Part shown: one piece after another, positions 1-64,000 of the stretch
How the letters are laid out: each line of letters opens with the position of its first letter
How positions within the stretch are numbered: the first letter of the stretch is position 1
From: Bacillota bacterium
GTDB lineage: Bacteria; Bacillota; SHA-98; Ch115; JABLXJ01
Direction: 5' to 3'
Assembly (NCBI GenBank): GCA_013178125.1
Contig: JABLXJ010000010.1
Coordinates: forward strand, 1 to 64,000
Length of the DNA stretch: 64,000 nucleotides
Translations under genes and position numbers: made by a program
The notes under the pieces: model-generated
What the model saw: only the letters and a program-made list of their open reading frames with translations
What the model was told of the DNA's origin: nothing
Database searches by the model: none

Positions 1-117
1 CATCCCGCTCCATCCTCATAACTCCCCCAAGCTGAACGAGCCTTTAATAGGCCCAAATCCGGGAATTTTTCTCGGGAGGTCCATGAAACACCTGAAGCTT
101 TCCCGAAATCTTTCCGA

Positions 118-149
118 GCCCCACCCCCTCACGGTGGGGCCATTTTTTG
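118..149 (+). terminator. Rho-independent terminator
   Basis: An 8-bp perfect stem (GCCCCACC at 118-125, GGTGGGGC at 133-140) with a 7-nt loop is followed by CATTTTTTG. It probably ends a gene that lies left of the window. Nothing in 1-117 supports a complete gene. Confidence 0.75.
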
Positions 150-237
150 TTGCAGGGAGGTGATCCGATGACGTAGCGAGGTCTTGCCGTCTTGCCGCAT
201 GACAAAAAACCGAACGAAAAGAGGAGGCAAGGCACAA

Positions 238-834
238 ATGGAGATGAACGACGAATTCAAGAAGAGGTTCGTGAAGAGGCTCCAGGGGAAAGAGTTCATA
301 TTGTACGGCGGTCTCCTTGAGCTTGCAAAGGAGAAAGGGATCAAGAGGCTCGAGGCAGAGGTCGTGCAGATCCCATCGGACGCCAACGGAAACTATGCAG
401 TCTGCGCAGCACTCCTTGAGGGCACGGATGGCTCGATCTACCGGGAGGTCGGAGACGCTTCCCCCTCCAACGTGAACCCCACCATCGCCCCGCACATCCT
501 GCGGATGGCTGCCACCAGAGCAAAGGCAAGGGCACTCCGTGATTTCACCGGCGTGGACATGGTCGCCCTCGAGGAGCTCGGCGGGGACGTCGCTGGCGCG
601 GATGACGGACGAAGCTGCCCTGTTGCGACTCCTGGAAAGACCGCTGGCACCTCCCCCCTCGACCGTCACAAAGCACAGGCGGCCCGGGCGGGAGAGAAGG
701 ACAACCAAGAAGACCGCCGGTACCTGTGCACCGAGTGCGGGGCGCAGATCACCCGCTCCGTGTGCGACTTCTCAACGCGCAAGTTCGGAAAGCCGCTATG
801 CATGGCCTGCCAGCGCAAGGCGGCCTCGGAGTAG
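238..834 (+). CDS. Putative phage-type recombination protein with C-terminal zinc ribbon
   Basis: A 198-residue protein. The ATG at 238 sits 10 nt after GAGGAGG (221-227); the frame opens further upstream at 184 without a ribosome-binding site. The core alternates predicted beta strands (EAEVVQIPS, YAVCAALLEG) and then a helix HILRMAATRAKARALRDF. That beta-beta-beta-alpha layout resembles single-strand annealing proteins of the Rad52/Erf type, but this is an inference from shape and not a recognised family match. The C-terminus has a CxxC...C...CxxC pattern (CTECG, VCDF, CMAC) suited to binding one zinc ion. The gene lies in the same strand and block as a Mu Gam-like gene and radC, which fits a DNA-recombination module of a mobile element. 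It could equally be an uncharacterised phage protein. Confidence 0.6.
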   Translation: MEMNDEFKKRFVKRLQGKEFILYGGLLELAKEKGIKRLEAEVVQIPSDANGNYAVCAALLEGTDGSIYREVGDASPSNVNPTIAPHILRMAATRAKARALRDFTGVDMVALEELGGDVAGADDGRSCPVATPGKTAGTSPLDRHKAQAARAGEKDNQEDRRYLCTECGAQITRSVCDFSTRKFGKPLCMACQRKAASE

Positions 835-1165
835 CTCGTACCGGGACCTCGCTAGCAAAGATGCCCCCGTTCCACCTCGCCCAGTCCAAACCCACCCCTC
901 GCGTCCATCCCGACCATCCACATCCTCTCAAGTGACATCTACACCGTATCAAGACCAGTGGTGGCCTGCATAAGACGCATGCCCTCACCACGCCTGAAGA
1001 CAACGCCCAGCAAGCAGCATCGGACGGGGCTGCTCGTCTCTTCTGCTACGTTGAGCAACAAACACATCACGTGGACAAGCTAGCCTGAATGAGACTTGAC
1101 CGCTCACTAAGGGTCCGGCGCGTTTGCGCCGGGCCCTCTTTGTACCTTGCAAGGAGGTGGTGCCC
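835..1165. other. Gene-free stretch with a hairpin before the next small gene
   Basis: No convincing gene is visible. Open frames here are short and lack ribosome-binding sites. The right part holds the hairpin at 1115-1132, annotated separately. Confidence 0.5.
1115..1140 (+). terminator. GC-rich hairpin, terminator or attenuator
   Basis: CCGGCGC (1115-1121), loop GTTT, GCGCCGG (1126-1132), then GCCCTCTTTG. The stem is perfect but the U-tract is short. It lies 26 nt before the start codon at 1166, so it may work as an attenuator rather than a plain terminator. Confidence 0.45.
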
Positions 1166-1366
1166 ATGCCAGCGGTTGCAGAGCTGTTGGAACCTAAGGC
1201 TCTTGCCTTGGACCTGGTCGCAAGGGCCTCTCGCACAACGGATGCCGACCTTAAGGCGAGAGCCTGCGAGGCAAGCAGAGCGCTGGGAAGATGCGCCGGG
1301 CTTGCCTGTCGCGACTGCCCTCTCAACGTTCCGCAACGGTCCCGTTGTCCAGCCAAGCGCGCCTGA
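1166..1366 (+). CDS. Small cysteine-containing hypothetical protein
   Basis: A 66-residue product. The ATG at 1166 follows AAGGAGGTGG (1151-1160), a strong ribosome-binding site. The C-terminal half has the cluster CAGLACRDCPL and a final CPAKRA, four cysteines in total, suggesting a metal-binding or disulfide-linked knob. The N-terminal half is helical and Ala/Leu-rich. I do not recognise a family. It sits between the recombination-type gene and the Gam-like gene on the same strand, so it is probably part of the mobile-element early block. Small size keeps confidence moderate, but the start signal is clear. Confidence 0.55.
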   Translation: MPAVAELLEPKALALDLVARASRTTDADLKARACEASRALGRCAGLACRDCPLNVPQRSRCPAKRA

Positions 1367-1581
1367 AACGAATGGTTCCGCCAGAAGGACCCCCGCACCA
1401 AAACGCAAGACCCCGCGCCTGAGAGGAAAGGTGGCGATGAAGGTGGACGTCACGAGGCCCCCGCCGCACAGGCGTCAGCGCAAATGGCTCCGCCGTGGGC
1501 TCTTGGGGCATGCACGCACACGATGCCGGCCCGATGGCCGGGGACAGTCAGTTAAACCACGACAAGGAGGTACCCGAGGAG

Positions 1582-1740
1582 ATGGCGAGGATGATCGATG
1601 CGGAAACAGTTCACGCGGTAATCGGCGAGCTTGCCAAGGTTATCTCGTCCTTAGGCATTGACGATAGGGGCGCCTTTGAAAGCGCCAGGAGGCGCCTGGA
1701 CGAGCGCGTGGTCACAGCCTACACGACTGAGATCATATAA
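1582..1740 (+). CDS. Small hypothetical protein of the island
   Basis: A 52-residue product. The ATG at 1582 is preceded by AAGGAGG (1564-1570) at 11 nt; the open frame begins at 1495 but earlier starts have no ribosome-binding site. The sequence is mostly helical and charged, with no cysteines or membrane segment. It has no recognisable family. Its place in a tight row of same-strand small genes before gam argues that it is real. Confidence 0.5.
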   Translation: MARMIDAETVHAVIGELAKVISSLGIDDRGAFESARRRLDERVVTAYTTEII

Positions 1741-1776
1741 GGCGTCGCAAATATCTACGTCAACAGGAGGCTGCCC

Positions 1777-1857
1777 TTGCCTAGCAAAACTGCGTGCGCG
1801 CAAGCCTCACCAAGGCGGATGAGGAGGAGACAAAAGGAGGATGAGAGAGATGGCTGA
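1777..1857 (+). CDS. Possible 26-residue basic peptide overlapping gam
   Basis: A TTG at 1777 lies 6 nt after CAGGAGG (1764-1770) and opens a 26-codon frame that ends 8 nt inside the gam gene, an arrangement that suits translational coupling. The product is rich in Arg and Lys. It may be only a chance frame. Confidence 0.22.
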   Translation: MPSKTACAQASPRRMRRRQKEDERDG

Positions 1858-2434
1858 GTCGCTGGAAGACGTGCTCCTTGGAGCGTACGAGGGTCCTGAC
1901 GAGATACCGGAGTCTGAGGAAGAAGAAGCTCCTCTGCGCGAGCGTTTCCGAATCCAAGACGATGCCCAGGCGAACTGGGCGGTCCGCAAGATAGCCCAGA
2001 CCCGCCAGGAGCTCGCCACGGCAGAGGCGCTCGCGCATCAAGAGATCGAGCGCGTGGAGAGGTGGCTTGCGGACCGCCGCCGCGAGGCTGAGCGCACCGA
2101 GCGGTTCTTCACCGCCCTCCTCATGGAGTACTTCATCCCCAAGTTCGCCATCGACCCCAGGCGGAAGGCGGTGAAGCTCCCATCGGGCACGGTCCAGGTG
2201 AGGCAGCAGCAGCCAGAATTCAGGCGCAACGATGCTGTGCTTCTCGCCTGGCTCAAGGATCATGGCAGGTCCGATCTCATCAACGTGACGGAATCCCCCA
2301 AGTGGGCCGAGCTGAAGACGTAAGTCGAGATAGTCGGGCGCCACGTGGTGACCAAGGATGGCGAAGTTGTTGATGGCGTCGAGGTAATCGCCCGTCCGCC
2401 CTCGTTTAAGGTCGTGACAGGCGAGCCCAGATAG
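1850..2434 (+). pseudogene. gam: Mu Gam-like host-nuclease inhibitor, interrupted by an in-frame TAA
   Basis: The product resembles phage Mu Gam, which binds double-strand DNA ends and shields them from host exonucleases such as RecBCD/AddAB. Hallmarks are a long central coiled coil (about residues 35-95) and the basic segment after it, followed by the family's KLPSGTVQVRQQQPEF-type beta hairpin. The ATG at 1850 follows AAAGGAGG at 9 nt. The first open frame stops at TAA 2321-2323 (157 residues), but the same frame then reads VEIVGRHVV and on to a second stop at 2432-2434. Gam proteins normally end with this kind of small beta-rich tail, so the TAA looks like a nonsense change in a 194-residue gene. 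The truncated product keeps the coiled coil and might retain DNA binding. Confidence 0.75.
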
Positions 2435-2584
2435 CGCGCCTGCGGTCTCCCCGTGCTACCTCCGGCATCTCTCCCGGCCCCGAGAGCACGCTCTCGCGAG
2501 CTTCCGAGGCCACCACAGATCCCCCTCCACTCGATATCCAACATCGCATCAGTCCAGCGATATAGCGAAAGGAGATGGTCCTTC

Positions 2585-3214
2585 GTGGACACGTACCCTG
2601 TGGCGGACATGGATGTCCATGACCTTGTTAGGCTCACCCTGAGAGAATCCGACGACGGGGAATGGGACGCGCTCTTCAGGCGGTTCAACAGCCCCGAGGC
2701 TCTTGCGATCTGGCTTTCGCAGGCGACGGTTGAGGAGATCGCCGAGATCAGGGGCGTTGGTATCCGCACTGCTGAAAGGGTAAAGGCCGCAATAGAGCTC
2801 GGCAAGCGCATCTCCCGCATCTCGCGGCCGAGGAAGAAGTTCGTCCACAAGCCGGGGGACGTGGCGGAGCTTCTCATGGAGGAGATGTGCCACCTCGACC
2901 GCGAGCACCTCAAGGTCGTGCTCCTCTCGGCGAAGAGCGAGGTGCTCACTGTGGAAACCGTCTCGATAGGCAGCCTCACGTCAGCTGAGGTCCACCCGAG
3001 GGAGGCGTTCAAGCCTGCCATCCGGCACAGCGCTGCCTCGATAATCATCGTCCACAATCACCCCTCAGGCGATCCCACCCCGAGCGCCGATGACGTGCTC
3101 ATCACAAAGAGGCTAAAGCAAGCAGGCGACCTACTTGGCATCGACCTCCTCGACCACATCATCATCGGCGACCACAACTTTACAAGCATCAAGGAGCTCG
3201 GCCTTCTTGCTTAG
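2585..3214 (+). CDS. radC: RadC family JAB-domain protein
   Basis: A 209-residue RadC-type protein. The N-terminal third has a helix-hairpin-helix-like segment (EEIAEIRGVGIRTAERVKAA) and the C-terminal part is the JAB/MPN domain with the metal motif HNHPSGDPTPSADD (H-x-H...D). RadC proteins are widespread in chromosomes and in mobile elements; despite the name a role in DNA repair is not settled. The GTG at 2585 is chosen because AAAGGAG lies at 2568-2574, 10 nt away; the frame runs open from 2453 but that part is Pro/Arg-rich and unlike RadC. Its place among Gam-like and helicase genes suggests the mobile-element form (the accessory-gene type seen in plasmids and prophages) rather than the housekeeping copy next to mreB. 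Confidence 0.85.
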   Translation: MDTYPVADMDVHDLVRLTLRESDDGEWDALFRRFNSPEALAIWLSQATVEEIAEIRGVGIRTAERVKAAIELGKRISRISRPRKKFVHKPGDVAELLMEEMCHLDREHLKVVLLSAKSEVLTVETVSIGSLTSAEVHPREAFKPAIRHSAASIIIVHNHPSGDPTPSADDVLITKRLKQAGDLLGIDLLDHIIIGDHNFTSIKELGLLA

Positions 3215-3369
3215 CCCGCAGCGCCTCTAGACTCCATCCGATAGGCACCCCCTCTTGCGAGAGCAGCCCGCAATACATCCCAAGACCCCAATAGACCCCA
3301 CAGCGGTCTTAGAAGGCCCTGGGGCAGCCCGTCCGAAGACCACCTACACGGAAAGGAGGGAACATACCC

Positions 3370-3654
3370 ATGACGCCTTGGCGTGAACCAGATGTGCTGG
3401 GTCCTGGCGACTATGCTGTTTGGTACGGTCCTGAAGGACGCGACGGTGACTGCGCCGTCGAGGTGGACGGACCATACGTGCGCCAGTACCAGTGCGTCGT
3501 CGGCTACCTCGAAGACCATGACGGACCTCCGTTCCTATGCACGGAGACCTACCTCGATGACTGCCCCGAGGAGATCAGGCTGAGGGCAGCTATCGGCGTC
3601 GCTCATATCGCCGAATTCGGTGGTGAAGAGTCCTTCGTAGACGAACTGCCGTGA
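3370..3654 (+). CDS. Hypothetical acidic protein of the island
   Basis: A 94-residue acidic protein starting at ATG 3370 behind GGAAAGGAGGG (3350-3360). It has several aromatic residues and three cysteines, no membrane segment and no motif I recognise. Same strand as its neighbours, with clear spacing from radC (155 nt) and from the metallopeptidase gene downstream. Phage and plasmid anti-restriction or DNA-mimic proteins are often small and acidic, but nothing specific in this sequence proves that role. Confidence 0.55.
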   Translation: MTPWREPDVLGPGDYAVWYGPEGRDGDCAVEVDGPYVRQYQCVVGYLEDHDGPPFLCTETYLDDCPEEIRLRAAIGVAHIAEFGGEESFVDELP

Positions 3655-3740
3655 CGACAGGTGGATACCCGAGAGCGCGCTTGCGCGAAGCGCCTCGCAC
3701 GTCAACAATGCGGCCCTGAAGGGCCAGCGTACACGGTCGA

Positions 3741-3772
3741 ACGCCCCGGAACGAATCGACGCACCGGGGCGT
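3741..3772. repeat. Inverted repeat in intergenic space
   Basis: ACGCCCCGG (3741-3749) and CCGGGGCGT (3764-3772) form a 9-bp perfect stem with a 14-nt loop. No T-run follows, so it is not a standard terminator; it may be an RNA structure or a protein site ahead of the metallopeptidase gene. Confidence 0.4.
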
Positions 3773-3842
3773 CCAGGTCCTTAGCAAGTCCGAAGGTAGC
3801 TATACCATACGCAAGGTATGAAAGGGAAAGGAGTCGTCACAG

Positions 3843-4370
3843 GTGAATGCCAGGGAACTTGTCAGAGAGATCGAATTCGATGTCAGCCAGACAGAGGGAG
3901 CCCCGCTTCCAGAAGCGCCCATAACAGCCTCTGGAAATAGCAGAGGCCTCCTTCCCATCCTGGAGCAAATAGTAAAAGGCAAGGGCATAGCTTGCCAGTA
4001 CAGGACCCTCCATGGTGACCATCACGGCACAAGCTATGGCGGCAGGATCGAAATAGACGACAGGCTCGATGAGGCGGGGAAGGTGTCTGTAATCACGCAT
4101 GAGCTTGCCCACGAACTCCTGCACCGGAACCCTGAAAACGGCGGCCTCAGCAGAGAGCAAAAAGAGATAGAGGCCGAGGCGGTAGCGTTCGTTGTATGCT
4201 CCCACTTCGGAATAGAGACCGCATCCGCTAATTACCTGGCACTGTGGGAGGTTGGTCCAGAGAAGATCATCGAAGCATTCCAGCGGGTCCATAGGATAGC
4301 CGCAGAGACGATCGAGAGAATCGAGGCCGCCCTTGCGGCAAGGACAGGGAAGGAAGGCGCCGGCCGGTGA
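3843..4370 (+). CDS. ImmA/IrrE-type zinc metallopeptidase
   Basis: A 175-residue protein. The motif HELAHELLH (HExxH) with a following EAEAVAFVV helix is typical of ImmA/IrrE and related ArdC C-terminal peptidases; the downstream glutamate would be the third zinc ligand. In ICEBs1 the ImmA protease cleaves the element's repressor to start excision. The GTG at 3843 follows AAAGGAG (3827-3833) at 9 nt. No N-terminal HTH is fused, as in stand-alone ImmA. An XRE repressor gene lies 4 kb downstream in the same island, which makes a repressor-protease pair a reasonable hypothesis, although ImmA genes usually adjoin the repressor directly. Alternatively it is the peptidase part of an anti-restriction protein. 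Confidence 0.75.
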   Translation: MNARELVREIEFDVSQTEGAPLPEAPITASGNSRGLLPILEQIVKGKGIACQYRTLHGDHHGTSYGGRIEIDDRLDEAGKVSVITHELAHELLHRNPENGGLSREQKEIEAEAVAFVVCSHFGIETASANYLALWEVGPEKIIEAFQRVHRIAAETIERIEAALAARTGKEGAGR

Positions 4371-4410
4371 TGCTGGCGCTCTTTATATTTTTCATCCTGG
4401 GGGTGATATC

Positions 4411-5805
4411 TTGCATCTGGATCCAGATCAATCGCGGGCTGTAGACGCCCCTTGCGGGCATATCCTGGTGCTGGCTCCAGCGGGTAGCGGCAAAACGAAG
4501 GTGCTTACAGAGAGGATGGGCAGGCTCATCAAGAGAGGAGCCGCACCCTCATCAATCCTGTGTATTACCTTCACCAGGAAGGCGGCGGGGGAATTGAAGG
4601 ATCGGCTGAGCGGTACCCCTGGAACTGGACAGGCGTGGATAGGGACCTTCCACAGCATATGCTACCGGATACTCAGGGCAGAATCATCTCCCCTGAGTGC
4701 TCTTGGGTATGGGGGAGGCTTTACCATAGTAGACGCTACCGGGGCTCGGGCCATCATGAAGGGGATACTCAACAGGCTCGGGGTTGAGGCAAGCCCTGAG
4801 GAGGTTTTACGTGCCGTATCTCTATGCCGTCTGACCCTGAAGGATGATCCCCGCGACGGATTCTTACACAAGGCGGCCTCGCTTTACAGGAGGCGTCTCC
4901 TTGAATTGAACGCCATGGACTTCGATGACCTCCTTGTAAATACCCTCTGGCTCCTGCAGTCAAGTGACGAGATCAGGTTAAGGTATGCGCGGCGATTTCG
5001 CCACGTGCTCATAGATGAATTCCAGGACCTGGACCCATGCCAGTGGGAGATCGTAAAGCTCCTTGCCTCAGTCCACGGCAACTTGTTTGCAGTAGGGGAC
5101 CCACAGCAGGAGATATTTGCGTTTAAAGGCGGGGCCGTGGGAATTACTCTTGAGTATATGCGGAACTCCAGCACCAGAACCTACATGCTCAGGCGAAATT
5201 ACAGGTCCGCTGGCAACATCGTGGTTGCTGCAAACTCGTTGATAAAGCACGGCACCACAACGGTGCCCATCCCCCAGTTCCCGGTGAGGGACTGGGGTGA
5301 TCCAATCGACCTATATGTGGCCTCAAACAACCAAGATGAGGCCATATATGTGGCAGAGCTCATCAAGGACCTTCCTCTCAAGGGAATAGCCCCGGGAGAG
5401 ATAGCAGTGCTCACCAGGACCAGGGCCCAGCTTGCCCCGATATGCAGGGAGCTTATCCAGGCTCGTGTGCCATTTAGGCTCTCGGAAGGCACGGGGCCGG
5501 CCAAGGCTATAAAGGTGATGACCATTCATGCGTCAAAGGGAAAGGAGTTCAGCCATGTGATCCTCCCGGGGCTTGAGGAGGGTATTATTCCCCACTTCAG
5601 GGCTGCAAACGAAAGCGATGCAGAGGAGGAACGAAGGCTTATGTGTGTGGCCCTCACGAGTGCCAGGGATAAGCTCTATCTTTCATACTCCATGGAAAAG
5701 ACTCCTGGAAGGAGGCCGGAATACGTGGGACCTTCTAGATTCCTGAAGGAGATCGATGAGAGGCTCCTGGATATTGTCAACTTCCGGGAGGCAAGCGCCT
5801 CATAG
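4411..5805 (+). CDS. Compact UvrD/PcrA-like DNA helicase lacking the 2B domain
   Basis: A 464-residue superfamily 1A helicase with all core motifs: I (APAGSGKT near residue 25), Ia (ITFTRKAAGELKDR), II (DEFQDLDPCQ), III (VGDPQQEIFAFKGG), IV (LRRNYRS), V (IKVMTIHASKGKEF) and VI (EERRLMCVALTSARDKLYLSY). UvrD and PcrA are about 700 residues; here the segment between motifs IV and V is short and the regulatory 2B domain seems absent. The start is TTG 4411, 4 nt after GGGGGTGA (4399-4406); the open frame begins at 4333 inside the preceding gene. It likely unwinds DNA during replication or recombination of the island. The lack of 2B could give a constitutively active or partner-dependent helicase. 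Confidence 0.85.
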   Translation: MHLDPDQSRAVDAPCGHILVLAPAGSGKTKVLTERMGRLIKRGAAPSSILCITFTRKAAGELKDRLSGTPGTGQAWIGTFHSICYRILRAESSPLSALGYGGGFTIVDATGARAIMKGILNRLGVEASPEEVLRAVSLCRLTLKDDPRDGFLHKAASLYRRRLLELNAMDFDDLLVNTLWLLQSSDEIRLRYARRFRHVLIDEFQDLDPCQWEIVKLLASVHGNLFAVGDPQQEIFAFKGGAVGITLEYMRNSSTRTYMLRRNYRSAGNIVVAANSLIKHGTTTVPIPQFPVRDWGDPIDLYVASNNQDEAIYVAELIKDLPLKGIAPGEIAVLTRTRAQLAPICRELIQARVPFRLSEGTGPAKAIKVMTIHASKGKEFSHVILPGLEEGIIPHFRAANESDAEEERRLMCVALTSARDKLYLSYSMEKTPGRRPEYVGPSRFLKEIDERLLDIVNFREASAS

Positions 5806-6025
5806 TCTACGAAACCGGCAACTACATGAGCATATTGAGGACCGCCATTGCCAGGTACAGCCATTATCCTACACAATGTCCACCAGAATCAACAACTGGT
5901 ATTTTCCAGCAGACTCTATACCGGCAAAGTTGCTATTTCCATCCCATTTTTGGGAACCTGTGAACCTGATGACTCGTTATACATAAAGGAAGAAAAAATT
6001 CTCTAAAGACGGAGGGTCCTATGGA

Positions 6026-7222
6026 ATGAGAGAGTCTGGGTTTTCAAGGAAAATCCATTCTGTGGCTTTGCATGTGTTAATCGCATTGCTCGTTGTTAGC
6101 ACCATTAGCTCGGTTAGCGTAGCTTCTGGAACATCGGATGGAGCATCGGAGCCTATCAAGAATGCCGTTCTTATCTCATGGGATGGGGTTCAAAGAGACC
6201 ATCTACGTGAGCTACTGGACGCAGGGCAACTGCCTAATCTCAAAGCCCTCATAGCAGAGGGCACAATAGTAGAAATAGACGTAACGCATAAGACCGACAC
6301 CAAAGCTGGCCACGCGCAGATGCTCACAGGTTATGGTCCAGAAGTCACAGGAGTATACAGCAACTCTGTTTACCAGCCAATCCCTAAAGGATATACAATC
6401 TTCGAGCGGCTCGAAGATGCATTCGGGAAGGATAACATTACAACGATCATGATTACTGGCAAGGGAGGAAACCTCGGTTCGAAAGGACCCACTTCAGAAG
6501 AACCCTTAATCGCGGAGCTTCTGTGGAAGCAGTTAGAGAAGAAAGGCGTATCTCGGGATCAGGTATTGGAGAGACTTAAAAAGGTGTTCGGGGACGACAA
6601 GGTAGGGCGTGCCATAATCTCTATTATGACGGAAGCCCCTTCTAAAGTTCTGAAAAAGTTATCTTCAGGGTCTGCGAAATCGCCTGAAGGTATGAAAGTA
6701 AAACGTCGTTTCGCTATGCAATCCCATCGAGGAGAGCCTTTCTACAACGCAAAACCAGCTATCGATCTCTTCCAGGGCGACAAGGCAAGGCCCGCTGATG
6801 AGGTAGGGAAGCTTGCTCTGGATAGCCTGGATCAATATGGTAAGGGACGCTTCTTTGCCTTCTTCCATTTCTCCGATCCCGATCATGCAGGCCACAAATA
6901 TGGGGAGAATTCTCGTGAATACTCAGATGCCATTGTAGAAGCAGACAAATGGCTGGGACGGATAGTGGAAAAGCTGAAAGAATTAGGGGTATACGAGGAG
7001 ACGCGCATTTACGTTACCTCAGATCACGGTTTTGATGAGGGGAAGACCACTCATTCTATGGCTCCCTATGTGTTCCTTGCGACGAATGACCCGGCGATTG
7101 AACGGAGGGGTGACCAGAGGGATATAGTGCCTACGATTCTCACCCGTATGGGAGTCGACATTTCCAAGGTCAATCCGCCACTTCTCGGGAGGCTCCTGAC
7201 AGATCCAGAAAAACCCTGGTAG
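6026..7222 (+). CDS. Exported alkaline-phosphatase-superfamily phosphodiesterase
   Basis: A 398-residue protein with a signal peptide (basic start, hydrophobic stretch at about 15-35, then Ala-rich cleavage region). The body is of the type I phosphodiesterase/nucleotide pyrophosphatase family: first metal Asp in ISWDGVQRDHL, a probable Thr nucleophile in TKAGHAQMLTGYGPEVTGV, DPDHAGH, SDHGFDEG and a final His in TTHSMAPY. These supply the two-zinc site. The likely substrate is a phosphodiester or phosphate ester outside the membrane; the exact one cannot be read. ATG 6026 follows GGAGGG (6011-6016) at 9 nt; a closer ATG at 6021 runs into TGA at once. It is preceded by 220 nt with no gene and appears to be cargo of the island. 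Confidence 0.8.
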   Translation: MRESGFSRKIHSVALHVLIALLVVSTISSVSVASGTSDGASEPIKNAVLISWDGVQRDHLRELLDAGQLPNLKALIAEGTIVEIDVTHKTDTKAGHAQMLTGYGPEVTGVYSNSVYQPIPKGYTIFERLEDAFGKDNITTIMITGKGGNLGSKGPTSEEPLIAELLWKQLEKKGVSRDQVLERLKKVFGDDKVGRAIISIMTEAPSKVLKKLSSGSAKSPEGMKVKRRFAMQSHRGEPFYNAKPAIDLFQGDKARPADEVGKLALDSLDQYGKGRFFAFFHFSDPDHAGHKYGENSREYSDAIVEADKWLGRIVEKLKELGVYEETRIYVTSDHGFDEGKTTHSMAPYVFLATNDPAIERRGDQRDIVPTILTRMGVDISKVNPPLLGRLLTDPEKPW

Positions 7223-7398
7223 TTGGTGAACCTTTCGTAGCAGATTCTTGACTTCTAAGGTCTCATTAATGTAAATCAAACGGGGCAGCTCATACGGTCG
7301 GGCTGCCTCAAATGCTATCCAGTAAAGGAGTGTCTGGACCTGTTAGGTAGTGGAACGATACTGGCCGCGAGGAAGACAGCAGGGAATTCCGTAAAGGT

Positions 7399-7518
7399 AT
7401 GAAAGACATCACTACCCGGGCCAGGCGGCGCAGGGCGCTCCAGGAGGCCCGGGCGTGGACACGGGGACTTCCTGAGGCACAAAACGATCTCCGCGAGTTC
7501 TTGTGGAAGGGATTATGA
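7399..7518 (+). CDS. Small basic ORF, first of a coupled pair
   Basis: A 39-codon frame, Arg-rich at the N-terminus, ending with LREFLWKGL. It has no good ribosome-binding site and may be the tail of a decayed gene, because the frame stays readable back to 7351 without a start codon. Its stop overlaps the next start as ATGA. No family recognised. Confidence 0.25.
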   Translation: MKDITTRARRRRALQEARAWTRGLPEAQNDLREFLWKGL

Positions 7519-7655
7519 GCAGCGACCGCCCGGCAACCGGCAAAAGTAACCACAACCTTGAGAAGAGGGCAATACTCAAGACCTGGCTAGATATCTACTC
7601 GATGCTTGAAGCCGAATTTGCCTCTCTGAAAATGTCGGGTAAATGTCGGATGTGA
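7515..7655 (+). CDS. Small ORF, second of a coupled pair
   Basis: A 46-residue frame starting in the ATGA overlap at 7515, with a GGAAGG stretch (7506-7511) close upstream. The middle is helical (LEKRAILKTWLDIYSMLEAEF). No family recognised. The overlap with the previous frame suggests coupled translation, or the two may be pieces of one older gene. Confidence 0.3.
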   Translation: MSSDRPATGKSNHNLEKRAILKTWLDIYSMLEAEFASLKMSGKCRM

Positions 7656-7916
7656 AAATGACATTATAACTCAGTCATAATGACAGCCTTGATACCTTTA
7701 GCGCTTTTAGGGCCCGGTTTGCCCATATGTCTCACCCACCTATAGCGAAATAGGTTTGTTCCGTTATGAGGGCATGACCTTTTTACTTTCCCTTAAGAAC
7801 CTGGTCTATTGAAGCCACAACTTAATTCTCATCAGGAACTCCGAGAATCAAATGTTCCAGATTTGCCTATAAAGTAGGCAGTCCTACGACTTTGGGAGAT
7901 CCGGCAAGGCTTATCT
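7656..7916. other. AT-rich gene-free stretch with a 27-nt palindrome
   Basis: No gene is visible. An imperfect 27-nt palindrome lies at 7659-7685, TGACATTATAACT / CAG / TCATAATGACA-like, with three mismatches. It could be an operator or a recombination core site near the excisionase gene. Confidence 0.4.
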
Positions 7917-8138
7917 TCAATCACGAGGCACGGAGCTACCACCTTGCTCTATCCACCCTATTAAGCGCGCCCTGGGTATCCGAATCGTTCGACCGATTCT
8001 TACCACAGGAAAATCTGGCTGACGACATATCTCATAAGCGGCAGAGCGGCCGATTCGGAGATATTTAGCAAGTTCATCTACAGTTAAAAACTCCATTTCT
8101 TGGTTGCTATCATTGCGGATGCATCTATCACTTTTCAT
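7917..8138 (-). CDS. Excisionase-like helix-turn-helix protein
   Basis: A 73-residue protein with the excisionase/MerR-type winged helix: TVDELAKYLRIGRSAAYEICRQPDFPVVRIGRTIRIPRARL, where the second helix and the Arg-rich wing contact DNA. The ATG at 8138 is chosen because GGGGAGG lies at 8155-8149 (10 nt); in-frame ATGs at 8147 and 8159 are too close to or upstream of that site. It is divergent from the XRE repressor and 1 kb from the integrase. That is the standard place for a recombination directionality factor, which would bend DNA at the attachment site and drive excision. It could also be a small transcription regulator of the same fold. Confidence 0.75.
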   Translation of the reverse strand: MKSDRCIRNDSNQEMEFLTVDELAKYLRIGRSAAYEICRQPDFPVVRIGRTIRIPRARLIGWIEQGGSSVPRD

Positions 8139-8328
8139 ACCATCCATTCCTCCCCGCATACGTTGATTTCATAGATCTCGACGTGAGCACCTCTTGTGAT
8201 GATTTGTGCCTCCATTTTTTATGCTATGCAGCAAATTCATCATCGTAAGAAAAACAAGCAAAAAAATTATAAAAATATTGCCATGATAGCAAAGTAATGC
8301 TATGCTAGCGATGGGGGTGATTTCCATC
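8139..8328. promoter_or_regulatory. Divergent control region with TGCTA half-sites
   Basis: AT-rich DNA between the excisionase-like gene and the XRE repressor. ATAGCA-aagtaa-TGCTAT at 8286-8303 is a perfect 6+6 inverted repeat, followed at once by another TGCTA (8303-8307), and TGCTATGCAGCA lies at 8223-8234. These repeated half-sites are good candidates for repressor operators that overlap the two promoters. Confidence 0.5.
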
Positions 8329-9039
8329 ATGAGGTTTGGCGGACGACTTCGCATAATGCGAAAACAGAGCGGCCTGAGGCTAGTTGATCTTGCCGAGAGG
8401 ACAGGATTATCGTATTCCTATCTATCGCAATTGGAAACGGGATCTAGGATTCGTCCTTCCGACAGTGTTCTTGAAGCCCTCGGGAGGGCACTGAATGTCC
8501 ACGTAGATGAATTGCGAGCCTGGGTAGAGGAAGATGTTCCCCGGGACCGAGTCGAGGATCTTAGGAGCTTGGCCGTTAGAAATATCAGATGGCTTGAAGA
8601 GATCTCTTCCGTACTGAGCGACGAGACCAGCATACAGAAGATAATAACGCGTTTCCTTGAGCAGGAATACTTAAAGGCCATCAAAAGTGCTACCAAAAAC
8701 CAAGGACTAAACGCTGACATAGGGCTTCTACTATCTGGGATATCCGCTCATCGCGAGGTCATCAAAGAAGAAATGGATGCGTCGGAGGAAAAAGGTCTGT
8801 CTGCAGATGTCGGCGAACCCATCATATCGATTCATGAATTTGTCCGCGAGCTTAAGCTGCTTAATGATAGACTAACACATCTAAATCGCTCAAAGGAGGT
8901 TGAAGAACTTGCTTTCGAAATTGAATCCTTAGGGGAAAGGGGCGTTGAATTCATCCGTGAACAGATCAAAATCGCGAAAAGGTACTTTGGGAAATCTCCA
9001 GCAAAAGAACTACCTGATGAGATTGGGGGCACGAATTAG
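8329..9039 (+). CDS. XRE-family repressor
   Basis: A 236-residue regulator. The N-terminal Cro/CI-type HTH (about residues 4-60: LRIMRKQSGLRLVDLAERTGLSYSYLSQLETGSR) is followed by a long helical, acidic C-terminal region with no recognised domain. ATG 8329 is chosen because GGGGGTGA (8313-8320) lies 8 nt upstream; the frame is open from 8302. Its stop codon overlaps the integrase GTG by one base (TAGTG), so repressor and integrase are cotranscribed and coupled. By position it is the lysogeny-type repressor of the island, acting on the divergent control region upstream. The C-terminal part carries no S24 peptidase motif, so RecA-linked self-cleavage is unlikely and an ImmA-type protease may be used. 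Confidence 0.8.
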   Translation: MRFGGRLRIMRKQSGLRLVDLAERTGLSYSYLSQLETGSRIRPSDSVLEALGRALNVHVDELRAWVEEDVPRDRVEDLRSLAVRNIRWLEEISSVLSDETSIQKIITRFLEQEYLKAIKSATKNQGLNADIGLLLSGISAHREVIKEEMDASEEKGLSADVGEPIISIHEFVRELKLLNDRLTHLNRSKEVEELAFEIESLGERGVEFIREQIKIAKRYFGKSPAKELPDEIGGTN

Positions 9040-10188
9040 TGAGAGGATACATAACGAAGCGGTCTAAGAACTCGTGGACCATCGTTTTGACAGTAGGACG
9101 CAAAGTCGATCCTAAAACTGGCAAGAGCAGGCCGGATCAGAAATGGATTACAGTAAGGGGTACGAAGAAGGAGGCAGAGGCCAAGCTGGCGGAACTTCTT
9201 CACCAGTACAACAGGGGAGAGCTCGTTGAGCCCACCAAGATGACAGTCGGAGAATGGCTGATCAGATGGCTCGACGTGTATGTCACGAATAGCAGCAAGA
9301 AGAAGTTCCGAACCCAAGAGACATATGCTTCCATAGTGAGGAACCATCTGATACCGGCCCTCGGGCACATTCGCCTCCAGAAACTTCAGCCTGCTGACAT
9401 CCAGGCTTATTACAACAATTCGGGTCTGTCTTCGTCAACGCTGGAGCAACACCATGCAGTACTCCACCAGGCTTTGAAGGTCGCCATGCAGAATGAGCGC
9501 CTTATCAACGTCAATCCTGCGGCTATGGTGGCTGAAAAACCGAAGGGCAAGAAGAATCTCGATATGCAGGTGTGGAGCGAGGAAGAGGTTCGTAGGTTCC
9601 TCTCAGCAGCAAGGAAGAGAGGAACACAGTGCGAGGCATTCTATACTATGGCACTGGAAACAGGCATGAGGAAAGGCGAGCTATGTGGTCTCAAGTGGGA
9701 GGACGTGGACCTCGAGAACCTGACAATTTCGGTTCGGCGTACACTCATCAAGGCGGGCCCTGACCCCGTCATGGGCACGCCAAAGACCGGCAGGGGCAGG
9801 GCGATTGCCATATCACCGGCACTAGCGAGGCTCCTGGCACGCCATAAGGCTGAACAGGAATCAGCAGCGCCTCAAGCTGGGTGTACTGTACCGTAACCTT
9901 GAATTCGTGTTTGCTAAGGAGACGGGGGAACCCCTCCAGATGAACAACTTTGGGCAGAGGGAGTTCGCCCAGCTAATAGAGGCTTCTGGGGTCAAGAAGA
10001 TCCGCTTCCATGACCTGCGTCATACATGTGCCACGCTCTTACTTGCCCGCGGGATGCACCCGAAAATCGTACAGGAAAGATTAGGCCATTCCAACATCAG
10101 CATGACGCTTGATCGGTACTCGCATGTGACGCCTACCATGCAAAGAGAAGCCGCCCAAGTCATGGGCGACATCCTCAATATACGCTGA
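9039..10188 (+). pseudogene. int: Tyrosine recombinase (integrase), frameshifted near 9861
   Basis: A phage/ICE-type tyrosine integrase of about 382 residues: N-terminal arm-binding domain (KRSKNSWTIVLTVG, AP2-like), SAM-like core-binding domain, and catalytic domain. The first frame (9039-9896) has the first catalytic Arg in ALETGMRKGELCGLKWEDVDL; the second (to 10188) has HDLRHTCATLLLARG (HxxR) and the Tyr nucleophile in LDRYSHV. Removing one T at about 9861 joins them as AEQEQQRLKLGVLYRNLEF, so a +1 insertion breaks the gene. The GTG start overlaps the repressor stop. The gene ends about 70 nt from the 3' end of tRNA-Leu, the expected insertion site. If the lesion is real, the island can no longer excise without help. 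Confidence 0.85.
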
Positions 10189-10258
10189 TTAGCAAATGAT
10201 TAGCAAGTGCCCTCTTGGAATCCTTCAAACCCGCACCAAATAAGCCTTTGTACATATT

Positions 10259-10347
10259 TGGTGCCGAAGCGGGGATTTGAACCCCGACGGCCGTTAATGG
10301 CCACTAGACCCTGAATCTAGCGCGTCTGCCATTTCCGCCACTTCGGC
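10259..10347 (-). tRNA. tRNA-Leu (CAG)
   Basis: A type II tRNA with acceptor stem GCCGAAG/CTTCGGC, D arm GCGGAAATGGCAGACGCG, anticodon loop TTCAGGG with CAG, long variable arm GGCCATTAACGGCC and T arm CGGGG-TTCAAAT-CCCCG, discriminator A and encoded CCA. The 3' end faces the integrase, so this is the probable integration site of the island to its left. Confidence 0.97.
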
Positions 10348-10431
10348 ACACCTTAAAGCTCAAAGATATAACCTAGGATCTATATCTTATATCTACAGTC
10401 TGCGGTCCAAAGTCTCATCTGGACGTTTTTT

Positions 10432-10460
10432 ATAATAGCATAAAACAATCCCGTTGTCAA
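10432..10460 (-). promoter_or_regulatory. Sigma-A promoter of tRNA-Leu
   Basis: On the minus strand TTGACA (10460-10455), 17-nt spacer, TATTAT (10437-10432), about 85 nt before the tRNA 5' end. Confidence 0.75.
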
Positions 10461-10496
10461 CGGGCGCGCAAGAGAGTAAGACAAGACAAGCAGGAA

Positions 10497-10516
10497 GGGC
10501 CCCAGCAGAGGGGCCC
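10497..10516 (-). terminator. GC hairpin after the small ORF
   Basis: GGGCCCC-AGCAGA-GGGGCCC, a 7-bp perfect stem 13 nt past the stop of the minus-strand small gene. The U-tract is weak (TTCC), so termination efficiency is uncertain. Confidence 0.45.
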
Positions 10517-10528
10517 GGTAAATAAGTC

Positions 10529-10705
10529 TTAACTTCTGGCCATCGCGCGGTTATATTCTTCGGGCGTAAGGTCGATAACCTTTTTCAACCCCGTGCTGCT
10601 CTGCGTCATGATGCACCTGACCATGCCTTCGGGGGTCTCCCGGGACTTTGTGATCCCATAACCCTGAGCTTCCAGTTCCTTCAGCTTATTAAGGCCCTCG
10701 GACAC
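10529..10705 (-). CDS. Small hypothetical protein, 58 residues
   Basis: GTG 10705 opens a 58-codon frame with a mixed charged sequence, including EGLNKLKELEAQGYGITKS and ending VIDLTPEEYNRAMARS. A GGGGGGT stretch lies just upstream (10720-10714 region). The codon pattern looks coding and a hairpin follows the stop. The protein has no membrane segment or known motif; the alternation of a helix, a beta-like MVRCIMTQS strand and a final acidic helix suggests a small folded domain. It lies between the chemotaxis receptor and tRNA-Leu, in core chromosome. Confidence 0.55.
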   Translation of the reverse strand: MSEGLNKLKELEAQGYGITKSRETPEGMVRCIMTQSSTGLKKVIDLTPEEYNRAMARS

Positions 10706-10792
10706 CTCTTGTTACCCCCCACCCAGGATTTATTTTGCCAGTGATTCTCTATGGCAAACACTACTACAAATATGAATTATGAATATGAACTA

Positions 10793-12394
10793 CTATCGTT
10801 TAGCAGGACGGTCCCCAAAGCTCGCGATCATAGATTCTAGCTCTTTCGCTACGGCTATCAAGGTCCTCGCTGAGCTGCTGATGTTCTCGACCGAAGCGCT
10901 CACCTCCTCAGCAGAAGCAGCTATCTCCTCGGCCGCGCTTGCCGTTTCCTCGGATATCGCTGAAACCTGTTTCACAGCATCGCGGACCTTGGCGCTGCTC
11001 TCAGCCATCTCCTGTGCGAAGACTGCATTCTCTTCGGCGGTATCCTCAACGTTGCTCACCGCCTCGACAACCTTTCCTCCGTTGAGGGAGAGCTTCTTTG
11101 CCGCTTCGGAGATGCCCTTGATCTCGTTATTCGTTACCTGCATTGCCCCCACTATGCTCTCAAGCGCCTCCCCGGCGCGTGCTGCGAGCTCGCTTCCCTT
11201 ATTGACCTCATTTGTGCCTGATTCCATAGCCTCTATAACGACATCCGTTCCTTTGCGGATATTACCTATTATCGCACCGATCTCCTTGGTGGAATTGCTC
11301 GATCGCTGGGCAAGCTTCCGCACTTCATCAGCAACCACAGCAAAGCCCCGACCATGGTCCCCAGCCCTGGCAGCCTCAATGGCGGCGTTGAGGGCCAGGA
11401 GGTTGGTCTGGTCTGCGATGAGGCTTATGACCTGCAGGATCTCGCCGATCTGCTTGGAATGTTCGCCCAGTTCCCTGACCTTTTGCGCGGCCTCCAGGAC
11501 CGTTGACCGGATCTGGTCCATGCCCTCCACTGTAGCCTTAACTGTTTCCTGCCCGACGCTCGCAGCTTTAAACGCCTCATCTGCAGCCCGGGCCACCCGC
11601 TCTGCATGTGCTGCCACGTCCTCAATCATCTTGGACATGTTCTTTATGGTCTCAGATACTTCATGTGTGCTCTCGGATTGCTCCTGGGCTGTGGAGGCGA
11701 TTTTATCTATTATAACCTTCAGCTCATCCATGAGCTTGACCGTATCCGTCGTATGCTTGGCTTGATCCGATGTGCCCTTTGCCACTCCTTCGATAGCCTC
11801 GGCAATCTGGGAGGCGGCCTGGGATGCCTGGTCAGCCGAGTTGGCCAGGGCATTCACATTGGAGATCACCTTGTCAGTTGCGCTCCTGGCGTTGTCAATC
11901 AAACCGTACAAGCTTGCGGCCACCTCGCTGAACGCCGCCGCGAGCTCCCCTGGAGCTCCCCCTGGGGCCCCCATCCCCTCTCCCTTCAGCTCCTTTCCCT
12001 TCGGCCCCTTCGGCGCGCCCACCTTTACGCGCCCTGCAGAGTCTAATTGCTCTGCCAAGTCCAATTTACACTCCCCGGAAACAAGCTTATGGGCTAGCTG
12101 GACCGCCTGGCTGGCTATGCTCGCCGCCTCTCTCTTCAAGAGAAAGATGATACCAATCAAAAGAACGAGGGCTGCAGGTACCAGCGCATAGATGAGCTGG
12201 CGCGCGCGGATGATATTGGCGAGACTTGCCTCGAGGCCAGTTCCGTCAGGCCCGGTAGCTTCCCCCCCGGGAATTCCGGAAAGCGCACCGATCGCAGAGT
12301 TCAAATTGGCTACAGCAAGGTAACCTATAAGGGCCGTTACAACAATGAAGAGAATAATTCCTACTATAAGTTTTAAATTCCTTTGCAGATCCAC
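10793..12394 (-). CDS. Methyl-accepting chemotaxis protein
   Basis: A receptor of 533 residues from GTG 12394. Two membrane segments (about residues 7-28 and 68-90) enclose only some 40 residues, so there is almost no external sensor domain. A short HAMP-like linker with a Gly/Pro-rich insert leads to a long coiled-coil signalling domain with the conserved hairpin tip ([40 protein letters not shown]) that contacts CheA and CheW. GTG 12394 follows GGGGG at 7 nt; the frame is open to TTG 12520, but that start has no ribosome-binding site and lies inside an operator-like repeat. It may sense cytoplasmic or membrane cues. No other chemotaxis genes are nearby. Confidence 0.88.
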
Positions 12395-12514
12395 CCCAAG
12401 ACCCCCATTCCGTTCTCCAGTACTCCAGTACTTCGTTTCATAAGTTCTGGTCACAAGTTCTGATAGTCTTTGCTCCCCGAGTATGCGCCTAAGTATGCGC
12501 CCAAACATGCACAG

Positions 12515-12670
12515 TGACAACTTTCTTGGCAGGTCACGCGCAGGGGTGCCAAATTTATGGGCAGTTACTCACCCGTCCTGCCAAGAATCTTGGCAGAGTG
12601 CCCCGACAAAGAGGCGAAGGTGGCAACTTTCTTGGCAGAGTGGTGGAGCAGCCTGCCAAGTTTCTTTGCA
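12515..12670. promoter_or_regulatory. Array of five 17-bp palindromes upstream of the chemotaxis receptor
   Basis: Five copies of TGCCAAG-TTT-CTTGGCA-like palindromes begin at 12515, 12547, 12579, 12621 and 12654 (copy 3 is perfect: TGCCAAGAATCTTGGCA). Start-to-start distances are 32, 32, 42 and 33 nt, close to whole turns of B-DNA. The array ends about 120 nt upstream of the receptor's GTG. It is a likely set of binding sites for a dimeric regulator. Confidence 0.65.
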
Positions 12671-13041
12671 GACCCTTATACCGCGCCTCATACCGCATAA
12701 GCGGCACCATCTGAGAATGAAAACGGCTTTAGCTGTGGTAATGCTTATTTTCAGGGCGGACCTCCATGCCGCGCTGCGGCGTCACAGAAAGTGAAAATAT
12801 CCCTGGAAGCAATTGGGTTATTTTCAGGCTAAACTCGGGCGCTTCTCTATCCAATCTCTTTCTTTCTTATATCGGCATATTCAGAAACTAACTTAAGCAG
12901 TCGAAGAGAGTTTTCCAATAATTTTTGGGTAAAACTATCAACGAATATCAATTCCATGAATCATCGTCAATAGATTATCGATCACCGGTTTAAGAGATTA
13001 GGATCATCTATTCAAGGAATCGATGGGGGACCCATACCTGT
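12671..13041. other. Gene-free AT-rich stretch
   Basis: No convincing gene, RNA or terminator is visible. Short frames here lack ribosome-binding sites. It probably holds divergent promoters for the chemotaxis receptor and the amidase-domain gene. Confidence 0.5.
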
Positions 13042-14511
13042 ATGCAGGGCAAGGATAACTCAAGGCGAATATCCCCAGTTGTCATCCTATCGCTGTTGCT
13101 TCTCATTATCCTGGGCCTAACGGCAACGAAAATTCTTGAAACACGCAGGTCAAAGATGCCGCCGCTGCAGCCCGAGGTGGTCATCCCGGGGAGGTTATCC
13201 CGCCGCGGGCTCACCCGCGATCTCGCCGCCACTATCGTGGCTATGTTTGATAAGAGGGCTGACGCCCTGGTCGAGGGGAAACCTGGGTCGATTGATGATA
13301 TTTATAGCCCTAGCAGGGGCCGCGACGAGGGGTCTCCCGCCGTGGAGGGAACCCCCTCCGGTGGAAATCACGGCGAAAATGGCAATGGCGAGTCAGAGGG
13401 CGGGGCGGGAAGTTGCGGTGATAATAAAGCCCTGCAACATGAAATGCGCCGCATCAGATATGTCACTGCCTGGGCCGCCAAGCGTGGCGTCCGTTTCACC
13501 GGCTCCGATGTGTATCTCCAGATACACGACATGGAGGCCAGGGGAGATGTCATCCTCCTGAATGTGTGGCAAAGCTTGAACCTAAAGTATACCTATGCAG
13601 AGACCCGCGAGGCCCGCACGGGAGCCGCAGCTGCCGTAGAGGCCGCAGCGCGGGGCAAGCAGAGAGGCTCCGGCGCCTTCGGCATTAGGACGAGGCACAC
13701 ATTGGAGCTCGTGCGGGCCGCAAATGGTAAGTGGCTTATCCTCAAGGATGAATACACCGACCCGCTCGGCGAGGATACCCTTGTCCCCGAGGTGGCGCCG
13801 GCTATGATGCCCGCGCCGACCGCAGCCTCGTCTGCGGCATCCGCCCCAGGCACAACGCCCGCACCAGCCACCTCACTCGCGATGGCCATATCACCTATGG
13901 GGGCCACATTATCTGCACCTGCCTGGAACCAGGGCCGCAGCGGGTCCTATGACCGACGTTACGACCGGCGGGCCGCAGTGGCCTACGCAAACAAGTATTG
14001 CGGCGTAAAGACGGGCGCGAAGGCAAGGGAAGGGAAGGAATTCGGATATAACCCGCGGTACAAGGACTACACAGACCTGGGCGGGGACTGCACAAACTTT
14101 ATATCCCAGGTGCTTGGCGATAGAGAAGGCGGCCGGCTCCCGATGGATGATGTATGGTACTATGATTTCTCCGCCGGCGACGGCGGGAAAGGGTCCAGCG
14201 CGTGGACGGAAACGGAGGCATTCAGGGACTATCTATTGGGCAGCGGGATCGCGAAGTGCCTGGCGCGGGGCGACTATTATGGCGTCACGCGCCAGACCAA
14301 GAAATTTCCGCGCGGGGTTATAAACGAGCTCAGGGAGGGCGACCTGATCGCTTACGAGGAGAAGGGCGATATCCAGCACTTTGCCGTCGTCGTGGGCCGG
14401 GACTCCGCCGGCTATACCCTGGTCAACAGCCACACCGCCGATCGATACCGCGTCCCGTGGGACCTCGGCTGGGACAGGAAGACGATCTTCTGGCTCTTGA
14501 AGATCCTATAA
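13042..14511 (+). CDS. Membrane-anchored Amidase_6-type cell-wall protein
   Basis: A 489-residue protein with an N-terminal membrane segment (about 12-30), a middle domain that includes a SnoaL-like/DUF-type mixed region, an Ala/Pro/Thr-rich linker (about 250-295), and a C-terminal putative amidase domain (about 305-489). The domain shows YDRRAAVAYANKYC, a GGDCTNFISQVL motif with the catalytic Cys, and HFAVVVGRDSAGYTLVNSHT with a catalytic His, as in CHAP/NlpC-like Amidase_6 proteins. It probably acts on peptidoglycan peptides outside the cell. ATG 13042 lies 11 nt after GGGGGA; the site is modest. Many Bacillota carry such proteins in sporulation or envelope roles. It stands alone, with no operon partner. 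Confidence 0.78.
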   Translation: MQGKDNSRRISPVVILSLLLLIILGLTATKILETRRSKMPPLQPEVVIPGRLSRRGLTRDLAATIVAMFDKRADALVEGKPGSIDDIYSPSRGRDEGSPAVEGTPSGGNHGENGNGESEGGAGSCGDNKALQHEMRRIRYVTAWAAKRGVRFTGSDVYLQIHDMEARGDVILLNVWQSLNLKYTYAETREARTGAAAAVEAAARGKQRGSGAFGIRTRHTLELVRAANGKWLILKDEYTDPLGEDTLVPEVAPAMMPAPTAASSAASAPGTTPAPATSLAMAISPMGATLSAPAWNQGRSGSYDRRYDRRAAVAYANKYCGVKTGAKAREGKEFGYNPRYKDYTDLGGDCTNFISQVLGDREGGRLPMDDVWYYDFSAGDGGKGSSAWTETEAFRDYLLGSGIAKCLARGDYYGVTRQTKKFPRGVINELREGDLIAYEEKGDIQHFAVVVGRDSAGYTLVNSHTADRYRVPWDLGWDRKTIFWLLKIL

Positions 14512-14674
14512 CATCCTTATAGCATTGAGAGTATTGAAACACCGGAAGTTTATGGTTCTGATCGATGTGCTTTAAGCGCACTGATGCACCAGTCAGTCCT
14601 ACTTAAGTGCACCAATTAGTTCAGTTATGAGTTCAGTGTAGTTGCACTCCAGCTTCAGTGCTTACGCTCCAGCT

Positions 14675-15763
14675 TCAGTATTTGCACTCCCGCGCCGCCT
14701 GCGCGTAAGCCATGAGGTTCTCGACAGGCGCATCAAAGAAGTGATCCGATGGGCTCATGATATAGCCTCCGCCGGGGCCGAGCTTCGCGAAGAGGTCAAA
14801 GACCGTCTCCCGTATCAGCTCGGGCGTTCCCTCAGTCAAAACTCCGAACTGGTCCAGGCCGCCGATCAGCGCAACCTTCGAACCTATCCTGGCCTTGACC
14901 TGCTCCGGCACCACATCCCCTCCAACAGCGGGCGGTGAGAGCGTCTCAGAGGCATCGCACCCATTGGCCACTATAAGCTCAAGGATTGGCATCATGCCCC
15001 CGCATGTATGATATACTACCTTCTTCCCTACCCTGTGGATCGCCTCGTGCATCTCGCGGTCGTACGGGAGGCAAAACTCCTTAAACATCTTGGGGGAGAT
15101 GACCGTCGAGGATGCCGCCCCTCCACCCGTCTCGATCAGATCGTAACTTGAGCCTGCAAGGCTCTCCTCGATATACTGCAGCTTCTTGTCGAGCAGGATC
15201 CTCATAAATCTGTGAACCCAGTCCGGCATATCAAAGGCGGCCATTATCATCTCCTGGGTTCCCGCAAGGACGCACGCATCCTGCCAGCACCCGCCCTGCT
15301 CACCGAAGACGAAACCGCGAACTATACCATCATCGCCCAGCTCGTCATAGACCTCGCGCACCTTCTGTTTATCGAGCCGCGGCACAGGCATATATTTCCT
15401 TATCAGTTCTATATCCTCGGGCCGCTTGACCATGGGCTCGATAACCCACGAAGTCTGACCATTCTTCCCCAGCCTGTAGGAGAGGGTGCCCTCCGGGGTT
15501 GATATGGTGTAGAGGTATTCATCATAGTCGTTGACCCGGGGCAAGCTCTCGCAGGTGACCCTCCAGTCGCCGCTCTCCCTGGGGATGAGCGGCACCGTCG
15601 TTATGGCCGCGTCGAGCCCGATGAACCTGAACGCTTCGATATCAGACCGGCCGCCCATATACCGGGCCAGGTGGTAAGGTTGCCATTGATGAACAGTAGC
15701 GGGAACGCGGTCGGGAACCCTCCGCTCAAGGGCAGCCCACATTCTCTCCTTTGAAGTCATCAT
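14675..15763 (-). CDS. UroD-superfamily protein (methyltransferase-like)
   Basis: A 362-residue TIM-barrel protein of the uroporphyrinogen decarboxylase superfamily. ATG 15763 follows GGGGAGG at 6 nt; upstream in-frame starts are not supported. The C-terminal part has HTCGGMMPILELIVANGCD, an H-x-C zinc motif with a later Cys as in MtaA/MtbA/CmuA-type corrinoid methyltransferases, and not the substrate pocket of heme-pathway HemE. No other heme gene is near. It is the last gene of the alpha-mannosidase/ABC transporter operon. Such proteins recur in sugar-utilisation operons with unknown role; demethylation of an O-methylated sugar or another methylated compound is only a hypothesis. Confidence 0.75.
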   Translation of the reverse strand: MMTSKERMWAALERRVPDRVPATVHQWQPYHLARYMGGRSDIEAFRFIGLDAAITTVPLIPRESGDWRVTCESLPRVNDYDEYLYTISTPEGTLSYRLGKNGQTSWVIEPMVKRPEDIELIRKYMPVPRLDKQKVREVYDELGDDGIVRGFVFGEQGGCWQDACVLAGTQEMIMAAFDMPDWVHRFMRILLDKKLQYIEESLAGSSYDLIETGGGAASSTVISPKMFKEFCLPYDREMHEAIHRVGKKVVYHTCGGMMPILELIVANGCDASETLSPPAVGGDVVPEQVKARIGSKVALIGGLDQFGVLTEGTPELIRETVFDLFAKLGPGGGYIMSPSDHFFDAPVENLMAYAQAARECKY

Positions 15764-16012
15764 AAAGCGCCTCCCCGTTACCCTTTCTCCCATTATCCCC
15801 TATCCCGTTATCCCCTCTTACTATCGCCTCTTGTTATCGCCTCTTAACCTCTCTCCTTGATGATCCTCTATCCCCTATGATCCCGCGGTTATTCCCAACG
15901 ATCATCCCCGATGGTGATCCCCGATGTCCCGCCAATCGTCAAGATAATAGCATTGTTAATTTTCCCAGTCAACCTGGATTTCCGCCTTTGGATTTCCGCT
16001 TTCCTACCCAGC

Positions 16013-16885
16013 TCACTTGATCGCCCCTCGCATTAGCCCTGCAACAAAGTATTTTTGCACAGAGAGGTACCCTATGAAAGTGGGGATAAGCCCCAGCACT
16101 GCCACGGCATTCAATTGAGCCCACTGATTAAAGTAGCCTGCTTGGGTGAGCATGAAATTATAGAGCCCTACCTGGTAGGTGAGGAGTTCCTTCGATGAGA
16201 TCAGCACGAGAGCCATAACAAACTCGTTCCAGGCTATTACGAATGTAAGTATGGTTACAGCAGCCAGACCCGGGAGGCAAAGTGGGATTATCACCCGGGC
16301 AAAGGAGCTGAGCCTCGTGCACCCGTCGATCATAGCCGCTTCTTCAAGTTCCCGGGGGATGGATTGCATAAACCCGATCAGTATCCAGATGGATAGCGGG
16401 ATATTCATCCCGGTGTAAACAAGGACCAAAGATGTCCGGGTATCGATCATTCGCACCTTAGACAACATGAGATAGATCGGGACGATATTTGTCAGGCTGG
16501 GTATCATCTGAGTCGCCAGGATAGCCAGGAGTATAAGATCGCGCCCTCGAAATCTCAAGCGGCCGATGGCATAAGCCCCGAGTGCCCCGGCAATCATCAC
16601 GGTCAGAGCGGAAATGGAGGATACGATCACGCTATTTACCAGTGTTGTCGTAACATCCGTCTGCCCGAGGACTAGGCGGAAATTCTCTAGGTAGAGACCT
16701 TTGGGAAGCCACCTGGGGGGCCACTGAAACAGGTCGCTCTCGGGCTTGAGCGACGAGACCGTCACCCAGAGGATCGGGAGGATGGAATATATACAAAAAA
16801 TAATCAGGAGAACATGGATCGAGAGTTCCCCCATATACCTTCTCGTGTTCACCTTCATAATAATAGTCCGCATACCCATACCCAC
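16013..16885 (-). CDS. Sugar ABC transporter permease, MalG type
   Basis: A 290-residue inner-membrane permease of the CUT1 family with about six membrane helices. The EAA loop, EEAAMIDGCTRLSSFARVIIPLCLPG, docks with the ATPase. The C-terminus (RGAIK) is typical of MalG/UgpE proteins. It lies 10 nt downstream of the partner permease gene and shares the operon with the solute-binding protein and the GH38 enzyme, so the cargo is probably a mannose-containing oligosaccharide. No ATP-binding gene is in the operon. In-frame ATGs at the second, fifth or later codons could also serve as the start. Confidence 0.92.
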   Translation of the reverse strand: MGMGMRTIIMKVNTRRYMGELSIHVLLIIFCIYSILPILWVTVSSLKPESDLFQWPPRWLPKGLYLENFRLVLGQTDVTTTLVNSVIVSSISALTVMIAGALGAYAIGRLRFRGRDLILLAILATQMIPSLTNIVPIYLMLSKVRMIDTRTSLVLVYTGMNIPLSIWILIGFMQSIPRELEEAAMIDGCTRLSSFARVIIPLCLPGLAAVTILTFVIAWNEFVMALVLISSKELLTYQVGLYNFMLTQAGYFNQWAQLNAVAVLGLIPTFIGYLSVQKYFVAGLMRGAIK

Positions 16886-16895
16886 ATCCCGCCTC

Positions 16896-17828
16896 TCACG
16901 TTTCCTGAATATCTACTACCTGGCGACGAGCTATGGTCTTCAGGTAAATGGCGGTTATCACGAGGTTTAACACAAACATAACAACACCTATGGCTGAGCC
17001 ATAACCCAACCGGCCTAGCGTAAAAGCCTGCCTGTACATGTTCAATCCTATAATCTCGGTATAGTTGAGAGGGCCACCGCCTGTAAAGGCGTAAACCAGG
17101 CTGAAGATATTGAATGTATATATCGTAATCAGTATGAAATTCGCGAGCATCACAAACTTCATCATGGGCACCGTTACGAATCTGAATACTTCCCATGGCC
17201 TCGCCCCATCAACCTTCGCCGCCTCGTAAAGCTCAAGAGGGATGGATTGCAGCCCGGCAAGTTCGATCACCATGGAAAATGGGGCTCCTTTCCACACATT
17301 TAGTCCAATAGCCGCCACCATAGCCAGGTTGGGGCTTGCGAGCCACGATGGCTGCCCCAGGCCGATCCGTCCAAGGTAATAATTCAAGAGCCCGTAGGTA
17401 TCGTTAAAGATCCATTTCCATGCCGAGACAGCGGTAATATCAGAGATCACCCATGGAAGAAATAGAATGGCACCATATATCCCCCTGAATCTTTCGACCC
17501 TGTTTAGAGCAAGGGCAAACCCGAGGCCTAATACAAACTGGAGCACAATAACCCAGAATACATAAATATAGGTGTTTTTCAGAACCTGTAGGGTTGCTGG
17601 GTCCTTGAAAAAATCTAAATAGTTTCTGACGCCAATGAGACTCCAGACCGGCCTGGCAAGAGAGGCGTTGGTAAGGCTCAAATAAATTGAATAAAGGGCA
17701 GGGTAGATAACGAAAACCCCGATGAAGAAAGCCGCGGGAAGCAAAAATGAAACCACCATAGCAGACTCGCCATTAGATTTGTTGCCTCCAGTCTGCAATT
17801 TACCACTATATCCGCGTCTCTCAATCAT
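16896..17828 (-). CDS. Sugar ABC transporter permease, MalF type
   Basis: A 310-residue permease with about six membrane helices, starting at ATG 17828 after AAGGGGAG; the frame opens at 17882 but the extra 18 residues are Gly/Ser/Pro-rich and unsupported. The EAA motif is LYEAAKVDGARPWEVFRFVTVPMM, and the C-terminal region carries the family's FSLVYAFTGGGPLNYTEIIGLNMYRQAF segment, here cited as GGGP. It pairs with the MalG-type protein encoded immediately downstream to form the membrane channel of the importer. Confidence 0.92.
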   Translation of the reverse strand: MIERRGYSGKLQTGGNKSNGESAMVVSFLLPAAFFIGVFVIYPALYSIYLSLTNASLARPVWSLIGVRNYLDFFKDPATLQVLKNTYIYVFWVIVLQFVLGLGFALALNRVERFRGIYGAILFLPWVISDITAVSAWKWIFNDTYGLLNYYLGRIGLGQPSWLASPNLAMVAAIGLNVWKGAPFSMVIELAGLQSIPLELYEAAKVDGARPWEVFRFVTVPMMKFVMLANFILITIYTFNIFSLVYAFTGGGPLNYTEIIGLNMYRQAFTLGRLGYGSAIGVVMFVLNLVITAIYLKTIARRQVVDIQET

Positions 17829-17991
17829 CTCAAACTCCCCTTCAATTGCCCCGGGTGGGCTGGCGCCGGAGCTGGCTCCCATGGCACCAGCCCACTCTCA
17901 AGCGTCTACTCTACTCTACTACTCTCCGGACTACTCTCCGGTATCTATATTATACTATCCAAAGCCTGGACTACTGGATTAGACTATTAGG

Positions 17992-19287
17992 CTATTTGAT
18001 ATAACCTGCATCCTTTCCGAACTTCACGACCCTGGCTACCGCATCCTCCAGGGCTTTCTCTGCATCCTTACGCCCCATTAGCACCTCCTGGAGGGCCTGG
18101 ACCCACTCGAGCGAGGCCTCAGGGTAGATTGCCACGGTCGGCCGCGTGTTGGCGTAAGGCAGCTGAGAGAGGATGATCTTATCCCACTCTGTCTTTGCAA
18201 ATCGGGAATCAGCTGCAAGGGACTTTTGGACCGGGAAGTAACCCATCTCAAGCATCCGCCTCACATGGAATTCTCCTTTGCCGGCCACCATATTAATTAG
18301 ATCCCATGCAGCCTGATATTTCCTCGGATCCTTGCCAGTGATAGCGATGCCCCATCCGCCCGCATTCACGGCACGCTTGCCCGTCCTCGGGTATATGGGG
18401 TTGGGAGCCAGCCCTATTTTGCCCTTGAGGTCCGGCGCGTGTGCCTCAATGCTCGCGGTCAGCCAAGAACCGTGGAACATCATGGCTGCCTTACCCATAT
18501 CAAAGAACTTCTCAGCATCGTCATAGATCATATTTATAGCTTCCGAGGGTATGGATTTATCATGCCTATACATGCTGGCAAGGAGGTTAAACAAATCCCT
18601 GCTGGTCTGGTTATTGTAGACCGGCATGTTGTTATCATCCACAAAGGACTTCTCCCCAGCCCAGTAGAACCCCAAAAGCACCACAGTGGTATGTTCGCTC
18701 TTTCCCAACGGGAGAACCAACCCGTAACGCTCCGCCTTCCCACCGGGCCCAGCTTTTGTCAGCTTCCGGGCATAGAGCTTGAGCTCATCCCAGGTCTGCG
18801 GGGGACGATCTAACCCGGCCTCCCTGAATAGGTCTTTCCTGTACCAGAGCATAGAATTGAAGGCGGTCTCGGGGACGATCCCATGGATTTTTCCATTATA
18901 GGTCGCAAAAAACGGTGCGTAATAGTCTTCCTTGAGATCCTTGGGGATCAAGTCATCCAGGGGTTGGGTATAACCGTTGGCCGCAAACTCTGCGATCCAA
19001 AATCCATCCAGGGTAATAACATCCGGCTGAGTGCCCTGCCGGCACTGTAAGAGGTATTTGCTCCTGCCTTCAGTGTCCCCCGTGATGAGATCTAGCTTAA
19101 CATCGACGTTGGGGTGGGTTTCCTTAAACTTTGGAAGTATCTCGGTCTGGAACACCCCGGGCTGTCCTGCCTGGGTTGTCATCCACCATGGAGGAACTAC
19201 CACCTTCAAAACTATCTTCTCGGCAGCCATTGCGGTTGGCGCCACCAGAACGAGCACCAGAAGGATCATAAGGGCTTTTTTAAGCAT
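17992..19287 (-). CDS. ABC transporter sugar-binding protein
   Basis: A 431-residue family 1 extracellular solute-binding protein. ATG 19287 is chosen because GGAGGG lies 7 nt upstream; an ATG 15 nt earlier overlaps that site. The signal peptide (LKKALMILLVLVLVAPTAMAA) ends with AMA-A and has no lipobox Cys, so the protein is cleaved by signal peptidase I or stays anchored by another means. The rest has the two-lobe fold, with the usual DVITLDGFWIAEFAANG and AMMFHGSWLTAS signatures. It captures the substrate for the two permeases downstream. The mannosidase in the same operon points to mannosides or N-glycan-like fragments. Confidence 0.92.
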   Translation of the reverse strand: MLKKALMILLVLVLVAPTAMAAEKIVLKVVVPPWWMTTQAGQPGVFQTEILPKFKETHPNVDVKLDLITGDTEGRSKYLLQCRQGTQPDVITLDGFWIAEFAANGYTQPLDDLIPKDLKEDYYAPFFATYNGKIHGIVPETAFNSMLWYRKDLFREAGLDRPPQTWDELKLYARKLTKAGPGGKAERYGLVLPLGKSEHTTVVLLGFYWAGEKSFVDDNNMPVYNNQTSRDLFNLLASMYRHDKSIPSEAINMIYDDAEKFFDMGKAAMMFHGSWLTASIEAHAPDLKGKIGLAPNPIYPRTGKRAVNAGGWGIAITGKDPRKYQAAWDLINMVAGKGEFHVRRMLEMGYFPVQKSLAADSRFAKTEWDKIILSQLPYANTRPTVAIYPEASLEWVQALQEVLMGRKDAEKALEDAVARVVKFGKDAGYIK

Positions 19288-19620
19288 CCCGTTTCCCTCC
19301 ATTTTCGCAAATTTTTCGCAAATTGTTCTTCGCTTTCCAAAGAACCATCCTGCCTGAACCTACACCACACCTCTACTCCGCACCTCTTTGCTTCCATCAC
19401 TTCCACCCATGAGGGGAATACCCCACCCCAGCATATCCAACCGGTGCGATTCCCCGGCATGGTAGACTACATATCCCCCCCTTCCCCTCTCTCTTCCAGG
19501 ACGTTCTTGACACGTCACGTGACACGTCACACAGCGTAAGCCTCGCGCCTCCCCTCCCCTGATGGTACATCTCTGGCCATGTTGCTCCATGTTGTGGCAC
19601 TGCTCACTGCTGTGGAACCG
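19288..19620. other. Gene-free stretch between binding protein and mannosidase
   Basis: No gene is visible. CACGTCACGTGACACGTCAC-like repeats of ACGTG lie around 19510-19530, and short pyrimidine-rich runs follow. A start site for the transporter genes could lie here, but no clear -35/-10 pair is seen. Confidence 0.4.
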
Positions 19621-22473
19621 TTATGGCACACTGTTACCGTTCACCGTCATATATGCGATCTTCTCATATGGCTCCCAGACCTCTGGTTCTTCTCTTTGGG
19701 GCGCATCGATCGAGAGCTCCAGCGTTACAATCGCCGCAGGACCTGCTTTGAATCTCACCTCGTGGCCGTCGATAACAGGTAGATCCCCGGTCGGCACAGG
19801 CTCCTCGGCCAGGTTGGCGAGCCGGGCACTGCGCACCTGGGGCTGGACCCGGATCCTACCCTCAACCTCCTCGCCCCCAAGGTTGTATACCCGGATCACG
19901 AGGGCGCTTTTATCTTCGGCGCGTTTCAGGGCGCTGAGTACGAGGTGCGCAGGCTCTATACTGATGAAGCTACTCACGGGTGGGCCAGCCGGGCCCGCCA
20001 AACAGGCAGGCGCAGGGCCGCCCGAAGCTAATGTGCCTTCTGGCGCGCCAGCAGCCGCGCCAGCAGCTGTAACCTCCCCGCATCCAGTCACCCCGGCGAC
20101 CCAAGATGACCGGGAGTGATATAGCCGGGATTGAGGCCATACCTGCCGTGCGAGAAGGGGAACATTATGGGCAAATGCCTGAATGTATGAGAGCTCCGTC
20201 CGCCAAGTCCCCTGGTGGGGTATTATGGAATAGGCGAAGCTGTGCCTCCCGAGGCATTGCCCCCCGGGGGCGTGGAATCTGTAGCCGTCGCGGCCCTTCC
20301 GCGTCAGGAGATCGAACCGGGCTATACGGTCCACGCAGCGCAGGAGTGTAAGGGCTATTGTACCCTGCCCATCATCTTTGACCTCGTACTCGGTCAGGCC
20401 CGCAGCAGCTATAGTCAGACCGCGCTCCCCATCGCTCACATCCACAAATTCCCGGAAAGGATGGGTCGGCGTGGGATTTTCGACCCAACCACCCGCGGGC
20501 GGGAGCTTCACAGGGCGAGCCACCACATCGAACGGGCTCCCGGCATATGAATGGCTTGAGGAAATACCTGAGGGGAAGAGCACCCTGAGGCGGTGATCCC
20601 GCACCCTATTGTCAAACTCCGTGACTACGTTCAGCCTCCGCGACCTCGCCGTCAGGGTTACATAGGAGACGACATCACAGGCTACCATATTCTCGCTCCT
20701 GGACCGCCGGTCATGAGTAAGACCTTCAGGCAGCTTCAAGACCCCTGCGATCTTGAAGGTAACCTTAACTGGCCCATTCTCTACGAGCGCAATCACCGGC
20801 TTCTCGCCCATGCCGAAAAATACAGTATCATGCAGCGGGTATGAGTAGGTGTATTCATCCCCGGCATCCCCGCTATCCTCGAACATATTACAGCGGCTGT
20901 ACCGGGCCCCCGTGCTCTTGTCCGTTACCACAAGGCTCCCATCCTCTGAGATCTCCACCTTGAGAAACTCATTTTCGGCCCAATTTGGCCCCGAGGATAG
21001 GCCATAGCTGCCAACGGCACCCCGGTGGGCACCCTGGGGCGTAACCGCATATATCTTGTACCCGCAGGCGGGGACGTCCTCCGCTAGAAAGGAGAATGTC
21101 AGGCGCCGGATCTTCTCAACTCTCGGGCGCGCCCACGGATTCACGACCAATCTCTCGGTATCCTCCACGCTCATGACCTGACACGGCAACACCCTGCCCT
21201 CCGGGTCCCTGACCGCTGGCGAGTCCACCTCCCCGTTCCATGGTATGTCGACGGATGCGGTAACTACATCGGTGCGCTTCCACCCCAGGGCGTTGTAGAT
21301 AAAGAGTCCAACCTCATCTCCGGCCTTGACAGGGCTCTCCACCGTGGCAGATATGGTATCCACGCAGCGCTCGACTATTTCCTCTCCCATCTCCCTCGCC
21401 CAGGCAAAACGCGTCATCATCTGTTCGTGGACAGGGTCGACGCTGCACCCGCATATACTATCATGAGGGTGGTTCTGAAGCAGGTATTCCCATGCCTTCC
21501 AGAGATGAGCCCTGGGGTAACACCCCGTCTTGCTCCACATAATGGCCGCCATGGGCTCGGCCCACCTTTCCATGAGCCTCTCGACCTCGAAATTAACCTG
21601 TTTCAGGTACATTCTCGTCGAGATGGTCCCCGCCAGGATATTCATAAACTGGTTATCCCGCAGTTCGCCTTTGAATGTATCCAGGGATGGGCCTGCCTCC
21701 CTCACCTTCTGGATGTATTCAATAAGGCTCGAGTGTTTAAATTCCATGTCGGGGAACAGCTCCGCCGCCGTCGCCAGAATGCTGGAGAGATCGGGCTGGG
21801 GCTCCAGGTGGTCACACCCGTTCATCAAGAGAAGATTCTGGGTCGAGGCATGCTTAATGAGGAGGTCCAGAATGGGCCTGAGCCGGGCGCGAAGCTTCTC
21901 AGGATCGGCCGGGAGGTCCGCGCCATAGCAGTAGCCACCTTCATCAGGCATGTGTATGGTCAGCACCCTGGAACCATCGGGCGCCTCCCAGTAAAACTCC
22001 GACTTGATATCCCCCCCTATGCCGCGCCAGAGGAGGGCTGTATCCAGCCCGAAACCTGCGAAGACCTGGGGCAATTGGGAGATATGGCCGAAGCAATCAG
22101 GCACATAGCCCACCTTCATGGTCTGCCCGAACTCCCTTGAAACCCTATGGCCGAGGAGGAGGTTACGAATTGTTGCCTCGCCGCTCACGAGGAACTCATC
22201 GGGCAATATATACCAGGGGCCTACAAGTATGCGCCCCTCCTGGATATACTTCTTGAGCACATCTCTCTTCTCGGGCCTCAGCTCGAGATAGTCCTGCAAT
22301 ACTATGGTTTGCCCATCGAGATGAAAGTGTGTGTAGTTTTGATCCTTATCGAGGATATCCAGCAGGTGATCAATTAAATCCACAAGCCTGAACCTGAAGA
22401 GCTGAAATGGAAGATACCATTCACGGTCCCAGTGGGTGTGCGAAATCGTGTGGACTTCATATCGCTTGCCCAT
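19621..22473 (-). CDS. Alpha-mannosidase, GH38
   Basis: A 950-residue glycoside hydrolase family 38 enzyme. The N-terminal catalytic domain has the zinc motif HTHWDREW (His-12 or His-14 and Asp-16) and the segment VPDCFGHISQLPQV, which carries the catalytic nucleophile Asp in this family; the helical linker and large C-terminal beta-sandwich domains follow. It has no signal peptide, so it works in the cytoplasm on imported mannosides. ATG 22473 follows AGAGGAGA at 6 nt. The length agrees with bacterial GH38 proteins (850-1050). A short low-complexity insert rich in Ala and Gly (around residues 785-830) is unusual. It is the first structural gene after the regulator and gives the operon its likely substrate. 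Confidence 0.95.
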   Translation of the reverse strand: MGKRYEVHTISHTHWDREWYLPFQLFRFRLVDLIDHLLDILDKDQNYTHFHLDGQTIVLQDYLELRPEKRDVLKKYIQEGRILVGPWYILPDEFLVSGEATIRNLLLGHRVSREFGQTMKVGYVPDCFGHISQLPQVFAGFGLDTALLWRGIGGDIKSEFYWEAPDGSRVLTIHMPDEGGYCYGADLPADPEKLRARLRPILDLLIKHASTQNLLLMNGCDHLEPQPDLSSILATAAELFPDMEFKHSSLIEYIQKVREAGPSLDTFKGELRDNQFMNILAGTISTRMYLKQVNFEVERLMERWAEPMAAIMWSKTGCYPRAHLWKAWEYLLQNHPHDSICGCSVDPVHEQMMTRFAWAREMGEEIVERCVDTISATVESPVKAGDEVGLFIYNALGWKRTDVVTASVDIPWNGEVDSPAVRDPEGRVLPCQVMSVEDTERLVVNPWARPRVEKIRRLTFSFLAEDVPACGYKIYAVTPQGAHRGAVGSYGLSSGPNWAENEFLKVEISEDGSLVVTDKSTGARYSRCNMFEDSGDAGDEYTYSYPLHDTVFFGMGEKPVIALVENGPVKVTFKIAGVLKLPEGLTHDRRSRSENMVACDVVSYVTLTARSRRLNVVTEFDNRVRDHRLRVLFPSGISSSHSYAGSPFDVVARPVKLPPAGGWVENPTPTHPFREFVDVSDGERGLTIAAAGLTEYEVKDDGQGTIALTLLRCVDRIARFDLLTRKGRDGYRFHAPGGQCLGRHSFAYSIIPHQGTWRTELSYIQAFAHNVPLLARQVWPQSRLYHSRSSWVAGVTGCGEVTAAGAAAGAPEGTLASGGPAPACLAGPAGPPVSSFISIEPAHLVLSALKRAEDKSALVIRVYNLGGEEVEGRIRVQPQVRSARLANLAEEPVPTGDLPVIDGHEVRFKAGPAAIVTLELSIDAPQREEPEVWEPYEKIAYMTVNGNSVP

Positions 22474-22554
22474 AATTGTTCTCCTCTCATCCCGGGTGTG
22501 ATGCGATCTTCAACTCATTACCAAATTGATCATCATCATCATTATCATTGATCA

Positions 22555-23730
22555 TCATCCGACCGCTTTTTTAACTAAGCCAGCAGCTGCGTTCGAAGCC
22601 GTATTACACCCGCAGGACTCGCGGAGCATAAGCTTGTAAGGGATTCTCACCACAATATCGGAGTCGTTTCCCATGCCCTTTTCCTCTATGCGCCTGATAA
22701 TGAGCTCGACGGCCTTACGGCTGAGCATCTCGGGGTTCTGGTCGAATGATGTAAGCTGCGGGTGAAGCAGGGGGTCTATATCCATATCGCAAAATCCTAT
22801 TATGGCAAGATCACCCGGTATGGCTAGCCCGAGCTCTCTGCATACGCTGTAAAACTTTATCGCAGTATAATCATTATTGGTGATTACCGCCTCCAGGTCG
22901 TCATTCTCAGTAAGGTATTCTGCTATGCGGACCTTGTCAGCTTGAAGCAATTGCTCATACTTCAGGCCAGGGGCGACAGCTACCTTATCCACTATGCGTT
23001 TTGCGGGCACGGAGAGGCCTTTCTCCTGAAGGGCAGCCGTGAGCCCCGCAATGCGACCCAGTGTAGGGGTCATGGCCGCCCTGTCGCAATTGAAGAAGCC
23101 TATTCGCGTGTAGCCGTGCTCCATAAGGTGGACAGCTGCCTGGTAGCCCCCGTCGAAATCCTCTCCTATGACTCTATCGCCGTGTAGACCTTCGATGTAG
23201 CGATCAATAAAGACGAATGGGATGCCCTGTTCAAGGAACATATTGAGATCTTTCTCTTCCGGGGGACAATCAGCGGTGTAGAGGATTATGCCGGCGACGC
23301 CCTCGTCGATCAATTGGGTTATCTTCTCCTCCTCGACCTTCTGGTCGTGTTCTGTATGGCAAAGGATAAGGGCTATGTCGCGCTGGGCGAGGGCTGACTC
23401 CACGCCGATCACGATTCTGCTCAAAAAGGTATCCGAAATAAAGGGAAGGACCAGGCCAACCTTGGCGCGCTTTACAATGCCAGGAGACTCGTTAAGTTTT
23501 ATCGGGTCCTCCACGAAGGTCCCCTTGCCCTGGACCTGGTATATTACCCCCTGAATAGCCAGGTCGTTTAATGCGCGCCTTACGGTGCCGCGGCTTGCTG
23601 AGAACATCCTGCAAAGCTCGGCTTCAGATGGAATCATGTTGTGGGGCCTGTAATTCTTGTCGTTGATCTGCTGGATAATGAACTGCTTTATTTCCTCGTG
23701 TTTAGGGAGGTATCTTTTCAATATTGCCAT
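22555..23730 (-). CDS. GntR/LacI-type sugar-responsive regulator
   Basis: A 391-residue regulator built like AraR: an N-terminal GntR winged helix (about residues 8-75, with PSEAELCRMFSASRGTVRRALNDL) joined to a LacI-type periplasmic-binding-protein effector domain (about 90-375). It probably represses the mannosidase/ABC operon until a sugar ligand binds. The gene lies upstream of, and on the same strand as, that operon. The ATG at 23730 has a weak ribosome-binding site. The palindrome ATACATGTAT at 23747-23756 overlaps its own promoter region, which suggests autoregulation. The closest known architecture is B. subtilis AraR, but the ligand here cannot be read from sequence. Confidence 0.9.
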   Translation of the reverse strand: MAILKRYLPKHEEIKQFIIQQINDKNYRPHNMIPSEAELCRMFSASRGTVRRALNDLAIQGVIYQVQGKGTFVEDPIKLNESPGIVKRAKVGLVLPFISDTFLSRIVIGVESALAQRDIALILCHTEHDQKVEEEKITQLIDEGVAGIILYTADCPPEEKDLNMFLEQGIPFVFIDRYIEGLHGDRVIGEDFDGGYQAAVHLMEHGYTRIGFFNCDRAAMTPTLGRIAGLTAALQEKGLSVPAKRIVDKVAVAPGLKYEQLLQADKVRIAEYLTENDDLEAVITNNDYTAIKFYSVCRELGLAIPGDLAIIGFCDMDIDPLLHPQLTSFDQNPEMLSRKAVELIIRRIEEKGMGNDSDIVVRIPYKLMLRESCGCNTASNAAAGLVKKAVG

Positions 23731-23740
23731 TTGAGTACAC

Positions 23741-23760
23741 CTGTATATACATGTATGTTT
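23741..23760. promoter_or_regulatory. Candidate operator of the GntR/LacI-type regulator
   Basis: A perfect 10-bp palindrome ATACATGTAT at 23747-23756 within alternating TA-rich DNA, 17-26 nt before the regulator's start codon. It resembles the palindromic, TGTA-containing operators of AraR-type proteins. Confidence 0.45.
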
Positions 23761-23806
23761 AAGCTAATGATAGCATAGCTTGAGAGATATATCAAGACAG
23801 GAATAA

Positions 23807-23851
23807 CAAAGGAATCCGCCACGTTTTGGTTAAATCGGGCGGATTCCTTTG
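23807..23851 (-). terminator. Terminator of the aldo/keto reductase gene
   Basis: A 14-bp perfect stem, CAAAGGAATCCGCC (23807-23820) with GGCGGATTCCTTTG (23838-23851) and a 17-nt loop. It lies 33 nt past the reductase stop. On the minus strand TTATTCC follows, a weak U-tract. Confidence 0.65.
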
Positions 23852-23883
23852 ATTAAATCGGCAAACCTCATCGCCTTCGGCCA

Positions 23884-24837
23884 TCACGCCAGCCGCAGAG
23901 CGAATTCTGGGCACACAGGGTTACAGTAGCCGCATAGAATGCATCTTTCGCGGTCGACCGATACTTTATCGCCTTCCAAATAAAGCGCTCCATTGGGGCA
24001 TGTCTCCACGCACGTCCCACAGCCCCTACAGGCGTTTCGGATGATCACGAGCTTCTTCGTTTCCCGCCTGCACCTGGCCTTGAGCTCCTCAGGGACGACC
24101 TGGTTCCGGAAAACCCTGAGGTCATATTCCAGTTCCTGCAGGCTCACCACGCCAACTGCCACGGACATGACACCCGGCAGGTTACGGACGAAGTTCAACG
24201 CGTCCTCTACATCATCGATTAGATGCCCACCCGCGAGGGCCTTCATGGCATAGACGCCCTTGCCTGCCTCTGCAGCAGCGCGGATGGCACGGGCCATATC
24301 CTCCACAGTACCGTCAATTATCCCCAGACCCGCCTTGTTTATGAGCGGGAAGATCACATCTATGTCGGACCGCTCGAGCGCGGCATAGACCGTCTCGACT
24401 ACGTGGGTTGAGATGCCTACGGCCCTTATCTTCCCCTTTTCCTTGTAATCGATAAGGCATTGAAAAGCGCCGGCGCGCTCGGCGAAAACGGTGCGAGTCG
24501 CCCGTGGCGCGTGAAGATGGAATATATCTATGCAAGGGAGCTGCAACTCATCGAGGGCCATCTGCACGCTTCTCTGCATATCCTCGTAAGAGCTAACTGG
24601 GGACTTTGTTGCTATGACCGCCTTGCCTTCGAACCCTTTTAGAGCTTCGCGGATGTGGGGGTAGGTCTTGTAGCCCTCGGCGGTATCGATGAAGTTAATG
24701 CCCTCGTTGAGCGCCTTTCGAATCAACTCGGATGCGGCGTGTAGCGGTATGTCGGCCTGAGTGGGGCCCATCGGGAGAGCCCCGAAGCAAAACTCAGTAA
24801 CCTCGATGCCTGTGCGACCTAGTATTGTGGTTCTCAT
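23884..24837 (-). CDS. Aldo/keto reductase with C-terminal 2[4Fe-4S] ferredoxin domain
   Basis: A 317-residue fusion. Residues 1-255 form the aldo/keto reductase barrel (start MRTTILGRTGIEVTEFCFG; catalytic Asp in FIDTAEGY and a Lys in VIATKSP). Residues 262-317 carry two ferredoxin motifs, CRGCGTCVETCPNG and CILCGYCNPVCPEF. This architecture is common in anaerobes and suggests electron exchange with ferredoxin rather than, or besides, NAD(P)H. The substrate is unknown. ATG 24837 follows AGGAGG at 13 nt. It precedes the mannosidase regulator on the same strand, with a terminator between them, so it is probably a separate unit. Confidence 0.92.
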   Translation of the reverse strand: MRTTILGRTGIEVTEFCFGALPMGPTQADIPLHAASELIRKALNEGINFIDTAEGYKTYPHIREALKGFEGKAVIATKSPVSSYEDMQRSVQMALDELQLPCIDIFHLHAPRATRTVFAERAGAFQCLIDYKEKGKIRAVGISTHVVETVYAALERSDIDVIFPLINKAGLGIIDGTVEDMARAIRAAAEAGKGVYAMKALAGGHLIDDVEDALNFVRNLPGVMSVAVGVVSLQELEYDLRVFRNQVVPEELKARCRRETKKLVIIRNACRGCGTCVETCPNGALYLEGDKVSVDRERCILCGYCNPVCPEFALRLA

Positions 24838-24878
24838 GCAGGTCTTAGTGCCTCCTATATGATATTTACAGTCTCCAT

Positions 24879-25319
24879 TTACAGTCTCCAGATTTCCTTA
24901 TCTGCGCACATTATCTCGTTTTGGCGCAGCAGCGCCTCTGCGTTATTATCGAAGCCGCTTGCGCTATAGAAGATGTAGTACCCTTTTATCCCAAGCTCCT
25001 GAGCGGTCTCCTTTACCCTCAGGAACTCCTCGACCTCATTCCGGCCTATCTTTCTATCATAAGTCTTTACACTGATTAGGAGGTCCTGGCCCTCCTCGAG
25101 GCTCCTCGCCCATATGTCTATCTCGTGCTCCCTGCCACCCTCGAGATTTACCTTGATGGGCTTAACCTCCCGGTACGAGGTGAATTCGGCGCCCTCCTGG
25201 TAGTTATACACCTTGTCCCTGAGGCGGGCACCCTCCTTCCTGTACTCCTCAAACCTCAGGTAGCGCATTAAGAGGTATTCCAGGATGTGACCCTTGTGAT
25301 AGCTATCCCGGCCCTTCAC
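24879..25319 (-). pseudogene. PD-(D/E)XK nuclease-like part of a broken ATPase gene
   Basis: The third fragment of the gene that begins at 26637. The 146-residue frame has EIDIWARSLEEGQDLLISVKTYD, an E/D...D...V-K pattern typical of PD-(D/E)XK nucleases (Mrr/DUF234-like). The frame continues readable upstream of GTG 25319 as ELKRELRKVKGRD, which joins the preceding fragment if one base is restored near 25340. The domain would be the effector end of the protein. No separate ribosome-binding site supports an independent start. Confidence 0.7.
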
Positions 25320-25336
25320 CTTCCGAAGCTCCCGCT

Positions 25337-25621
25337 TTAGTTCTCTATCTCTTCCTTCTGCCTCTTCCTCTCCTCGGCAAGGGTATCCTCGAGGGGGAGG
25401 TTTTCTATCTCCTCTTCATACTTATACCTGAATACCTTGTAGAAGATGTCGTCCCTCATCCCCCGGTACCTCAGGCTCGTGCTCCCTTCCGCTATGAGGT
25501 CCCCTTTGACTAGCATCTGGAGCTTCTCCTCGGCCTGCCGGTCATTGTAATCGAGCTTGAGGTTCTCTATGATCTCCTGCCTGGTCCACTCCTTATCCCG
25601 GTTCTTTGAGAGAAAGAGCAC
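25337..25621 (-). pseudogene. Winged-helix part of a broken ATPase gene
   Basis: The second fragment: 94 residues with a winged-helix domain (WTRQEIIENLKLDYNDRQAEEKLQMLVKGDLI) and an acidic coiled tail. The readable frame extends upstream of the GTG at 25621 as DDINAKKIVLFLS, matching the end of the ATPase fragment if one base is restored near 25647. It ends at TAA 25337-25339, where one extra C would read on into the nuclease-like part. It is therefore the middle of one gene and not a separate regulator. Confidence 0.7.
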
Positions 25622-25635
25622 TATCTTCTTGGCAT

Positions 25636-26637
25636 TTATGTCATCACCTGAGCAAGGGTCCTGCCTATATACTCAAGCCATGTACCGTAAATAGTCCCCT
25701 TCCTGAGCTCATACTCTAAAGTATCAAGAAGCCCATCCACCGTGGTGAGGTCCTTATGCTTATACGTGCTCCTTATGACAGCGCTTATATAGAACGGGTC
25801 TGAGTCCACAAGCTTATTGAGGTATACAGCTACATCCTCTCCCACAGGCACCCCTGTTATGAGGCTATAGTTCAAAACAGCCTCGAGGCCCTCCTCCTCT
25901 GTGAGGTTTCCGAGCTCCATCTCAATGAACCTGCCGGGTAGCTGCATATGGATTATGTTCTTGAGCCAACTTACCCAGCTGCCAGTCACGAGCAGGGGGG
26001 CTATCTTGGACTCTGCAAGGGAGAGATATGAGCCCGCGAGGTCATTTATCCTGATGGTACACGCCTTATCCCTGTATATCTCACTATTCAGGAACTGGAA
26101 CTCGTCTATGATTTGCACTATGTAGTCCCCGGTTACGCTTGCTATCCTGTGGGGCGCAGCCTGCGCGTGATCCCATATTATATCTACAAGGCTCTCCTTT
26201 TCGAGGACGGATTTGAAGGCCCGGATGTTATCTACGACTTTCTTGAGCCCGAGCTCATCCGCTTTAGCCTCGAGGACATCTAGTGACTTGGGTTCCCTAT
26301 AGAGCTCGATATCTCTGCTCTTAAACCCGATATATTGAGACATAAAGGCCCTATAGAAGATATCTGCAAAATCTACAACCCACTTGCTCCCCTCTTTTAC
26401 CTCAAAGTAAAATGGGATGACCTTCCCGTTCTGGGTGTAGACGATATTGCAGAACCTCTCTACAAGGGCTGTCTTGCCCTTCTTCCTCCGGGAGAGCAGG
26501 GCCGTGGAGCGGGAGAGCTTTCGGGGTACATTCCCCACCCATTCCTCGAGAAATGAGAGCTCGTCCCGCCTTCCCACAAAGAGCTCAGGCTGGCCTATCC
26601 TCTCTTCTATCGCATGGATCAGGTCTTTTTGGTGCAT
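25636..26637 (-). pseudogene. ATPase_2-type P-loop ATPase, N-terminal part of a broken gene
   Basis: A 333-residue fragment of an archaeal-type STAND-like ATPase. The P-loop is atypical (ALLSRRKKGKTALVERF, with RRKKGKT in place of GxxxxGKT), and IIDEFQFLN is the Walker B. A LVTGSWVSWL sensor segment follows. ATG 26637 follows GGGGAGGGG. Together with the two downstream fragments it would form a protein of about 585 residues: ATPase, winged helix, PD-(D/E)XK nuclease. Such proteins are common in thermophilic archaea and Bacillota, and have unknown but probably defence- or mobile-element-related roles. Two single-base deletions split it here. Confidence 0.78.
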
Positions 26638-26901
26638 ATCACACGACCCCTCCCCGTCAGTCAGCCAGGGGTATTATATGGTTATACGTAAGGTTACAAC
26701 TAGCGAACCCGAGACAATCTTAGGGCCCGGCACGAAGCTGGAATTGGATGACATCTTCATTCTATACTACAAATACATCTTCTTCAAGGCTCAACCCAAT
26801 TTTCAACTTTTCGGTTAGATCGTTTGTATGGTCGGTTGCTATACCATCGGCTGCTGGGTTATACTACGATCAAGGGAAGCCTTTATGAGGAGTGGTGTAG
26901 T

Positions 26902-27384
26902 ATGGCTGCAATTGGCATGTTCCTCGCCATCATCCTCTTCATCCTCGGGCTCGCGGGTACGGTGCTGCCTGTGTTGCCCGGGGCGCCCCTAATATGGCTT
27001 GGAATACTCATATATGGCCTCTTTACGGGCTTCGCGAAGCTATCCCTTCTCTTTTATCTTGGACAAGGCCTCGCCGTCCTGCTCACCGTGCTGGTCGACT
27101 ATGCGGGCACGGCATACGGGGCGCGGAGATATGGCGGCTCGCGCGCAGCGATCTGGGGGAGCGCAGCTGGCATCTCCGTGGCGCCTATATTCATGGGCGT
27201 GCCAGGGTTCATAATCGGCCCTTTCCTGGGGGCGTTCATCGCCGAGGCCCTGGCAGGGCGTCCTATTAACCCGGCTTTTCGAGCAGCCTTCGGGACCCTG
27301 ATCGGCCTCGTCGGGTCCACCATCCTCAAACTCGGCATCGAAATAGGGATGATAGTCTGGTTCTACTGGACCGTCCTCAGGTGA
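26902..27384 (+). CDS. DUF456 membrane protein
   Basis: A 160-residue protein with four or five membrane segments, rich in Gly, Ala and Leu. The pattern GTVLPVLPGAPLIWLGILIYG followed by DYAGTAYGARRYGGSRAAIWG and FIIGPFLGAFIAE is the signature of the DUF456 family. ATG 26902 follows GAGGAGT at 7 nt; the longer frame from 26824 adds 26 residues that do not fit the family. Its function is unknown. It is transcribed away from the broken ATPase gene and is not in an operon. Confidence 0.85.
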   Translation: MAAIGMFLAIILFILGLAGTVLPVLPGAPLIWLGILIYGLFTGFAKLSLLFYLGQGLAVLLTVLVDYAGTAYGARRYGGSRAAIWGSAAGISVAPIFMGVPGFIIGPFLGAFIAEALAGRPINPAFRAAFGTLIGLVGSTILKLGIEIGMIVWFYWTVLR

Positions 27385-27496
27385 TTAGATCAGACCAGGC
27401 TGGGCCTCAGATTGAGACTGGGCTCGAGACCGGGCCTTAGGTAAGGTTGCTTCTCAGGTAAGGTTGGGCCGGGGGCGAAGCCCGACCCTCAACTGC

Positions 27497-28840
27497 TTAA
27501 TTACTTAACAGAGCCGGGAAGAGGCTCAGGATGAACCATGCCACCGTGAGCCCGATCAGGCACACGACCGTTATCCAAGCAATAAGGTTGAAGAACGGCG
27601 AATTTACATGCTGTCCCATGATCCTCCGGCTGTTTACAAGCTTCAACATGAAGATGAGGATCACCGGCAGGAGTATCCCGTTTACCTCCTGCGAGCGCAA
27701 CATCACCTTCATGAGCGAAGTGCCGGGCAGAAGCACCACCACGGCGCCGATGGCTATGAGCGCCGTGAAGAGCGAGAAAAAGATGGGCGCCTCTCTAAAT
27801 TCATTATCGATCCCGCTTTCCCAGCCGAAGGCCTCGCATACGGCGTAGGCCGTGGAGAGAGGGAGCACGGCCGCAGCCAGGGCAGATGCGCCGAAGAGAC
27901 CGATTGAAAAGAGGTAAGTGCTATACCTCCCCGCCAGGGGCGCCAACGCCAGCGCGGCATCCTTCGCCGTTTCTATGGGGATCCCTGCTCGAAAGAGTGT
28001 AGCTCCTGTCGACACAATTATGAAGAAGGAGATGAAGTCGGTCCAGAACGCGCCGAAGAGCACGTCGAGCTTCTCGTATCGATAATGTGAGATCGTTATT
28101 CCCTTATCCACGACGGTTGCCTGTATGAAGAACTGCATCCACGGCGTTATGGTCGTGCCTATTGTTGCTATGAAAAGGAGCATAAACCCGGGCTCCACCT
28201 TGAACGTCGGCACCAGCATCCCTCGCGTGACTTCGCTCCAATCCGGCCGGGCCATGAAGCCTGATGCTACATAGCCCGCGAAGGTAAGTGCGAAGAGAAG
28301 CAGGAACCGCTCAACCGCCTTATATGACCCCTTTACCACGAGCCCCCAGAGCATGACCGCGATGAGCGGCACGGAGACATATTTGGGCACCCCGAATATC
28401 TCCATGCTCGCCGCTATGCCAGCGAACTCGGCTGCGCAGGTTGCTACATTGGCCACGAGCAGCACGAGCATGGCGAAGAAGGTCCACCGGACCCCAAATT
28501 CCTCGCGGATGAGGTCTGATAGCCCCTTGCCCGTGACAGCCCCCATGCGTGCGCCCATTTCCTGGACTATGGCGAGGCTGACGGTTATGAGGATGATCAT
28601 CCAGAGCAGGCTGTAGCCCTCGCGCGCCCCTACGATGGCATAGGTTGCGATCCCACCCGCATCGTTGTCCGCCGTGGCGGTAAGCAGGCCAGGACCCATG
28701 ATGGAGAGGAATATCGCGACCTGTCGCTTCAGCCTTTGAAGAGAACCCTGAAACCATTTTGCACGATCCGCTACTGTCTCCCATAGTGCCATTGCCTTCC
28801 ACAACCCCATCACCGGTCCTTTCCGCGCGAAAAGCGCCAT
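27497..28840 (-). CDS. Nramp-family metal transporter with non-canonical metal site
   Basis: A 447-residue membrane protein with about eleven helices. The first helix has TATADNDAGGIATY where classical Nramp has DPGN, and helix 6 has GTTITPWMQFF where classical Nramp has the (A)xxMPH metal-binding methionine. Absence of that methionine argues against the usual Mn/Fe selectivity; Nramp-related magnesium transporters (NRMT) show changes at the same sites. The gene follows, on the same strand, a soluble MgtE-type sensor protein, which again hints at Mg2+. The first 30 residues are hydrophilic, and a later ATG at residue 11 could also be the start. Confidence 0.88.
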   Translation of the reverse strand: MALFARKGPVMGLWKAMALWETVADRAKWFQGSLQRLKRQVAIFLSIMGPGLLTATADNDAGGIATYAIVGAREGYSLLWMIILITVSLAIVQEMGARMGAVTGKGLSDLIREEFGVRWTFFAMLVLLVANVATCAAEFAGIAASMEIFGVPKYVSVPLIAVMLWGLVVKGSYKAVERFLLLFALTFAGYVASGFMARPDWSEVTRGMLVPTFKVEPGFMLLFIATIGTTITPWMQFFIQATVVDKGITISHYRYEKLDVLFGAFWTDFISFFIIVSTGATLFRAGIPIETAKDAALALAPLAGRYSTYLFSIGLFGASALAAAVLPLSTAYAVCEAFGWESGIDNEFREAPIFFSLFTALIAIGAVVVLLPGTSLMKVMLRSQEVNGILLPVILIFMLKLVNSRRIMGQHVNSPFFNLIAWITVVCLIGLTVAWFILSLFPALLSN

Positions 28841-28939
28841 GATTGCTGCGAAACCTTGCCAAGTTCGAAGTCTTGTTAAGCCAGGGTGCAGAAATCCTTG
28901 CTATTTTGCTATTTTTCGTGTCTACTCCCGGGTCTATCC

Positions 28940-30205
28940 CTACGATTTTCTTTTCAGTCGTCGTCGGCGTGGCGGCGTCAATACGAGGTCAAACACATCA
29001 TCCACGGTCACTATGCCAACCAGGCGGCCCTGAGCATTGACTACCGGCACCGCCAGGAAGTCGTATTTATTGATGATCTCGGCGATTTCTTCTGGCGGGG
29101 CATCCACGCCCACCTTGATTACATCAGTTATCATGATCTCCGAGATCGGCGTCGACGGGGCGGCGACTATGAGATCCCGGAGCGAGAGGACGCCTATGAG
29201 TGTTTCACTCTCATCGACCACATATAGATAGTATATGGTTTCAGCCTCAGGTGAAAGTCGCCTCAGTTCGTTTATAGTTTCCTCAGCTGTGAGAGAACCC
29301 CTGAACGCCAGGAACTCGGTGGTCATAAGGCCGCCGGCGGTATCCTCATCGTAATCGAGAAGCTCGCGCACCTCGCGCGCGTCTTCCTCGTCCATCCGCC
29401 TCAGGAGGTCCTTTGCCTTCTCTTCATGCAGCTCGCCCAGCAGGTCAGCAGCATCGTCGGGATCCATTTCCTCCAGAATATCGGCGGCCTTCTCCTCCGC
29501 GAGGTTCTGCAGGATGACGGTTTGAACCTCCGGCTCCACCTCCTGCAGCATCTCGGCTGCCTTTTCGGAATCGAGCGCGTGGAAGATAGCCGTTTGTTCC
29601 TTGATATGGAGGTCCTCGATTATCTCCGCCATGTCGGCAGGGTGTAGCTTGAAGAGCTTTTCATGCGAAACTACGAGTTTCGCGCCGGCTAATTCCGTTT
29701 CCAGTAGCTCCACGGAATTCCAGCTTATAAGGCTTTCCTCCAGGCGTATCCCTTTGAGGCGCGCCAGCGCAGCAGCAAGCTTGGAGCCCAGGAGCCGCCT
29801 CAGGAGCCCCGGTGCGCCGATATCAGCGGCGATGAGGCGAACCTCATTCCCCGCATCTGCTAGCTTGAGATCGTTGACCCGCACCACCTTGCGGCCATTA
29901 GTATCCACTATTTGCTTATCTAGTATATCCCTGGCCAGGAGGATTTCACCCTCGCGGGGCTCCGCCGGCCCGAGCGTGACCCGGGGGGAGCGTAGTTTAA
30001 AGGAGCCATGCTCGAAGGCCAGTATGTCATTCCATTCTACAAGGGCCGTCTTGCCCCCTCCGATCTCGATTTTCAGGAGAGAAGCCCTTGGAAAGCTATC
30101 TGCGAGAGAGACGCCAATGTCCCCGACACGCCCGATCCGCTGGTTTTGGTCGTCTAGCACAGGGCGGCCAAGGAGTTCGCTTAGAAAGACGCCGTGCGGG
30201 AACAT
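28940..30205 (-). CDS. Soluble MgtE_N/CBS protein with two PRC-barrel domains
   Basis: A 421-residue protein without membrane helices. Two PRC-barrel-like domains (about residues 5-75 and 88-165) come first, then the MgtE N-domain of superhelical repeats (KLHPADMAEIIEDLHIKEQ; MDPDDAADLLGELHEEKA, about 185-285) and a pair of CBS domains (about 290-410). Full MgtE magnesium channels have the N-CBS part fused to a membrane domain, which is missing here. The next gene, 99 nt downstream, is an Nramp-like transporter. It is likely that this protein senses cytoplasmic Mg2+ or a nucleotide and controls that transporter. The ATG at 30205 follows a GGGGG tract. Confidence 0.88.
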   Translation of the reverse strand: MFPHGVFLSELLGRPVLDDQNQRIGRVGDIGVSLADSFPRASLLKIEIGGGKTALVEWNDILAFEHGSFKLRSPRVTLGPAEPREGEILLARDILDKQIVDTNGRKVVRVNDLKLADAGNEVRLIAADIGAPGLLRRLLGSKLAAALARLKGIRLEESLISWNSVELLETELAGAKLVVSHEKLFKLHPADMAEIIEDLHIKEQTAIFHALDSEKAAEMLQEVEPEVQTVILQNLAEEKAADILEEMDPDDAADLLGELHEEKAKDLLRRMDEEDAREVRELLDYDEDTAGGLMTTEFLAFRGSLTAEETINELRRLSPEAETIYYLYVVDESETLIGVLSLRDLIVAAPSTPISEIMITDVIKVGVDAPPEEIAEIINKYDFLAVPVVNAQGRLVGIVTVDDVFDLVLTPPRRRRLKRKS

Positions 30206-30241
30206 GAGTCAGTCAAACCCCCTTTTTAAACCTACATATGT

Positions 30242-30270
30242 ATAATGTGCCCACCGGGCGAAATTGTCAA
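30242..30270 (-). promoter_or_regulatory. Promoter of the MgtE-like/Nramp pair
   Basis: On the minus strand TTGACA (30270-30265), 17-nt spacer, CATTAT (30247-30242), 37 nt before the ATG at 30205. It is a good sigma-A match. Confidence 0.6.
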
Positions 30271-30335
30271 TGGGTAGGCAATGAACAATGAATGAATGTA
30301 GTTTACATAACATCGCATGTTATGCTATGATATTC

Positions 30336-30400
30336 GTGCTATGGGCTCGTTCTATGACTCACGCTATGGGCCCTTGCTATAGGCTCGTCCTATGCTCTTG
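30336..30400 (+). repeat. Five tandem 13-bp repeats
   Basis: Units of the form GTGCTATGGGCTC, GTTCTATGACTCA, CGCTATGGGCCCT, TGCTATAGGCTCG and TCCTATGCTCTTG run head to tail without gaps; CTATG/CTATA is kept in each. They lie in the 381-nt divergent gap between the MgtE-like gene and the metallopeptidase gene. From 30468 to 30540 a looser GGCGGCC-type repeat follows. Confidence 0.6.
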
Positions 30401-30586
30401 CCATGGGCGATCTCGCGCGTCGCGCGCCTGACTGACCCCGTAGGCCATGCGGCATTGGCATCTCTATGGCGGCCTCTGTGGGGGCGGGCACGGCGTTCGG
30501 CCGGCGGCCTTGTGGCCCTATATCGGCGGCCCTGTGGTCCTGATAGTGGATAGCATGAGCATAGCGGGTGGGAGAGGAGAATTCAA

Positions 30587-31741
30587 ATGAATATATTGCT
30601 CAGGTTGTGCGGATCACGCGGGCGCATATGTAATCCGGGCATTCTTATCCTATTGTTGTTGTGCCTGGTTTTTTTCGAGATAATGGTAATAATAACGGGC
30701 ATAATGACGCCAGGCATGAAACTGGATATTGGGCAAGCACCCCTGACCCATCTCGCAGGTGGAGGTAGTCAGGGGAAGGCCGGGCACAGGCCCTTTGCCT
30801 TACCCGGGGCTACCTTACCTGGGAGGCTGGGCTATGAGGACTATGAGGCCTGGATTAATACGGACCGGGGCCATCTGAAGGAGATTGCGAGTTTAGCCTG
30901 GGAAAATCAGGGACAAGCCGTGGCGCTTTTGCAACAAGAAATAAGGGCGATCCGCGATAATATAATTAAGATTGAACAAACCGGGGCGGCGTATGTCGAC
31001 CCCCGGAGGCAATATCGTATTTACGACCCGTCCACAACGGGCAGGCTTTACGCCCTGCACGCAGGGTTGAAGGCGAGGGAGTGGTTGATAGCCTCGGGGT
31101 TCAGCCTATCTCCTGGCGCTATCTGGAATTCTGAACGGGTTTGGGATGAAGGCCATAAGCTCCAGCCCACGCCCCCACAGAAGTATGCGCAGGTATCTGA
31201 GGTGGCCAGGGCGCTGAATGAGATTGATTTGCCAGATGAGGCATTCATAGGTTACCGGGTGTACCTTTTGCCTTATTCCATGGGTAATACGAGCGGTGAA
31301 GGAGGCCCGGGCTACAGCATAATAGCGAGCGAGCCGGCGGGCGTGGACCTGATACCTAACCAGGTGTACCTGACCGTTACGCACGAGTTCGGGCACCATC
31401 TTCACCTGACCTACATCGGTGAAGACTACGCATCTAACCCCATGCTCTGGCGCAAGTATATGGATATCAGGGGCATACCCCGGTGGAGCAGCGATGGCGA
31501 GGTTAAGACAGCAGCATGGAAGAACTCACCCGAGGAGGCCTTTGCCGAGGACGTCAAGGTCTTGCTTGGTGGCAGGGAGGCGCGGGAGGATGCCTACCTG
31601 GCGGGTTACGGCGACCCGAGAACCGATCCAGCAAAGGCTAAAAGGCTCGCGGCATTCTTCCGGCAGCTCGTTAGCACCGGCACCGGGCGCGAATCCTACG
31701 CGCTGGCCAGGGGGGCTCATCGTTCACCGTGGCTTGACTAA
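30587..31741 (+). CDS. Exported zinc metallopeptidase-like protein
   Basis: A 384-residue protein with a membrane segment or uncleaved signal near residues 18-42. The C-terminal half has VTHEFGHHLHLTYIG, an HExxH zinc motif, and about 40 residues on NSPEEAFAEDVKVLLGG, where a Glu or Asp could be the third ligand as in gluzincin-type peptidases. The ATG at 30587 follows GGAGAGGAGA at 7 nt. The middle region (residues 80-230) is helical and has no known domain. I do not recognise a named family beyond the peptidase motif; the pattern recalls domains near the lethal-factor-like peptidases. Substrate and role unknown. It stands alone on this strand. Confidence 0.7.
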   Translation: MNILLRLCGSRGRICNPGILILLLLCLVFFEIMVIITGIMTPGMKLDIGQAPLTHLAGGGSQGKAGHRPFALPGATLPGRLGYEDYEAWINTDRGHLKEIASLAWENQGQAVALLQQEIRAIRDNIIKIEQTGAAYVDPRRQYRIYDPSTTGRLYALHAGLKAREWLIASGFSLSPGAIWNSERVWDEGHKLQPTPPQKYAQVSEVARALNEIDLPDEAFIGYRVYLLPYSMGNTSGEGGPGYSIIASEPAGVDLIPNQVYLTVTHEFGHHLHLTYIGEDYASNPMLWRKYMDIRGIPRWSSDGEVKTAAWKNSPEEAFAEDVKVLLGGREAREDAYLAGYGDPRTDPAKAKRLAAFFRQLVSTGTGRESYALARGAHRSPWLD

Positions 31742-31794
31742 TGCAAGGCAGGCCAAAGCGGCTCGAAGATTCGAAGAACAGTTTGGTCGGGTTG

Positions 31795-31866
31795 GGGGCA
31801 TTTACCGGGCGCCACCATCTATTCTGGCTCGCACCTATCCTGGCTGGCATGCCCGGTAAACGCCCC
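31795..31866. repeat. Long inverted repeat between convergent genes
   Basis: GGGGCATTTACCGGGC (31795-31810) pairs with GCCCGGTAAACGCCCC (31851-31866), 15 of 16 positions, with a 40-nt loop. It lies in the gap between the metallopeptidase gene and the convergent Pro-rich membrane protein gene. It lacks a T-tract on the plus strand. Confidence 0.6.
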
Positions 31867-31955
31867 TCGAATCTGCCCATCCCATTCCAAGCGAATCTTT
31901 CTGACCTTCTGAATCTCATTTTCTTGGATTCTACTGAATCCTGCTCTGCTGAGTC

Positions 31956-32537
31956 CTACCTTCCCGGTGTCCCCGGTGCAGGGGCGGTCGGAGGCCTCTT
32001 TGTCCTGGCAGCCTCAAACTTATCTGCCAGCTTCCGAAGATCTGAAAGATCCTTATCAACCATGCTCTTGTTCTTCAGGCCCACGTCTCCTATGAGCTTA
32101 TTTACTTTGCTCTCGAACGCCGCCAGATCAGCGCTTTTGACCAGGTTTCCGGCCTTGCCGCGATAGGCGGTCCATGTCCGGCGGAGGGTCGATGCCTCAT
32201 CCCTCGCTCTGGTCCAGTCGTTTTTATCGACTGCGGCTTTGACTCGATCTATGTCCCGTTTCAAATCCGTCGGAGTTGGCGCAGGTGCGGTTGGAGCGGG
32301 ACGGGTCGGAGCCGGGCGTACAGGCGCCGGCGCAGGACGAGTAGGCGCGGGTCGCACTGGAGCCGGGCGGGTCGGTGCCGGCCGCGGCCTGACTGGAGAG
32401 GGCCTTGTGAGCCTCCTGGATCCTGCGATAATTCCACCAATCGCGAGGATGACTATCAACAGCACAATTATTCGTGTGGTGGTCGCGTTCCCGTTGCCGT
32501 TTCTGTTGCCGCCTTGATTCCTGTTTTCGCCGTTCAT
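31956..32537 (-). CDS. Membrane-anchored protein with Pro-rich APTRP repeats
   Basis: A 193-residue protein: an Asn/Gly-rich cytoplasmic start (NGENRNQGGNRNGNGN), one membrane helix (about 22-39), a Pro-rich spacer of repeating (R/A)PAPTRPAPV units (about 47-90), and a helical C-terminal domain (about 92-170), then a second short Pro-rich end. The spacer would span the cell wall or periplasm and hold the helical domain away from the membrane. ATG 32537 follows the near-perfect Shine-Dalgarno GGGAGGTGATC. No family recognised beyond resemblance to DUF4363-like helical domains. The GC-rich repeat DNA (32280-32400) may be prone to length changes. Confidence 0.7.
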   Translation of the reverse strand: MNGENRNQGGNRNGNGNATTTRIIVLLIVILAIGGIIAGSRRLTRPSPVRPRPAPTRPAPVRPAPTRPAPAPVRPAPTRPAPTAPAPTPTDLKRDIDRVKAAVDKNDWTRARDEASTLRRTWTAYRGKAGNLVKSADLAAFESKVNKLIGDVGLKNKSMVDKDLSDLRKLADKFEAARTKRPPTAPAPGTPGR

Positions 32538-32724
32538 TTCCCTTGATCACCTCCCGTGAAGATATTATTCCCTCATGTGGTTGAATTAAATACGAGAGGT
32601 GATATGGTGACATGAGGATCTGAGCTCGGTTTATGTAAATCCTGCTTTGGATAATCAAAACATATGTCAATAGTTGGCCTCTGTTTTGGATAATAATTGT
32701 TTTTAGATAAACTGTTTTTAGATA

Positions 32725-32760
32725 AAATGAAGAGTCCCGGTAGTACCCGGGACTCTTCAT
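32725..32760 (-). terminator. Strong hairpin, terminator of the 30-residue gene
   Basis: AATGAAGAGTCCCGG and CCGGGACTCTTCATT pair perfectly over 15 bp with a 6-nt loop. On the minus strand it is followed by TTATCTAAAAAC and lies 56 nt past the small gene's stop. A 15-bp tandem duplication (TGTTTTTAGATAAA, twice) lies just left of it. Confidence 0.6.
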
Positions 32761-32815
32761 TCCCTTCATCATCCTTGTTCCCTTCATCATCCTTGTTTCT
32801 TATTTCCCGGTTTTG

Positions 32816-32908
32816 TTAATTCCACGGGAATAGGAAACAGAAGAGGAAAATTATGATGATGATGATTATAATCCACCACCACCAGCCATCGAACTTAGCT
32901 TCGGGCAT
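32816..32908 (-). CDS. 30-residue hydrophobic membrane peptide
   Basis: ATG 32908 follows AAAGGGGGATG (about 7 nt) and encodes 30 residues: a charged start MPEAKFDG, then four Trp, eight Ile in a row, a Phe/Leu/Cys run and PWN. It is a single-pass membrane peptide with the Trp belt at the interface. The size and type recall the small YjcZ-like sporulation-associated peptides of Bacillus, but the sequence itself is not one I know. A terminator hairpin follows. Although short, the start signal, the terminator and the extreme composition support a real gene. Confidence 0.65.
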   Translation of the reverse strand: MPEAKFDGWWWWIIIIIIIIFLFCFLFPWN

Positions 32909-33110
32909 ACAATCATCCCCCTTTCACGCGCCCTTGTGGGCCGATATATCATACGCGAAAGGGGGTTTAGGTGTGCAATCGCAAACACGCCGTGCGCTGC
33001 GGCGCGGCGCGGGTTGAAGCCTGTGATAGCGGGCGGTGTCGACTGCGTCCGACTATTTGACTATCCGACTACCAATTGCTAACCACATCCAGCTACAATT
33101 AAACTGCAAT

Positions 33111-35438
33111 TCAACTACATTTAGAATACCCGCAGAGGATGCATGTGGAACATCCATTCTCGTGCCTCATGTGGCCGCCGCACTCGGGACAGGCTCCAGT
33201 CAGACCATCCCAGTTGTCAGGAGGCCCGCTCTCGGCTTCAGGGTCGGGGTCAGGATCAGGACTGGGAGCCGCCGGGCTGGCGCCACCTGCCGCCGCATCA
33301 CCCTCCTGACCCCGGGTTGACCGGATGTAGTGTTCGAGGACGATACCTATGGCATCAGGGCACGACGATATGATCTGCCCACCTTTTTGCCACGACGGGG
33401 ATGGGCACCGGATCCCGCGTAGATGCTTGATAATCCACTCAGGCTTAACCCCTGCTCTGAGGGCCAGGGAGATCAACCTGCTTATGGCCTCCGACTGGGC
33501 TGAGGCGCAGCCCCCGGATTTGCCTATCGACGTGAAGACCTCACAGAGGCCGTGCTCGTCTTCGTTCACGGTTACGTAGACATTTCCGCACCCTGTGCGG
33601 ACCTTCTCTGTGCGGCCGAAGGTTACCTGAGGCCGCTTTCTAGGAACCCTCTCGACGTATCCCTCCTCATGCTGCAGGGCTTTTTCCCGATCCGCGGGTT
33701 GGGGGCTTTCGCCCTCGACCCGCAGCACCTGGGACTCCCTGCTCCTGTCACGGAAGACCGTGATACCCTTGCACCCGAGCTCGTAGGCGAGCATAAGCGC
33801 CGAGCGGACATCATCCCGAGTGGCGTCGTGCCTGAGGTTGACGGTCTTTGAGACCGCATTATCTGTGAACTCCTGAAATGCCGCCTGTATCCTCACGTGC
33901 CATTCGGGCGAGATGTCATGAGCCGTTGCGAACAGCCTCTGGATGTCTTCTGGAATCTCAGGGATGCCCCGGACGCTTCCAACCTCAGCGATGCGTTTCA
34001 TCAACTCATCGCTATAGAAACCGCGTTCCCTCGCTATGTCCTGGAAGAGGGGATTCACCTCTATAAGCTTGTCGTTATCCAGGACGTTCCGGACATAGCA
34101 GACGGCGAACAAAGGCTCCACTCCACTAGAGCAGCCTGCTATGATGCTTATCGTGCCAGTGGGGGCGATCGTGGTTATCGTGGCGTTTCTGAGCATGGGC
34201 CCGCCGGGCACGTCATATATGCTGCCCTTGAAGTTAGGAAATGGCCCGCGCTCCCGGGCCAGGTCGGCTGATGCGTCGCGCGCGGCGCGCTGGATGAAGC
34301 TCATGACCTCGCGCGCCTTCTCCACGGCCTCGTCGCTATCGTAGGGGACACTGAGCTTGATCAGCATATCCGCGAACCCCATCACCCCGAGGCCTATCTT
34401 GCGGTTGCCGTGGACCATCTTTTCTATCTGCTCGAGGGGGTAGCGGCTCGCATCTATGACATCGTCCAGGAAACGGACCGCAAGTCTTACGGTATCTTCC
34501 AGATGGGAGTCATCTATTTCCGGCTTCCCTTTTTCATTTTGCCTCACCATATGGGCGAGGTTGATTGAGCCAAGGTTGCATGCCTCGTAAGGCAAAAGTG
34601 GCTGTTCCCCGCAAGGATTCGTGCTCTCTATGACTCCAAGCTGGGGGGTAGGATTATCTCTATTGATCCTGTCGATAAAGATGATCCCTGGATCGCCATT
34701 TTTCCAGGCCCCATCCACGATAGCATCGAAAATATCCCTGGCGCGCACGGTCTTTACAACTTCACCGGTCCTTGGGTTTACTAAGTCGAAAGGCTCATCT
34801 GCCTTTACAGCCTCCATAAAGGCGTCGGTCGCCGCGACAGATATATTGAAGTTGGTCAATTCCTTATCGTCGCGCTTGGAGGTTATGAACTCGAAGATGT
34901 CCGGGTGGTCGACTCTGAGGATCCCCATATTTGCCCCGCGTCGTTTTCCGCCCTGCTTCACAGCGTTTGTCGCGGCGTTGAAGACCTTCATGAATGAAAC
35001 CGGGCCGCTCGCCACCCCTCCGGTGGAAGAGACCTCGTCCCCCTTCGGCCTCAGGCGAGAGAACGCGAATCCAACGCCCCCGCCCGACTTCTGGATCAAC
35101 GCTGCATATTTTACAGCATCAAAAATCCCCTCCATGGAGTCTTCCACGGGCAGGACGAAGCACGCGGCGAGTTGCTGCAACTCCCGGCCGGCATTCATGA
35201 GGGTCGGGGAATTCGGCATAAACTCCAAGTTAACCATCATATCGAAAAATGCCTCTTCTATCTTCTTTGCCTCTCCCTCGGTCTTGCCGTAAACCCTGGA
35301 TTCAACCTGAGCGATGTTGCCGGCGACGCGCCGGAACATGTCCTCAGGGCCTTCTGCGGGCTTTCCATCCTTTTTCTTCAGGTAGCGGCGTTCGAGGACG
35401 GTCATGGCATTTGGAGAGAGCCTCGCTTTCCCGGACAC
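33111..35438 (-). CDS. nrdJ: Adenosylcobalamin-dependent ribonucleotide reductase (class II)
   Basis: A 775-residue class II reductase, which makes deoxyribonucleotides using adenosylcobalamin to generate a thiyl radical and needs no oxygen. Key segments are GGGVGFAFSRLRPKGD, NPCGEQPLLPYEACNLGSINL (with the catalytic Cys and Glu) and PTGTISIIAGCSSGVEPLF. The C-terminus has a zinc-ribbon-like cysteine set (CPECGG...CSTCILCGYSKC) used to re-reduce the active site. No N-terminal ATP-cone is present. The start is GTG 35438 after GGGGGGA at 10 nt. Two NrdR boxes upstream indicate control by NrdR. No class I or III reductase is in the window. Confidence 0.96.
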   Translation of the reverse strand: MSGKARLSPNAMTVLERRYLKKKDGKPAEGPEDMFRRVAGNIAQVESRVYGKTEGEAKKIEEAFFDMMVNLEFMPNSPTLMNAGRELQQLAACFVLPVEDSMEGIFDAVKYAALIQKSGGGVGFAFSRLRPKGDEVSSTGGVASGPVSFMKVFNAATNAVKQGGKRRGANMGILRVDHPDIFEFITSKRDDKELTNFNISVAATDAFMEAVKADEPFDLVNPRTGEVVKTVRARDIFDAIVDGAWKNGDPGIIFIDRINRDNPTPQLGVIESTNPCGEQPLLPYEACNLGSINLAHMVRQNEKGKPEIDDSHLEDTVRLAVRFLDDVIDASRYPLEQIEKMVHGNRKIGLGVMGFADMLIKLSVPYDSDEAVEKAREVMSFIQRAARDASADLARERGPFPNFKGSIYDVPGGPMLRNATITTIAPTGTISIIAGCSSGVEPLFAVCYVRNVLDNDKLIEVNPLFQDIARERGFYSDELMKRIAEVGSVRGIPEIPEDIQRLFATAHDISPEWHVRIQAAFQEFTDNAVSKTVNLRHDATRDDVRSALMLAYELGCKGITVFRDRSRESQVLRVEGESPQPADREKALQHEEGYVERVPRKRPQVTFGRTEKVRTGCGNVYVTVNEDEHGLCEVFTSIGKSGGCASAQSEAISRLISLALRAGVKPEWIIKHLRGIRCPSPSWQKGGQIISSCPDAIGIVLEHYIRSTRGQEGDAAAGGASPAAPSPDPDPDPEAESGPPDNWDGLTGACPECGGHMRHENGCSTCILCGYSKCS

Positions 35439-35507
35439 AGAGATTGGTCCCCCCTAATCCTTTGGTATTAGGAACTTGTAGTCTTGAGAACTTTTGCGAC
35501 ATTCAAT

Positions 35508-35553
35508 ACCAATATATTGTGATGGTTTAATCTTACCATACAATATATTGGGT
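35508..35553 (-). promoter_or_regulatory. Tandem NrdR boxes of nrdJ
   Basis: ACCAATATATTGTGAT (35508-35523) and ATACAATATATTGGGT (35538-35553) match the NrdR box (consensus-like ACACTATATATAGTGT) and have a 30-nt centre-to-centre spacing, about three helix turns, as is usual for NrdR. On the minus strand the -35/-10 candidates TTGTAT and ACAATA overlap them. Confidence 0.8.
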
Positions 35554-35755
35554 GTCCAACCTGAACATCGCTAGCCCGAGTCTATAGTGGCAAGTTATCC
35601 TGTTTTGTGGTTTTGTTTCGAGGTATGCCATAACTTTTTGGTCATAAGACATCAGCACGCGGAAAGAGGAGTTTTTTTAGCGGAGTCGAATTCTTAGGAA
35701 GTCGAACCTTTAATACAAAAAGTATTCTATCAGGGAAAAGGAGCGGTAGAAGGGT

Positions 35756-36553
35756 ATGCTGATTGTCGGGGAACGCATAAACACGAGCAGGCCCAAGGTT
35801 GGACCTGCGGTTGAAGCGCGCGATGTGAGCTTTATTCAAGATATGGCGTCAAAGCAGGCTCAGGCGGGGGCCCACATGATCGACGTAAACGCAGGCACAC
35901 TCGTGAATGAGGAGCCCGAGGCTCTTGTCTGGCTGGTGAACACCGTGCAGGAGGCTGTCGATGTCCCGCTTTGCATCGATAGCCCGAATCCCGTTGCCAT
36001 CGAGGCTGCGCTCAAGGCATGCCGTAAGAAGGCGATGGTCAGCTCCGTGACCGCCGAAAAGGAACGTTACGAAAAAATAACGCCTCTCGTCAAGCAATAT
36101 GGCGCATCGATTGTAGCCTTGTGTATGGACGAAAGCGGCGTCCCCGACAGCGCCAAGGATAGGATCGCCATCGCTGAGCGCCTGGTCGCAGATCTTACTC
36201 GGGATGGGATCCCGCTGGACGATATCTACCTGGACGTCATGGTGCGCCCCGTGAGCGTCTCGGCAAGGGATGGGGTCGAGACCCTCGAGACCACGAGAGG
36301 GATCATGCAGGGGATCCCGGGGGTCCACACCATCTGCGGGCTCAGCAACGTGTCATTTGGGCTACCCCTCCGAAAGCTCTTGAATAGGGCCTTCCTTTGC
36401 ATTCTGATGGGTGCCGGGCTTGATGGCGCCATCCTTGATCCCCTCGACAAGGAGATCATGGCGGCGGTATATGCATCCGAGGCCCTGCTGGGTAGGGACG
36501 AGTTTTGCATGAATTATATCATGGCCAACAGGGATGGCAAACTTAGTGTATAG
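35756..36553 (+). CDS. acsE: Methyltetrahydrofolate:corrinoid methyltransferase (AcsE-like)
   Basis: A 265-residue pterin-binding TIM-barrel protein of the AcsE/MeTr type: starts LIVGERINTSRP, has AHMIDVNAG and CIDSPNP signature segments, and CGLSNVSFGLP near the C-terminus. AcsE moves the methyl group of methyl-tetrahydrofolate to the cobalt of the corrinoid iron-sulfur protein in the Wood-Ljungdahl pathway; other members serve demethylation systems. ATG 35756 is preceded by AAAAGGAG at about 14 nt, a somewhat long gap. The next plus-strand gene is the corrinoid activator. CODH/ACS subunits and the CFeSP genes acsC/D are absent from the window, so the acceptor protein is not fixed. Confidence 0.88.
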   Translation: MLIVGERINTSRPKVGPAVEARDVSFIQDMASKQAQAGAHMIDVNAGTLVNEEPEALVWLVNTVQEAVDVPLCIDSPNPVAIEAALKACRKKAMVSSVTAEKERYEKITPLVKQYGASIVALCMDESGVPDSAKDRIAIAERLVADLTRDGIPLDDIYLDVMVRPVSVSARDGVETLETTRGIMQGIPGVHTICGLSNVSFGLPLRKLLNRAFLCILMGAGLDGAILDPLDKEIMAAVYASEALLGRDEFCMNYIMANRDGKLSV

Positions 36554-36625
36554 TGTATAATGTGTACCGGTCAATTACCCCCGACCAAGGTCGGAGGCAT
36601 GCCAGCTAGTTTACAGAAGGAGGGT

Positions 36626-36655
36626 ATGGGCGCGTTTATCCTCCAAAACTCGTAA
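36626..36655 (+). CDS. Possible 9-residue leader peptide
   Basis: AGAAGGAGGG then ATG GGC GCG TTT ATC CTC CAA AAC TCG TAA. The strong ribosome-binding site has no other use, and the large gene that follows has none. It could be a leader peptide or the shifted start of the corrinoid activator gene. Confidence 0.3.
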   Translation: MGAFILQNS

Positions 36656-36693
36656 AATGAAAATGAATTGGGGGCATTCTGCGCCAGTTATTT

Positions 36694-38832
36694 GTGAAGG
36701 CTGAGAGGGATATAGCGATAGATCAGGTTGTCAGGATAAGCATAAGCGTAAGCGGGGAACCCGGCGGAGAAGGGCTCAAGGAGGAGGGTGGTCCGGGAGG
36801 CGAAAGCGAAGGTAGCTGGGGTAAAAGCGAGGCGCTGCGAGACAGGCGGCAGATGAGCGTTCGAGGCCGGGGCGGGAAGCAAATATCTGTCGAGGAAGGG
36901 ACGACCCTGCTTGACGCCATAGTCCAGTCGGGCATGCGGATCAGGGCGTCGTGCGGCGGCAAGGGGACCTGCGGCAAGTGCCGCGTCTACGCCTCGGGCG
37001 AGCTCAGCCCCGTCACCTCCCGCGAAGAGGCTTTTCTATCCCCCGGTGAGCTTGCAGCCGGCCTCCGGCTTGCGTGCCAGGCAAGGGCCCTCGGCGACGT
37101 GGATATCAGGATCCCCTCTGAGACTCAGATCACCAGGGCCCAGATTTTGACTGCGGGCGTGGTGGGGGATGGGCGTGAGGAGCAAGGGCAAGGGCATGGT
37201 CATGCGCTTCAGGTGGACCCGCTCGTGCGCAAGGTCTACCTCGAGCTCGACCTGCCTTCGCTCGATGATACTGATGCTGATTTCGAGCGCCTCGAGCGCA
37301 AGGTTGCGGCGACGCCACGGCTCCGGGTCCCGCGGGTCTCCGCTGGCCTGGATGTGATACGCCGTATGCCGTTCATAATCCAGGAGGCTGACTATAAGGT
37401 TACAGCGGTCTTGAATTCCCTCGAGGCGGAAGCGCCGGCAACGGCAACGGTAATGGCAACGATACTGGCCCTAGAGCCAGGCGACACCACAGACAGGTGC
37501 TATGGCGTGGCGTTTGATATCGGGACGACAACGGTTGCAGGGTTCCTGATGGACCTGGTCACCGGCCGGGAGGTCGGCGTGGCCTCCCGCATGAACGCGC
37601 AGGCGGCATATGGCGATGATGTAATCTCCAGGATCGGGTTCGCTAGGGATAACCCTGATGGCACCGACAGGCTGCAGGAGAAGATCATCGGGGTTCTCAA
37701 TTCAATTATCGATGATTTGACCCGGGATTCTGGTATCGAGAAGGACAATATATACCTAATGACGGTTGTTGGGAATACCTGCATGCACCACCTCTTTCTC
37801 GGGGTGAACCCGGGCCAGCTCGGCGTCTCGCCTTACGTCCCGGTTATCAAGAGCCTGCTTGCCGTCCCTGCCCGCGACCTCGGCATCAGCATCAACCCTA
37901 CGGCGCCCGTGGTTGTGTTGCCGAATATAGGGGGATTTGTCGGGGCTGATACTGTTGGGGTTATCCTCGCGACATCGCTCTACCGCGGCGACGAGCTCAG
38001 GCTTGCGATCGACCTGGGGACAAACGGCGAGATGGCGCTGGGGTCCAGGGAGCGGATTGTAGCCTGCTCGACCGCCGCCGGCCCGGCATTTGAGGGAAGC
38101 CGCATAAGCCAGGGAATGCCCGCCATGACAGGGGCCATTGAGTGGGTGGAGATCAACGATGATGTCGAGGTCCGTGTCGTGGGTGGCCCGGGGACCCCTG
38201 CCCGCGGCATCTGCGGGTCAGGCCTCCTGGACGCGGTCGCGGGGCTTCTCAGGCTGGGCATTATCGAGGAGACCGGGAGGATGTTGAGGCCTCTTGAATG
38301 CGAGGAGCTCACGGGGCGGCGCCTGCCGCCTGCGATAGCGAGGCGGGTCAGGGAAGGCCGGCGCGGGCTTGAGTTTGTCCTTATAGAGGATTTTGCAGAT
38401 GATCTTGCGGATGATCACAAGGCTGGCGGGGCTGGCGGGTCTGTTGTCCTGACCCAGCGAGATATCCGCGAGTTCCAGCTGGCCAAGGGGGCGATATTTG
38501 CCGGGACGCAGATTCTAAAGGGAATAATGGGCGTGGAGGACAAGGATATATCAGAGGTGCTTCTGGCGGGGGCATTTGGAAACTACCTGAGAAAGGAAAG
38601 CGCCCGGGCGGTGGGGTTGATTCCCCAAATCCCCCTGGAGCGGGTGAGGGGGGTAGGGAACGCGGCCGGCACGGGCGCGAAGATGGCGCTCCTCTCGAAG
38701 GCGCAGATCATGGCCGCTGAGGCGCTTGCCGGCCGCGTGGAATACATCGAGCTGGGGAGTCACCCGCGGTTCCAGGAGGAATTCGCTAGAGCGATGTTTT
38801 TTCCGCGACCTGACGACCATGCCGGCGCGTGA
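36694..38832 (+). CDS. acsV: Corrinoid-protein reductive activator (AcsV/RACE type)
   Basis: A 712-residue activator. The N-terminal [2Fe-2S] ferredoxin (about residues 60-140) has ASCGGKGTCGKCRVY and a later Cys; a linker domain follows, and the C-terminal part is the ASKHA ATPase fold (DUF4445; DIGTTTVAGFLMDL phosphate-binding loop near residue 272, LAIDLGTNGEMALG later). It uses ATP to lift an electron onto inactive Co(II) of a corrinoid protein. It directly follows the acsE-like gene, a common pair. The GTG 36694 lacks a close ribosome-binding site; residues 20-55 are Gly/Glu-rich and may not be native. Its 3' end overlaps the convergent ribU gene by 47 bp. Confidence 0.88.
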   Translation: MKAERDIAIDQVVRISISVSGEPGGEGLKEEGGPGGESEGSWGKSEALRDRRQMSVRGRGGKQISVEEGTTLLDAIVQSGMRIRASCGGKGTCGKCRVYASGELSPVTSREEAFLSPGELAAGLRLACQARALGDVDIRIPSETQITRAQILTAGVVGDGREEQGQGHGHALQVDPLVRKVYLELDLPSLDDTDADFERLERKVAATPRLRVPRVSAGLDVIRRMPFIIQEADYKVTAVLNSLEAEAPATATVMATILALEPGDTTDRCYGVAFDIGTTTVAGFLMDLVTGREVGVASRMNAQAAYGDDVISRIGFARDNPDGTDRLQEKIIGVLNSIIDDLTRDSGIEKDNIYLMTVVGNTCMHHLFLGVNPGQLGVSPYVPVIKSLLAVPARDLGISINPTAPVVVLPNIGGFVGADTVGVILATSLYRGDELRLAIDLGTNGEMALGSRERIVACSTAAGPAFEGSRISQGMPAMTGAIEWVEINDDVEVRVVGGPGTPARGICGSGLLDAVAGLLRLGIIEETGRMLRPLECEELTGRRLPPAIARRVREGRRGLEFVLIEDFADDLADDHKAGGAGGSVVLTQRDIREFQLAKGAIFAGTQILKGIMGVEDKDISEVLLAGAFGNYLRKESARAVGLIPQIPLERVRGVGNAAGTGAKMALLSKAQIMAAEALAGRVEYIELGSHPRFQEEFARAMFFPRPDDHAGA

Positions 38833-39376
38833 GGGCTGCCCCCCTCACGAAGCCAACCACGCGCTTATAGAGAAGGAAGGTTATAGTTGAGTTTATACCC
38901 GCCTTGACGAGGTTGAACGCGATGATCCACCAGATTACGCTCATTACCTTCGCCGTGGACCATCCATACATCCCGTAGAATATCGGCGTCAGGATGAGGT
39001 TTGCCGGTATCATCACGAGTGTCATCGCCAGCGTGCCGGCGGCGAGGGCCAGGACCGCACCTGATTTTGTATGGTGCTTTCCATAGATTACGCTTGCCGT
39101 GCCAACCAGGGCGCCTGTGGCCAGGAAGTGCATCAGGGCGCCGAATGGCCCACCGAGGCCTGTAAGCAGGGCCATAAGTATAGCCACTATGCAGGTGACG
39201 GCCAGCCCGGCTGCCGGCCCTAGAGCGAAGCCAATGACAAGTATGGGGACGTCGGCAGGCTCGTAGATCAGATCTGCGACCGCCGGGAAAATGGGAAACC
39301 GGATAAGAAGCGCGAGCGCGATGGAAATAGCTGCGAAGATGCCCAGCATTGCGATTTTCTTTGTCCTGTTCATCAT
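38786..39376 (-). CDS. ribU: ECF transporter S component for riboflavin
   Basis: A 196-residue integral membrane protein with six helices. The first loop, RFPIFPAVADLIYEPADVPILVIGFALGPAAG, is the RibU signature. RibU joins the shared ECF module (EcfT and two ATPases, not encoded here) to import riboflavin or FMN. ATG 39376 follows GGAGGG at about 9 nt; the earlier frame start at 39448 runs through the ribosome-binding site. An FMN riboswitch and terminator lie upstream, which confirms the substrate class. The last 47 bp overlap the 3' end of the convergent corrinoid activator gene. Confidence 0.93.
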   Translation of the reverse strand: MMNRTKKIAMLGIFAAISIALALLIRFPIFPAVADLIYEPADVPILVIGFALGPAAGLAVTCIVAILMALLTGLGGPFGALMHFLATGALVGTASVIYGKHHTKSGAVLALAAGTLAMTLVMIPANLILTPIFYGMYGWSTAKVMSVIWWIIAFNLVKAGINSTITFLLYKRVVGFVRGAALTRRHGRQVAEKTSL

Positions 39377-39528
39377 CAATCTATGCCCTCCTGTCATCTT
39401 CGATCGTCTTTTTTGATCATCCTTGATCCCTGACCATCTTTGATTCATTTCATTCCGATCTGGTTTGATTCCCCGAAGACCGTGTTGCGGCGGCCTCCCG
39501 GTCCAAACTTCGGTCTAAACCCCGGTCT

Positions 39529-39567
39529 AAAAAGAAAGCCCTGGGGTTTAAGGTTTAACCTCAGGGC
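39529..39567 (-). terminator. Riboswitch-controlled terminator of ribU
   Basis: On the minus strand GCCCTGAGGTT...AACCCCAGGGC followed by TTTCTTTTT. It lies between the FMN riboswitch and ribU and is the expected off-state hairpin. Confidence 0.8.
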
Positions 39568-39597
39568 AAATCAAGCAAGATCAAATCACAATAATCT

Positions 39598-39736
39598 CGC
39601 CTTCTTCCGTCCGGACTCTACCGTCGGTCCTGGCATCTCACCAGGTCGACCGCTCGAGGCCAACCGCTCGAGCGGCTCGTGGACTCTGCCTCTCCGCATT
39701 ACCACCGGTCGGGAATTTCACCCTGCCCTGAAGGTC
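39598..39736 (-). promoter_or_regulatory. FMN riboswitch (RFN element)
   Basis: The minus strand carries the conserved RFN blocks in order: AGGGCAGGGTGAAATTCCCG, ACCGGTGGTAATGCGG, AGTCCACGAGCC, a variable stem with CTCGAGCGG, GACCTGGTGAGATGCCAGG and CCGACGGTAGAGTCCGGACG, closed by CCTTC (39734-39730) and GAAGG (39604-39600). High FMN should cause termination before ribU. Confidence 0.95.
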
Positions 39737-39982
39737 GGGTATATAACTATATTTAGTTTTATTCTATATCGAGCCCACCAGTATTTCAAGGGGTTGGCAC
39801 AGAAATTTTATCAGTAGGCAGGAGGAGTTTCAATGTTGATGTTGAATATTATCTATGCGTGAACAAATGATCAGAACAAAAATAAAGTCTATAACATGCG
39901 TTCAAACCAGTGTCAGCGTCAGGGTGCCTTCGGACCTCCCAGGTTTAGTGTCCTCGAGTTTAAAAAGGGGTTGTGGTTTTTA

Positions 39983-40987
39983 GTGCAGTCGATAAATGAA
40001 GAAAGAAGAGAATTAGAGCTGGTTGTTCGCGCTGCGAGATTATATTATGAAGATCGCCTCACACAGATGCAGGTCGCGAAGCAACTTCATTTGTCCCGGC
40101 CCAAGGTGAGCAGGCTCCTTAAACGGGCGCGCGACGACGGTTTTATACAGATTAGGATATCGGATCCGTTTGAGGATCAGAGCGAGCTTGAAAGGGCCCT
40201 CAAGGATCGCTTCGGTTTGCTCGAGGCTTTGGTGATCCCAAGCGGGGCCGATTCTCCCGATGAGATCAGCAGGGATATCGGCAGGGCCTCCACGGAGTTT
40301 GTCATGAAATTCATTCGGGATAAAGATACCATTGGGGTAGGCTGGGGAACGACGATATATAATTTCCTTCAATCTCTTCAAAATGTCAGCCCGCCTGAGA
40401 GGAATGCGACGTTCGTTCCCTTGATAGGCGGGCTCGGAGAGGCTGAGGATTACTTTCAGGTCAATGACTTTGCTCGCCGGCTTCATGCTAAGCTGGGCGG
40501 TATATGGCATTCGCTTCATGCCCCCGCTCTGGTCGGATCCAGTGAAATCAAAGGCGCGTTGTTATCCGATGCGAATATTAAGGCTGCGACCTCACTATGG
40601 GAACGGCTCAATGTCGCCCTCGTGGGTATAGGAGCTTTTGGATATCAGGAGAACGTTCATCCTCCCATGCTGCATACCCGCTATTTCAGCAGGGAGGATA
40701 TAGAGGCGATAAAAGATGAACGGGCTGTAGGTGATATCTGCTCGAGATTTTTTGATATTAATGGAAGGCCTTGCAAATTGAACATAAACGACCGGATAAT
40801 AGGGATCGAACTGGAACAATTGCGTCGGGCGGACGTATCTATCGCAATGGCTGGAGGCTTGCATAAGGTTAACGCGATCCTTGGAGCGCTTAGAGGGGGA
40901 TTCGTTAACATGCTCATAACCGATAAGGCTACAGCCTTGAGGTTGCTTCAATTTGCAGCTGCCAGAGACGATTACCCTGCAGAGTGA
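39983..40987 (+). CDS. SorC/DeoR-family sugar-binding regulator
   Basis: A 334-residue regulator. The N-terminal HTH (about residues 12-50: ARLYYEDRLTQMQVAKQLHLSRPKVSRLLKRARDDGF) is of the SorC type, followed by the NagB/RpiA-like effector domain (IGVGWGTTIYNFL; PLIGGLG; VGIGAFG). Such proteins respond to phosphorylated sugars. GTG 39983 is chosen as start; the frame opens at 39896 but the extra residues are unlike the family. A GGGG stretch lies 12 nt upstream, so the start is not certain. It precedes the plus-strand ABC importer and class II aldolase operon and very probably controls it. Confidence 0.9.
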   Translation: MQSINEERRELELVVRAARLYYEDRLTQMQVAKQLHLSRPKVSRLLKRARDDGFIQIRISDPFEDQSELERALKDRFGLLEALVIPSGADSPDEISRDIGRASTEFVMKFIRDKDTIGVGWGTTIYNFLQSLQNVSPPERNATFVPLIGGLGEAEDYFQVNDFARRLHAKLGGIWHSLHAPALVGSSEIKGALLSDANIKAATSLWERLNVALVGIGAFGYQENVHPPMLHTRYFSREDIEAIKDERAVGDICSRFFDINGRPCKLNINDRIIGIELEQLRRADVSIAMAGGLHKVNAILGALRGGFVNMLITDKATALRLLQFAAARDDYPAE

Positions 40988-41160
40988 GGCCGGAGATGAT
41001 CGAAGATGATTTATTGGAACAACATGTCGTATCTGGTAGTCGGGGAAGGAGGGGTTATTAAGTTTGAAAGGAATGTTGTGCTAAGAAAGAATATTTTGGT
41101 AAAAGTGTTAAATGCAGAAAAGCGGAAAATAAAATGATAGAAAAATGAGGAGGGTTTTCG

Positions 41161-42441
41161 ATGAGACACTTCGGAAGGATTGCAGTTCATATCATAATAG
41201 TCGGCGTGATCATAGGAACCCTTTTGTGCGCAGGTTTGGTAAGTGCTGCCAGTCCAACCGCCATTAAGTTCTGGGGAGGCTGGACTGGCCCGGATCGTTT
41301 CGGCATGGAGAAGATCGTGACTAATTTTATTAAAGAAAATCCTGATATCCGCGTGCAATTCTTCACCGCTCCCTGGACGGAGGTTTTTACCAAGTTCGGT
41401 ACCACCTTTGGGACGAGCGCCGGTCCGGATCTGCTGGCGATGCATGTAGCGGACATATCTCAATTCGCCTCGCGGGGAATGCTGTTGCCTGTTGAGGATA
41501 TCGCCGCTCAAAACAAGATACAGGCGAGCGACTTCCCGCCTTCCGTTTGGCAGGGTCAATTCTATAAGGGCAGGCAGTATGGTATCCCATTAGATTATCA
41601 CCCGATGGCGATTTACAAGAATGTTGACTTGTTTAAAAAGGCCGGCCTGGATCCTAATATAACATTCGATAGTAAAGAAGAATTCATTAACGCCTTGAAG
41701 AAACTTACTGTAAAGGATAGTTCAGGCAAGATTGTTCAATATGGTATCGCGATCGGGTCAAACCACCCACATACTATGAGATACTGGTACAGCCTGCTCT
41801 TCCAGGCGGGCGGGTCGTTCTTGAATGAGAGCGGCACCAAGGCCGCCTTTAATAGCGAGGCAGGCGTAAAGGCGCTGCAGTTTTTACATGATTTAATCTA
41901 CACCTATAAGGTTGCTCCTACCCACGAGAGCGATATCGATAAGGATTTCCTGACAGGGCGGGTTGCAACGCTGATCGAAGGCCCATGGTGGGTGCCGGGT
42001 ATCAAGGAGCAGAAGGGTCTTCAGGCGACAGTCGCTCCATTCCCGAAGATATTTGAGAAGCCGGCGGTGTGGGCCGGTTCCCATACTTTGACGCTTCCTA
42101 AACAGGCGAATAAAAAGAAGCTAGACGCGGCGATCAAGCTTTTGAACTACATTATCGCTCACAGCGTGGATTGGGGAGCCGCAGGCCAGATTCCGGCGTC
42201 GAAATCGGTTATAGCGAGCGAGGCATATAAGAACCTGGTTGACTACAAGTATTATAAGACTTTCATCGACCAGGCTGATACGATCCGCTATGAACCCCTG
42301 ATGGTGCAAAATGCAAGTTTCGGCTCGGATAATCAGATGTCGCCGGTCCTCAACGCTATCTTTGCTGTTATTCTCAACGAGAAGACCCCCAAAGAGGCGC
42401 TTGATGAGGCAGCGGAGGAGGTCAACGCAATCCTCGAGTAG
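41161..42441 (+). CDS. ABC transporter sugar-binding protein
   Basis: A 426-residue family 1 solute-binding protein with a signal peptide (hydrophobic 8-28, cleavage near VSAAS) and no lipobox. The mature part starts SPTAIKFWGGWTGPDRFGMEKIV and has the typical hinge and ligand-facing segments (GPDLLAMHVADISQFASRG, GPWWVPGIKEQKG). ATG 41161 follows GAGGAGGG at about 6 nt. It is the first gene of the plus-strand importer (binding protein, permease, permease, aldolase) under the SorC-type regulator. The aldolase downstream suggests that the cargo sugar enters through a phosphorylated ketose or tagatose/fructose-type intermediate. Confidence 0.92.
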   Translation: MRHFGRIAVHIIIVGVIIGTLLCAGLVSAASPTAIKFWGGWTGPDRFGMEKIVTNFIKENPDIRVQFFTAPWTEVFTKFGTTFGTSAGPDLLAMHVADISQFASRGMLLPVEDIAAQNKIQASDFPPSVWQGQFYKGRQYGIPLDYHPMAIYKNVDLFKKAGLDPNITFDSKEEFINALKKLTVKDSSGKIVQYGIAIGSNHPHTMRYWYSLLFQAGGSFLNESGTKAAFNSEAGVKALQFLHDLIYTYKVAPTHESDIDKDFLTGRVATLIEGPWWVPGIKEQKGLQATVAPFPKIFEKPAVWAGSHTLTLPKQANKKKLDAAIKLLNYIIAHSVDWGAAGQIPASKSVIASEAYKNLVDYKYYKTFIDQADTIRYEPLMVQNASFGSDNQMSPVLNAIFAVILNEKTPKEALDEAAEEVNAILE

Positions 42442-42545
42442 CGGGGATATTCTTCCTTGCTTGGCTGTAGTTAATGCTTGCAGCTAGAGTGAGGCCTAGA
42501 GAAGACTATAACAGAATGCCTGGATGCTGGATGCCAGGGAGGCGG

Positions 42546-42573
42546 GGGTGGCAGGCGATGATGCCTGCCACCC
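42546..42573 (+). terminator. Intercistronic stem-loop after the binding-protein gene
   Basis: GGGTGGCAGGC-GATGAT-GCCTGCCACCC, an 11-bp perfect stem followed by TATTC. It lies between the binding-protein and permease genes, where such stems stabilise the upstream message and reduce read-through. The U-tract is weak, so partial termination is likely. Confidence 0.6.
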
Positions 42574-42677
42574 TATTCAAGCGCCCCTCGCTCCGGGTAG
42601 ATGCGAACGTCGCTGGATGCCTGGGGTGTAGCTGACAGGTTAGACGCAGTGCATATCGGCAGAGAGGGGTAGAGTGG

Positions 42678-43577
42678 ATGAGACCATTCAATCGCGAACA
42701 GGCTTTTAGGCGAGTTCTCTTACGAGCTCTGGATTCCTCATTATTATTTCTGGCCCCATATTTTGTTATATTCCTTCTCTTCAAGCTCGGCCCGATTATA
42801 GCGAATTTCTTGGTGAGCGCATACAGGCTTGATATTGTCGGGGGAGGGGAATTCATTGGGCTTAAAAACTATCATCACCTGTTGACGGATCGGCTTTTTT
42901 GGGTGGCCCTCCGAAATACCCTTTATTACCTGGTGCTGGTTGGACCGGTAGTGATCATTGGTGGCTTCCTTCTCGCTTTACTGCTCAACCAACCGCTACG
43001 TGGTCGTGCATTCGCACGAGCGGCGGTTTTTATGCCTTATGTAATAATGGTCACTGTTGTCGGCGCCTTATGGCGCTGGATCCTCGAGAGCAGGTTCGGA
43101 ATTTTAAACTATTACCTGGGGCTTCTGGGTATAGGGCCGGTCTATTGGCTCACGAGCTCATCCACCGCCATGATAGGGATAGTCATTGCCACAGTATGGT
43201 GGACTATAGGGTATAATACTGTGATTTACCTGGCTGGCCTCCAAGATGTCCCCAGGGAGCTCATTGAGGCTGCGGAGATAGATGGTGCCGGTCCTTTGCG
43301 GTGCCTTACACAGGTGATAGTGCCGTTTTTGAGACCTACTACATTCTTTGTAGTCTTGACTACAGTGATTTATTCCCTGCAAGTTTTCGGACAGGTATAT
43401 ACGATGACTGGGGGAGGTCCCCGATATAGCACGCTAACTCTTGTGCAACACCTTTATGTTACAGGTTTTAGACTATTTAATTTAGGGTACTCGGCAACCA
43501 TTAGCGTGGTTTTATTCATTGTGATACTTGTCATGTCCGCTGGCGTCTTCGGTTTTCTTAGACAGAATGTAGAGTGA
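42678..43577 (+). CDS. Sugar ABC transporter permease, MalF/UgpA type
   Basis: A 299-residue CUT1 permease with about six membrane helices. The EAA motif is LIEAAEIDGAGPLRCLTQVIVPFL, and the C-terminal VYTMTGGGPRYSTLTLVQHLY segment is typical of MalF/UgpA proteins. ATG 42678 lies 6 nt after GAGGGG. It works with the MalG-type gene 100 nt downstream. The gene lies 236 nt after the binding-protein gene, with a strong stem-loop between. Confidence 0.92.
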   Translation: MRPFNREQAFRRVLLRALDSSLLFLAPYFVIFLLFKLGPIIANFLVSAYRLDIVGGGEFIGLKNYHHLLTDRLFWVALRNTLYYLVLVGPVVIIGGFLLALLLNQPLRGRAFARAAVFMPYVIMVTVVGALWRWILESRFGILNYYLGLLGIGPVYWLTSSSTAMIGIVIATVWWTIGYNTVIYLAGLQDVPRELIEAAEIDGAGPLRCLTQVIVPFLRPTTFFVVLTTVIYSLQVFGQVYTMTGGGPRYSTLTLVQHLYVTGFRLFNLGYSATISVVLFIVILVMSAGVFGFLRQNVE

Positions 43578-43682
43578 TGACAATAGCTCTATAGACATAT
43601 TATTCCTAGAATCGGATGAGACCCACGGAGATATACTCGGGGTTTAGCTAAAAGGCTTACTCATGGTAATAGGGGAGTGGTC

Positions 43683-44543
43683 ATGGGTATGGGTCGTACA
43701 GGTCTTGCGGTCAAGGAGTTTCGTACATTGCTCTTATATATTCTGTTGGGCGCTGTCACCGTCCTGGCCTTAGCCCCGACCGCTTGGATGTTTTCCACGT
43801 CGCTTAAGGCACGGGGTGCAGTTTTTGAACAGACTATACGTTGGATACCTAACCCGATAACCCTGGAGAATTATTCTCGGGCTTTCAGTTCACTGCCCTT
43901 GCTTACCTGGTTAAATAATAGCGCGCTTATTGCCGCATTTACACTCATACTTACGCTTCTATGCGACATATTGATTGCCTTTGCCTTTGCGAGGCTTGAA
44001 TTCAGGGGTAAGAATCTACTCTTTATGCTAGTGCTTACGACTATAATGGTACCGAGCCAGGCCACGGCAGTGCCTATGTTCAAACTCATAAACTGGATGG
44101 GACTTATCGATACAAAGACTGGTATAGTAGTACCCCAGGCCGCGGAGGCCATAGGGGTTTTCTTGCTCACGCAATTCTTTAAGGGCATCCCGAAGGAACT
44201 GGGTGAAGCCGCAAGAATAGACGGATGTAGCAATTGGCAGATTCTCTGGAAGATAATTGTACCGCTATCCGGTCCTGCTATTACTGTGTTAACCATCTTG
44301 ACCCTTGCGAATTCATGGAACAACTTCCTTTGGCCACTCATAGTGGCACAGAGCGAGGCATCGATAACCCTTCCTGTTGGGCTTGCAAGCCTCATGTCGG
44401 GCTTTAGCGAGGCTGCGGAGGCCAGGGAATATGGTTTGCTCATGGCTACATCGATGGTGGCGTGTCTACCGACGATAGTGGCTTTTCTGGTGTTACAGCA
44501 GAGATTTATAGAGGGCATCACTATGACAGGCCTTAAGGGGTAA
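43683..44543 (+). CDS. Sugar ABC transporter permease, MalG/UgpE type
   Basis: A 286-residue permease. The EAA loop is LGEAARIDGCSNWQILWKIIVPLSGP, and the C-terminus ends with ITMTGLKG as in UgpE proteins. ATG 43683 follows AGGGGAG at 5 nt; GTG 43677 in the same frame overlaps that site and is less likely. It completes the importer with the preceding permease. No ATPase gene follows; the next gene is an aldolase. Confidence 0.92.
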   Translation: MGMGRTGLAVKEFRTLLLYILLGAVTVLALAPTAWMFSTSLKARGAVFEQTIRWIPNPITLENYSRAFSSLPLLTWLNNSALIAAFTLILTLLCDILIAFAFARLEFRGKNLLFMLVLTTIMVPSQATAVPMFKLINWMGLIDTKTGIVVPQAAEAIGVFLLTQFFKGIPKELGEAARIDGCSNWQILWKIIVPLSGPAITVLTILTLANSWNNFLWPLIVAQSEASITLPVGLASLMSGFSEAAEAREYGLLMATSMVACLPTIVAFLVLQQRFIEGITMTGLKG

Positions 44544-44652
44544 TTTGACTGGGGATTTGATTTGACTGGGAATCCGATATGAAGAGATAGGCAGAGGAAG
44601 CGGATGCGGTAGATTACGTTACTTTGATCAAATACCTGGGAGGCAATAAGGA

Positions 44653-45507
44653 ATGATTTTCGCAGCATCGGCACAACTCTTAAATGATGCAGTGGCCAAT
44701 AATTACATAGTCGGAGCATTTAATGTTTTTAATGCAGAATCAATAAGGGCAGTCGTAAAGGCGGCTGATGCAGCGGGGGTACCGGTGATAGTCTCGGTGG
44801 GCGAGCCTGATCTAAACTTCATGGGAGCGGATGCGGTGGCAGCTTTGACGGAGGTTGAGGCTGAAAAGGTGGATATTCCCGTAGGTCTTCACCTTGATCA
44901 TGGGACGAGCCTGGGGAGCGTGGTGCGTTGCATTCAAGCAGGCTTCTCATCTGTTATGATCGATGCATCGGATATATCAGAGGAAGAAGGCATTGCTGTG
45001 GTGAAACAGACAGTAAACCTCTGTCATGCAGTCGGTGTCTCCGTCGAGAGTATGGTGGGAAGCCTGCGGCTTGCTACAGAGGATGAGGATGGGGTCGGCG
45101 AAGGTGGGACTAGAGAAGAATTGACCGACCCGGAAAAGGCTGAAGTATTTGTCCGGCGGACGGGGATCGACGCGTTGGCGGTATCCGTGGGTACAGAGCA
45201 TGGAAGCTTTTTGGTAGGGAAGTCACCTGAGATCGATATGGTTAGGCTGGCGGAGATCTCACGGCGTGTAGATATTCCGTTGGTGGTACATGGCGGGAGT
45301 GCTATCTGCGATGCGCAATTGAAAGAGACGCGGGAACATAGGGTAGGTAAGATCAATATTGGTTCAGCTCTGAGAGTCGCATTCAGGGATGCGCTAGTAG
45401 ATGCCTTCAAGGAGCCTAGGATAGATGCGCGGGAGGCACTTAAACGAGCTGAAGACGCCATGCGTCAAGTAGTATCTGACAGGATAGCTAAGTTAAGTCT
45501 TACCTAA
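44653..45507 (+). CDS. Class II ketose-bisphosphate aldolase
   Basis: A 284-residue class II aldolase of the FbaA/GatY/KbaY family. Zinc ligands are in HLDHGT (the LDHG motif), in a TEHGSF segment and in the VHGGS motif. VGKINIGSALR is the phosphate-binding strand. It splits a ketose bisphosphate such as tagatose- or fructose-1,6-bisphosphate into triose phosphates. The final motif reads HGGSAICDAQ in place of the common HGGSG(I/T)P, so the substrate may differ from FBP. It is the last gene of the SorC-controlled operon, and its stop faces the FGGY kinase gene on the other strand 64 nt away. Confidence 0.9.
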   Translation: MIFAASAQLLNDAVANNYIVGAFNVFNAESIRAVVKAADAAGVPVIVSVGEPDLNFMGADAVAALTEVEAEKVDIPVGLHLDHGTSLGSVVRCIQAGFSSVMIDASDISEEEGIAVVKQTVNLCHAVGVSVESMVGSLRLATEDEDGVGEGGTREELTDPEKAEVFVRRTGIDALAVSVGTEHGSFLVGKSPEIDMVRLAEISRRVDIPLVVHGGSAICDAQLKETREHRVGKINIGSALRVAFRDALVDAFKEPRIDAREALKRAEDAMRQVVSDRIAKLSLT

Positions 45508-45571
45508 TTTGCCTGGAGCCGAATCTTGACGAACATTAAGAGCATGACGTGGTTTTATATGACCATGATTA

Positions 45572-47083
45572 CTACCCCAGCGCTGCTATTGCCAATGAAG
45601 CTAGCTTCTCATAGAGCATATAGCTTTTTGTATATAGTTCATAAATATTTTTATCGGGCCTCTTCTCGAGAGCATGGTCCACCATTTTTGATATAATAGC
45701 GTCATATGAGTCGAATGCGCCCATGCCGTGCCCCGCAAGGAGGGCGGCTCCGAGCGCGCTTGCATCGCTGATGCCTGGCACGAATGCAGCACATCCCGTT
45801 ACGTCGCATTTCTGCTGGACCCAGAATTCCGAGCGTGACGCGCCGCCTACTACGTGAAGGCGGTTTACTGCGACCCCGCAGCCTTTGAGGAATTCAACAT
45901 TCCGCCGTAACTCATACCCCAGGCCGTCAATCAAGCCCTTAATGATGTCCTTACGGGTCGTAGCCAAGGTGAGACCCCAGACTACCCCCCTGGCATCAGG
46001 GTCGAACATAGGGGTGCCGGCTCCCGCAAAATAGGGCAAGACCAGGACCGGAGAAGGGGCTGAAGAGAGCTGGCTGAGAATCAATTCATAGGGATCGACC
46101 GCCTTTTCTGTCGCTTGAGCGATCTCGTGTCCCGCCAGGGTATCCCTGTACCACTGGAGAAGCACCCCACCCACCAGACTTCCCCCAGAGATGAGGTAGA
46201 GATCGGGGACTACATGGGGGATTACCTGATAGTGCCCCTCGCGTAACTTTGGAGAGATGGAGGCGTCCCTGGCCACGACGGCGATACATTCGGTTGTCCC
46301 TGTGTTGTCAAGAGCTATGCCTTCTTTAATTACGCCTGCGCCCAGTGCGGCGCACGCCTGATCCCAGCCCCCTGATACAAGGGCGCAGCGCCTGGGCAGG
46401 GCGAGATCCAGCCTCTCATTGGCTTCTTCGCTAACGTAGCCTACTACATCACCAGACGGTAGGGTTTCTGGAAGGATTTCTTGCTCAACACCAGAGGCCG
46501 ATAGGATTTCATTTGACCAGGCCTTCTTGTTTATATCAAACAAAAGGGTGCGTGCAGCTAAGGAATGATCTATAGCGCAACGGCCGCAGAGGCGGTAGAA
46601 CAGCATATCCTCCCAGCAGAGGAATTTCCATACCTTTTTATAGAGGGCGGGGTCTGTATGACGCCAGTAAAGTAGTTTCGCTAGGGTAAACATAGGGTGG
46701 CTGGAATGTCCCGTAATTTGAAAGAGACTCTCCACCCCAATGTCGGCGCCGAGCTTTTGAATCTCATCAGCCCCTCTCATATCCGCTGATGTTGTGGAGA
46801 GGGAGAGAGGGAGGCCTACCTCATCTAGAGGCGTCACGGCCTCGCCGAGGACGGAAGGCGCAATAGCTCTAATGGGGTCGCCGGCAGCCGCCGCGTTCGA
46901 CGACGCTTGTCGGATAACCGAGCAAATCGCCCTCCAAACCTCGTCGGGATCTAATTCCGATAGACCAGGCTTGCGGTGAAGCAAGGGGTAACCGACATAA
47001 GCGCGACTGATTAGCTCTCCCGACTCGGAAATGACCAGGGCTTTGCATCCTGTTGTCCCTATATCTAGCCCCATGAGACTCAT
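45572..47083 (-). CDS. FGGY-family carbohydrate kinase
   Basis: A 503-residue sugar kinase. It starts MSLMGLDIGTTGCKALVI, the ATP phosphate-1 motif; the catalytic Asp lies in SGGWDQACAALGAGV, and VVGGASRSEFWVQQKCDVTG is the adenosine-binding region. Members phosphorylate xylulose, gluconate, fuculose, rhamnulose and other sugars; the overall pattern is close to xylulokinase-like proteins of unknown specificity. The neighbouring class II aldolase/adducin-type gene suggests fuculose or a similar ketose as substrate. ATG 47083 follows AGGAGGAG. It is the last gene of the minus-strand cluster. Confidence 0.9.
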   Translation of the reverse strand: MSLMGLDIGTTGCKALVISESGELISRAYVGYPLLHRKPGLSELDPDEVWRAICSVIRQASSNAAAAGDPIRAIAPSVLGEAVTPLDEVGLPLSLSTTSADMRGADEIQKLGADIGVESLFQITGHSSHPMFTLAKLLYWRHTDPALYKKVWKFLCWEDMLFYRLCGRCAIDHSLAARTLLFDINKKAWSNEILSASGVEQEILPETLPSGDVVGYVSEEANERLDLALPRRCALVSGGWDQACAALGAGVIKEGIALDNTGTTECIAVVARDASISPKLREGHYQVIPHVVPDLYLISGGSLVGGVLLQWYRDTLAGHEIAQATEKAVDPYELILSQLSSAPSPVLVLPYFAGAGTPMFDPDARGVVWGLTLATTRKDIIKGLIDGLGYELRRNVEFLKGCGVAVNRLHVVGGASRSEFWVQQKCDVTGCAAFVPGISDASALGAALLAGHGMGAFDSYDAIISKMVDHALEKRPDKNIYELYTKSYMLYEKLASLAIAALG

Positions 47084-47171
47084 GACGGTGAACTCCTCCT
47101 TACTTTCTCACCTTGGCCTTTGCTGCTTATCTATTCCTGCCTGTTCCTGGGATCCCACTACTACAGCGCCT

Positions 47172-47840
47172 TTATGATTGTCCGTTCTTTTGACGGAGTT
47201 TATCCACCTCTGCTTGGGGCAGGAGGCGTTCTCCGCCGAGAAATCGCGCAACTAGTGTAACTTTAGCCGCGTTTTCGAGTATCTCAAGCCTATGAAAAGC
47301 ATGTTGCATGTTTTTCCCCAGAGTTAGCACTCCATGGTTTTCCAGCAAGAAGCAGTCGTATGACGGAAGGTATTGTTCCACCTTCTTGGCCAGCTCCTCG
47401 CATGATGGCGTGCCGTACTCTACCAGCGGGATGTCACCGAGGAGAGCGGTAACCTCAGGAAGAATGCTGGAAGGGATACTCGTGTGGGCGGCGGCGAATC
47501 CTGTAGAAAATGGAGGGTGCCCATGGACTACAGCGTTGACGTCTGGCCGCAACCTGTAAGCGGCCAGGTGCATGTGAACCTCTGACGACGGCTTATAATT
47601 CCCTTCGAGTATGTTGCCTTCAAGGTCGACACGGACCATGTCTTCTGGGCTTACGGTTGCCTTATCGAGGCCCGACGGTGTGATAAGGACCTGGTTGTCA
47701 GGCAGACGCAGGCTGATGTTGCCTTCCGCCGCTACCACAAAGCCGCGTTTGTACATCCGGTGCATGGTATCGGCTAATAGTTTTTTCATCTCGTTGATCA
47801 TTTCTGAATAAGCTTCGCTCTGATTGATAATTTCTTTCAT
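47172..47840 (-). CDS. Class II aldolase/adducin-family protein (FucA/RhaD-like)
   Basis: A 222-residue aldolase domain protein. Hallmarks are GNISLRLPDNQVLITPSG near the N-terminus, the zinc His pair in VVHGHPPFSTGFA, and a third His in LLENHGVLTLG. L-fuculose-1-phosphate and L-ribulose-5-phosphate enzymes share this fold; the catalytic Glu (SSEVHMHLAAY) is present. ATG 47840 follows AGGAGG at 11 nt; the frame opens at 47876. It lies between the FGGY kinase and an ABC permease, so the set would import a sugar, phosphorylate it and cleave it to dihydroxyacetone phosphate and an aldehyde. Confidence 0.88.
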   Translation of the reverse strand: MKEIINQSEAYSEMINEMKKLLADTMHRMYKRGFVVAAEGNISLRLPDNQVLITPSGLDKATVSPEDMVRVDLEGNILEGNYKPSSEVHMHLAAYRLRPDVNAVVHGHPPFSTGFAAAHTSIPSSILPEVTALLGDIPLVEYGTPSCEELAKKVEQYLPSYDCFLLENHGVLTLGKNMQHAFHRLEILENAAKVTLVARFLGGERLLPQAEVDKLRQKNGQS

Positions 47841-47893
47841 CGTAAATAATGCCTCCTGGTTAGATTGCGATAGCATTTCGCAATATCATTTTC

Positions 47894-48733
47894 TTAACCC
47901 TTCAACGCTCCTGCGGTCAGGCCGCTGATGAAATTCCGTTGCAACGCCAGATAGAACACGATAATCGGGATGGTCACGACTCCGAGGATGGCGAATAAGT
48001 GACCCGGATACGCCAGGTAAATTCCGTTATAAATGATCGGTACCAAAATGAGGGGTTTGATGGGCACCTCGGTCATGACGAGCATGGCGAGGATAAATTC
48101 ATTCCAGGACGTCATGAATTGCCAAATCGCGATAACCGCGAGAGCTGGCTTATTGAGCGGTAAAACGATTCGCCAAAAGATCATCCAGTCAGAACACCCG
48201 TCGATCCTGGCGGCTTCCTCAATTCCTTTCGGAAAGTTGTCAAAGGTGTTCTTCATAATCACCGTAGCAAAAGGAATGCCAAGTGCAACATAAGGTCCGA
48301 TCAATCCCATATAGTTGTTTAACAGGCCGAGGTTTTTTATGATTTGCACCAAAGGAACCACAATTGCGGGGACCGGCAGCATCATCGTCAGCAGCATCAT
48401 TAGAAAGAAAGTGCTTGACCCCTTAAACCGGATGATAGAGATGGCGTATGCGCAAGCTGACGCCAAGAGCATCACCAATAAAACGCTCCCGCCGGTGATG
48501 ATGAGGCTGTTTTTGAAGTATACCAGAAGATTGTTTGAAGTCCACACATCCACGTAATTTTTGAACGTCGGATGGCTTACCCACAGGCCACCCCCATATG
48601 CCTCGCTAGCGGGTCGAACCGAAATTGCGATCATCATAATTATCGGAACCAGCCACAGTAAGGTAAAGGGTATGAGGAAAGCGTGCATCCCGATATGGGC
48701 CCACCGTCGCTGGATTTTTTGCGAGACTGCCAT
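47894..48733 (-). CDS. Sugar ABC transporter permease, MalG type
   Basis: A 279-residue permease with about six membrane helices, EAA motif IEEAARIDGCSDWMIFWRIVLPLNKP and C-terminus ISGLTAGALKG. ATG 48733 follows AGGAGA at about 9 nt. The partner permease gene ends 5 nt upstream but contains an in-frame stop, so this importer may be inactive unless the stop is an error. Confidence 0.92.
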   Translation of the reverse strand: MAVSQKIQRRWAHIGMHAFLIPFTLLWLVPIIMMIAISVRPASEAYGGGLWVSHPTFKNYVDVWTSNNLLVYFKNSLIITGGSVLLVMLLASACAYAISIIRFKGSSTFFLMMLLTMMLPVPAIVVPLVQIIKNLGLLNNYMGLIGPYVALGIPFATVIMKNTFDNFPKGIEEAARIDGCSDWMIFWRIVLPLNKPALAVIAIWQFMTSWNEFILAMLVMTEVPIKPLILVPIIYNGIYLAYPGHLFAILGVVTIPIIVFYLALQRNFISGLTAGALKG

Positions 48734-48738
48734 TTCCG

Positions 48739-49668
48739 TTATTCTCCTCTCGAGTACACACCTGACCGGAAGAACTTAAGTTGTAACACACTTAGCGTTA
48801 TGCCCAATACTAATAATATTACTGATACCGTACTCGCATATCCCATGTTGCGTAGGGTAAACGCTTGAGTAAAAATATGTGTTGTCAACAACTCCGACGC
48901 GTGGTTCGGTCCACCCTGGGTTAAAACATACACTATGGCAAACGTCTGTAATGTTCCGATTACACCCAGGAGAATAAGCGTCAAATGAGTAGATGATAAC
49001 ATCGGCCAGGTGATGTGCAGCGTACGTTGCCAGGCTGAAGCCCCGTCAATCGTGGCTGCCTCAAAAATCTCTTTGGAAATCGACTGCAAACCCGCCAGGT
49101 ACATCAACATAGACCAGCCGGTCCATTGCCATATATTAACCACGATTATCGAAAATATTGCAAGTTTAGGGTCAGCCAGCCACGGCCGGATTAAAGATTC
49201 CAGCCTTATATTGCGTAGAGTATTAGCTAAAACGCCCATATACGGGTCATAGATGTTTTGCCAAACCACGCCAATAACGACCGGGGAAATGATCGCCGGC
49301 ATGTAGATGATTGCACGATAAATATTGCGTCCACGAAGAGGTTCGTTCAAAAAGAGCGCCAGGATGAAGCCCAGGAACATTTGCGGGAAAATCGTCAGCA
49401 CGGCCCAAAAGAACTCATTTTTGACGGCTACGCGAAAGATTCAGTCGTTTGCAAAGACCTGAATATAGTTGCGAAGTCCAACGAAATGCATGTCGCCGAC
49501 GCCGGACCATTTGAAAAAGCTCGCATATACGAGGTAAACACTTGGATAAAGCACGAATAGCGTAAAAAGAACCACCGTCGGCAAAATGAAGGAGCTTACT
49601 TCGAGATTTCGCCAAAGGAGCGGGGCTGCCGGACTGAGCAATCTGGGTAAAGCATTTTTGGATGACAT
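48739..49668 (-). pseudogene. Sugar ABC transporter permease, MalF type, with an in-frame TGA
   Basis: The ATG at 49668 opens a normal MalF/UgpA-type N-terminus (first membrane helix, then VGLRNYIQVFAND), but TGA stands at 49443-49441. The same frame then continues IFRVAVKNEFFWAVLTIFPQ and on through five membrane helices, EAA motif IFEAATIDGASAWQRTLHITWP and YVLTQGGPNHASELL to the stop at 48739. Restoring one sense codon gives a normal 309-residue permease. A fragment from 49401 would lack the first helix. Flanking importer genes are intact. A TGA-decoded Trp or selenocysteine is unlikely here because other TGA stops in the window are true ends. Confidence 0.85.
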
Positions 49669-49690
49669 AACTTACACACCTTCTTTGAAC

Positions 49691-49715
49691 GTGCGGCGGG
49701 AAAATCCCGCCGCAC
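49691..49715 (-). terminator. Intercistronic stem-loop after the binding-protein gene
   Basis: GTGCGGCGGGA-AAA-TCCCGCCGCAC, an 11-bp perfect stem with a 3-nt loop, between the binding-protein gene and the permease gene. It lacks a U-tract and matches the position of the stem at 42546 in the facing cluster. Confidence 0.6.
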
Positions 49716-49744
49716 ACTGAAATAAAGCCAGGTCCAAGCCTGGT

Positions 49745-51040
49745 TTACTTGCCCTTAACTGTATTTTGGAGGTCTTCCATCGCCTTTTCCGGAGTCTTTT
49801 GGCCTGACGCTACGGCAGCGAGGGCATCCATCAAGCCCTGACGAACTTGCGGCGACCTTAGCTGGCGGGCGGTAACCTTCGGTAACCATTCTTTTGTGAA
49901 CAAATTCCATAGATCCTTCTCATGCTCGCTTGTGAACGTCTTCGGTACTACACCCTTCACAGCCGGTAGATCGTTAAAATCATTTATGGCTGCCTGGATA
50001 CCCTGGCCCGCGATAAAGTCCTTCACGACCTCCCAGGCCAGTTCTTTATCGGTGGCATTAGTAGTTATACCAAGGCCAATGTCGATACCACCGAGGGGAT
50101 TTGACGGCTTTCCATCACCGGTGACGTCCGGAAAGAGGAATGCTCCAAAGCCTTCCATACCTTTCGCCAATTCAATAGGCGGGGTGAACTTTGCAACCTG
50201 CATGTGCCAGGAACCAAGGCTAATCATGCCACCCTTGCCACTTTCAAATAGAGTTGCAGCATTTGGATAGACGTGAAGTCCGAGCGCACCAGGTTGAATG
50301 ATTTTTTCGTCAAAGAGCGATTTCCAGATTTTCATCGCATTCACCAGACCGGGATCAGCAAATGAGGCTTGCCCCAATTCGGCCTTGTAGATAACCCCGG
50401 GCGCGGTTTGCTGGGCGATCATCATATAAACGTCGATATTTTGCCATCCATCAGCGCCCCCTTGCAACATCGGGGCGATACGATTCTTGTTCAAAACCGC
50501 TGCTACTTTCCTTAACTCTTCCCAGGTTTTCGGAGGTTCGAGGCCGTACTTTTCGAACATCGGCCGATTGTACCACAAATTCGTGGTCTGGAGTTCCATC
50601 GGCAACATGTAGAAGTTCGGGTCGCTTGCGACGTTTCCCAATCGAGCTTGTTCGATCCCAATGGGGTAGAACTTGCTCTGCCAGTCTGCCCCCCAGGATT
50701 TCTTAGCGTAAGACTGCAATGGAATCAGGAATTTCTGATACTCTTGCACCATGGCCCCCGGCTCTAGTCCGACTATGTCAGGAAGACTTCCGGATGCGGC
50801 GGCGCTCTTTAGCGCCATCAAGTAGTCAGGGTAGTTATAAATCGTGGCTTTGACCTCAATATCTGGATGGGTACTCTCGAAAGCAGCGACCATTTTATCA
50901 GTGGTGGATTTCACAGGACTCCATGACCAGAATGTGATAACCTTCTTTTGTGTCGCAAAAGTCGTTCCCGCCACGAGCAAGCATAGCGCAAATACTAATA
51001 AGATTGCTCCAAGATGTGTAAATTGTCTTCGTGTGCTCAT
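49745..51040 (-). CDS. ABC transporter sugar-binding protein
   Basis: A 431-residue family 1 solute-binding protein. The signal peptide (LGAILLVFALCLLVAGTTFA) ends with TFA-T and has one Cys inside the hydrophobic part, without a clear lipobox. The mature part has KKVITFWSWSPVKSTTDKMVAAFE and the typical GGMISLGSWHMQVAKF. ATG 51040 follows AGGAGGTAGG. It is the first gene of the minus-strand importer and is separated from its permeases by a strong stem-loop. The FGGY kinase and FucA-type aldolase at the other end suggest a deoxyhexose or pentose substrate. Confidence 0.92.
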   Translation of the reverse strand: MSTRRQFTHLGAILLVFALCLLVAGTTFATQKKVITFWSWSPVKSTTDKMVAAFESTHPDIEVKATIYNYPDYLMALKSAAASGSLPDIVGLEPGAMVQEYQKFLIPLQSYAKKSWGADWQSKFYPIGIEQARLGNVASDPNFYMLPMELQTTNLWYNRPMFEKYGLEPPKTWEELRKVAAVLNKNRIAPMLQGGADGWQNIDVYMMIAQQTAPGVIYKAELGQASFADPGLVNAMKIWKSLFDEKIIQPGALGLHVYPNAATLFESGKGGMISLGSWHMQVAKFTPPIELAKGMEGFGAFLFPDVTGDGKPSNPLGGIDIGLGITTNATDKELAWEVVKDFIAGQGIQAAINDFNDLPAVKGVVPKTFTSEHEKDLWNLFTKEWLPKVTARQLRSPQVRQGLMDALAAVASGQKTPEKAMEDLQNTVKGK

Positions 51041-51187
51041 AGGTACCTACCTCCTAACTGTTTTGTTATAATGGGTTTCCACAGTCTGACCTGACCCCAC
51101 TGTTTTTCTATTCTAGAATCACCTCCCGAACAGCTTTTTTATCAAGCGCCTCGATATGGATCTCTAGATCTCGCAGCAATAGTAGTT

Positions 51188-52159
51188 TCAGTAGCGCTTA
51201 TTTGTGAGCGCATCCTCAAGGTGGTTAATATATTTAGCCAAATCGCGAGATTTGCGGGTTATGGTGAGAACACATAGGATATCAATCACTGCAAGCTGCG
51301 CAATTCGCGAAGCTACAGTCTCCCTGGGAATTGGAACGGTCGCTGCCGGAGTTATTAGCTGGATGTTTGCTTCCTTTGTAATCCGAGAATTAGGGAAGGT
51401 TGTCATGCAAATAGTAGTTGCGCCAGCAGACCGGGCTGCACTAAGCGCGTCGACTGTTTCCCGTGACGAACCCGAATAGGAGATGCCAAATGCGACATCT
51501 TTAGGTGTTAATTGGAGAGCCGCAGCTATCTGCATGTGCGGGTCCAACAGTGGAGTACAAGATACACCCGCCCGTATAAATCTTTGACAGGCATCCAGGG
51601 CGATACCTGCAGAGCTGCCCACTCCGTAAATCTGCATTATGTGACAGGATACGATAGCGTCCGCAGCCCGTTCGATATCTTGCTCATTAAGTATCTTGGC
51701 CAGCTCGGTCAGTACGTCTATATTGTCTTGTATAACCTTTTTCGCAATCGTCGATGTATCGTCGTCCTTGCTCAAGTTGAGAGGAACATCTGAACCAACT
51801 ACGAGTTGTCCTCGAAGGGAAGAGACTGCTTCAGCCATAGTCAAACGAAATTCTTTATAGCCGTTAAATCCGAGGGTGCGGCAGAGGCGCACGACTGTTG
51901 TTTCGCTCACACCACTTTGCCGTGATAGTTCGGAAATTGATAGACGGTGAACATGATGAGAGTTTTCCAAAATGAACGAACCCAATTGTCTTTGGGACCC
52001 CTCAAGCTCTATAAATACTTCTCTCAGTTGCTGTAGAGGGTTATTTTGAGGGTTATTTTGAATATGTACCTTAGCATCTTGTGGTAAAGTATGGTCTGGA
52101 TTTGTATCTGGGTTATGAAGGGGCTTTTCGTATAGGCCCAGGGGTTTCTCATTTTTCAT
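51188..52159 (-). CDS. MurR/RpiR-family regulator
   Basis: A 323-residue regulator: an N-terminal HTH_6 domain (about residues 45-115; SISELSRQSGVSETTVVRLCRTLGFNGYKEFR) and a C-terminal SIS sugar-phosphate-binding domain (about 155-290; IYGVGSSAGIALDACQRF, GISYSGSSRETVDAL). ATG 52159 follows GGGGGTGA at 5 nt; the frame opens at 52240 but the extra residues are not of the family. The first 40 residues are Asn/Pro-rich and probably disordered. It lies upstream of the minus-strand importer on the same strand and should control it in response to a phosphorylated sugar made by the FGGY kinase. Confidence 0.9.
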   Translation of the reverse strand: MKNEKPLGLYEKPLHNPDTNPDHTLPQDAKVHIQNNPQNNPLQQLREVFIELEGSQRQLGSFILENSHHVHRLSISELSRQSGVSETTVVRLCRTLGFNGYKEFRLTMAEAVSSLRGQLVVGSDVPLNLSKDDDTSTIAKKVIQDNIDVLTELAKILNEQDIERAADAIVSCHIMQIYGVGSSAGIALDACQRFIRAGVSCTPLLDPHMQIAAALQLTPKDVAFGISYSGSSRETVDALSAARSAGATTICMTTFPNSRITKEANIQLITPAATVPIPRETVASRIAQLAVIDILCVLTITRKSRDLAKYINHLEDALTNKRY

Positions 52160-52219
52160 TGCATCACCCCCATTACTGAGGCTAGGAATATGCTTGGAAA
52201 CCCTATCGAAGGGGCTACA

Positions 52220-52238
52220 TCCCACAATATATTGGGAC
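52220..52238. promoter_or_regulatory. Palindrome sharing 13 bases with an nrdJ NrdR box
   Basis: TCCCACAATATATTGGGAC is nearly palindromic and contains ACAATATATTGGG (52224-52236), identical to 13 bases of the second NrdR box of nrdJ. It lies about 60 nt upstream of the RpiR-type gene. It may be an operator of that regulator or a stray NrdR site. The rest of 52160-52552 shows no gene. Confidence 0.45.
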
Positions 52239-52511
52239 AATTCCTAAGGATGGCTACAACATATGAAGGCTGTGAGGGTTTTCGAGCGATCTCCTAGTAC
52301 TTCGTTTGAGATGGAGCACTAGATGATGGTCACTGGAGCTAGCACAAGGTCAACCCAATGACCATGGCTATCTTGCGTAATCAATCATAACACGAATATA
52401 TTTTTTTTGCAAGACCAAAGAAGAAAATTTTCGCGATATTATTGACACAATATGGTAGCCTTGTGCTCTCGTGCTATGCCTCAACCCCCTTCCATATTTT
52501 TCTAGATCTGG

Positions 52512-52546
52512 TATAATAGAAATAAAGTTTGGTGAGTGAAGGGGGG
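52512..52546 (+). promoter_or_regulatory. -10 box and ribosome-binding site of the HEPN gene
   Basis: A perfect TATAAT at 52512-52517, without a good -35, is followed by AAGGGGGG (52539-52546), 6 nt before GTG 52553. It shows that the HEPN frame once started at that GTG. Confidence 0.5.
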
Positions 52547-52552
52547 CGAGCG

Positions 52553-52944
52553 GTGAAACTCCATGCAAAATATTGGATTGATGAGGGCTTACGAAAGCTT
52601 GGTGACGGCTGAGGCGCTCCTGGAATAAGGAGAGATATTTGGAATCCGCTTTTTTCTGTCACTTAAGTATCGAAAAAATGTTGAAAGCGTTGATCACCGA
52701 GAGGACGGAGGAAATTCCCCTAAAGACCCATAATCTTTTGCTGTTAGCTCGGAAGGGCCTGAGGGAAGCAGAGTTAAATACGGAAATGAAGGAGTTCTTT
52801 GCGGAGATTATGCCTTTTCAACTAGAGAGTCGCTACCCCAGTGATCGGAGGAGATTATTGCAAGAAAATCCGCCCGCAAGATTTCGCGCGCTTTTTGAAA
52901 GAACAAAGGAGATGCTCGCATGCCTAAATCAAAAGCTGAAATAG
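52553..52944 (+). pseudogene. HEPN-domain toxin, N-terminus frameshifted twice
   Basis: The third segment (from 52627; open frame 52639-52944) reads KERYLESAFFCHLSIEKMLKAL and continues as a standard HEPN domain (TEEIPLKTHNLLLLARKGL). Upstream, in two other frames, the expected beginning is present: GTG 52553 KLHAKYWIDEGLRKLGD, then AEALLE. Removing one base near 52607 and one at 52626 restores a protein of about 130 residues. HEPN proteins paired with MNT nucleotidyltransferases form type VII toxin-antitoxin modules, where HEPN is the RNase toxin. As read, the N-terminal helix is lost and the toxin is probably inactive. Confidence 0.75.
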
Positions 52945-53247
52945 CGGGCGATTGTTGACGAATTTGTGAAAGCGCTTCAGAAGACTCTACCAGTTGAGCG
53001 GGTCATTTTATTTGGTTCTTATGCGAAAGGGACCCCGCAACCGGAAAGTGATATTGACATCGCGGTCATTTCCCCTGCATTTGGGCAGAACCCCTGGGAG
53101 GATCGGAAACGATTATATCGGACAATTATTTTTGAGAAACTGGAACCTTCTATTGAACCACATCCGTTTGCGCCTGTGGACATGAAAACGCCACCGTCAT
53201 TGCTCCGAGAAATTCTGCGCACTGGCCAGACCATCTATCCGGTTTAG
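52920..53247 (+). pseudogene. MNT-domain nucleotidyltransferase antitoxin, frameshifted
   Basis: The readable frame from 52966 carries RVILFGSYAKGTPQPESDID, the GS...D-x-D motif of minimal nucleotidyltransferases, which AMPylate and silence the HEPN toxin. The natural start is ATG 52920, overlapping the 3' end of the HEPN gene: it reads MPKSKAEIA, then one extra base near 52947 shifts the frame before AIVDEFVKALQKTLP. Without that base the protein would be about 108 residues. GTG 52966 has no ribosome-binding site. With both partners frameshifted, the module looks dead, or the region has sequence errors. Confidence 0.72.
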
Positions 53248-53311
53248 GTTTAACGGGGCCTTTAATTTCGTCAATGGACTTCATCGCCGGACCGGTCCTT
53301 ACCGTGCTTTC

Positions 53312-53340
53312 TTGACTTCCTGGAAGCCCCTTCTTATACT
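53312..53340 (+). promoter_or_regulatory. Sigma-A promoter of the metF-metV fusion gene
   Basis: TTGACT (53312-53317), 17-nt spacer, TATACT (53335-53340), 75 nt before ATG 53415. Confidence 0.7.
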
Positions 53341-53414
53341 ATAATTGAAAATTGCTCCTATTTCCCCTCTGTCGCCTTACGAAATGGCAGATGCTATAGG
53401 ACGAGAGAGAAAGT

Positions 53415-55064
53415 ATGATGGGGGAAAGCATAATGGAAGGCATAATAGGGGACGGGAAAAATCAGGGTCCGTGCAGGAAGTTGTCCTTTCGCGAAGCTAT
53501 TTTAGATCCCGATGCGTTTTCCGTAACTTGGGAGCTCGTACCGGGAAGGGGAGCATGGGAGGAATCCCAGCAGCGGGTTCTTACGATGGCTGAGAAGGCT
53601 GCCAAGGATCACCGGATAAATGGGATTACCATAACTGACAACCCCGGGGGGAAGCCCGCGATCCTAGCGTGCGGCCTCGCAGTGGAGGCCATGAAGTACG
53701 GGGTCGACCCTATAATTCACTTCACTTGCAAGGATAAGAACAGGAACGACATCGAGAGTGAGCTTTATGCCCTCGCGAGGTCAGGCGTCGAGAACCTCCT
53801 GGTGATGACGGGTGATTACCCCTCTGAAGGATATATGGGTGGCCCCAAGCCCGTTTTTGACCTTGATGCGGTGCAGGCCCTCAGGTTGATAGCGCGTTTG
53901 AACGCTGGGAATGACATACCAGCCTATAAAGGCCGAATGACCCTCAAAGCCACCAAGTTCTTCCCCGGTGCTGTGGTCTCCCCCTTTAAGCAGACTGAGG
54001 CTGAGGTGATGACTCAGTACTACAAGCTACACCAGAAGGTCAAGAGCGGCGTTCGGTTCATAATTAGCCAGTTAGGTTATGACGCAAGGAAGTTTGACGA
54101 GCTCCTCCGGTATGTAAGGTTAAACGGATTTAAGGTCCCGGTGATCGGGAATATCTATGTCCTCACCTTGGGGGCCGCAAGGCTGATGAACCGGAATGCC
54201 ATACCGGGTTGCGTCGTCACCGATGAGTTGTTAAAAATCCTGGAGGAGGAGAGCTCCTCCGGGGGTTTCAAGGGAAAACAGCTTCTCAGGTCCGCCAAGC
54301 TATATGCTGTGATGAAAGGCTTGGGGTTTAAGGGAGTGAACGTAAGCGGTCAGGGGCTAAGCTACGAGGATGTGGTGTACATAATCGAAAATGGAGAGGA
54401 GTTAAGTCCACGCTGGGAGGATTTTCTACCGGAATTCGACTTTCCTCAAAGGGAAGGTTTCTACTTCTTTGAAAGGGGACCTGTGAGTCCCCTAAATGCT
54501 GACAGGTCGGTAAATAGGGCAGGTTACGAGAGTATGAATCGCAGGAACAGTGGGAACAGAAGCCGGAGAGGGAGGCCTATATCTTACTGGCTTCTTGTTT
54601 TGGTTCATAGGCTCGTTTTCGACCCCGAAGCCCCGTTTTTCCCTCTCGCGAAGGGGATAGCGAGGCTCATAGATAGGTCCTCATTTAAGGGTGCCTTTAC
54701 TCTCCTGGAGTATTTCATCAAGACTCTCACCAATGAGTGTCGATTTTGCGGGGATTGCGCTCTTCACGACCTCGCCTATATCTGTCCGATGTCCAAGTGT
54801 CCCAAGCAACAGAGGAATGGTCCATGTGGAGGAAGCTACGAAGGATGGTGCGAGGTCTACCCCGGAAAGCAGAGATGTATCTATGTTGCAATCTACGGGA
54901 GGTTCAAGGGCGCTCCCCAGGAGAAGAAGCTGGCAGGGAACTATATTTCCCCATGTAACTGGCAACTTTACCGCACATCCTCATGGCTGAACTACTTCTG
55001 CGGCCGGGATTATAGTGGCCTCAGGGAGAGCCTACCAGAAGAGGGTCGGGTAAGGGATGGTTAG
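53415..55064 (+). CDS. MetF-MetV fusion: methylenetetrahydrofolate reductase with zinc/Fe-S C-terminal domain
   Basis: A 549-residue protein. Residues about 25-320 form the MetF barrel (NGITITDNPGGKPAI, HFTCKDKNRNDIES, VMTGDYPSEGY, RFIISQLGYD), which reduces methylene- to methyl-tetrahydrofolate. Residues about 390-535 match the MTHFR C-terminal (MetV-like) domain, with cysteines in ECRFCGDCALHDLAYICPMSKCPK, GPCGGS and QRCIY. In acetogens MetV is usually a separate small protein that passes electrons to MetF. The fusion suggests a ferredoxin- or redox-partner-driven reductase. ATG 53415 and ATG 53433 are both possible starts. It would supply methyl groups to the AcsE-type enzyme encoded 17 kb upstream. 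Confidence 0.88.
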   Translation: MMGESIMEGIIGDGKNQGPCRKLSFREAILDPDAFSVTWELVPGRGAWEESQQRVLTMAEKAAKDHRINGITITDNPGGKPAILACGLAVEAMKYGVDPIIHFTCKDKNRNDIESELYALARSGVENLLVMTGDYPSEGYMGGPKPVFDLDAVQALRLIARLNAGNDIPAYKGRMTLKATKFFPGAVVSPFKQTEAEVMTQYYKLHQKVKSGVRFIISQLGYDARKFDELLRYVRLNGFKVPVIGNIYVLTLGAARLMNRNAIPGCVVTDELLKILEEESSSGGFKGKQLLRSAKLYAVMKGLGFKGVNVSGQGLSYEDVVYIIENGEELSPRWEDFLPEFDFPQREGFYFFERGPVSPLNADRSVNRAGYESMNRRNSGNRSRRGRPISYWLLVLVHRLVFDPEAPFFPLAKGIARLIDRSSFKGAFTLLEYFIKTLTNECRFCGDCALHDLAYICPMSKCPKQQRNGPCGGSYEGWCEVYPGKQRCIYVAIYGRFKGAPQEKKLAGNYISPCNWQLYRTSSWLNYFCGRDYSGLRESLPEEGRVRDG

Positions 55065-55414
55065 ATTGGTGGGGGCCCTTGATTCCGTTAGAAGAGAGGC
55101 ATTTTTGACCCCTTCGTCGAATAGAGGTTGATCTCCTTCCCTGATACCGGGGCTACAGGGTTTGACGTGAAATAGAAAGGACAAAGAACAGAGAATAAAA
55201 AAGAGGGCGGCTATGTAGCCGCCCTATATTATTGGCGGAAGGGCTCAAGCTTGAGGGGGGTGCTCGCCCTCCGCGCTCGAAGAAGGGGGAAGAAGTCTAT
55301 GTCATCCCTGGTACCCTCGCCCCTGTAGTGCCACCCTCTGGCAGGCCGCCTGGAAGCAGGCCGCCTGGCCTGGCCCGGACTACATCATCAGGGGGGTAGA
55401 GAGGGGATGCTTCT
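55065..55414. other. Gene-free convergent stretch with shared terminator
   Basis: Between the metF-metV gene and htrA. It holds the hairpin at 55205-55224 and GC-rich repeats (CAGGCCGCCTGG at about 55342 and 55358). No gene is supported. Confidence 0.5.
55205..55224. terminator. Bidirectional terminator
   Basis: GGGCGGCTA-TG-TAGCCGCCC, a 9-bp perfect stem. On the minus strand TCTTTTTTATTC follows; on the plus strand TATATTATT follows. It can serve both convergent genes. Confidence 0.8.
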
Positions 55415-56617
55415 TTATTCGTTCTGAGACTCCGAGCTTGGCAGGGAGGTCGGCATTTCGCCGATTACCACGGTCACATATCTATACCCACCATCTCTCC
55501 AGACCCGGAAGAGCACTTTGTCTCCTATTCGCTTTGTGCGGACCAGGTCCTGGACCTGCTTTGCGCTGGTGATCTTCTTGTAGTCGACTTCCTTCAAGAC
55601 GTCGCCGCGCTGGAGACCATGTTTTTCGGCAGGGCTGCCGGGAACCACATCTGTCACTACGACCCCCTGCGTATCTGGGAGGCCGAAGTAGTCCGCCAGC
55701 TCTTTAGTAAGCTCCTGCATGGTGATCCCGACCCATGGCCTTGTCACTTTACCCTTATTTATCAAATCATCGATCACGGCCTTGGGTTGGTTGATCGGGA
55801 TCGCAAAGCCGATACCCTGCGCTGAGGGGATGATTGCCGTGTTGATCCCTACGACCTCGCCGCGGATGTTAACTAGTGGACCTCCACTGTTGCCCGGATT
55901 GATGGCCGCGTCCGTCTGGATATAGCTGCCGGTTTCCCGCGGGTCCTCGAGCGAACGCGCCAGCCCGCTTATAATCCCGGCCGTGACTGTGTGCTGGAGG
56001 CCGAGAGGGTTACCGATGGCGATTGCCCAGTCGCCCGGCCGGATCTTGTCGGAATCGCCAAGCGTCACAGTGGGCAGGTTCCTGGCGTTGATCTTGACAA
56101 CCGCGAAGTCGTAAAGCGGGTCAGCGCCGACCACCTTGCCGTCGAACTCCCGGCCGTCGCCGAGCGTGACCTTGATCTCCTTTGCCTTTTCTATCACATG
56201 CTTATTGGTCAGGATGTAGCCGTCCGACCTGATTATGAACCCGGAGCCCTGGGCCGGCACGGTCCTAGGCCTGCTATCCGGGACCTGGAAAAACTGCCGG
56301 AAGAACGGGTCGTCGAAGAATGGGAAATCCGACATCGTTACCTTTACGACCCTCTTAGTATCGATGTTTACAACAGCTTTGGATACCCGCTCCGCCACGT
56401 CGGCGATGGTATTCTCACCAAGCGCTCTCGCGGCTGTCGCCATGGGGCCCGCCACCGCTACCTGGACCGGCTGGGCCGCTTGAGGGGCCCCGTTCTCGCT
56501 TGCGTAAAGTGGCCTGTTCTGAGCATACTGTATGACCACAAACGAGCTGATCAATGCGCTTATCACTGCCACTGCCACATAGGGCAGGTAGTGTTTCTTT
56601 AGCTCTTTAAAGTTCAT
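55415..56617 (-). CDS. HtrA/DegP-type serine protease
   Basis: A 400-residue membrane-anchored S1C protease. One N-terminal membrane helix (about 12-32), a trypsin-like domain with the triad His (LTNKHVIEKA), Asp (PLYDFAVVKI) and Ser (INPGNSGGPLV), and one C-terminal PDZ domain (about 290-385). It degrades misfolded exported proteins. ATG 56617 follows AAAGGAGG at 12 nt; an ATG at 56641 precedes that site. A promoter of the form GGAAC-N16-CGTTAT lies 134 nt upstream, shared with the sigma-factor gene, so the gene is a predicted member of that sigma's regulon. Confidence 0.95.
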   Translation of the reverse strand: MNFKELKKHYLPYVAVAVISALISSFVVIQYAQNRPLYASENGAPQAAQPVQVAVAGPMATAARALGENTIADVAERVSKAVVNIDTKRVVKVTMSDFPFFDDPFFRQFFQVPDSRPRTVPAQGSGFIIRSDGYILTNKHVIEKAKEIKVTLGDGREFDGKVVGADPLYDFAVVKINARNLPTVTLGDSDKIRPGDWAIAIGNPLGLQHTVTAGIISGLARSLEDPRETGSYIQTDAAINPGNSGGPLVNIRGEVVGINTAIIPSAQGIGFAIPINQPKAVIDDLINKGKVTRPWVGITMQELTKELADYFGLPDTQGVVVTDVVPGSPAEKHGLQRGDVLKEVDYKKITSAKQVQDLVRTKRIGDKVLFRVWRDGGYRYVTVVIGEMPTSLPSSESQNE

Positions 56618-56750
56618 CCTGCCTGTACGCCTCCTTTTCATAGAAGCTCTCTCAATCTCTTATCATATCCCCTGTTCATATCACCTTTCATCTGTCTGTC
56701 ATCCTTTGTTTCCCTTTCGTTCACCTGTTTCGTTCATCTGTCATGTTTTA

Positions 56751-56777
56751 ATAACGGCTCACGACGTAAAAAGTTCC
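56751..56777 (-). promoter_or_regulatory. ECF-sigma promoter of htrA
   Basis: Minus strand: GGAAC (56777-56773), 16-nt spacer beginning TTTTT, CGTTAT (56756-56751). It is identical in both boxes and spacing to the promoter at 59576-59602, and close to SigW/SigE-type sites. Confidence 0.78.
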
Positions 56778-56838
56778 AGGATTTTTGGTTTTGATCCTCA
56801 ACCATTATTTCCCACTTTTCCACTTCAGATTCTCCAAT

Positions 56839-58107
56839 TCAATCCCGAAATATGAAGATTCCCATGAGAAATCTCCAGATTGGTCCCTCAAAAACCTTTT
56901 GCTCGTCGCCGCTCGCCACATTCCCCTCCTTTTCAGGACTGGGCGCGCTAACAGACCCCGCTATCCTCATCAAAGTCTCATCACTTACATCCCCTATCAG
57001 CGCGAAGCTATAGCCCCGGACCTCCCAGTGGAGAACCTTGGCGTCGTTCCTGTTGCTCAACTGGGCTGGCACCCCGTTCACCTTGAGCTCGCGAGCTCCC
57101 CCCGGGATCACCTTGGCCCTGTCCGTGGCTCCAGGGCCCGCGCTCGTGCTCGCGCCTGTGCTGGTGCCGGGAGGAAGGGGTCTTTCAAAGAACGATATAG
57201 TGTTCAGGCCATCGGTATATAATAAGTGGACCCCTTTAATCTCTGAATCCAGGTCTGTCAACCGCCCGCCCTTCAAGACATAGCCGGGCGGCACTTCCCC
57301 CGGGAGCGAGATATTGAAGCTAACCAGCCCCTTCAGCCTCTCGACGGGCAGGACGCCTTCCTCGCCGGGTTGGGGTATGACCTTGACGCCCCTTGGAATC
57401 CTGAACTGGAAGATTTCATCGGGTATCTTCTTGAGCAACTTTATACGTAGGAAATAGGAAAGCACGTATAACGCTCCATCAGAGTTATAATCCTCCGACC
57501 TCAGGATCAGCGGGTACTGCGAGTCCACCCATATTTTTTTCGCCGGGTTCCCCTCGCGCCTTGGGATGATCCCTATAACATATGTTTGCCTTCCAGCGAC
57601 ATAATCCATCCCCAGCAACGTGAACCTGTAATTTCGCTCCAGGAGATCGAAATCATCGTCTCCTGCTGGTCCTGATTTCCCGGGCCCATCTGCATCCTCT
57701 CTGTTTGGCCCTGATGGGGGACACGGACTCCGGAAGACCACGCGCAGGGAAGGCTCGTAGCGCCATGTGAATCTCCCGTCGCTCACGACGACCCTGTAGC
57801 TCTGGCCTGCGGATGGGAGGTACTCGATCCGCGTGAAGTTTGGCCTGCTGTGGACTATCCTCGTTAAGCAGGCCGTGCTCCCCCCTGCGAACCAGTAGAC
57901 CACCACCTGGGTCCCTTCATAGGATACGGAAGGCCCGTCCTCCATGGAGCGCTTTACGAGATCGCGCGGGGATGGCGCCGGGGCGGCAGTTGCTCCGCCG
58001 GGCGCGGGGAACGACAGGATTACGATGCAAAATAGAGCCACGACAAGGAGCAGAGCTATAATAAGGGTAGCGATAAGGGTATGTCGCCCTGGCTGAACCT
58101 CCATCAT
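56839..58107 (-). CDS. RseB/MucB-like envelope-stress regulator
   Basis: A 422-residue exported protein: a membrane anchor (about residues 12-37), then a MucB/RseB N-terminal domain (about 55-265; VSYEGTQVVVYWFAG, a LolA-like fold) and a C-terminal domain (about 285-405; SLPGEVPPGYVLKGGRLT, LLYTDGLNTISFFE). RseB binds the anti-sigma factor and senses envelope damage. ATG 58107 overlaps the anti-sigma stop as ATGATG, implying coupled translation; GTG 58134 is an alternative. It lies in the order sigma, anti-sigma, RseB-like, htrA, as in proteobacterial rpoE loci, though this organism looks like a Bacillota. Confidence 0.82.
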   Translation of the reverse strand: MMEVQPGRHTLIATLIIALLLVVALFCIVILSFPAPGGATAAPAPSPRDLVKRSMEDGPSVSYEGTQVVVYWFAGGSTACLTRIVHSRPNFTRIEYLPSAGQSYRVVVSDGRFTWRYEPSLRVVFRSPCPPSGPNREDADGPGKSGPAGDDDFDLLERNYRFTLLGMDYVAGRQTYVIGIIPRREGNPAKKIWVDSQYPLILRSEDYNSDGALYVLSYFLRIKLLKKIPDEIFQFRIPRGVKVIPQPGEEGVLPVERLKGLVSFNISLPGEVPPGYVLKGGRLTDLDSEIKGVHLLYTDGLNTISFFERPLPPGTSTGASTSAGPGATDRAKVIPGGARELKVNGVPAQLSNRNDAKVLHWEVRGYSFALIGDVSDETLMRIAGSVSAPSPEKEGNVASGDEQKVFEGPIWRFLMGIFIFRD

Positions 58108-58790
58108 GGTCCCACCATCAGATCTCCTGTCCACCTGTCGCCCTGGATCGCAAGATCATTGTAGGCTTCATAGGCCCCGCGATTTATACTTGTATATGAA
58201 TCCGTATTCGCGTCCATACTCGGGGCGTCATTTGAGAGCAACCGGGCCTCAGGTGCAGCCACCCGGGGTGAGGTAAGCATGTATGTCAAGGCCACATCAT
58301 TTGAAAACGGCCTCGTATGTTCCCATGCTATATGCTCTCTAAGATATTGGTCAACCAGGATCTGCTGACCGGGCGTGCCGTGGCCTGGTTGGTGGCCTGG
58401 TTGCTCCTGGCCCGGCGGTGTGAGCAATGTGAGCAACGGGAAGATTATAAAAAGCGCCGCCAGGCCCGCCGCTATCCCGAATGGAGCCAGGACGCGAAGC
58501 GGTGGACATTTGAATATCTTACTGGGAATCCTACCTGGGGCCCTACCAGAGTCCCGCCTGGACGGCCCGGCCTCCCCCTCGAGCCTTGACCGGAGCTCCG
58601 GCCAGAGTTCCGCGGGTATATCCAGCGATGGAAGCGATCCCGCCAGGCTTTTTGCGGTTTTCAGGCTTTCGTATTCGCGGGTGCATTCCTCGCAGTCCGC
58701 AAGATGAAGCCTGATGGCTCGTTCCTCATCCGCGGTAACCTCTCTATCAATATATGCTGAAAGCAAACTCGAAACCCTCTCACAATTCAT
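58104..58790 (-). CDS. Anti-sigma factor with zinc-finger (zf-HC2) domain
   Basis: A 228-residue protein. The N-terminus has the ZAS motif H-x3-C-x2-C (LHLADCEECTREYESL) with an upstream Cys/His set, which binds the sigma factor in the cytoplasm. One membrane helix lies at about 103-124. The external part (about 125-228) is Gln/Pro/Gly-rich and has no known fold. The gene is 158 nt downstream of the sigma gene and overlaps the RseB-like gene by 4 nt. It should hold the sigma at the membrane until a stress signal triggers proteolysis. Confidence 0.87.
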   Translation of the reverse strand: MNCERVSSLLSAYIDREVTADEERAIRLHLADCEECTREYESLKTAKSLAGSLPSLDIPAELWPELRSRLEGEAGPSRRDSGRAPGRIPSKIFKCPPLRVLAPFGIAAGLAALFIIFPLLTLLTPPGQEQPGHQPGHGTPGQQILVDQYLREHIAWEHTRPFSNDVALTYMLTSPRVAAPEARLLSNDAPSMDANTDSYTSINRGAYEAYNDLAIQGDRWTGDLMVGP

Positions 58791-58948
58791 CTATCATCAC
58801 CACCGGGGACGAGCGGCGACCCTTGGTCGATAACCCTGGCTCCCGGCCTCTCAGCGCTCGCGCGTTTAACCTTCTTACTCACTGACGTGCCTACTTACGT
58901 AACTGCTCACGCGGTTACGCCTACGCGCTTACGCTGACCTACACCGAC

Positions 58949-59527
58949 TTACGCCGAGGCCAGGTAGGGCCGGAGCTTATCCCTGAGGATCCTGCGTCCC
59001 CTATGAATTCTGGACCTTACGGTCCCGATCGAACATTTCAAGATGCCGCTGATCTCCTCATAGGAGAATCCATGGACATCTGCAAGTATAACTGCCATCC
59101 TGTATTCAGGAGGCAAAGCCATGAGCGCTTCCTGGATCTTGTTATGAAGCTCGTTATTCATGGCAACTGCCTCGGGATTGGTCGACCAATCTGGCAACTC
59201 ACGCTCGATTTCCCCATTCGGCGTGGTTATAGGATCATCGATGGACTCCACCTGGAAACGTCCAGCCTTACGGAGCCTATCGAGGAATAGATTTGTTGCA
59301 ATTCGATATAGCCATCTTTCGAAGGACGTACCGAGCTTGAAAGCGCCAAAGGATCTGTAGGCGCGCACCAGAGCCTCTTGGACCAGGTCCTTGGCCTCCT
59401 CGGAATTGCCAGTCATCCGGAGAGCGATATTGTAAAGCTGTTTATCGTAACGTCGCACGAGGCTCTCGAATGCCTGGATATCATCCTCGCGGTACCGCGC
59501 GGTAGCTAGCGCTTCTGTGCGAATCAT
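58949..59527 (-). CDS. ECF RNA polymerase sigma factor (SigE/SigW type)
   Basis: A 192-residue sigma-70 factor of the ECF group: region 2 (about residues 20-90; FESLVRRYDKQLYNIALRMTGN, AKDLVQEALVRAYRSF, RWLYRIATNLFLDRLRK) and region 4 (about 130-185; LPPEYRMAVILADVHGFSYEEISGIL, GTVRSRIHRGR). ATG 59527 is the start; no strong ribosome-binding site is seen. The promoter GGAAC-N16-CGTTAT lies 49 nt upstream, so it probably activates its own gene. The genes for its anti-sigma, an RseB-like protein and htrA follow. Confidence 0.93.
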   Translation of the reverse strand: MIRTEALATARYREDDIQAFESLVRRYDKQLYNIALRMTGNSEEAKDLVQEALVRAYRSFGAFKLGTSFERWLYRIATNLFLDRLRKAGRFQVESIDDPITTPNGEIERELPDWSTNPEAVAMNNELHNKIQEALMALPPEYRMAVILADVHGFSYEEISGILKCSIGTVRSRIHRGRRILRDKLRPYLASA

Positions 59528-59575
59528 GCTCGACCACCCATTCGCGAATGGGCCTCATCGGCCCTTCAATATTGC

Positions 59576-59602
59576 ATAACGAAGATATAAACGAAAAGTT
59601 CC
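59576..59602 (-). promoter_or_regulatory. Autoregulatory ECF-sigma promoter
   Basis: Minus strand: GGAAC (59602-59598), 16-nt spacer beginning TTTTC, CGTTAT (59581-59576). It matches the htrA promoter exactly in both boxes and spacing. Confidence 0.78.
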
Positions 59603-59866
59603 AAGTGCTTAACACTATGGAAGCTGTTGATCATTCAGGCCCTATCCCATAGCCCTTCAAACCCTATCCCCGGCCTTTGAACGCCCAAGGTCCTAGCCTT
59701 GAGTAATTAAGTCCCAGCCTTAAGTAATTGTAATTCAAGTATAACTCCTATTGTATGTGTAATTCAAGGCTTGCTGACAGGCTTGCTGATAGACTTGCTG
59801 ATCAGAGACAGGAATGCCGGTTTCTTCTTATCAAGGGGTTATCAAGGGGCGGGCCTTCGCTGGGAT
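59603..59866. repeat. Gene-free stretch with tandem 12-bp repeats
   Basis: GGCTTGCTGACA, GGCTTGCTGATA and GACTTGCTGATC run in tandem at 59768-59803. AGCCTTGAGTAATTAAGT and AGCCTTAAGTAATTGTAAT form a second imperfect direct repeat near 59695-59735. No gene is visible. Confidence 0.55.
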
Positions 59867-61666
59867 CTACAGGCTTTTACCATGATCCAGATCCATATCG
59901 AGGGCGGGGAGCCCCACCCAGAAAGCGGAACCCTTTCCCGGCTCGCTCCTCACCCCTACATCCCCGCCGTGGGCCTTCACTATTTCCTTTACTATTGCGA
60001 GTCCAAGACCTGTCCCTGAGGATGACCGGCTGGGGACCCCGTGGACCCGGTAGAATCGCTCCCAGATCCTATCGATTTCTTCCGGGGGAATGCCGAATCC
60101 TGTATCGCGCACTGTCAGAATGATCCTTCCTGGCTCGCAGGAGGTCTCAACGAATACCTCCCCGCCCGCCGGGGTAAACTCCAGGGCATTTGTGAGAAGG
60201 TTTAGTAGGACCTGCTCGAGCCTTTCCTCATCACCCATAATGAATCCGGCATCGCCGGGCGTGCAAACGTGCAGGGCAACGTGGGCCTCGAGGAATTTGG
60301 ATGCCATGGTCTGCACGGTCCTTCTCACGACTTCGCCAGCGTTTACTGGTCTCCTCTCGAGCTCGAGGCGATTCGCGTCGATCTTCGAGAGGTCGAGGAG
60401 TTGATCTGTGAGCCTCGCCAGGCGGTTGCATTCATCCACAATTATTTTAAGATATTTCTCCTGAGCTTTTCCCGATACGACCACCTTGTCGAGAAGCATC
60501 TTTGCGAACCCCCGGATGGTCGTAAGCGGCGTTTTGAGCTCATGAGATGCATTCGCCACAAAATCTCGCTGGATTTGCTCAAGTTTCCGTCGCTCACTTA
60601 TGTCCTGAAAGATGCCTACCGAGCCTATGGTCTCCCCGCAACCGGTCGTCACAGGGGCTACTCGTGCCATGACTACATTCCCGTTATCCAGGCGGAACTC
60701 GAGGGAGGTCCGTTCCCCCGTTTGGAGACTCCGCTCAAGCGCCCTGCGCCACCCGGGGGTCCCACCAGGGTATTCGCTCTCAACCTTCTGAACCTCCTCA
60801 GGGGTTTCTTCAATTTTAAAGAGGCGTCTTGCTACTGGATTAGCCAGGATAATCCTGGCATCCCTGTCGATGGCAATAACACCTTCGCTCATGCTCTGGA
60901 GGAGGTAGTCTCGTTTGTCCTTTTCCTGGCGGAGCGCCTCCATGCTTGCCTTGAGCCTCTCCATGAGGAAATTAAATGTCTCAGCGAGGTCCCCGATCTC
61001 ATCTGGCGCCTTTGCCTTGATCCTTCGATCAAAATGCCCGGAGGCCATCTCGAAAGCTGCAATATTAAGCTCCCTGAGCCTCTTGACGAGATGTCGCGAC
61101 AATGTAGATGCAAAGAACATTGCTAGACAAACTGCAATCAGGGATGCTTTGAGAATTACGCCCCTGACCCGTCCGAGCCGCGCAGTCACCCCTGCGACTG
61201 GGGCGTATATGAATACCGCTCCAATCACGCGTCCTTTTTCTTTAACCGGGACTCCGACGGATAGCACAGATTCCTTAAGGTAAGGGAAGTCACCTTTATG
61301 AAAGACGGCATGTCCAGAGAGCACCTTACCGACCTCTCTGGGACCGAGGCGAGAGCCTACGAGGTGCCTGTCCCTGTTAGAGCTTGTGCGGATGAGTCCC
61401 TTATTATCAACAACCCATACCTTTCCACCTACAACGAGATAGTCGCTCTCGTTGAGGTGATTGGTAACCCCATCCAGGTTTCCGCTTTTAAGCAGGGGCC
61501 CAACCCTGTGTGCTATAAGGCTTGCCTGGGCGGCAAAATCCTTTGCCTTCATGTCCAGGTAGAAGCCTTCGAAAGAATAAGACAGCAAGAGCCCGAGGCC
61601 TGCCAGGGTGACGAGGATGACCGCCAGGTGATTTTTAAGGAGCTTTATGAAGACGGAATTAATCAT
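59867..61666 (-). CDS. PAS-domain sensor histidine kinase
   Basis: A 599-residue kinase of the PhoR/WalK type. Order: membrane helix (about 10-35), an extracytoplasmic sensor (about 36-160), a second helix (about 165-185), HAMP (about 186-240), PAS (about 255-365), HisKA with the phosphorylated His in VANASHELKTPLTTIRGF, and HATPase_c with LLTNALEFTP, DTGFGIPPEE and SSGTGLGLAIVKEI motifs. ATG 61666 is chosen because the longer frame overlaps the response regulator gene and reads as low-complexity. It lies 91 nt after that gene, and the two form a two-component pair; the signal may be envelope- or phosphate-related. Confidence 0.93.
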   Translation of the reverse strand: MINSVFIKLLKNHLAVILVTLAGLGLLLSYSFEGFYLDMKAKDFAAQASLIAHRVGPLLKSGNLDGVTNHLNESDYLVVGGKVWVVDNKGLIRTSSNRDRHLVGSRLGPREVGKVLSGHAVFHKGDFPYLKESVLSVGVPVKEKGRVIGAVFIYAPVAGVTARLGRVRGVILKASLIAVCLAMFFASTLSRHLVKRLRELNIAAFEMASGHFDRRIKAKAPDEIGDLAETFNFLMERLKASMEALRQEKDKRDYLLQSMSEGVIAIDRDARIILANPVARRLFKIEETPEEVQKVESEYPGGTPGWRRALERSLQTGERTSLEFRLDNGNVVMARVAPVTTGCGETIGSVGIFQDISERRKLEQIQRDFVANASHELKTPLTTIRGFAKMLLDKVVVSGKAQEKYLKIIVDECNRLARLTDQLLDLSKIDANRLELERRPVNAGEVVRRTVQTMASKFLEAHVALHVCTPGDAGFIMGDEERLEQVLLNLLTNALEFTPAGGEVFVETSCEPGRIILTVRDTGFGIPPEEIDRIWERFYRVHGVPSRSSSGTGLGLAIVKEIVKAHGGDVGVRSEPGKGSAFWVGLPALDMDLDHGKSL

Positions 61667-61757
61667 TTCTAAATTGTTATCACTCCCTGGAACTGGCACT
61701 GGCACTGGAAGGGCTACTGTGATACCCGACCTGAAGCCCCAGTTGTAAGCCGGCTCG

Positions 61758-62453
61758 TCACTTGGGGACCGTGAATTTATAGCCGACCCCCCAGATGGTG
61801 TGTAAATAGCAGGGGGCATCCGGCCTTTCTTCTATCTTCTGGCGGAGTTGCTTTATATGGGTATCCACGGTTCTAACGCCTCCGAGGTAATCATACCCCC
61901 ATACCCTCTCCAGGAGTTCATTCCGTGAGAAGACCCTATCCGGGTTGTTTGCCATATACCAGAGGAGATCGAATTCCTTGGGGGACAGGGCAATTGCACG
62001 ACCATTTACTTCTACGCGGCGGGCGGCCTTATTGAGATAAAGGCGCGCGTGAACTATTTCATCATTCTCCTCGGAGCGGGGAGGCCTTGTTCTCCTGAGA
62101 AGAGCCTTGACGCGCTCCACAAGTTCATCTGCATCAAAGGGCTTTGTGACGTAATCATCGGTTCCAAGCTCAAAGCCTTTGATCTTATCCAACTTCTCGC
62201 TTTTGGCCGTAAGGAGTATGATGGGGATATTGCTTTCGCTCCGCAGCTTCCGGCAGATATCCCAGCCCGAAATCCCGGGGAGCATAATATCCAGTATCAC
62301 AAGATCGGGTTTCGCTCTTGACGCAAGGGAAAGGGCAGCTTCTCCATCTCCTACGCTCTGGACCTCAAACCCTTCCCTCCGAAGGTAGATCTCCAGCAAC
62401 TCCCTTATATACGGATCATCATCGACTATCAGTATCCTGGATTGGGCTATCAC
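61758..62453 (-). CDS. OmpR/PhoB-family response regulator
   Basis: A 231-residue regulator. The receiver domain has DDD (residues 11-13), the phosphorylated Asp-55 in LVILDIMLPG, a Thr in LLTAKSE and the Lys in YVTKPFD. The C-terminal winged-helix domain has ALSPKEFDLLWYMANNPDRVFSR and VDTHIKQLRQKIEE, which bind DNA direct repeats. GTG 62453 is the start and follows AGGTGAT. It is the first gene of the two-component operon. Confidence 0.95.
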   Translation of the reverse strand: MIAQSRILIVDDDPYIRELLEIYLRREGFEVQSVGDGEAALSLASRAKPDLVILDIMLPGISGWDICRKLRSESNIPIILLTAKSEKLDKIKGFELGTDDYVTKPFDADELVERVKALLRRTRPPRSEENDEIVHARLYLNKAARRVEVNGRAIALSPKEFDLLWYMANNPDRVFSRNELLERVWGYDYLGGVRTVDTHIKQLRQKIEERPDAPCYLHTIWGVGYKFTVPK

Positions 62454-62565
62454 ATCCTATCACCTGAAAATAAATATAGCACCTTTTGTCGGATTTGTTA
62501 ATCGCCCGATCGCCTGCCCGCCTGCGGGAAAGCCTGCTGGCCTCATAGATTCGGGAGCTCCATTA

Positions 62566-62605
62566 TAGCCATCATAATAGCCATCATGGTCATCATGGTC
62601 ATCAC
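62566..62605 (+). repeat. Short tandem repeats of (A/G)TCATC(A/G)T type
   Basis: AGCCATCAT, AGCCATCAT, GGTCATCAT, GGTCATCAC follow each other with few changes in the gap between the response regulator and the V-ATPase genes. Confidence 0.45.
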
Positions 62606-62725
62606 AGATTTTTCACACTCCCAACAAATTCTCCTCACGTCCTTATCAAACATATATCATGTTTACGCTGTAGACTGAAGCGGTGGAGTTATAGTTGAGC
62701 AGTTAAGCGTGCGGGGGGATATTCG

Positions 62726-63055
62726 ATGGCCACGACCGAAGCTTTAACCCAGGTGCTGCAGGCTGAGGAAAATGCAAAGAGGCTTCTTGAGGAGGCTTTG
62801 GCGGAGGGCGAGGCCATAGTAAAGCAGGCCAGGGAGGAAGCCCGGGCTATTCTCCTGCGTGCCTCAGAGAGAGCGGATTGCGAAACCCGAAAACTTCTCG
62901 ATGATGCACACCGGGAAGCGGAGGAAATGGCCCGGCGCCTGTTGGAGGAGGTATCCCAGGAGAATGCCGCTATCCGGGCCGTGGCCCGGGAGAGGCTGGA
63001 TGCCGCCGTTCATATGGTACTCGAGATGGTACTCGAGAGAGAGGGAATAGCATAA
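62726..63055 (+). CDS. V/A-type ATPase subunit G/H, coiled-coil stalk protein
   Basis: A 109-residue protein that is one long coiled coil rich in Ala, Glu and Arg (EEALAEGEAIVKQAREEARAILLRA). It matches the size and composition of the peripheral-stalk subunit (AhaH/NtpH/subunit G) of archaeal-type ATPases. ATG 62726 follows GGGGGGA. It is the first gene of the operon, and the next gene begins 6 nt after its stop. Confidence 0.8.
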   Translation: MATTEALTQVLQAEENAKRLLEEALAEGEAIVKQAREEARAILLRASERADCETRKLLDDAHREAEEMARRLLEEVSQENAAIRAVARERLDAAVHMVLEMVLEREGIA

Positions 63056-63060
63056 GAGCT

Positions 63061-64000
63061 ATGCGATTTAGTATTAACGAGCTTGCGGCCCCCTGTGCTG
63101 TAGCCAGGGGGTTGATGGGAAAGCTTATCGGGCCGCAGGGTGTGGATATGCTCGCGAGAAGCGAAGACCTATCGGCTGCGTTTTCGCTTCTCGAACGAAC
63201 GGCTTACGGAGGCGTGATTGGGCGGGTCCCGAGAGTTGGAAGGGTCTTCCGTGCGGTGGAGCATGCCCTGAGGCAGAGCCTGATCGATGATGCTATCAAC
63301 ATCTGGCATTTCCTGGGGAGATCCCACCGGCATATGCTGAAACTTATTATGTCTCGCTACGAGATTACGAATATGAAGACTGTCTTCGCCGCGATTGAGG
63401 GCTGGGAAGATCCCAAGGGCCTTCGTGATTCCCTTTTCGATCTCGGGCCCCTCGGGAGGATAGGCGCTGATGACCTAGTCGAATCGGCAAGTATTACGGG
63501 CCTTGCTGAAGCCCTGCGGGGTTCGCCTTATGGCGGCGTCCTAACTAGTGCAATGGAACGCTACCGCTCTGAAGGGACGCTCTTCGGGGTGGAGGTTGCC
63601 CTTGATCTATATTACTTCCGCAGGTTGCTCCATGCCGTTAGAAAGCTTTGCGATTACGATCGCGGATCGCTCTTGAGCACCCTCGGCCCGGAAATAGACA
63701 ATAGAAACCTCCTCTGGGTGCTGCGCTACAAACTAAACTTTGCCCTCGAACCTGAGGAAATCTTTAATTATATCGCACCCGGGGGGTATGAGCTCAACGA
63801 TGAAGTGCTCTGGAATGTGGCAAAGGCAGATGGTGTACAGGATATCGCTTCTATTCTCCCGCCAGGCTACAGGGCTTTAGTGGAACGTTCCCGCCGGGGC
63901 GAGAAGCTCGATCTCGTTCGACTCGATGTTCTTTTGAGGCGGCGCCTGTGGCGGAGGGCTCGGGCGGCGATAACGCGGTACCCATTCTCCTTGGGTATGA
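63061..64000 (+). CDS. V/A-type ATPase subunit C (partial, runs off the window)
   Basis: From ATG 63061 the frame stays open to the right edge, 313 codons. The protein is nearly all helical and reads like subunit C/NtpC/AC39 (for example LDDAINIWHFLGR-like helices and GADDLVESASITGLAEALRG, NLLWVLRYKLNFALEPEEIF), the central-stalk socket between the V1 motor and the membrane ring. The family is about 330-350 residues, so only a few residues are cut off. No strong ribosome-binding site is seen, and coupling to the upstream gene (6-nt gap) is likely. The remaining ATPase genes should lie to the right. Confidence 0.83.
   Translation, partial: MRFSINELAAPCAVARGLMGKLIGPQGVDMLARSEDLSAAFSLLERTAYGGVIGRVPRVGRVFRAVEHALRQSLIDDAINIWHFLGRSHRHMLKLIMSRYEITNMKTVFAAIEGWEDPKGLRDSLFDLGPLGRIGADDLVESASITGLAEALRGSPYGGVLTSAMERYRSEGTLFGVEVALDLYYFRRLLHAVRKLCDYDRGSLLSTLGPEIDNRNLLWVLRYKLNFALEPEEIFNYIAPGGYELNDEVLWNVAKADGVQDIASILPPGYRALVERSRRGEKLDLVRLDVLLRRRLWRRARAAITRYPFSLGM

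Follow-up and report, generated by a model that had tools for sequence, protein, structure and literature searches.

Five short palindromes stand at regular intervals ahead of a gene for a methyl-accepting chemotaxis protein (mcp) in a 64-kb stretch of a Bacillota genome, referred to here as the window, which raises the question of whether they form an operator of that gene or belong to something that is not particular to it. The sites follow the pattern TGCCAA-N5-TTGGCA, are 17 bp long with at most one mismatch each, and lie at start-to-start distances of 32, 32, 42 and 33 bp. A first-pass annotation had placed them at 12515, 12547, 12579, 12621 and 12654, all of which are exact, and had described the third copy as perfect and the other four as imperfect, which agrees with the single mismatch that each of these carries over the 12 arm positions. 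No other site with one mismatch or fewer occurs in the window, for which a Markov-1 model predicts 0.19. Tandem repeat callers miss the array because its spacers differ. The features of the region are the following:

10796..12394, minus strand: mcp, methyl-accepting chemotaxis protein (Pfam MCPsignal, E 1.2e-50; start placed via the same-genus genome G001)
12449..12474, plus strand: left-end module, 4 mismatches to the consensus TTTCATAAGTCCTGATAGTCTTTGCT, 41 bp from the array
12515..12531, no strand: site 1, TGACAACTTTCTTGGCA, 1 mismatch
12547..12563, no strand: site 2, TGCCAAATTTATGGGCA, 1 mismatch
12579..12595, no strand: site 3, TGCCAAGAATCTTGGCA, perfect arms
12621..12637, no strand: site 4, TGGCAACTTTCTTGGCA, 1 mismatch
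12654..12670, no strand: site 5, TGCCAAGTTTCTTTGCA, 1 mismatch, the usual terminal variant of the arrays of this genome
12532..12620, no strand: spacers of 15, 15 and 25 bp, which resemble those of other arrays (ggtcacgcgcagggg, gttactcacccgtcc, gagtgccccgac and others)
13042..14511, plus strand: amidase-domain-like gene, named by inspection only, on the other flank, 371 bp from the array

Some further elements are present in the window. At 12690-12830 there is a second interspersed repeat (gcggcacca...gaatgaaaa...tattttcagg), which occurs beside or inside several arrays, being found also at loci L053 and L056 and within the array of L047. Positions 7917-10347 hold the end of an integrated element, with frames for an Xre-type regulator, an excisionase-like protein and a tyrosine integrase that is seemingly split in two (9039-9896 and 9907-10188), and this element ends beside tRNA-Leu(CAG) at 10259-10347. 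A tmRNA gene (ARAGORN, starred) lies on the minus strand at 27008-27554.

A dispersed modular repeat

The window array belongs to a modular intergenic repeat that is dispersed over the genome and has a BOX-like architecture. A search allowing one mismatch gives 104 sites in the genome of the window (G000; 3.48 Mb, 54 contigs) and 4 for a reversed control pattern; nearly all of the 104 fall into approximately 16 intergenic arrays, whose neighbouring genes are unrelated. The genome-wide search that the first-pass annotation had proposed returns mostly clusters and not random single sites. The first set of array loci accounts for 89 of the 104; further arrays, on contigs C18 and C5, came from a sequence model. 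Set in one orientation, the arrays have spacers, terminal sites and end modules in common, and the full form consists of 2-11 palindromic 17-bp sites flanked by a left and a right module. Of 15 arrays, 6, including the window array, are preceded by the left module at a distance of 17-57 bp, and 5-6 have the right module (GACGTAACAGGTCCGGCGCAGAGCT) close behind them; in the array loci examined in this genome, neither module turned up elsewhere except as weak matches. Internal units repeat every ~105 bp (32+32+41/42), and the smallest copy, at L048, consists of both ends and two sites.

A close architectural counterpart is the BOX element of Streptococcus pneumoniae, in which two end modules flank variable internal units and which is suspected to be a parasite mobilised in trans (PMC3049150). 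Like BOX, the arrays are multi-copy, dispersed, intergenic and variable in position, with end modules and a varying number of internal units, the likeness being one of architecture. However, BOX is predicted to form RNA stem-loops, whereas the arrays consist of helically phased palindromic sites of a protein-binding type whose folding is not conserved, and, unlike BOX, they occur in several taxonomic families while their sequence drifts. Literature searches found no described element of this form, in line with what the first-pass annotation had asserted.

Relatives and helical phasing

Arrays are also found in three relatives: at least 11 in G001 (same genus, AS04akNAM_80), at least 19, with up to 19 sites each, in G003 (same order, another family), and 15 in G009 (same class, a third family; Firmicutes bacterium UBA6811). 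The site letters drift, from TGCCAA in G000 to TGGCGA, TGACGA and TGGCTA in G003 and mixtures in G009, and what is fixed across genomes is the core TGnCnA-N5-TnGnCA together with a ladder of spacings. When 37 three-site units drawn from three genomes are aligned, the invariant columns number 13, and every one of them falls on a core position (TG.C...G.C) of a site, a conservation that is inflated because the units were chosen by similarity to the site. The two-site pattern TGNC-N9-GNCA-N15-TGNC-N9-GNCA has 38, 11, 110 and 62 matches in G000, G001, G003 and G009, respectively, where ~0.2 per genome are expected.

The ladder follows the helical repeat of B-DNA. Across the four genomes, neighbouring exact-core sites are separated by 31-33, 41-43, 52, 62-64, 73-74, 84, 93-95, 104-106 or 125-127 bp, with few off-phase spacings (36, 40 and 109 bp). 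The best-fit period is 10.55 bp in G000, 10.40 bp in G001, 10.45 bp in G003 and 10.40 bp in G009, with a resultant length R of 0.89-0.95; in G009, the genome with the widest variety of spacings, a period of 10.5 bp gives an R of 0.95, versus 0.72 for 10.0 and 0.62 for 11.0. The claim that the five sites lie on one face of the helix is thus upheld, and the same geometry recurs in all four genomes. Part of the regularity is inherited by duplication, as the units within a genome are paralogous (e.g., the ~105-bp units of G000), but duplication is unlikely to be its whole cause, since the multiples differ between genomes (31.5, 63 and 126 bp in G003; 52, 84 and 116 bp in G009).

A GTDB-wide exact scan gave 30 loci, with a multi-site array by site count only in UBA6811 and a related pair in AS04akNAM_80, and most of the other loci are single chance sites. 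Across the phylum, TTGGCA-N15-TGCCAA with one mismatch is at background level in most genomes and is uninformative, and no matches were present in the known plasmids, phages and viral contigs searched. The geometry pattern does appear in f63, a different family of the same phylum, with 14, 11, 7 and 3 matches in four genomes. The f63 genomes G092, G186, G257 and G210 (loci L243-L256) contain short dispersed TGNC-N9-GNCA arrays at 32-33 bp, which in G186 follow multiples of 32 bp. Their letters differ (TGTCGA, TGCCGG, TGTCCA), the arrays are shorter or more irregular, and the likeness is one of geometry. By the tests used, several genomes of the same class lack arrays entirely or nearly so, and the element is thus dispensable.

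Two neighbouring sequences were seen in passing. A second type of phased palindrome array, with the 12-bp TGACGTACGTCA every 30-31 bp, adjoins a TGnCnA array in two families (L055:5624-5914 in G000 and L187:3299-3461 in G003); its half-sites are also TGNC/GNCA, with a shorter centre than that of the TGnCnA sites. In addition, L055:5471-5510 in G000 is a single CRISPR-like repeat (GTCGCGCCCCACGCGGGCGCGTGGATTGAAAC), of which G001 has more than 30 copies at C119:76275-78559.

Double-stranded sites or folded RNA

Palindromes of this kind could also be read as an array of structured RNA or DNA hairpins, that is, as transcribed stem-loops, terminators or cruciforms. Every site is able to form a short hairpin, and some arrays fold better than their shuffles (z −5.1 and −3.7 at L054, and −2.5 for the minus strand of the window). 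The arrays of G003, in contrast, fold no better than shuffles (z −0.4 and −0.3), and within sites of a set of three genomes arm covariation was detected at no position, with changes on both sides no commoner than in shuffles and arm complementarity even below expectation at some positions. Furthermore, no Rfam covariance model matches the arrays up to E 1, and RNA hairpins would not need a 10.5-bp phasing. A hairpin array was therefore rejected and is extremely improbable. REP/BIME sequences likewise resemble the arrays in being clustered palindromic repeats outside genes, often just past stop codons, and several arrays indeed start 13-18 bp past one. The conserved pairing of a REP hairpin is, however, not seen in these short, phased, protein-type palindromes.

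With neither arm covariation nor a conserved RNA fold, the sites have the appearance of places where a dimeric protein binds double-stranded DNA. Such a protein would be expected to select just this arrangement, with symmetric half-sites that are conserved independently of each other and fall on a 10.5-bp ladder.

Neighbouring genes

The position of the window array initially points to mcp. Although the open frame of the gene extends to 12520, comparison with the 91%-identical mcp of G001 puts its conserved start at a GTG at ~12394, so that the array is located ~120-275 bp upstream, in a divergent intergenic region. A dimeric regulator controlling mcp, or other adjacent genes, cooperatively through an operator array would be compatible with this location. 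The remaining arrays speak otherwise. Both neighbours could be classified for 48 arrays: the flanking genes are tandem in 22 cases, convergent in 16 and divergent in 10. One array sits inside the gap of the selD-selA operon. Neighbours have no common function: the 79 adjoining proteins match 156 Pfam families, none of which is represented in more than two proteins. The arrays are thus neither gathered at promoters of functionally related genes nor conserved at orthologues, as the operators of a regulon would be.

The first-pass annotation was right that the array is upstream of a chemotaxis receptor, but a special link to it finds no support, as this is one of ~16 arrays, the others having unrelated neighbours that are often convergent. 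It had itself named absence from the mcp upstream regions of close relatives as grounds for giving up such a link, and no site is present upstream of mcp in G001. With this absence, the promoter-neutral placement and the unrelated neighbours, an mcp operator was rejected, and control of adjacent genes in general is very improbable.

Turnover and mobility

Positions of the arrays turn over within the genus, as those of BOX do. Three array positions of G000, namely upstream of mcp, on the prfB side and in the selD-selA gap, have no site in G001. At the mcp locus, G001 retains a weak match to the left module (6/26 mismatches), and for this reason loss of the array in G001 is as possible as gain in G000.

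Such turnover is also what would be seen if the repeat were a purely selfish, MITE-like element, whose phased sites bind a mobilising transposase or an element-borne protein with no benefit to the host. This is the strongest of the rival explanations, and a serious possibility even though it is unlikely to be the correct one. It is favoured by the empty positions in G001, by contigs often breaking at arrays, as they do at repeats, and by G003, in which an 825-bp array-bearing unit occurs at two loci with 99.8% identity and abrupt ends. G003 also contains a ~118-bp MITE-like repeat with inverted ends (CCTAGGARATTGCTCGRAAAC; L234:2530-2660, L235:2640-2770 and L236:3230-3350). The right end of the duplicated unit is an internally shortened copy of this repeat, and because the ends of the unit resemble its inverted ends, one G003 copy must have been moved or copied as a composite.

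Against a purely selfish element, the 79 neighbouring proteins show no enrichment of transposases by Pfam, most copies are diverged and not recent, and no target duplication was demonstrated, the flanks being diverged. A Y1/RAYT transposase is absent from G000, G001 and G003, which also led to the rejection of a RAYT-driven REP. Transposase ends are not known to carry as many phased sites as the arrays, which have up to 12-19.

Partition proteins

An array of sites for a partition or nucleoid-occlusion protein of the ParB/Noc type, i.e., a set of dispersed centromere-like sites, is suggested by the likeness to sopC (parS-F) of the F plasmid, which is composed of twelve 43-bp repeats with 16-bp inverted repeats and is covered by SopB/ParB-F (PMC6238139). 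There too, inverted-repeat sites are placed in regular repeats (~4 turns in sopC), and the dimeric protein forms a nucleoprotein cluster. ParB-family genes are also present in 16 of 17 same-class genomes searched, nearly all as a parB/noc-like pair. Nevertheless, sopC is a single array per plasmid beside the par operon, whereas the arrays here are ~16, chromosomal and without linked par genes, with another site length and with spacings of 3, 4 and 5 turns.

In G000, canonical parS (TGTTNCACGTGAAACA) adjoins parB, on contig C5 only, and ParB itself is therefore probably not the binder; the arrays lie elsewhere and have another sequence, on account of which identity with parS was rejected. Only 1 of the ~16 arrays is on C5, and a clustering near the origin was not demonstrated. 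Genomes that lack arrays have the parB/noc-like pair just as well, and additional ParB_N proteins do not co-occur with arrays in the 17 genomes (G009 has none), which leaves an array-linked ParB paralogue without support. The Noc binding sites (NBS) of Bacillus, which are scattered and 16 bp long (PMC8429893, PMC4331003), are likewise dispersed chromosomal palindromes of Bacillota bound by a dimeric protein, but they differ in sequence and do not form clustered, phased arrays. The 17-bp TGnC-N9-GnCA site is unlike both parS and NBS, and a ParB/Noc-type array is on the whole quite improbable.

Concluding remarks

The explanation that we favour, and consider probable though far from certain, is a dispersed BOX-like repeat carrying helically phased binding arrays for a putative conserved dimeric DNA-binding protein. 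Dimers of this one sequence-specific protein would bind each site on double-stranded DNA, and dimers on the same face would touch their neighbours, so that a filament or cluster of nucleoprotein would form locally, much as with SopB/ParB-F on sopC. The binder appears to be conserved in several families, since core and phasing are kept through changes in spacers, in array length, in genomic position and in the site letters at positions 3, 5, 13 and 15. The repeat family, its modularity and phasing, the lack of arm covariation, the promoter-neutral placement and the turnover of positions are observed, and from there we infer the protein, its oligomerisation and its role. The cooperative dimer or nucleoprotein scaffold proposed in the first-pass annotation remains the best reading, albeit not as a regulator specific to mcp. 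The role would probably lie in genome organisation, or in tolerance of the repeat itself, and not in the regulation of adjacent genes.

A wider and more speculative version, which we hold to be rather doubtful, is a hitherto undescribed chromatin-like system used by the host within Bacillota, in which a putative family of dimeric proteins builds same-face filaments on dispersed TGnC-type arrays, with the site letters co-evolving with the protein in each lineage and the 10.5-bp ladder being kept; the geometry in f63 and the TGACGTACGTCA arrays would then be included.

Dispersed intergenic repeats are common, and it is the conserved helical phase that sets the present one apart. A repeat that keeps its dimer sites in helical phase across families, while its sequence and position drift, suggests that something reads its geometry. 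A probe of the array, together with a test of its spacing, would provide a handle on the putative nucleoprotein, which may either organise the chromosome or serve a selfish element as its partner.
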